Source: Fragilaria crotonensis
Lineage: Eukaryota > Bacillariophyta > Fragilariophyceae > Fragilariales > Fragilariaceae
Reading direction: 5' to 3'
NCBI GenBank assembly: GCA_022925895.1
Contig: JAKSYS010000709.1
Coordinates: 1-31,551 of the forward strand
Length of the DNA stretch: 31,551 bases
Every line of letters starts with the position of its first letter. The stretch's first letter is position 1. Positions 1-31,551 of this stretch are shown piece after piece. The notes beneath the pieces are model-generated. The model did no database searches, was not told where the DNA came from, and saw nothing but the letters and a program-made list of their open reading frames with translations. A program made the translations under genes and the position numbers.

Positions 1-461
1 AAATCCTTCAAGACCACCATTCAACAACTCGAATCAACGTCGTCCACCACCACCCTCCCCGCGCCATCCAACCAGCCTCAACGAAACAATCGACCACCTT
101 CCGACCGACGTCCAGTCCTAATCAACGTCCATCTCCTAACGGATCCAACAACAACCATTCGCGCAACCCTTCCAATGCCGCTACAATCGTCTGCAATAAC
201 TGCGGACGCCTCGGCCACTATGCGCGCAACTGCACAAACCCCAGATCAAACCAAAACAATCGCTCCACCAACCTCAAAGACCATCCAACAATGAAAACGC
301 TGCCCCGCAACCAACAACGCGCCTACTTCATCACTGACTCTGGCCAAAACTCACCAGACCAATCAAGATACCACCACCAAGCCTTTTCAGCCTCATCTTT
401 GACAACACTGATGGTCACCCATCCAACATCCCTTGGCCCAATCCTGACCTACCTCAGATGA
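1..461 (+). pseudogene. gag C-terminal part with CCHC zinc knuckle (copia 1)
   Basis: The frame is open from the window edge to a TGA at about 459-461. It contains CNNCGRLGHYARNC at 192-233, a perfect C-X2-C-X4-H-X4-C zinc knuckle, embedded in Asn/Ser/Pro/Gln-rich sequence. In copia gag proteins this knuckle binds the element RNA during particle assembly. The protease continues in another frame: reading after about 399 with one base added gives residues that run in frame into the ORF at 458, so gag and pol were probably one polyprotein here. Confidence 0.85.
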
Positions 462-976
462 CCATCAACCAACCTCTCCTTGACAGAGATTATCTACCAT
501 CTGCCAATTATTCTCCTCCCAACTCTGGAGCCACAGCTTACTTTCCAGATGATCCCCAATCACCATACCAAAGATTTGGTCCCCCACATCTTGAAAACTG
601 GCTACCTGACAGTGGTGCTACCAGCCATTATACTCCACTCTTCAGCGACCTCCACGATGTCGAACCCTGCAGTGTTCCAATCTCCTTAGCTGATGGCAGC
701 ACCAAGATGTCCACTCACAAAGGCACAACTGCATGCCACTTCACCACTGATGATGGCCTCAAGTCCATCCTAGGACTCACTGATGTCTACTATGTTGAAG
801 GTCTCAGCCACAGACTCCTCTCCTTAACTGCTCTATCATGCACCCAAAACTTCAGTGTCCTGATCAAGAACAGAGCCACAACAATCCAACTCCCAAATGG
901 TTCCATACACTTGGCCAATACTGACCAGAGAACTACCTTCATCACAACAAGCCTTCTCAACCATCTCCAACTCTAA
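458..976 (+). pseudogene. copia 1 protease segment (retropepsin-like)
   Basis: This open segment contains WLPDSGATSHYT with the catalytic Asp at 608-610. D-S-G-A-(T/S)-x-H is the typical active site of copia proteases, which act as dimers to cut the gag-pol polyprotein. The downstream VYYVEGLSHRLLSL stretch resembles the usual linker between protease and integrase in copia pol. The frame closes at 976 and the polyprotein continues in other frames (897-1166, then 1076-1423). The Met at 458 is an internal residue, not a true start. Confidence 0.85.
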
Positions 977-2350
977 CCTACCTTCTGACCCTGACTCTGA
1001 TCCTGATGAACAACATTTTGATGACACTACACCCCTGTTGACACCGATCAACGCCGTTCAGTCACCGCCCTACCTTTGGAACTCATCTATCGACGACTTG
1101 CTTTCCGAAATTTTCCGCAACTTATGGTCGGATCCCTTCACCAAACATGGAATGACCATGTCTTGACACCTACTGTTGATCACAACTCCTGGCCTCTACG
1201 CATTTCAATCAGCCAAAAACGTGCCCGCAACAAAACTCCTCAACGCCAAGGCACTGAACCTTTCCACCGCCTTCATCTTGACCTAATGCGCAACCCTTTC
1301 CGCTATGGTCTCACAACCAATACCAACTTTTCAGCCTACTTGTTCATTGTCACAACACCTGGCAAACTAACAGGTTGGATTGGTCTCCAACTGAAAGCAC
1401 AGCTTCCATTATTACTGCTCTAAAGCAATGGCTAACTGACACAGAACTCCTTGGCCGCACCAATCTGTCCGTTTTATCCGCACTGATGCTGGATCTGCTT
1501 TCACTTCAACCAAATTCATTTCTGAATGCACTTCACTTGGTATCAAAGTTGAAGCTGCAGCACCTGAACATCAAGAAATGAACGGTATTTGCGGCCAAAT
1601 GGCGTGAAGTCCACAACACTGCCAACATCCTTCTGAACAATGCAAGACTAGGAGGTGCATTCTTCCATCATGCCCATGCCTATGCTGTTCAAATCCTCAA
1701 TGTCTGCCCAGCCAAGAATGTTATTGACCAAGATGGCAACCCAACAACTCCCTATCAATACAGTTTTCAACGCAAGCCTTCCTCGCCAACTTCCGCGTCT
1801 TCGGATGTCCAACATTCTTCAAACGCTACGAACCAACCTTCCGCAACAAACTTATAACTACAAGCAACAACTCCAACGTGCATCCCGCGGTATTTTCCTT
1901 GGATTTCCCGACAACTCTGCAGGCTGGTTAATCTACTCGCCAGACCAACCCCAAAGCCTCATCATAACCCGCGATGCCTACTTTGATGAAGACTTCAACT
2001 CCGCTCTCTGTTTCGATTCCAAACCTTTGCTGGAGCCGTACCCATCCGCTCCCACTTCAATCCGCATGGACTTCGTGACACTCAGAACTCTGAACCATCT
2101 ACCCACCATCAAACTGGCTCTGCAGCCAACCTTGGTAACCCACCATCAACCTTCATTGATACCTCCAACCATCATTCTTCCCTCCCTGCCATCCCTGAAA
2201 CTGATGACAATGCCCATGAAGATGATCCACCACCTTCTACACTTGCTGCAATCAAACATACAACTCCTCCACATGGTCCAACACCACCCACACCACATCA
2301 AATCAACTTTGTCACCCATCAACAACATCATTCCTAACTCCACAAGATGA
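977..2350 (+). pseudogene. copia 1 integrase segment, frameshifted
   Basis: Pieces of an rve-type integrase occur in three frames. The first catalytic Asp is in LHLDLMRNPF (Asp 1280-1282) and the second in IRTDAGSAF (Asp 1485-1487). The third acidic residue is expected in NGICE followed by AKWREVH near 1590, but here the Glu codon itself lacks a base and the frame breaks there. A further piece, RGIFLGFPDNSAGWLIYSPD near 1888-1945, matches the GxFxGY-like motif that follows the integrase in copia pol. The 3' part up to about 2400 is a low-complexity linker. No intact integrase can be read from this sequence. Confidence 0.82.
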
Positions 2351-2411
2351 TGACCATCTACTTCAAGAATGCAATGAAGATCTACCAACTATTGATCCCA
2401 TTCACTCTGCC

Positions 2412-3400
2412 ATGATGACAATTGACAACTCTCCCAGCAACAATCCACAAGCCAACCCCCAGGAACCTGTGGACAAATATCTTCCAGAACCTCAGTCTCT
2501 CAAAGCTGTCCTCAAACTTGATGATAATGTCCGCAATGCTTGGCTACATGCAATCAAAATGGAGATCAAGAACCTCATTGACCATGATACCTTCATCCTT
2601 GGACAAACTCCACACAAAGATGAACTCATTATCCCAGTAAAACTTGTGCTCAAAGCAAAACAAACTGCAACTGGAAAACTTGACAAACTAAAAGCTCGCC
2701 TTGTCGCCCGTGGCGACCTGGAGAAACGTCTCCTGAAAAGAGTCAAAGCCATCAACCAACAACGACTCCTTGAACAACGTCAAGAAATTGCTGAATCTAC
2801 CAATTCACCTGGCACTCCAAAACCTATACCTGTTGAACCACTCATGTATGAAGACACCTGGTCACCCTGTGCATCTGCAAGAGGGGTCAAACTCTTCATT
2901 GCAACCATCTGTGCATCCAGAAGAAGTGTCAAGAGTGCTGACTTCATTGGTGCCTACCTCCAAGCCAAAGTTATTGGCCGCCACTTTGTGAAACTGCCAT
3001 TGGAATACGCCTATCACTTCCCTGAATACGCTAAATTCTTTGGCTCTCCAATGTTACTGAACAAAGGAATCTACGGTCTCGTCTACTCTGGCAAATATTG
3101 GAACATTGAATTTTCGGAATGGCTCTACTCCCAAGGCTTTATCCAATCTCCTTCCGAACTCTTATTTTGTCCGATACGACAAACACAATCAATGGCTCCG
3201 TCTCCTATTTTTCGTCGATGATATGCTCTACGCTGGAAGCAACGATTCCATCGAAAACAATTTGAAGATTCCGTCCGCAATCGCTTCGATGTCAAATTCC
3301 TCGGACCTGCGCAATGGTTCCTCCAAATGCGTATCCACAAACACTCCGACTCAAGCTATACTCTGATCAACACCGCTACGTTTTGAATACTCCAACGTTA
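2412..3400 (+). pseudogene. copia 1 reverse transcriptase (RVT_2), frameshifted
   Basis: The segment from 2412 contains the fingers region of copia RT: NAWLHAIKMEIKNL, then a KARLVARGD motif, then SADFIGAYLQAKV carrying the catalytic Asp, then LNKGIYGLVYSGKYW. Near 3165 the frame breaks. The catalytic FVDDMLYAGS motif (Asp-Asp 3217-3222) is read in the frame starting at 3106. A second change near 3240-3250 leads to FLGPAQWFLQMRI, the equivalent of the LGxxxxFLGxxI motif of copia RTs. RT copies the element RNA into DNA in cytoplasmic particles; this copy cannot make an intact enzyme as read. Confidence 0.87.
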
Positions 3401-3555
3401 TGACCCGAATTCGAATTCCCCGAACGCGATACCCCTTTCCTCCCGACTACACCTTCAGCAAGGATAACCGCCCGTAACCGCCTCTGACGTCACCCTCGTC
3501 GAACACAAGCAACAACGCCTTCCCTTCCGCTCTGCCGTCTGCACTCTCCTCTACC

Positions 3556-4300
3556 TTGCATACAATACAAGAGCTGACATCCTATTTGCTGTCTGCAAAC
3601 TTGCTAAAGCATGCATCTCTCCTGGCATACCTGATTTTGAGCCCTATCTTGGCTCATCGGCTATCTTCGCCGCCGCCCTACTACGCTCAAATTCTACCCG
3701 ATGGCACTTCAAATCCCATCTATGACATCTGCCTTCACCATCGTATCCCATACTCCGATCTCACCGTTTTCTCCGACGCCAGCTGGCAAGACTGCCCTGA
3801 CACTGGCCGTTCCACTGTTGGATACATGATCTTCTACAATGGTGCCCTCATTGAAGCCAATTCTACAATGCCTACACCTGTTGCAATGTCTACTCTGAAG
3901 CTGAATACATGGCCGCATGTTCTGCCACAATGGCCACAGCTCACATCCGAATGCTTTCTACGATATGCTCTATCTTGGCACCAAACAATGGCGTGAATCA
4001 ACCCAACGTCTTCCTTCCATACCTGCCATCCTCATGATTGACAATGAAGCCACCGTCCAAATCGCAAAGAATGGAAAACTCACTCGCAAGACGCGACACA
4101 TCGAACGCCGCTTCCACTTCGTCCCAAGGCCAGCAAGACGGCATTCACCAACTTCATTGATTCCTGTGACTCTCAACTTGCCGACATCCTCACCAAAACC
4201 CAACACTCCGGCAAAATCGATCCTCACCTCACCAACATCTTCTGCGTTCTCCCGACCACATGCTTTCATCACCGGACCACCAGAGATCTGATCCAAGAGG
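3556..4300 (+). pseudogene. copia 1 RNase H and pol C-terminus, frameshifted
   Basis: FSDASWQDCPDTGRSTVGY (catalytic Asp 3775-3777) is the start of copia RNase H. The usual SEAEYMA motif appears only after a frame change near 3890. IDNEATVQIAKN and TRHIERRFHF follow in the frame starting at 3917. The closing ADILTK motif is read at about 4180-4197 in yet another frame. The pol end therefore lies just before the polypurine tract, as expected for copia elements. Between 3400 and 3556 no motif is recognisable. Confidence 0.82.
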
Positions 4301-4302
4301 GG
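4293..4302 (+). other. Polypurine tract of copia 1
   Basis: The purine-rich run ccaagagggg sits directly before TGTTAG, the start of the 3' LTR. In LTR retrotransposons this tract primes plus-strand DNA synthesis. Assigned from position and composition. Confidence 0.65.
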
Positions 4303-4726
4303 TGTTAGGAATCTACCGTCACTCTGTCACACTGTCTCGTCTTACTGTAAGGTTAAACACCATACGGTAATACAATAGACAGTCCATTATTTTCTTAGTC
4401 TGTCCGTGACCCGTTCCCGTAGAATGCTACGGATCAGAACCTGGTACTACCGGTCTGCAACACAAAACTATTTGAATTTACTCCTATGTAATTCAAATCA
4501 TGAGTGTTGTTGATAACTTCAACAACACTCTTTTTACTATGGACAACACTTCCCAAACACCACTCAGGAAGTGGGACTAAGACAACACTTCATTTGTGAG
4601 ACTCCAACTAATGTTGCAAGTCTCACCTTCATTTTTCATTCCAATTCATCTTATAATTTCCACAAACCAAAAACAGTAAAGGCCTTTACTAGTTAGCATC
4701 TACATTTCTACATCCTTGTATCAACA
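4303..4726 (+). repeat. 3' LTR of copia 1 (end approximate)
   Basis: The LTR begins TGTTAGG right after the polypurine tract. The most likely end is TCAACA at 4721-4726, giving TGTT...AACA ends and about 424 bp; without the 5' LTR the end cannot be proven. It holds three successive inverted repeats: 12-bp arms at 4502-4513/4519-4530 followed by a T run, 7-bp arms at 4547-4553/4567-4573, and 8-bp arms at 4596-4603/4619-4626. A cttataatttcc stretch near 4650 is a possible TATA-like element. Confidence 0.7.
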
Positions 4727-4737
4727 AATCTACCGCC

Positions 4738-4923
4738 ATGGTGTATGTCTACAAAACACCATCGCCCAAAGCTGGACGATCCGTCAGGTTCGCTTCCTCA
4801 CCCGTCAAGTCCAACGTTAGACTTCTGGGTCCTACTAACCTTAAGTCTACCGTCGGCCAGTACTCGTGTACCGATCACACGAACACTGTCACCAGGTACT
4901 ACAGTATTACCTATGAACAATGA
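4738..4923 (+). CDS. Small unknown ORF directly after the copia 1 LTR
   Basis: A 61-aa ORF starts at an ATG in a favourable context (ccgccATGG). Its first half is basic and Ser/Pro-rich (KTPSPKAGRSVRFASSPVK), unlike the GTAC-type spacer DNA that follows; its second half drifts into spacer-like sequence. It may be the 5' piece of a host gene interrupted or remodelled near the retrotransposon, or chance. SVRF resembles a PP1-docking RVxF site, but that alone is weak. No family is recognised. Confidence 0.25.
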   Translation: MVYVYKTPSPKAGRSVRFASSPVKSNVRLLGPTNLKSTVGQYSCTDHTNTVTRYYSITYEQ

Positions 4924-5100
4924 ACAATGTGACACGACTACCGGTACAAGTAGTATGTATGAATATGAACTATATATCTTACTTTTCTTGTGGTACGCGG
5001 TGGCATATGCTCGTACCGACCGGGTACTCTGTACAGTACAAATTCCAAAGTGGTAGTACTGTAGTATTCAATATCCTACTATCCTACTATATTATAAATT

Positions 5101-5775
5101 AATTGTGTGCGTGTGTGCGTGCGTGCGTGCGTGCGTCTGTTACGGAGTATGACCACTCTGGGTACTGGATCAAATGAATACTGTCTGAATTTCCTACGTT
5201 GGTACCATGGTACTGCATACTGTAGTGGAAAAAAGTACTGGTGCGGATTACGACCAGGCTGGGGTACTGTGCGTCCAGTTTCCTGTAGTAGACACTCCGA
5301 TCAAATGTGAGGTATTAGTAATTGTGTGTGTGTGTGTGTGCGTGCGTGCGCAAGTGCGTCTGTTACGGAGTATGACCACTCTGGGGTACTGGATCAAATG
5401 TTGCACTGTTACGTGGATTACATGTACTACAGGTCTACAGTACATAAGCGGACGGTAATTTATGTTGAAGCGACAGTGTGTTACGTTACTGAACTACAAT
5501 ACTGTACAAATTCAAAGGTACTGGATGGAATACTCATTGAATTTGCTGTGAACAGGTTGCTTGACAAATGCTACTGTAAAATATACCGTGCGATGAACTG
5601 CAATACTGGGGCATGATAAGTACCAGGTACCTGGTACTGTACTTCATGAAGTTTCCTACGTTGGTACCATGGTACTGCATATTGTAGGGGGAAAAAGTAG
5701 TGGTACGGAGTACGACCAGGTTGGGGGTACTGTACGTCCAGTTTCCTGTAGTAGACACTCCGATCAAATGTGAGG
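5101..5775. repeat. Degenerate ~220-bp repeats with GT/GC-T runs and GTAC motifs
   Basis: Two block types recur. Block B, a (GT)/(GCGT) run followed by gcgtctgttacggagtatga, lies at 5101-5176 and 5321-5400, about 220 bp apart. Block A, starting tttcctacgttggtaccatg and ending gatcaaatgtgagg, lies at 5190-5312 and 5652-5775, about 460 bp apart, i.e. two periods. The stretch between 5400 and 5650 keeps the TACTG/GTAC style but is diverged. ORFs here on either strand change frame between copies and look non-coding. Block A2 ends 5 bp before the next transposon. Confidence 0.8.
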
Positions 5776-5780
5776 CACCC

Positions 5781-7020
5781 ACTAGTGTCTATGCGCGCGG
5801 ACCAGGTGTCCTTAATTAAGGACGTCCGTGTCCTTAATTAAGGACATCATTTTCGTACGTGTGCAAGACGCTTTTCTGTACGTTTTATACTACGGGCAAC
5901 TGAAAAACATGCTCCAATTGCAGTCATCAATAAGAAGAGAGAACGACACTTACCTGCATTCATTTGATCCATTTTCCTTTTCTCTATTTTCAGTGAAAGT
6001 CACGTGAAAAGAAAGAAAAGCTCAACACTTGATTTTTCATCACCATTCGGTCTCTGACTAAAGGGATGGAATCTCACGTAACACGCAGTATCTGTTCTAC
6101 GTAATGTCGAAATTTTTATTTTTTTTTTAATGGCCATTTTCATTCCATCCTGCGATGCCATACTGAGACTTTGAGGCGCACATGCTCAGTAACCGATGAA
6201 AGTGTACTTTTCAAAGTATAAGAGGCATCCCTCACTCGTTCAATGAATTCGTGAAATGGTCCAATGACTGCTCTTTCAAAATCTGTCATGAGTCGTGAAT
6301 TTTTCCCATGCTTGGTATATATTCTACATGACTTCAGCGTGGAAATTGTCCGTTGCAGTTCCTCTTTCCAATGAATTATTCTTTGTGGATACTTAAAGCT
6401 GGTCAAATGTCCAGGGTGCTTCATCACCATTCGAAGTATGTTGAAGATGATGGTCACTTCAGTTTTTCTATATTGACAAGAGGATGATCTAAAACCGTGG
6501 GATTAGAAACCACCTAATCCTCTGTGGACTATGGTATGTATTCTACACGATTCTTCTAAATATTTTTCTTCCGGTTTGATCTTTCTCTGATTGAGTGCTG
6601 TCGCTTGAATAGTGAAAATGAGGACATGTTTCATGTTTAGAAACAACACTTAAATGTATTAGGAACATAATGGTCACTTTACATGTTGTTGAATTTGACA
6701 AGAACATAGTCAAACCGCAGGCCAAAAGGTGTGTCACAATCGTGGGTATCACGTAGGATCTGGTATTGTTTCTACTGCTGGTCAAGATCAGAAAAATTCC
6801 GTCAGAAAAAAAATGCTCAGAAAACCACTTATAACTCACTAACAACGTACGATGGCCGAAAACGGCCTGGGGCCAACCTCCAGTACTGTTACCAAGATGC
6901 TGCTCAAGTTTGAGTCCAAAGAACCGGTAATGCAATCAAGTACTAGAAATGCGAGATGTGCAAATATGTCCTTAATTAAGGACAAATGTCCTTAAGGACG
7001 TCGGGCGCATAGACACTAGT
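5781..7020. mobile_element. Non-autonomous TIR DNA transposon, 1.24 kb
   Basis: ACTAGTGTCTATGCGC at 5781-5796 is repeated exactly in inverse orientation at 7005-7020. Just inside the ends are copies of the palindrome GTCCTTAATTAAGGAC (5808-5823, 5830-5845 and 6968-6983) and a shortened form GTCCTTAAGGAC (6988-6999). Such subterminal repeats are typical transposase-binding sites. The outermost ACTAGT is itself a palindrome, so it could be part of the TIR or a 6-bp target duplication. No transposase domain is seen inside; minus-strand ORFs at 6140-6457 and 6543-6935 have no recognisable motif. The superfamily cannot be assigned. Confidence 0.8.
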
Positions 7021-8965
7021 ATATACATAAGTGAATATAATGCATGTGTATTCGTCTTGCATCTGCCTGGATACTGGAGCACGATACAACTGTACTACTT
7101 GTGGATTTTGTTTAAGGGGAAAGGGGGCTATGTCCCGATTCCTGATACCTGACGTGACAGGTGAAAGCAAAATGGCTATGAAATGGTACACTCAATGCTG
7201 TGTATTTGTTGAAGCAGCCAGCTTACGACTATTGAGATGTGTTACTATAGTATGGCTCCTGGAACAGTGCTGGGGCAATCTTGCATGGCCACCAAGTCCA
7301 TCTGATTGCTTTGCAGGATGCCGCAGCAGATGGGTTTCAGAACAATCCTCACCTTGGCCGAAGGTTGTCACAATGACACACAACTACTTGTCATGCCACG
7401 GAGGAGATTCGTTTCTTGAAGAAGTTCTTGTTGTCAGGCTAATAGAAGGGCAGTTCGGTGTATAGCGGGTCATAAGAGGGCCAATCCTTATCGAAGGATA
7501 AAACTTCACTACTTGTCCTTATCAAAGAAAACCAAAACAGGGCGTTTTCTGGGATGGTTGACAAGCCATCTGCTGTTTTTTCTTGGCGCATTGTTTGTCG
7601 AATACTCAAATACACTCGTCCAGTACATGTTCGACGAGTAGATCACGATGCTCATTCATGGCGCTGACAGCTACAGACCTCTGCATACTAGTATGCCATG
7701 TCATATCTTAGCTTATATGCAGCTCTATAAAGGACATGCCTTCATAGTTGTACTATTATTATTGCACGATCATGAGTCAGTCGGCGAGCAGTATTCGCAG
7801 AAATCCAATGAAGTATTCGGCAACAGCAACATGCATTGAGACAGTATCCTGTACATTGTATTCCTCATCTGTTCGTCACTGTAGAGGATCCAAATTTGTT
7901 TCACGGACCTCCTTCCTTCTTCAACATCATTCAGGGACAGTCGTTCTTGGCGTGATTCCAGGCTACACCAATGAGTTGCGTGCCCTTCTAACGCCTATTT
8001 GTTTGATTTTCTGACCCTTTGCTTGTGCCAGATTCTCTTGTACATCCTTATATTGGGTTCCATTACACATCCTTGCTTGTCAACCAAATCTCGAATCTTT
8101 GCACCACTTCCGCACGTACTGTAAGTATGCATACAGGAATAATTGCTATTTCTTTCCAACACCGTGAGCATCAATATTTCAGACAAAGGGACCCACCAAT
8201 CACATTCCTCAACAGTGTGAGGGCTTCGTTGCCAAGTCCATCATAGCGAGGAAAGTGTTGTTCATTTATGCTTGCGAACTGTGAGGATCATGATGATGAA
8301 CATTGTTGACGTTGTGATCATGTTGTGGTTGTACGAAGATAGTACGATTTACGATTAACGGACTCGAACACCTTCAACTTTGTTTGTCGAGTACAATACC
8401 TTTTTCCCGATAAGGACGGACAGTCCGGAAAAAAGTTGAGGGGGTAGTTTTGCAGACCAGTCATAAAAAATGAAAACTTAAACGCTGTTTGTGTAATTCC
8501 CTTACATGTAAAACTGGCTCCATTAAACGCCATACTCGAGTACTCGGAGTACCTGGTACATAATATATGCCGAACAGTCTAATGCAAGCGTCTGAATATG
8601 AGGGTCCGACCATTTTCCACTTCGATTGCGTCATGCAAGACATGTCATACCTACATTCTTCTCTATCAAACTAGACTATTACTGGTAGACTGTTGCAATA
8701 AGGCATCACGAATGACGACTCAAGACTCATCACGATAGTATTCAGGACACAAACGCACACACAAGATCACCGCGATCGTTTTCGAACCCATCGTCGTCTC
8801 CGTCATCATACCAAACGAACTTCAATATAGTGAATTGTAGGACACTAAAATCAAGCATGCGACTTTTAACGCTCAAGGTGGAATCTTAAGTTCCAGTATC
8901 AAACTGTCTGAAGGCGATTGAATCTTGGTAAAAGAGGGCTCGAAGACAAAAGGGATGACCGATGG
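7021..8965. other. Long intergenic stretch without a supported gene
   Basis: Only short ORFs occur, up to 144 aa (7031-7465, Cys-rich and compositionally random), with no domain, splice pattern or conserved motif. No tRNA or rRNA is seen. A short low-confidence gene cannot be excluded. Confidence 0.5.
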
Positions 8966-9188
8966 CAATAGCGACCAAAGGGAATTATGACCGAGGATGA
9001 CCCAAAGTTAGAAACGGCCCTAGTTTTGCACCCAGCCGAGTTGATTGTTAACCGTTGTAATGGTGGCTTCCTATACCGTATAGGAAGCCACCATTACAAC
9101 GGTTAACAGTCAACTCGGCTGGGTGCAAAACTAGGGCCGTTTCTAACTTTGGGTCATCCTCGGTCATAATTCCCTTTGGTCGCTATTG
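8966..9188. repeat. 223-bp near-perfect palindrome (foldback element or hairpin-RNA locus)
   Basis: The arms at 8966-9076 and 9078-9188 are 111 bp each, with a single spacer base (9077). Read by eye they differ at one position only (gattg versus gactg on comparison of the two arms, near 9035-9037/9117-9119). Outside CAATAG/CTATTG the symmetry stops at once. Flanks ccgatgg and gaccccatg show no convincing target duplication. A transcript would fold into a 111-bp duplex. It lies about 215 bp upstream of the gene at 9404. Confidence 0.95.
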
Positions 9189-9403
9189 GACCCCATGCTA
9201 TGCAGGCATCAAGGGCGACACCTGCGGTCCTGTGCTACGTTCTCTTCTAAATGTGTGTTGATAGTTCGGAATTTTCCGAAGACTTATCATTCAAAGCATG
9301 TATGGCTCGTCATGAAAATGATGCGACAGAAGCTGCGACAATCTAACTCTTCTATATTTTACAGAAACCACAAAAACAATATTTTTTACCTGTTGCTTTG
9401 ACA

Positions 9404-10735
9404 ATGATGCACATACAACACACAACGACGCTTGCCAACAAGCGCATCTCAGTCTCTGCGCTCTGTTGTTCTTCTGACAGTGACCACAATGAAACGATGT
9501 ATGCTGTAAATCCACAAACTGGAGTTCTCGATGCGCAGATTGATTGCCGCAGCGCCCATTACAATACAACTAAGCCATACTTCGATTGGCAAATTGCTGA
9601 GACCTTCGACTCCCAATTTGAACGCAATGACGAACAAGCCTCCACTGTCTTCCAGAGTTTTGCCTCGTGTAAGAACAAGCCAGAAATTACCCAGCTGAGT
9701 TTGCAGGTTCCATCCCATGTCTGTTTCGTCAACCGCAGCATCCCGAGCGAAACCGATCATGAATGGGAACAAGAAAGAAGTCTCCCAGAATTTGCACCTC
9801 CTACGACAGATCTAGAGATCGAAACTCAGCTCACACTTGACATGGATTCTTCGCTCAAGAGGAAGCGCGAGAATTGTCTCATTGACTTCATGTTGGCAGA
9901 TTTTGACCCTCATGCGATGCGTCGTAGTTTTTACACGAGACCAACTACCTCGACAAGGGAAGAGGATCTCTGTGTCAACGGGGAATCTTGCATAGATATC
10001 AAGGCTTCGAGAGGAGAATCCCCAAACAACGCCAGCGCTGCTAGCAGAACCCTTCCACACTACAGTAATAACCCAATCTCGTCCCTCCTCGATGATGGAG
10101 AAAAGGTGTCAAGAACGGAAACCACTACCCCAGAAGCCAGCCTCTTTCACCTAATTGACAGAATCCTCGTTTCTCAGGTAGATACCGAGACAACGAACAG
10201 TTCTATTGATGAAGGTGTGCAGCACCCCGAATGCAAGTCAGCAAAAGAAGCAGGCATCACCACGCAACGCAATGATGTTGACGGATTGCTTGACCCAATT
10301 ACGTTCGAAACATTGTGCAGCAATGACTCGTACTGGTCGGAATCTTCATGTGCGAACTTCACATCTGACACTGACTCAGACAACTTTGGAGGATGGCATG
10401 ATATCTTGGAGGCTCACAACGACGGGCCATCTAAGAAAGACCAAGACACCGCTGAAGAAAGACTCAACCTAGCTATGAAGCTTTCCAGCCTAACGACATC
10501 TAGTCTCCAAGAGGACCGGGCTAATGGCCTTCCCAAGTCTCATTCTCAAACAATGGTGAACTCGTCAAGATCTCGCGAACAGCTTCAGTCAGGATTGGTG
10601 CTGCAAAAGTGGAACGGAACCCCGTTGCTTCGCCTTCCTGGGGCCAGAGTCAAGGTTAGACGCAGAATGTTTAAGGGCGAAAAGTTGTCGGTCTCTCACC
10701 TGTTTAGAGACATCGAATTGTTGACATTCGGTTGA
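9404..10735 (+). CDS. Unknown 443-aa protein, acidic/Ser-rich, probably lineage-specific
   Basis: A single long open frame with no intron. The in-frame TTG at 9398 is ignored; ATG-ATG at 9404 is the likely start. The product is hydrophilic, rich in Ser, Thr, Asp and Glu, without a membrane segment or signal peptide. It has a basic patch (SLKRKREN, about residue 150), a stretch of Ser/Asp-rich sequence (TSDTDSDNFGGWHDIL) in the second half, and a basic C-terminus (ARVKVRRRMFKGEKLSVSHL). The profile fits a largely disordered, perhaps nuclear, regulatory protein, but no family is recognised and no function is proposed. The 223-bp palindrome lies just upstream and may overlap its promoter. Confidence 0.75.
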   Translation: MMHIQHTTTLANKRISVSALCCSSDSDHNETMYAVNPQTGVLDAQIDCRSAHYNTTKPYFDWQIAETFDSQFERNDEQASTVFQSFASCKNKPEITQLSLQVPSHVCFVNRSIPSETDHEWEQERSLPEFAPPTTDLEIETQLTLDMDSSLKRKRENCLIDFMLADFDPHAMRRSFYTRPTTSTREEDLCVNGESCIDIKASRGESPNNASAASRTLPHYSNNPISSLLDDGEKVSRTETTTPEASLFHLIDRILVSQVDTETTNSSIDEGVQHPECKSAKEAGITTQRNDVDGLLDPITFETLCSNDSYWSESSCANFTSDTDSDNFGGWHDILEAHNDGPSKKDQDTAEERLNLAMKLSSLTTSSLQEDRANGLPKSHSQTMVNSSRSREQLQSGLVLQKWNGTPLLRLPGARVKVRRRMFKGEKLSVSHLFRDIELLTFG

Positions 10736-11443
10736 GCCGGCTTGACCACGAATTCATCCTCGCACTGGCACAAGCCGAAGTTTCAAAAGAACATGTTTAG
10801 GAACACACAATGTACATTCACTTGATGAGTGCTCTGTTTACTCGTGGGGAGCCAGAACAACGGCCAAGATATTTATTTATCTGCTTAAAAATGACATGGG
10901 TGAACCAAAGGATTCTGATAATGGAGAACTTCCAAAAAATGCCTCTAGTGATTCCATCTCTGATCTCTGTCGCTAGAAACGGAAGCCGCTCTCAGCGCTC
11001 AACGGAAGTGATGCATTCATGACAAGTTTTTGTCGAGCACAAGATAGAACGTAGAACGTAAAACCCAGTGAAAGGCAAGATTCACATCACTATGTCGCCT
11101 AGTAGTGCTTCCTTAACACGAGATCGTCCAAAGTAGAACTGAGAGCCTCCTTTGGTCGAACGAGGAAAGGAACCCCCTTCTCCGACCGTGCCCGCAGCCC
11201 TTCGTTAGACAACATTAGAGTCTCTGGAACAAGAGGTCAAGGTACCATGACGCAAGCCGATGATATACTCAGTCGTATGACGAAGCACTGCAACACATGA
11301 ATTGGTCAGTTCCAGATCGAGAATCCTTTTAGGCCATGCTTGCTCAATGCATGTACGCCGGTATCGACTATAACTATTGACATTTACGGAGTATTGAGGA
11401 AGTCGGAACGATTTTGTTGCCAGCAGCACTACTTGAGCACTTA
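10736..11443. other. Intergenic, nothing recognised
   Basis: The sequence lies between the 3' ends of two convergent genes (unknown protein and L15). ORFs are at most 74 aa and show no motif. The 3' UTRs and poly(A) sites of both genes should be here. Confidence 0.6.
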
Positions 11444-12398
11444 TTACTTATCCTTCCCTTCTGCCACCTCTTTTTCGATAGTAGCATTCGCCGCATCCGC
11501 CAACTCTGGTCTCATCCGTAATAAGTTTTTCATTTGCACCTGAGGACTGAGATAACCACGATTCTTGAAACTACGATAGTATGTCAAGAGGCGAGGAGGA
11601 GGAGCGGCACGCTTGGGTAGCACCTCAAACTTTTGTGGCTTCAACAATGCACGCAGCGCCAATCGATTCAGATGGACAGTTGTGATTTCTCCTCCAATGG
11701 ATTCCATCGCAGTAATCGCTGCTTGTGATGCTCTCGAGACCTCAATCACAAGCGGCGTCTTGATGCGCTCGCTCCCACGTGCCAATAGCTTGACTCCGTG
11801 TTCAATAGAGTTGTGCTTGGTAATTCCAGCCTCTACCAAATCCTTCATCGTCAATGGTTGTTTCTTGGGATCAATACGACCCATATCGACATAATCTTGT
11901 AGAGTTCCAAGATTGACTCCCACCATGGGAGTGGCATTCGAATTGGTAAAGCCTCGTTTGGGCAGGAGTCGGTAAAATTTGGTTTGACCACCTTCGAAAG
12001 ATGGATGGATATTGCCACCGGACCTAGCCTTCTGTCCCTTGTGCCCACGACCGCATGTCTTTCCTTTTGATGATCCAATACCTCTGCCGACACGTCGCGC
12101 CTAGGTGACACACATGTGAGACATCTGACGCGAGATAACATAGACTTTATGAAACCAAAATGCAACGGCAACGAAACCAACCAATTGTCAATTACCTTCT
12201 TGATAGCTCCTGGATTGTCCGCCAAGTTATTGAGACGCATAGGTAACAACCTCCCTTTCTGCGGGTCGTGGAAAGGAACCGAAGTCCCTGTTGCTGTATT
12301 CCCGGGCGAGTCGAAACAGATTGAACGTCATGGTGCAATGGCACAACGTGGTGAAACGAAAGAAGGGTGATAGCAGACTGAACAGCTTCTATCTTCAT
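11444..12398 (-). CDS. Ribosomal protein uL15, bacterial type, probably mitochondrial
   Basis: Bacterial-type L15 of the large subunit. Conserved exon: ATG 12240 to 12196 (RLNNLADNPGAIKK). After a 95-bp intron (12101-12195) exon 2 runs from 12100 to 11444, starting ARRVGRGIGSSKGKTCGRGH with the L15 signature GRGHKGQKAR. The spliced conserved part is 233 aa. The C-terminal extension (YYRSFKNRGYLSP) is like mitochondrial L15. Upstream, the frame from ATG 12398 encodes a basic, acid-poor leader ending in RFLSTTRRKG, a good mitochondrial presequence, but it is one base out of frame with RLNNL near 12250; a single missing base there would join them. If that frame break is real, translation would start at 12240 without a presequence. 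ATG 12398 lies inside the target duplication of the adjacent MITE. Confidence 0.93.
12101..12195 (-). other. Intron of the L15 gene, 95 bp
   Basis: On the minus strand it starts gtaattgac and ends gtgtcacctag. It sits between Lys-Lys and Ala-Arg-Arg of a conserved L15 stretch and splicing preserves phase 0, so the boundaries are well supported. Confidence 0.9.
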
Positions 12399-12400
12399 CG
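12393..12400. repeat. Left target-site duplication of the MITE
   Basis: CTTCATCG, identical to the copy at 13051-13058. On the minus strand it reads CGATGAAG and contains the ATG at 12398-12396 that opens the L15 leader. Confidence 0.85.
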
Positions 12401-13050
12401 GGGATGCCTAATGCGCTTAGAATTAATGCGCTTATAAAGCACTTGCACCAATCAAAATCTTCCAAATTTCGGGTGGGGTTGCTCTCCCGAAAGAGTCATC
12501 GACCTTTCTGAAAATATCAATAACGGTTTAATTCAGGTTTGCTACGCCAATCTTGAGTTTATATATTTTAATTTACCTTACTCGAGTGAATGAAGTTGTC
12601 ATTGGTTCGTAGTAGGACGACAGTACGTTCACGTGTGAGGGGGCTGACGACGATGGGTGAGGGTTAAACAGACGGATACACATCCAATGCATCGGCGAGT
12701 CTCTTTGCATGTGTTTTTTTGCTTTCTCTTGGTAAAAGTACAAGTACTCTGAGTGTTGCGAAGTGCGACGAAGACTTCTAAATTTGTTGATCTATTAAAG
12801 AAGTACCAGCCCTGTTTATACATACACTCAGTGGTGGTAGTTCAGATATGGCACATGTATGCATACACAGACTTCGTGTATGACATACATGTTTGATCTC
12901 GTGGTCATAAGCGCAAAGTGACCTTCATACTTAGACAAGGGGTGAAACAGAATTATTGACTTCGAAATTGCAATGATGACGTTTTGGAAGATTTTGATTG
13001 GTGCAAGTGCTTTATAAGCGCATTAATTCTAAGCGCATTAGGCACTCCCT
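12401..13050. mobile_element. MITE, 650 bp, with long TIRs and 8-9 bp target duplication
   Basis: The 61-bp stretch 12406-12466 is repeated without a mismatch, inverted, at 12983-13043. The extreme ends (ggggatgcc at the left; ggcactccct at the right) are also inverted but with small differences. CTTCATCG at 12393-12400 and 13051-13058 flanks it directly (TCTTCATCG if one base is counted outside). An 8-bp duplication fits hAT, 9 bp fits Mutator-like elements. The interior holds no transposase; 12467-12982 only has short ORFs. Each TIR includes the tandem AATGCGCTTA, a CCAAT/ATTGG box and TTATAAAG/CTTTATAA. Confidence 0.9.
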
Positions 13051-13058
13051 CTTCATCG
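13051..13058. repeat. Right target-site duplication of the MITE
   Basis: CTTCATCG, the second copy. Sequence beyond it (from 13059) should be the original upstream region of the L15 gene before insertion. Confidence 0.85.
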
Positions 13059-13635
13059 TATTAGCAGGACTCCAGTATTTGGATCCGCTATCCGTCTCAC
13101 CACCGGATGGATGTTGGTGATACAGGCAGACTGAAAGGAATTCTGATGCACATGCAGATTTCTGATGCCTGATGGATCGGAATTTTGGCTTGTGCGAAAT
13201 TTCTGATTCCGTTTTGATTCCCTCTTGACTCGTGACTCGTGACTACTAGCTACTGTCTAGTGTCTAGTACCGAGTGGTATGCTTGCGCAATTTGAAGTTA
13301 CATCTCTTTGTGAACGAGTAGTACAACATGTACCGGTAGAGTCCTCGAGTACATCGACTTGGAATACTGTCAGAGTGCTACTACCAGTAGTACTACCGTA
13401 TTACCTCGGAAATGCGACCGAGGTAGTACTTCTCTTATAGGATTCCACCGATCTTGCGGATTAATTAGAACTGGTACTATGTTGCATAATTGGGGTACTT
13501 GATGACGTTTTTCGTGCGTTTGCGTGGGGCATATGAACTGCAAACAATAGTACCAGCATTTTGGGTTCTGCAACATCTGTTGCACCTATTGTATCTTTAC
13601 GTGCTTCGTATATGGAACGAATGCAACTCCGCCAC
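13059..13635. other. Intergenic, short tandem motifs only
   Basis: No gene is supported. Short repeats such as gactcgtgactcgtgacta and tgtctagtgtctagtacc near 13229-13270, and an imperfect hairpin with CCTCGG/CCGAGG and AGTACTA/TAGTACT arms at about 13388-13430, occur in GTAC-rich spacer DNA. This was probably the original L15 promoter region. Confidence 0.5.
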
Positions 13636-14093
13636 CTACTTGGGGGAAAGCAGAGCAGCAGCTTCGTTACCAGGAGCCTTGCCTTCCTCGGCCGGCCGCC
13701 TTGCCGCCTCCTGTCGACGCATCTCAGCAGCTTTGTCTTGGGCCTGAGCCTTGTTATCTTCCTCTCTGCGACGCTGAACTGCAGTTATAGCAGCAGCCTC
13801 CTTTGCCTCCGGCTTGTGCACGTCGACGGGCTTCGCTTTGCTTTCTTGTTCTTGCTGGCTGACCAATGCAGCAACTTCCGCCGATTTCTTTGCCTCAGCC
13901 TGACCGCGATGACGTGCTTCCGCTTTAGAAGCCTTGGCGGCATGTTTTCGTGTCGAAGACGCTGAGCCAACGCAGCCTCCTCCGCCACCATTTTTGCCTC
14001 GGCTTGCTGATGTCTTTCAGGAGCAGGACTCTGCTGCCTGCATTTGTGTCCTGTCCGCGACGTCGTTCCTCCGAGGGACACTTCGCTTGACAC
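13636..14093 (-). pseudogene. Broken Ala/Glu/Lys-rich coiled-coil protein fragment
   Basis: Two minus-strand frames each carry the same style of sequence. The 5' frame has QQAEAKMVAEEAALAQRLR; after a change near 13945 the other frame has QAEAKKSAEVAALVSQQEQE and continues as a charged helix (AVQRRREEDNKAQAQDKAA) to a TAG at 13636-13638. The two QAEAK..AE.AAL units look like tandem repeats of about 33-40 residues. No in-frame ATG precedes the first unit, so this is a fragment or a gene with unseen 5' exons. Long charged helices suggest a coiled coil; function unknown. Confidence 0.5.
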
Positions 14094-14775
14094 AAAGTTG
14101 TCTTGGCAGAATGGGACTCCTCAATCCCAATCTTAGACTAGTCTCTAGGTCAACTTATATGACTACCGGTAGTCTCTAGTTCATCTGTTGTCTGTTGTTC
14201 ATGCGGTTCATTGTACTCGTGCTTTTTTACTGTTCACACTTTTAGTGTTAATTGGTACTGTACCTGGTACTTTAGCACGGTGATAGCACGGTGTTCTTTC
14301 CTACTTGGTGAATTTACCGAACCCTACACGGTTGCTTTATTTGTTTCATGAATTTGAGGTACATCCGTATCCGTAGTACCTCGTACGGTCAAATGAAGGA
14401 AAGCTGGCGTACTTGTACGGGAGAACTTGTACTACGTACAACCTGGTTAGTTTTGTACGATGCGGTTAACGAAGCACATGCACCGTACTGCATTCCGCTG
14501 TAGCCGTATACCTGAGTAGCAGACATGGTTTCTGTTTCTTCGAGTTCATCAGAACATCATCAACAAGAGCCAGAGCTGCGTTTCAAAAGCGATCATTTCG
14601 AAGGTGACTGAACTCAAACGTAACTAACCTCGTGTCACAACTCCATCCAAGCGGTTCAGAGAATCCATTAGGAGACTCAAGCTCTGTTGTTGTGCTGTAG
14701 TCATCCAAATTACTGAGAATTGAGAACGACTCGTTGTTTTTGAAATAGAAGAGACGAGTCACGATACGGACACGT
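14094..14775. other. Intergenic, probable promoter of the OTU gene
   Basis: GTAC-rich spacer, including a tandem tagcacggtg pair near 14273-14293. No gene or RNA is recognised. The part next to 14776 should contain the OTU-gene promoter, but no element stands out. Confidence 0.5.
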
Positions 14776-16374
14776 TTGAATGACAGAGTGATGCGAGTTA
14801 TTTTGACAACGGCGTATTGCAATCAAAAGAGATCAGAGTCTGCAGTGGATCTTGTTGACGATTTTGGTGTACAGGAGGAACTACTAGGAGAAGAAGAGAA
14901 CGACTTGTCGACTGCGAACGACGCGAAATCGGAGTCACAACCTAATCACTGTTTTGTTGGCTGTGCAACGTCATCGTCAGACACTCTGCCTGAGGAGTTG
15001 GAGCATAGTAGCAACGATCTCGAACGTAAATTGCCGGCCACCAGAAGGGAGGAACCTTCATTGAAACGAAAGTTGCCTTCACTCGAGTCACAAGGGAGTC
15101 TGAAGAAATCCGCAGCAGACAGCAACGACGATTCTAAAAAGCCGGCTGCCAAAATGACTGCAGGGCGCTACGCTTCCGACGAGAGAGATCCTCCGCCATG
15201 TCATGAAGAAGACGAGAACACCGTTTCCTTGGTTGACTATAATGATGTGCATGATCATTCTCGACCCACGACAAAGGCAGTCACTCTACGAAACTTTTCC
15301 AAGGCGTTAAAAGAGCGCGGACTCGAGATTCGTGAAGAACAAGAAGGTGACGGCAACTGCCTCGAGCCGTATCACTACAAGTGTATGGTGATCCCAGTAT
15401 GCATATGGACGTTCGCCACCAGTGTCTAGATCACATGGCGAAGGATGAGGAACATTTTCTCAATTCGTAGAAGACGAAGATTTCAGTAAGTATTTGAAGC
15501 GAAAGCGCACGGCAGGTGTACATGGGAACAATCCGGAGATTCAAGCTATTTCGGAGCTTTTCAATCGACCAGTCGAGGTCTTCACACCCGATAATGGCGC
15601 AACGCCTCTGAATATTTTTCAATCGGAGTACAAGACCTCTGATGTACCGATTCGTTTGAGCTATCAGGACAAACACTACGATGCGGTGGTTGATCCCCTT
15701 CTACCCACAGCTGGTCTAGGTCTTGGGTTGCCAGGCTTGCAACCTGGGTTGGCAGACAAGATGCAGATGGAAAAAGCGGTTCGTGAATCTGATCAAATGG
15801 CCGACCAAGCTAACCTTAAAAGGGTGCTCCAGGAGTCGCACAACGATGAGTTACAACGTGCTATTAAGGAGAGTGCGCTGTCTGTCGATCGCATGTATAA
15901 TGATAAAGCATTGGCCCTGTCGGATATGGAGGCTACCGACTTTGATCTGGAACAAGCAGTAAGTCCCTTTGAAAGAAGGTACTGTCTTGTTTCGCTAGTT
16001 CCTTCTCACAGTGGTAACTCGCCTTTTAGGTTTTGGAGAGTTCATTGGCGGCCTTTCATCAGCAGGAGGCTGGGCATAAGTTGGGAGCAGCGGCGCGGTC
16101 GGTCCGTGAGCCTGAAAGTTCGTCGATATTCGTCTCACACACACCCCCAGTTGCTGCGGCGTCGCCTTTTGCCGTGGCGCCTGCTGCTGCTGCAAGTGTT
16201 CCTCAAGAAGAAGTTTCGGGGTTGCCGTCATCTACCAGCACGGATGAGTATCCGCCGACTGTGCAAGAATTAGTGATGAACGGGTTTGAGCTGTCCAAGG
16301 TGATTCGTGCTTACGAGCTAATTGGTGACAACTTCGATGATTTGTTTCTGTTCTTGATGAACACGAATACTTGA
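14776..16374 (+). CDS. OTU-domain deubiquitinase, OTUD5-like, with UIM-like helices
   Basis: OTU cysteine proteases cleave ubiquitin from proteins. A Ser/acidic N-terminus (about 165 aa) precedes the OTU domain: EGDGNCL with catalytic Cys at 15358-15360, then RAVSLQVYGDPSMH, CLDHMAKDEEHF, KYLKRKR, VHGNNPEIQAI, FNRPVEVF and KHYDAVVDP with catalytic His at 15674-15676. The order and VHGNN/KRKR match OTUD5. Four UIM-like helices follow (MEKAVRESD, LKRVLQESH, LQRAIKESA, LEQAVLESS), the last joined across an intron (15959-16029), then a C-terminal UBA-like stretch (TVQELVMNGFELSKVIRAYE). As read, about four bases are missing right after DGNCL (the usual Phe) and one base near 15456. Both break the frame, so this is a pseudogene or a sequence error. 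Confidence 0.88.
15959..16029 (+). other. Intron of the OTU gene, 71 bp
   Basis: Starts with the consensus donor gtaagt after GAACAAGCA and ends cgccttttag before GTTTTGGAG. Splicing keeps phase and joins DLEQA to VLESS, rebuilding a UIM-like helix. Confidence 0.88.
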
Positions 16375-16427
16375 AGTTGGGTTTTTACATAAAATAGAGA
16401 TGTGTGCACATACTAGTTTACAAAGCT

Positions 16428-17806
16428 TTACCAATAGTCACTGAGAAAGGATTCGTCACTAACTGAAGTGGGGCAAAAGGGCGCGTCGTCTGACGTCGGC
16501 TCTTCCTTGCAACATTCAGAGACAGGCAGGATGCGCTTACGTGGTTTGAAGCTGCTTGCATCTACCATCGAAGTGTCTTCTGGAACTGGAATGGGCATCA
16601 AGCAAGGCGAGGGTAGAGGCTGGCGGATTCGTCGTCGACTGCGGCGTGCCGCCTTCTTTGTTCCCAATCCTCTCCAATTGCGAGCAAGGCGACACAGGGG
16701 TTTCTGTAAACACGTCTAGGTGTCGGGGAGAAGCCATCAATTTGCTTGACAGCGAGTCTACTGGAGCAAACTTCGGAGGGAAGCGTGGTCACGTGGCTCG
16801 TCGATCAAAGGCGGATTATCAGCTGACGCCAGTGCGATCGACAATAACTGAATCCATCGGCGGTTCGATTTTTTGAGCGACGCGTGGCGGTGTCCACAGT
16901 GGAGGCAGAGGTCGTAGTCGATCTGGCCGGTGGCAAGTTGGTCCTTTGAGTCGCGATCATGGCCTCATTCTTGATAATCTTCACTGTTGACAACTTCTTC
17001 GCTACAGTATGAACAGTCCAGCCATAGATACCTAGAAGCACGACTACTGCCAGAGCCAACCCAGAGAGCATGATGTCGACATCCCGGGCTTCTCGTTCTG
17101 CAAGAGTCTCGAGGAGTCGAAGTACTTGAGCGTGAGTATCGACAGGCGGTTGACACGCCTGCAAGGTGTCGTCTCCATCAATGATGGGAGGAAGCTCTTC
17201 TACTTCTTCCTGATCCGCGACGAGATGATCCTTGCCGGATGTCACGTCAAAGGCAACATGCAGCTCAGTTGAGGGCTGCTTTGTGTTGATCATAATACCA
17301 GAATTCTCTTGGAATGAAGGCATCGACCTGGGAAAGAGAGAAAGTGGCCGGGGACGAAGTCACTTCAAATCGTTCGTCATTATCCACGAGACGAGCGAAG
17401 CAGTTTGACAAGCCCATTAGGTACCCTTGACCTTGCTTGAGACCTTCAAGCAGTACGTTATCAATACCACAAGGATTGAATCCTTGTTGACGAACACGTA
17501 TAATTGCTTCGTTCGACTCGTGAATCTCAGGCAAACTGTCAAGTCGCACCATAGAGGAAAGGACGAGTCTGGCGGCGCGCCATCGCTAAGACCGATCGAA
17601 GAATCAAGATCGAAGGGCAGTCGTCGACCGACGCCATGCTCGTAGACTTTCGCACGATCGACGACATGAAGTAGGGTACAGTGTTGGCTATTGACAGAGA
17701 TGAAAAGACTGAAAAGAACCGAAATAGCCAACGTTTCGTAATGCAAGTGCAGTTGATGTTGATGGGTTGTCGGCATGCAGTTTTGACTTGAATTGGGCAA
17801 TGGCAT
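16428..17806 (-). CDS. Predicted single-pass membrane protein with signal peptide, multi-exon
   Basis: Start at ATG 17806-17804, in host DNA next to the LTR. A hydrophobic stretch (TLAISVLFSLFISVNSQ) is a likely signal peptide. Later come an acidic region (ADQEEVEELPPIIDGDD), a membrane segment (IMLSGLALAVVVLLGIYGW) and a basic, Ser/Thr-rich tail ending near 16428 (SVSDESFLSDYW). The pieces lie in different frames. An intron at 17328-17424 (gtacctaat...ctctttcccag, 97 bp) joins GQG to SMPSFQ in frame; a possible second at 16761-16827 and one near 17590-17680 are less certain. The tail may also hold a frameshift near 16670. A luminal domain, one helix and a cytoplasmic tail are inferred; no family is recognised. 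Confidence 0.55.
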
Positions 17807-17808
17807 CA

Positions 17809-18039
17809 TGAACAAGTACTGTGGTGCGCTAGTGGGCTAGCTACGGTTGCTGTATGTCACAGTAGCTGACTAGCCGTTTGTATGTGAGTCAGCGTAGAGA
17901 CGTGTTAGCGATGGATACGATCGTTCCGAAATGCACGGAGCGTATCTTATAATTTTTACGATTTACCTTGTGTTTACCTATCTTCTCTTTTATCTTCTTT
18001 TGTAAGTGTTGCACCACGGACCTCATGACGGTATTTACA
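17809..18039 (+). repeat. 5' LTR of copia 2
   Basis: Starts TGAACAAG, ends TATTTACA. TATAAT-like sequence near 17948 could place transcription start in the second half. The first base is 3 bp from the ATG of the minus-strand membrane-protein gene. Confidence 0.93.
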
Positions 18040-18056
18040 CGGTTTATCAGACCCAT
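18040..18056 (+). other. Possible primer-binding site of copia 2
   Basis: cggtttatcagaccc right after the 5' LTR resembles the initiator-tRNA-Met complement tggtatcagagc, with small differences. Position fits; the match is imperfect. Confidence 0.35.
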
Positions 18057-18419
18057 ATGCGCAGCGTGAGCGAAATTATATTAGAACAGATTGTGTGTGC
18101 GAAGGAGAGGTCCGAGAGTGAAATGTGCTTTATGATTTATTATCCCTTTTACGTCGCGCATGCGAACACCGAGTGTGATTGTGCCATGCGTGCGAATACC
18201 GGATAAAAATTGATGACGATCAATCACAGACGCCGGTGCCCATGTGCATATGTTGAACGATGAGGGCATCCTCCGACAACAATAGCGAATCAGCGTGAGC
18301 GAATGGAAGTCACTAGCGAGCTGATCACTCGCGACGGACTTTGATCTGTGATGTCTGTGCACAGATTCGTCGTTGGTGAGGGTATCCTCTAACGATATGC
18401 GTTTGTGATATAGTTTACT

Positions 18420-19915
18420 ATGGAAAATCTTGATGGAGTTAACTTCGTCTTGCAGACAATTGGCTTTGATCTGGAAGCCGAACGTGTGGCGATTATGGAG
18501 GCAGGCCTTAACCAGTTTGAAGATTTCCGCTACCTTACGGAAAAGGATATCACCGACATGGCGTCCGAGTTCGGCAAGCGCACCCAAGCTCAGGGACGAA
18601 TCGTCTTTGGACTCGGGCGTACTAAAAAGCTCACCGGCATCATGCACTGGGTTCAGGATTGTTATCGAGCTGGCGACACCCCTTCCCACGAGGATTTTGA
18701 CATAGCCATATTGTTTGAGGCGCTGAGCCGGGCTCAGATCAGGGAGTCCGATATCGATCTGGTGGCTACAACGCCAAAGCAGCAGATCCTGGTAAGTTCA
18801 AGGATGAGAGGAAATGGCCAGAGTGGGAAAAGTCTTTTGTCAATTACTTGTCGGTCATCCCAGGAGTCAACGGTGTACCATTGTCATATATCGTGCGTCA
18901 GAATGAGTTCCCTGCGGAAGATGAGATGTATTCTTCGTTTAACGAGCGGATGATACACCGCGCGCTGGACGGGCAATATTATCTTGCTGACTCGAGGCGT
19001 GTACACCAGCTTCTCCACGGGTTCTTGCAAGGTGAAAACACCGAGAGTTGGATTAGGGGAATTGCGAAATACCAAGATGGACGGCGTGACATGATTGCAT
19101 TGCGGCGTCACTACGCTGGTGAAGGCAATTCGACACGTCGCATCGCAGATGCGAAGAAAATTCAGACAACTCTTCACTACAAGTCAGAGCGAGCGTTACC
19201 ATTCAACAAATTTCTCGATTCCTTGCAGAGAATGTTTACTATATTTGAGGAGGAGAATGAGCCATTGACCGAGCGTGCCAAAGTTGACGAACTCCTGACT
19301 AAAGTTCAGAACTCGGGGCTGACGGCAGCAATTGCCCAGCTAAGGTATCAACTAAACACCACTGGCGTCACATTCACAGTTGCTGCTAACCATCTTAATT
19401 CTGAAGTCTCACAGACCCCAGACTATCAATTGTCGAGAAAAATTAATGCCGTGAATACGAGCACTGGTGGGAATGGCCGTGGATTTGGACGTGGCAGAGG
19501 CGGCCGTGGTGGTCGCAGCGGTGGTACTGGCCGTGGTGGTCGAGGTGGCCGTACCGGCAAGAGTGAAAATTACAAGACAGCATACTACTCCAAGGAGGAG
19601 TGGGAGAAATTGTCGTACGAAGAACGTGACAAGATTCGAAAGGAACGTGATCGAAAAGGAGAGCAAGGAGGGACTAAGCGTAGCATCGCTGAGATGTCCA
19701 CGAAGCAACTAACGACTGCAATTATCAGCTCAATCAAAGCGGCGACAGCGGATGCGGAGAAGACGACCTCGGAAAACGATACAAGCACACCGAAGAAATC
19801 CGATCAAGCTGGTAATGCTTTTGGTGGAAAGGAGAGCGTCAAAAAGGGTCAAATCGGGCTGACTCGAGGTGGCAGCGTATCAGTCGTCGGCGAGGCGCGA
19901 GCTGCCACCAACTAG
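18420..19915 (+). CDS. copia 2 gag, with RGG-type RNA-binding box
   Basis: ATG 18420 opens a frame that shifts near 18770 into the frame ending at TAG 19913-19915, joining LVAT to AKAADPGKFKDERKWPEW. The middle has the W-x-x-x-F style of a copia capsid (PEWEKSFVNYLSV, ALPFNKFLDSLQRMF). No CCHC zinc knuckle is present. Instead there is an Arg/Gly box (GGNGRGFGRGRGGRGGRSGG) at about 19470-19560 that can bind RNA, followed by a charged Lys/Glu tail. About 380 bp of untranslated leader precedes it. pol overlaps its 3' end in the +1 frame. Confidence 0.82.
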
Positions 19916-20234
19916 CGATCGAAACATATCCTCCTTGCGAAATACAACCACTCACTTTGCCCGCTGCGAACTCGACTCACATGCCGACACGTGCGCACTG
20001 GGCAGAAATTTTATTCCATTATCTTTTACAGGTCGGGTGTGTGACGTGACCCCGTATAATGCAGATATTTACGCACCAGAACGGAATGTGCCAATCATCA
20101 GCGGAGCGACAGCATGGACGTCACATGAAAGTGGACAGACGTACATTCTGGTAGTGAATGAGGGGGACTTTGGTTCGGTGACAAACTTCAAAATACCTTG
20201 CTCAATCCTAACCAATTGCGATACTCAGGTGTGA
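19869..20234 (+). CDS. copia 2 protease segment
   Basis: RCELDSHADTCALG with catalytic Asp at 19974-19976 is the D-S-H-A-D-T version of the retropepsin site found in this copia lineage. The segment overlaps the gag 3' end (at least 19869-19915) in the +1 frame relative to gag, so translation would need a +1 shift or the frame difference is an indel. The frame ends at 20234; LNPNQLRYSGVNVADNPF continues it in the frame starting at 20198. Confidence 0.85.
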   Translation: MAAYQSSARRELPPTSDRNISSLRNTTTHFARCELDSHADTCALGRNFIPLSFTGRVCDVTPYNADIYAPERNVPIISGATAWTSHESGQTYILVVNEGDFGSVTNFKIPCSILTNCDTQV

Positions 20235-21650
20235 ATGTCGCAGACAATCCTTTCAACACCGCAGAACCCATCTCGATCACACACGAGGATCTCACCATTC
20301 CATTATCTATCAGCGGTACAATAATTTTCCTTGAAACTGCGACTCCGACACAATCGGAGTTGGACCATTGCCCTCACATTCACCTAACATGTGATTCAGA
20401 CTGGAATCCACAGACCGTTCGGCTGGCGTCGACCCACTCTGTGGAGGCGGAAGTGATAGCCGATGTTGAACCAGGGTTAGCGCAGATATCATCAGTGTAC
20501 TGCTCGCAGGCGTTGGCGGAAATGATGAATCAACAACGATACCTCGGATCAACGCAAGTTGATATCCCAGCAGCGCGCACGTTTATCTCTTCCAATCGAC
20601 ATCCCCAAGTGACGAGCGAGAATCTGAGTGAAAGGTGGAACATCGGGCTCCAGCAAGCAAAACAAACACTGCAGGTTACCACTCAAAAAGGGAGTCCGAT
20701 CGGCAATTATGCCCCTCAGCCGGAGATATCGTACCGACTTGATGTACCAACAACGCAAACTGAGAAATCAGAAATTTTATACTGACACACTGTTCGGGAA
20801 ATATAAATCTCTCACCAACAACACTTGCATACAGATATTCGCAAACGAATCCCAATTTGTGAAAGCGTATCCTATGGAAACGAAAGCGATGGCAGGGTCA
20901 GCGTTACGACAGTTCGTGCGGGATTACGGCGTGCCCGAAAGGTTGACATCTGACGGCGCTGCGGAACAAACAGGGCCCAAGACTGAGTTATGAAAATCGT
21001 ACGTAAGTATGACATCGATCATCATCTCAGTGAGCCTTATAGACCAAATCAGAATAGAGCGGAGTCGGTCATCCGGGAGGTGAAGCGAAGGTGGTTCAAG
21101 CATATGGTCAAGCGTAGAGTCCCAAAGCGACTGTGGGATTATGGTATTGTATGGGTGTGTGAAACGATGTCATTGACTGCGAACTCGACTTTTTCGTTAG
21201 CGGGGAGAACGCCGATGGAGCAAGTGACCGGGGAGACACCCGATATATCGGAGTATCTTGATTTTGGTTTTACGATTGGGTTTGGTACAAAGATAATGCT
21301 GGAGTCGGGAAAACAGCTTCGGTCGGTGGCTCGGTGTGTCTCACCGGGTTGGTAATCTAATGTCGTATTGGATTTTGACTAACACTGGCCGAATTGTTTC
21401 GAGAACGACTGTACAACGCGTGACCAACTTGGAACAAGGCACGGATGAAGTGAGACAGCGAATGAAGGAATTTGATGCGAACATACGTGAGTTACTGAAG
21501 GATCAGAATCACGTCTTACAAGGCGATGGCGAGCGACAACTCCAAGATTGGGAAGAATACACCGATGACGTCGATCAGGCATTCCTCGATGATTTTGACA
21601 GTGCGGTGTCGGATGAAACAATCACAGAAGCCGATCAGATTTTACCCTGA
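20198..21650 (+). pseudogene. copia 2 integrase region, frameshifted
   Basis: Pieces at 20198-20785, 20628-20993, 20990-21355 and 21336-21650 form one integrase. The zinc-binding part is reduced or unrecognised around WNIGLQQAKQTLQVTTQKG. The catalytic acids are Asp in FYTDTLF (20784-20786), Asp in LTSDGAAEQTGP (20952-20954) and Glu in NQNRAESVIREVKRRW (21062-21064). VPKRLWDYGIVW and TPDISEYLDFGF follow, and after a break near 21340 SHRVGNLMSYWILT. All three acidic residues are present, so only the frame breaks (near 20690, 20988, 21340) prevent an intact enzyme. Confidence 0.87.
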
Positions 21651-23437
21651 CATTTTTGACGACATGTATCTCAATAAAGAGATTGCGCTACCGCGAGGAG
21701 TTGGCGATGGTGAGGATGTTCATTATGGTAAAGTGACTAAACGATTGCGAGATGCAGAAGGGAGACCGATTGGAACGGCGAACGAGCATCCGTTGTTAGA
21801 CACCAGGGAGTATGAAGTAGAGTTTATGGATGGACACACCGAGGCGATTGCTGCGAATTTAATTGCTCAACACTTGTACTCACAGATTGACGACGAAGGA
21901 AACAGACACATGCTTTTAGATGATATAGTTGACCACAGAAAAGGCGTCCAAGCAATTGACAAAGAGGATGCGTTTGTGACCATGAGTAATGGCGTAAAGC
22001 GACGCAAGCAAACGACTCAGGGTTGGCAGTTATTATGTCAGTGGAAAGACGGCAGCACGAATTGGGTGAAGTTAAAAGATATGAAACAATCATACCCCGT
22101 GCAGGTCGCCGAGTACGCCATCGCAAATCGCATCGACGATGAGCCCGCTTTTGCATGGTGGGTCTCGCACGTGATAAAGAAGAGGTTGCGAGTGATCGCA
22201 AAGTTGAAATCTAAGTATTGGCAGCGCACTCACAAGTTTGGAATCAGGATACCAAAGACTGTCGAACAAGCCTTAGCGTTTGACAGAGAGAACGGCGACA
22301 CGAAATGGTGGGATGCGATATGTAAAGAAATGAAAAACGTGAGACCGGCGTGTGAAAAATGGGAACGGAAGGAAAGCGAACTACCACCTGGATTCCAGAA
22401 GATCAAATGTCATTTTATATTCGATATCAAGATGGCTGAAAACTTCAGACGTAAAGCGAGGCTCGTAGCGAATGGAAATGAAACAGATGCTCCTGCAACA
22501 TTAACGTATTCCTCGGTGGTGTCGAGGGACTCAGTGAGGATCGCATTGCTTATTGCAGCGTTGAATGAGCTTGAAGTGCTTGCATGTGACATACAAAATG
22601 CTTATCTAACCGCTGATTGCAGGGGAAAAGATTTACTTTATCGCAGGACCAGAGTTTGGATCAGAACAGGGGTCAATTATGATTATCCGAAAGGCTCTCT
22701 ACGGACTGAAGTCAAGTGGCGCAGCTTTTCGAGCGCACTTAGCGGAAACCCTGTATGATATCGGGTACAAGCCAACACGCGCTGATCCTGATGTGTGGAT
22801 TCGACCGGCAACCAAAGTGAGCGGGTTTGAATATTACGAGATGGTCTTAGTATATGTCGACGACATCTTGTGCATATCGGCGGACCCGAAAGCAACTATG
22901 CACGGGATACAAGGGACATTCAAGTTGAAGGATGATAAAATAGAGAAACCCGAGACGTATCTTGGGGCGCAGTTAAAAGAAATGAACATTGGAGGACGAA
23001 TGTGTTGGACGATGAATTGCGAACAATATGTGAAGTCAGCGATTGCGAACGTTGAGGCCAAACTAAATGAATCAGGACAGCGATTACCATCTAAGTGTCT
23101 AACCCCATTGCAATCAAACTACAGGCCGGAGCTTGACACGTCAGCAGAGCTGAAGATCGACGGCGTCAGATATTACCAAGAGTTGATTGGAGTGTTGCGT
23201 TGGGCAATAGAGTTGGGGCGAATTGACATGGCAACTGAGGTATCAATGTTGTCCACTCACCTTGCGTTGCCTCGCGAAGGACATCTTCAACAGGTTTATC
23301 ACATATTTGGATACCTGAAGGCAAGGCCGAAACGGACGATTGCGTTTGATCCTTCGCACCCAGATATTGACGAATCCAGGTTTGTCCAGTGTGATTGGCA
23401 TGATTTTTACCGAGGAGCTGCAGAATTAATTCCAGGG
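21650..23437 (+). pseudogene. copia 2 reverse transcriptase with upstream chromo-like region, frameshifted
   Basis: The frame from 21526 carries a region resembling chromo-type modules (EVEFMDGHTEAIAANLIAQH, later WQLLCQWKDGSTNWVKL) ahead of the RT. RT motifs are WWDAICKEMKNV, KARLVANGNETDAPATLTYS and CDIQNAYLTA with a catalytic Asp. Near 22625 the frame changes, continuing as IIRKALYGLKSSGAAFRAHL and LVYVDDILC with the catalytic pair at 22859-22864. YYQELIGVLRWAIELGRIDM is the C-terminal connection. Chromo-like modules can target integration to certain chromatin; here that is only a suggestion from sequence style. Confidence 0.88.
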
Positions 23438-23439
23438 AC

Positions 23440-23926
23440 ATGCCCGAAGCCAGAGGTAACGTTGTATCTACTCACTGTTTTGTCGATGCCGATCATGCAG
23501 GAAATAAGGTAACGAGACGATCGCAATCGGGCATCCTATTGTTTGTGAACCGAGCGGTAATACTATGGTACAGTAAGCGGCAGAATACTGTCGAAACATC
23601 AACGTTTGGCAGTGAATTCGTGGCTATGAGAATCGCAGTGGACTGATCGAGGCGTTGAGGTACAAGTTAAGAATGTTTGGGGTTCCTATTGAAGGCCCTA
23701 CGAATGTTTTTGTGACAATGAAGCGGTGACGAAGAATTCGATATATCCGGAATCAACGTTGACGAAGAAACACAACGCAATCGCGTATCATCGTACGCGA
23801 GAAGCTGTTGCAGCCGGGACTATACGAGTGACTAAGGAAGATGGAAAGACCAATCTGGCGGATTTATTGACCAAACCTTTACCCCAAGTTACAAGAGATA
23901 CACTGTGCGACAAGTTTATGTATTGA
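23440..23926 (+). pseudogene. copia 2 RNase H and pol C-terminus
   Basis: CFVDADHAGNKVTRRSQSGI (first catalytic Asp 23485-23487), ILWYSKRQNTVETSTFGSEF with the Glu, then after two one-base breaks near 23644 and 23710, DNEAVTKNSIYPESTL and ADLLTKPLPQVTRDTL. The final frame ends at TGA 23924-23926. This is the typical closing part of this copia lineage. Bases 23927-24087 form the untranslated stretch before the 3' LTR. Confidence 0.88.
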
Positions 23927-24087
23927 TGATGAGCGGTGGAACAAAACAGCCAAGGTTCATCGATGATTGTATGTTACATTCACGGTTACCTCCTGGGCAT
24001 GCGGAAAGCATGTGGCTTTGAATCCAGGTCGATGTTTAGTGATGCGATCATACGCTCGTTGGGACCCTCGTATATGCTCGAGGGGAC

Positions 24088-24318
24088 TGAACAAGTACTG
24101 TGATGCGCTAGTGGGCTAGCTACGGTTGCTGTATGTCACAGTAGCTGACTAGCCGTTTGTATGTGAGTCAGCGTAGAGACGTGTTAGCGATGGATACGAT
24201 CGTTCCGAAATGCACGGAGCGTATCTTATAATTTTTACGATTTACCTTGTGTTTACCTATCTTCTCTTTTATCTTCTTTTGTAAGTTTTGCACCACGGAC
24301 CTCATGACAGTATTTACA
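24088..24318 (+). repeat. 3' LTR of copia 2
   Basis: 231 bp, starts TGAACAAG and ends TATTTACA, three substitutions from the 5' LTR. The preceding ctcgaggggac is the probable polypurine tract. It ends 468 bp upstream of the alternative oxidase start and points toward it. Confidence 0.93.
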
Positions 24319-24786
24319 CGATATGAGGCCGGAGGCTGAAATCAACAGGCGAAAATGCAACATTTCGCCCGTTCGACAATTTACTGTATCTGCATACAGT
24401 ACTCGTACCTACAACATTCAATCAACACGCATTCGATTTATTTGACCACAAACAATGCTTGTTCTTCGAGGTTCCAGCTTCCTGATGCACATATCCACAG
24501 ATCACACACAGTTCGCGTTTGTGGCATCCGGAAGATCTATCACTGCACGTAGCTCACTTCAGACGTTAGAGTAGAAGCACTTGAAGTCGACTCTTCTTGA
24601 ATGCTCGGAGAAACTCATGAATTAGTCTTCTCAGAAGTGGAGACTATGTGGTTGTACCTGGTACAAAGTAGTCCGAGCAAAAGCAGGAGGCCTTTCTCAA
24701 GGTTCACAATAACTTCGGATTACAGTCCTGAAGTCCGAAAACCGAACCAGCTAATAAGGAGATTGCATATTCTTGAAGCCTAAACA
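24319..24786. other. Upstream region of the alternative oxidase gene
   Basis: No gene is supported. Before the retrotransposon inserted, this stretch would have been the whole spacer between the divergent membrane-protein and oxidase genes, probably a shared promoter. No TATA box stands out near 24787. Confidence 0.5.
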
Positions 24787-26083
24787 ATGATGTTCATCGC
24801 ACGCGTTGCTCTCAGGAAGAGTCGCCAATATACCTGTCTTCTCACCAACAGGCTTACTGTTCTTGTGGGTGACCAGCGATGCATCCCTGTGGTGCATTTC
24901 GCCCGTCCGCCATCTGCCTTTTTTTCTACTCAGGTTTCTGCTGTTGATGCAAAAACTCCACCGATCACTAGCTTAGAAATGTCCATTGTGCGCCAAATCA
25001 AGGCCGAGCTGATGAGTGTCGACGCCAACTCCGATGGTCGTTTGGACGCAGACGAACTGAAGGCGCTGCTCCGCAAACACAGTTCTGCCTTTACTGACGA
25101 AGAGATATTGGAAATATCGGATTTGTACTACGCCGGAAAAGCCGGCGGCTCCGTCACTTTCGACCGCTTTCTCGCCGCCGTCGATCTCGTTCTCCAGAAA
25201 GAGGCCGATCCAAGCTCGAAACAAGATACGAGTAGTCACAATCATTTCAAGGAATCCTCCCGTCATCCTCTCGGCGTTGGACGAGATGGATTAGAGTTTA
25301 TGCATGCCGGCAAGTCTCACGGATACTACACAGCCGATGAGCTCGACGTCAAATTGACTCATCTCGAACCCAAGGGAGTGCTGGATCGCCTGGCCTTGAA
25401 CGCAACCAAGGCTATCAAGGTGCTCTTCGACACTGCTACAGGATGGAAGCACGAACACATTACTGTTAGTAACATTATGAACCGTGTCATCTACCTCGAA
25501 ACAATTGCTGCTGTTCCCGGCATGGTGGCGGCGATTGTTCGTCACTTCAGGAGTCTCCGGACCATGCAGCCCGATGGAGGTATGCTGCAAATGTTTCTGG
25601 AGGAGGCCAACAATGAGCGGATGCACTTGCTCACCTTTGTCCGCATGAAGGACCCAAACTTGTTCTTTCGCCTCATGGTTCTGGTGGGGCAGGTTGGATT
25701 TGGAAGTATCTTTTCTTTGGCGTACATGATCTCACCAAAGTTTTGTCACCGCTTTGTTGGCTATGTGGAAGAGAAGCCTGTTCTACGTATACCAAGATCA
25801 TCCACGCCATTGAGGAGGCACCTGACGGCACCGAACTAGCAGCCTGGCGTACGGAGACTGCTCCATCTTTGGCCATTGCATACTGGAAGTTGGGGGAGAA
25901 GGGAACCGTCTTGATTTGATGTATGCCGTGCGTGCGGACGAGGCAGAGCATCGCGATGTCAATCATCTTTTCTGTGGACTCAAACGAGGACAATGCAACC
26001 CTCTCTACGACCCAGAGAGCAAATTGGATGAAATGCTCCTCAAGTATGTCAAGGATATCATGACGCGTCCGCTCACCAACTAG
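24787..26083 (+). CDS. AOX: Alternative oxidase with N-terminal EF-hand, mitochondrial
   Basis: Alternative oxidase takes electrons from ubiquinol to oxygen, bypassing complexes III and IV at the mitochondrial inner membrane. The N-terminus (about 50 aa: basic, few acids, FARPPSAFFSTQ) looks like a mitochondrial presequence. Residues 79-90, DANSDGRLDADE, form a canonical EF-hand calcium loop; a second, degenerate EF-like unit follows at about 113-130. The oxidase domain begins near 180 and has the di-iron ligands in LET (Glu 238), ANNERMHL (Glu 277, His 280), EEEA after HRFVGY, and RADEAEHRDVNH. Single G losses near 25774 (EEEA) and 25914 (before DLMYAV) break the frame; the C-terminus is read to TAG 26081-26083. 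Calcium control is inferred from the EF-hand. Confidence 0.93.
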
Positions 26084-26349
26084 TAAAATTCTGCACACTC
26101 TCCGGATGCTGGAGATTGGAAGTATCTTGAGGTGTTATTGCGTATAGATGTGCATCAATTCGTTCTTTTTCTACCTTGTAATCATATGACGATGCACTTG
26201 AAAGACACGTTGACAATGAGTCGACGCGAGGAGCATCACAGGTTGACGCACACAGAACTAGTGGACTTGTCATCATTTAGTGCACCCATATGAATGACAA
26301 GGGATGATACACCGGTATGAAGTAGTTGTTTCATGAGTGTGTTCTTTAT

Positions 26350-27003
26350 TTAAAATTTGAATTTCACGCGAGGGTCCTTGTCAATATTCTCATAGAGTAG
26401 ATATAGCATTTCGGCATTCTCAACCGGCGCATGGACCGTCACGCTGGTCCATTTTCCCATTTCCCGTGTTGAGAAGGAAACCGTCTCCTTCTCGACATGA
26501 CACGAGTCTGCCACAATTTGCAAGACATCTTGTACAAAGGTACCCTCATTGGCACCAACGATTTTCATGGTAAACTGGCACGGATACTCGACGAGGGCTT
26601 CAAAAACTCGACTTTTCTCTCCAGTCTTTTCGTTTGTGTAGACGGTGTATCCATCCTTATCGTATTCTGGTTTGGTAACATCGTTAATGGGCTTGTCGGG
26701 TGTGCCTAGTGCCACATATGGCTTGATGATGGGTACTGATCCCATTCCCGTCGTGGTCGTCTGTCCCACAATTGTCGCACTAAGGCGCATATCAAAGTCA
26801 GGCGAGAGCGGCGTCTTGGGTTCTTCTTCCATGTCGTCGTCGTCATCATCGTCGTCGTCCTTATCGGGAACTTGATTGAAAAAGGAACCAGCCGGACCTT
26901 CCGTCATGGAGAGGCGAAGCAATGAGACAATCGGACGATGTGTGGGTGAAAATGCCACGGAGCTCACGGTCAGTGTTGCAGCCAGAATCAGGTACTTCTT
27001 CAT
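26350..27003 (-). CDS. DUF493 (YbeD-like) protein, plastid-targeted
   Basis: ATG 27003 gives MKKYLILAATLTVSSVAFSP, a signal peptide with an ASAF-like site (VAF, Phe at +1). This is the bipartite signal that sends proteins into the complex plastid of diatoms. An in-frame ATG at 27012 would add three residues. A run of nine Asp follows in the linker (about residues 52-60 counted from the upstream Met). The last 85 residues are the DUF493 fold (FEALVEYPCQFTMKIVGANE, then SVTVHAPVENAEMLYLLYEN, then DPRVKFKF). DUF493 is a small ACT-like fold; its bacterial member YbeD has no settled reaction. The gene is convergent with the alternative oxidase, 266 bp between stops. It is intact, without introns. 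Confidence 0.9.
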   Translation of the reverse strand: MKKYLILAATLTVSSVAFSPTHRPIVSLLRLSMTEGPAGSFFNQVPDKDDDDDDDDDMEEEPKTPLSPDFDMRLSATIVGQTTTTGMGSVPIIKPYVALGTPDKPINDVTKPEYDKDGYTVYTNEKTGEKSRVFEALVEYPCQFTMKIVGANEGTFVQDVLQIVADSCHVEKETVSFSTREMGKWTSVTVHAPVENAEMLYLLYENIDKDPRVKFKF

Positions 27004-27012
27004 TGAGGGCAT

Positions 27013-28177
27013 TCAAATGTTGACTCAACTCAAGTATACGGAATAATACCTAAAATGCCGCGCCGATTTAAGTTTGCTCACGATGTGAATGACACGAGCA
27101 GCACGGCGGGCGATTCACTGATTTGCCCACACGACAATGCGTAAGTGTGGACTCAGGAATGTTAAGAATACAATCGTCGATTGTGTGGTGAAGGGTGGTA
27201 GGATCAGAGGACGGAGGCGAACATGAGGTGGTGCGTGGTGCACGTGTGACTGTCCTCCTACATATGGACGGGACTGATGAACACAGTGTATGATCCGCCC
27301 TCGTTCGATTTTTCATTCTTTCCTTGGGTTGGAAAGGATGGTACTGTACTCCTATTGCAGTACTTCCACTGGAGCACTACGTACTGTGGTAGCGTGTACA
27401 GTCCGTATACTATGCAAGCTGTAGAACGGGAAGGGGTACTGGTACTACTGGACATTTTGCACGGGTACTGGCTGGAAAGGATTACTCACACTACTCAGTA
27501 CCTGGTACTCAGTACTTCAACCTCCGACCTCCGATTGGTACTCCAGTACTCCAGTACTACTACTACTCAATACTCAAGCTTCGCCTATCATACCTACGTA
27601 GTCCCAGGTACGCATTGCGGTACCACAAGGGAACAGAATATCTTTCCTGTCCAATGTCGAATGTCGCACTTCGGACTCCCTACAATGCTGCCAGGTACCA
27701 GTGCTCGTTATTTCAAGTACGCAGTATTCCTGATTGTACTGGAACCAAATCAATATGACATTTCCTGAGTAACAGTATTGTACTCAGCAGTACGCAGCCT
27801 CGCGCTGAATAAATTTTCTTGTAACTGCATCTGGAACGTTGACATGACATCGACGACCCTATTTGTATCGGTAATAGCATCTGTATGGCTTGTTTCACCA
27901 TGAGGCAATATATGGTAGGAGCACGTAGACTCAGTATTCTAAAATTTTAGTTGAACTGAGAAACTGCCTCCAATCCTCCGGCAGTCTCCTCAAAATAGAA
28001 CAAGAATTTGTATGATCCATAAATCTATATCTTCGACAATCTGTTTCATTCGCATCTATTTGCACTACGAGGCCGAAACGATGAAGAAGCAACGAGAATA
28101 ATTGAAGGTGAGCTGCGTTGAACAGATTCGTCTTTATCGGTCTTGCATTTCCGAAAGTACCGATAGCGTCTCAGACG
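27013..28177. other. GTAC-rich intergenic stretch
   Basis: From about 27330 to 27790 the sequence is dense in GTACT/AGTAC motifs (e.g. ccagtactccagtactacta near 27543), like the 5101-5775 block but without clear long repeat units. ORFs here follow the motif and are not believed. 27800-28177 shows nothing recognisable; it includes the 3' side of the transposase gene. Confidence 0.55.
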
Positions 28178-31100
28178 TTATACTCCTGCTGCTGGCGTTT
28201 CATTCTTTGCTGCCATCAGAACAACGTCCTCTATTGCAGGCGAGACAAAGCTTTGCACAAAGCCAGCATCAAAGTCAACTACAGCTCGGTGGGTTTTGAA
28301 TTCCTTCCTGACGCGTTCAATCCGAGGCAAGGTGAGTGCTGTAGGAATACTGTCCTCGCAACTGTTCAGGTTTTGTTGATGAAGGACAAAGTATGCACAT
28401 ATGTATGATCGTGCCCGTCGTGAAAGCTTCGCACTGTCACTGTTTTGAGGACATCTCTGCTTGTACATTCTTTCACTAACGCCTTGAAAGATGTCTTTCC
28501 CTTTTAGAATCCAGTGGCATTTTGCGGTAGACACTCTTCGACACCCCCAACTGTATTCAATTCCCTCGCCGGCCATTTCGGCGTGGAACTGGAGTGATGA
28601 GGACCGAAACTCCAAGTGCATGTCCCACATGCTGCAACGCTGTCATCTCTTCAGCAAAGTCAAGACACGATGCCATCAGATATTTTAAGCTCCAATTTTC
28701 GGCATCCTCCATATCTTCACCATCATTCTTGTCCTTCGCAATATCCATTGTATACTTGTCAATATTGCCTTCATCTATCCATCCTCGCTCCCAAAGGACT
28801 TGCATGAGACCTTTCGGCTGGCCTAACCAACCTTTTTCTCCCTTGTCCTTTCCACTTTTGGATCCAAATTGTTATCCCTTGCAATCTGTTGTAATTCGGT
28901 CAGCGATATTGGCGGCGATTGCTCAAGATATTGAGTGGAGCGAGCTCCGATTTGAGTTCAGCGATGGTTTTGTTTCGCATTCGCGGAATGCCTGCCGGAG
29001 ATGGGGTATGCGGTCATCACGGTTAAGTTCCCGTTCTTGTGGTGACATCCAGAATGGACCATCATCCTCCGAGGTAAACACAAAGATTGTGTGTCGCCAA
29101 CGTTTAAGGTTCGTGCAGCATGCATCCCGAGGTACCCATCGTGTTCCTTTATTTTTGACTCACGCATTATTGGTTGTGCTCCTCCATAGCTTCTATTCAT
29201 ACTGTAAGCATCTAGACCGCCCGTCAATTTCTTTGAATGTCTGCGAATGATCAAACAGAAAAACGAAGTCAAATTGGGGTATAACTTTGATGCAGTCGAC
29301 GCAGTCCTCAAACTGCATGCTCATGTGATTGTAAGTCCAATACCCTTCGTTGTTTGCTCCCATTCGAAACTCACAACAAATGGCGATTCTTCCAGGTCTT
29401 TCTTGGACACTTGGCCATGAACTGCAATCGCTGCATCAAGGTCAACATAGTTATGACCACGACGAGTCTCATTTATTTCTTCCATCTGAATCCGACTGAT
29501 CGGAACTCCGAATCCGGTTTCACGCGATTGAATTGCGGAGAGCATGAGGCTCATTCCGTCCGTCTTTGGCAAAAGTGGACGTTGACCTAGTGGCCCAACC
29601 CATTGGCGTGATTTGAGCAGAAACTGGTTGAACACGCTTTCATCTTGGCCGAAGATCATCAGTGGTTTCAGACCTAGCGGCTTGCGAACGCTGAGTTCCC
29701 CAAACATACCAAAGCCCATTTCCTCCAAACCGAATGAAGAAAATCAAAATCGTCCACGTGGAATTCAATCATTTCTTTGCCCGAAGGCTGCTCTTGGTAA
29801 GAATATCCTTGACCTCCGACGTCGTCTGAAATTCTTTTCTCTGACTTCCACTTTTCCACAGTTTCTCTTCTCACTTGAATCCATCGATGGGTTCGAGGTT
29901 CAAGCTTCGATAGGTATTTCGTGCAGAACTCGTTCCGGTGGAATACGACATTGGGTCTCTCATGCCCATCAACAAAGAAGGATTTCTTGCGACTGTCATA
30001 ATGAAAGCCGAGACGTCGAAGCCATCGCCAGGTTGTCGTCAATGAGATAGGAGAATCTAGATACGTCTGAAGGAGTGGGCAGCAGTCTTTAATTGTAGTA
30101 CTAGATTCACCGTTCTCGTTTGTTGCATTCTCCTCCGTCGTGTCATCGTCATCTACCTGCGAACAATAGTTAGGAATTATCTTAGTGATCAGCTCGTTAC
30201 GTGCCGATTCCACTGTTAGGTCAGCAAGGCTTCAATACAGTAGTCAATCCATGGTAATGTGATTTCTTCACGGAAGTACTCTAGAAGATCAGGGAGTGGT
30301 TTCTTTTGTTTATGTATCTTCGGGTCTGGTAACGGAAAGTGCTCGCGATTCGCTCGCAGTAGGATATTCCAGCCTGCAACTGTAAGCTTGCTGGTTGCGG
30401 CTTCAATGCCCATCCTATTGCTATCATAGACAGCCTGGGAGCAGCAATCTTCTACCCACCGAGCAGAGTTCATCTCCTCCAAGGCCATGATATATGCTAA
30501 GCAAAGAATGGAGCATCGCTGTCGTATTATGAAGATATCATACGGAGAACAGAGATTGTCTACATCATGCTTATCAATGAGGTCTCTCCACCCGTCAGGA
30601 CTTCTATTGACTTGCTGCAGCCTTTCTATACGTTGCTGAAGAACATCAACAACGCTTCGGTTGTCGGTTGAGCTCCCAAGGAAGAGCTTTTTTGCCTCCG
30701 GACTGTCCCAGTAGCTCTCTACCGAGATAATTGCCGAATCAGATCCAGAAGCAAGTTGAGAAGCCTTTGCTTTCTTCTGACTACCAGGAGATTGTGCTGC
30801 AACAGCTGCACCTGCTTCAGCTTTCCTCTTTGCTCTCGATTGGATATGAATTTCCGTCGTCAGATCCACAATTTCCGATGAACCACGTGCCACACTATAG
30901 CGATCATTTATTCCTGCGTCTTGCAACAGAGACAAGAAACATTTCTTTCCATCTGGCGGACGTTCGACCAATCCTCCGGGATCTGTTACGTAGTATCCCC
31001 AGATCTTTCGTTTTGGATTGCCGAAGATATCAAGGCCTTTGGCTGACCTCCGGAATCGGCCAGTATCATTCAATTCTGTGAAGTCATCAAGTGTTGCGCC

Positions 31101-31277
31101 TTCGCATGATGAAATTGCTTTGTTCAACATGCCTCTATCGAATCCAAGGGCCTTGAGAGTTGGAAACTGGGCATTGATTGCACGGAAATAGAGTTCGTCT
31201 GACAGCCATTTGTCTCGGTATCGTTGTTGCTTGGTGATTTCAAGCCAACACTGATAATACGTTGCGAGCGTCTTCAT
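28178..31277 (-). pseudogene. DDE-type transposase gene, large, interrupted by frameshifts
   Basis: ATG 31277 opens 353 aa with a basic nuclear-signal-like patch (SRAKRKAEAG, SQKKAKAS). After a one-base break at 30216 the frame continues with TTWRWLRRLGFHYDSRKKSF and FVDGHERPNVV, a conserved helix-turn-helix-like lead-in of this transposase family. Then GQDESVFNQF (first acidic residue, 29642-29644), FVFLFDHS (second, 29250-29252), GGLDAYSMNRSYGGAQP, FVFTSEDDGPFWMSPQER, MQVLWERGWIDEGN and AEMAGEGIEYSWG (probable third, near 28556-28567). At least seven small frame changes separate them. I know this arrangement from unnamed DDE endonuclease-like proteins of algae and fungi. No TIRs were found; the ends may be outside the window. 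Confidence 0.8.
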
Positions 31278-31551
31278 TATGTCTCAACTGCCGACCCTCG
31301 CAAGTTAAACTCTGCCTTGAAGTATATTATTGATCCAGTCGCAACAAAGGCTCGGCAGTTACGAAGTGTAAGTTGGTGAAGTTGTCGTTACAATATCATG
31401 GTCCGAACAACTTTTTGGTGTGGTTTCGATCGTCTTGTTTCGATGTGCGAGGCTGCCATCCCCTGGCATAAAACGAAGACGTCACGGATTTTGTACTGAT
31501 CCTACACGAGTTGCACTATATTTTGCTACGAAGAAACAAGCCATACATGCA
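31278..31551. other. Upstream of the transposase gene, nothing recognised
   Basis: A small inverted pair aactgccga/tcggcagtt (about 31286-31294 and 31351-31359) is the only structure seen. The outer end of the transposon is not identifiable. Confidence 0.45.

Follow-up and report, generated by a model that had tools for sequence, protein, structure and literature searches.

A 223-bp palindrome in Fragilaria crotonensis is probably a MITE of a transposon family with 1-bp target duplications

The window analysed here is a stretch of 31,551 nucleotides from Fragilaria crotonensis (contig JAKSYS010000709.1, C679 below). At positions 8966-9188 it contains a near-perfect palindrome of 223 bp. Our inverted repeat search re-detected exactly the structure described in a sequence-only reading of this DNA: a left arm of 111 nt (8966-9076, forward strand) and an equally long right arm (9078-9188, reverse strand), separated by the single base C9077 and differing at one position. 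The sole mismatch is T9045, where the other arm predicts C. Folded as single-stranded DNA, the palindrome reached -142.6 kcal/mol versus a mean of -24.8 (sd 3.35) for dinucleotide-preserving shuffles, and none of 200 shuffles folded as well.

The window also holds other features. An open frame of 443 aa at 9404-10735 had no Pfam match at E 0.01. Its counterpart in C323, a collinear contig, is in three pieces, one with an internal stop, and C819 carries a partial relative (55% identical over 71 aa). At 12400-13049 lies a MITE-like element with 67-nt inverted ends that are 97% alike and 516 nt apart. It is flanked by an apparent 8-bp direct repeat, TCTTCATC, and we take it to be hAT-like. Pieces of Copia-type retrotransposons (RVT_2, SH3_retrovirus) were found at 1655-3221 and 21526-23512. 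The segments 24787-25839 and 26350-27012 encode an alternative oxidase (Pfam AOX, 1.4e-54), preceded by weak EF-hand matches, and a DUF493 protein on the opposite strand.

We searched the 62.1-Mb assembly (881 contigs) with the palindrome. C323 aligns collinearly with the window over 4,231 bases at 99.1% identity, with 6 mismatches and 32 gap positions. Its palindrome occupies the corresponding position, in a 219-bp copy with small deletions. C323 therefore most likely represents the other haplotype, or else a duplicate. The query gave at least 76 matching pieces in at least 33 candidate places, with near whole-length matches on both strands at 15 places. Counting same-site pairs (window/C323 and C336/C548) once leaves the window and 12 other sites, among which the C174 copy has a degenerate left end. 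Copies in C391 and C183 are 99-100% identical to that of the window, and the others 81-92%. The equivalent of position 9045 is C in the C323, C391 and C183 copies, so T9045 is private to the window contig. Self-complementarity ranges from 99.6% down to 84%; in C174 only a 95-bp self-complementary stretch was detected.

Near-perfect palindromes are a known form of artefact, and the sequence-only reading had allowed for an assembly or foldback artefact here. However, the same structure recurs in C323 and at 12 further sites whose flanks differ, both arms carrying lineage-specific sequence, and we give an assembly or library artefact almost no credence. The foldback MITE also proposed there fares better, with near-complete copies in other surroundings. 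The recent origin that it named as one option agrees with the near-identical C391 and C183 copies. Six independent loci keep both ends with the centre shortened (105-170 bp), as expected of unstable palindromes and in line with the fast decay that the sequence-only reading ascribed to such structures.

The palindrome starts with CAATAGCGACCAA (8966-8978, forward strand) and closes with TTGGTCGCTATTG (9176-9188, reverse strand). In a whole-genome pattern search the 13-mer CAATAGCGACCAA occurred 66 times, versus 2 for its reversed control. At 23 independent loci with both ends we compared the flanking bases. At 19 of them, the left end is preceded by the same base that follows the right end (P about 4e-8 at a chance rate of 0.27), whereas other offset pairs match at 2-10 of 23. 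Loci in C76, C690 and C716 are likewise matched (3/3), for a total of 22/26; C183, C109, C387 and C33 are the four without a match. The target base may be any of the four, and no 2-bp duplication was seen among the tabulated copies. In the window, the rule assigns G8965 and G9189 as the two copies of a 1-bp target-site duplication. In the MITEs of C183 (L010) and C387 (L022), both outermost bases are swapped symmetrically (C to G, G to C), for which we have no explanation.

Empty sites elsewhere support the same assignment. We queried the joined flanks of 19 loci and aligned counterparts for six. Three gave clean empty sites with the base present once: C221 (in C751), C72 (in C722 and C32) and C391 (in C310, where a 10-base gap lies close by). 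The C72 insertion sits in another repeat family, where 26 places span the junction and two (C722 and C32) were aligned. A counterpart of C153 is compatible with an empty site but has a 6-base gap beside the junction, and those of C94 and of the 2,897-bp C38 element differ at the junction. The search gave no empty site for the locus in the window; C323 carries the insertion there. The palindrome is thus short (223 bp), non-coding and bounded by terminal inverted repeats (its 111-nt arms), and its dispersed copies carry a target-site duplication. Dispersal, defined ends, duplication and empty sites all speak for the MITE of the sequence-only reading.

The MITE ends (CAATAGCGACC) are common to much longer elements, and the 13-bp ends also occur on coding ones. 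A genome pattern search found end pairs of the same type 1.9-8 kb apart. These long elements include one in C94 (7,979 bp), one in C346 (5,625 bp), two in C38 (2,897 bp at 80,020, C38a; 5,369 bp at 96.5 kb, C38b) and one in C877 (1,893 bp, at the same site as in C548 and C386); part of each of the elements in C690 and C716 was also read. The larger elements encode two convergent proteins; in C38b both frames are open, A with 1,127 aa and B with 490 aa, counted from stop to stop. The convergent arrangement held in all five long elements in which both frames were inspected (L040, L041, L050, L053 and L054). Protein A had 75 matching pieces in the genome, several within open frames of more than 1,000 aa.

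Neither protein has a credible match in the libraries searched, in which remote relatives may be missed. The best Pfam hit for A was a coiled-coil model below its cut-off (E 0.0061) and that for B had E 0.038; neither is credible. No Pfam transposase model matched A at E up to 5 (three full frames) or up to 1 (others). NCBIfam gave nothing credible for either protein, and PDB no match. A scan with short peptide patterns, which remote relatives could escape, confirmed no relatives of A in viral contigs, prokaryote genomes or phage records. An alignment of five A sequences revealed the invariant residues D576, D673 and E1050, together with C694, C697, C716, C727 and H729. We guess that D576, D673 and E1050 could be a catalytic trio, and infer that A may be a DDE-type transposase. 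Proteins A and B of the long elements, which have the same ends as the MITE, would most likely mobilise it in trans.

The C94 element also contains an open frame with a GCR1_C domain (L040, 662-2413; Pfam, 9.5e-7). We considered this tyrosine recombinase as the transposase and rejected it. It lies within about 2.6 kb of C94 that are absent from the 2,897-bp element, and it is not among the long frames of the C346 and 5.4-kb C38 elements. For these reasons the frame is probably a nested insertion, presumably Crypton-like.

A second lineage of related elements was found in C120 and C273, with A frames of 1,162 and 1,157 aa. Protein A of C120 is 34% identical to that of C38b over 691 aa. The convergent B of C120 is 26% identical over 411 aa, and in C273 B is split over two frames. 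The ends of this lineage, CACTAGAGACC, have 9 of 11 letters in common with CAATAGCGACC, and its 14-mer end occurs 69 times in the genome versus 0 for the control. A 1-bp match was present in 19/25 pairings, two of which are alternatives for one nested pair in C613, and in 18/23 when the nested C613 pairing is kept. The mismatches are in C416, C461, C489, C764 and the inner C613 element. The 1-bp duplication is therefore not private to the lineage of the MITE. Six of seven short elements of the second lineage contain an inverted repeat internally in addition to their ends, and in one case its arms lie 355 bases apart; the internal inverted repeat of C120 is weak (E 0.51).

CACTA elements begin with CACTA and end with TAGTG, and Harbinger elements have a two-gene layout. 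The second lineage starts with CACTA(G) and finishes with (C)TAGTG, and is CACTA-like in this respect (CACTAG at its termini, CAATAG in the window's lineage). Its multi-kb size and terminal inverted repeats add to the likeness to CACTA/EnSpm (CMC), and the gene pair resembles the Harbinger layout. The parent family could then belong to a known superfamily (CMC or PHIS/Harbinger), its transposase being beyond the reach of Pfam and its 1-bp duplication a local variant. We take this possibility seriously, while placing it short of even odds. The duplication argues against CMC, for which an account in PMC4482050 gives 2-4 bp. A remote relation to CMC could exist all the same, although the A frames lack a Pfam transposase match, since such libraries can miss remote relatives. 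PHIS elements (PIF/Harbinger, ISL2EU, Spy, Pangu, Nuwa) are described in PMC10045372 as having no TSD or TSDs of 1-4 bp, and some of them carry two genes according to the description in PMC4482050. However, the target base here is any of the four and not a fixed TWA, AT, ANT or CWG. Searches of Pfam and NCBIfam revealed no DDE_Tnp_4-type transposase and no Myb/SANT partner of the PHIS/Harbinger kind.

All seven independent long elements examined in the first lineage have an imperfect palindrome that starts some 100-115 bases inside the left end, ahead of the A frame. It matches the core of the MITE, a 107-bp palindrome at 9024-9130. Five elements have a span of 107 bp, C94 one of 111 bp and C877, with its internal duplication, one of 152 bp. 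Over 52 nt, the arms are 71-100% identical. The C716 and C877 palindromes are near-perfect; in C94, C346, C38a, C38b and C690 the arms are 71-83% alike, no closer than between elements, so homogenisation of the arms is not general.

We aligned the palindromes of six elements (C877 left out), and 91% of cells pair. In 19 of 48 pairs both partners had changed and still paired, compared with a shuffle mean of 8.8 (0/500 as high) and 3-7 pairs when the partner was slid; the signal is strong but gives no probability, because this alignment also supplied the structure and the shuffle takes no account of relatedness. These double-sided changes indicate that either the arms serve to correct one another or pairing is under selection. 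Near-perfect symmetry is found in MITEs of differing sequence. In the C387 MITE the two arms match each other throughout 52 nt, and so do the two arms of the C22 MITE, although one type differs from the other by 22%. To the eye, MITEs of the C387 type have an inner sequence similar to the C38b palindrome. In 7 of 10 comparisons the outer MITE arm scored higher against the palindrome-bearing end than against the other end, and in one its score exceeded that of all 200 shuffles. This weakly suggests that the outer arm derives from that end.

Symmetric change in both arms is an effect attributed to template switching on stems in PMC8794818. The multi-base compensatory changes seen here in both stem arms are like those of that account, which concerns RNA genes, unlike the transposon stem considered here. 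Template switching during replication, with one arm copied from the other, might keep the arms alike and could have produced the perfect symmetry of the MITE. Selection for pairing might do so too, for example if the transposase required the palindrome as a binding site or hairpin for movement, and both processes might act together.

Covarying pairs in relatives would also be expected of an RNA stem. The locus might accordingly be a hairpin-RNA gene, whose long duplex RNA would be processed to small RNAs that might silence the parent transposons or the downstream gene. Its near-perfect 111-bp stem lies close upstream of the open frame at 9404, and microRNA genes derived from MITEs have been reported, as noted in PMC1784062 and PMC3086885. 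However, transposon ends, dispersal and target duplication suffice without a role in RNA, the palindromic shape follows from the parent element, and the window had no Rfam match. We consider a hairpin-RNA gene improbable, although a secondary role of this kind may exist.

We interpret the palindrome as a non-autonomous MITE of the cut-and-paste type that most likely depends on the long elements' proteins A and B for movement in trans, that duplicates 1 bp of its target and whose core comes from the palindrome of those elements (probability about 0.88). It would have lost all genes and would be built from one transposon end present twice, in inverted orientation, around a palindromic centre, its core corresponding to the internal palindrome that the long elements have between the left end and the protein A frame. 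Palindromic or foldback MITEs are known from the Angel elements of fish and the palindromic repeats of nematodes. Like them, the element is short, non-coding, dispersed and almost wholly inverted repeat, with a target duplication. It differs in that the duplication is of 1 bp and that the core appears to be inherited from an internal palindrome of the parents.

The MITE itself is of a known kind, and its parent family may be an undescribed superfamily. Literature searches gave no transposon match for the terminal sequences and nothing relevant on 1-bp target duplications. In the literature on diatom transposons and on superfamilies, which did not extend to Repbase, nothing was recognised as the parent family. 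Tentatively, and with the odds somewhat against it, the MITE could belong to a new superfamily of eukaryotic DNA transposons. Such a superfamily would have two convergent uncharacterised proteins, a 1-bp duplication fixed across lineages with A proteins 34% identical, and a subterminal palindrome belonging to the transposition machinery, with one arm renewed as a copy of the other. The CACTA-like ends of the second lineage and the 1-bp duplications among the lengths described for PHIS in PMC10045372 call for caution.

The status of the parent family as a superfamily turns on the fold of protein A. How long a target duplication is depends on how the transposase is arranged on the target DNA. 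Two diverged lineages, with proteins outside the searched libraries, have kept the duplication at 1 bp, which suggests an unusual integration complex. A long palindrome that is repeatedly renewed inside a transposon would offer a natural test of template switching versus selection for arm likeness, and it gives a concrete idea of how fully palindromic MITEs may arise.
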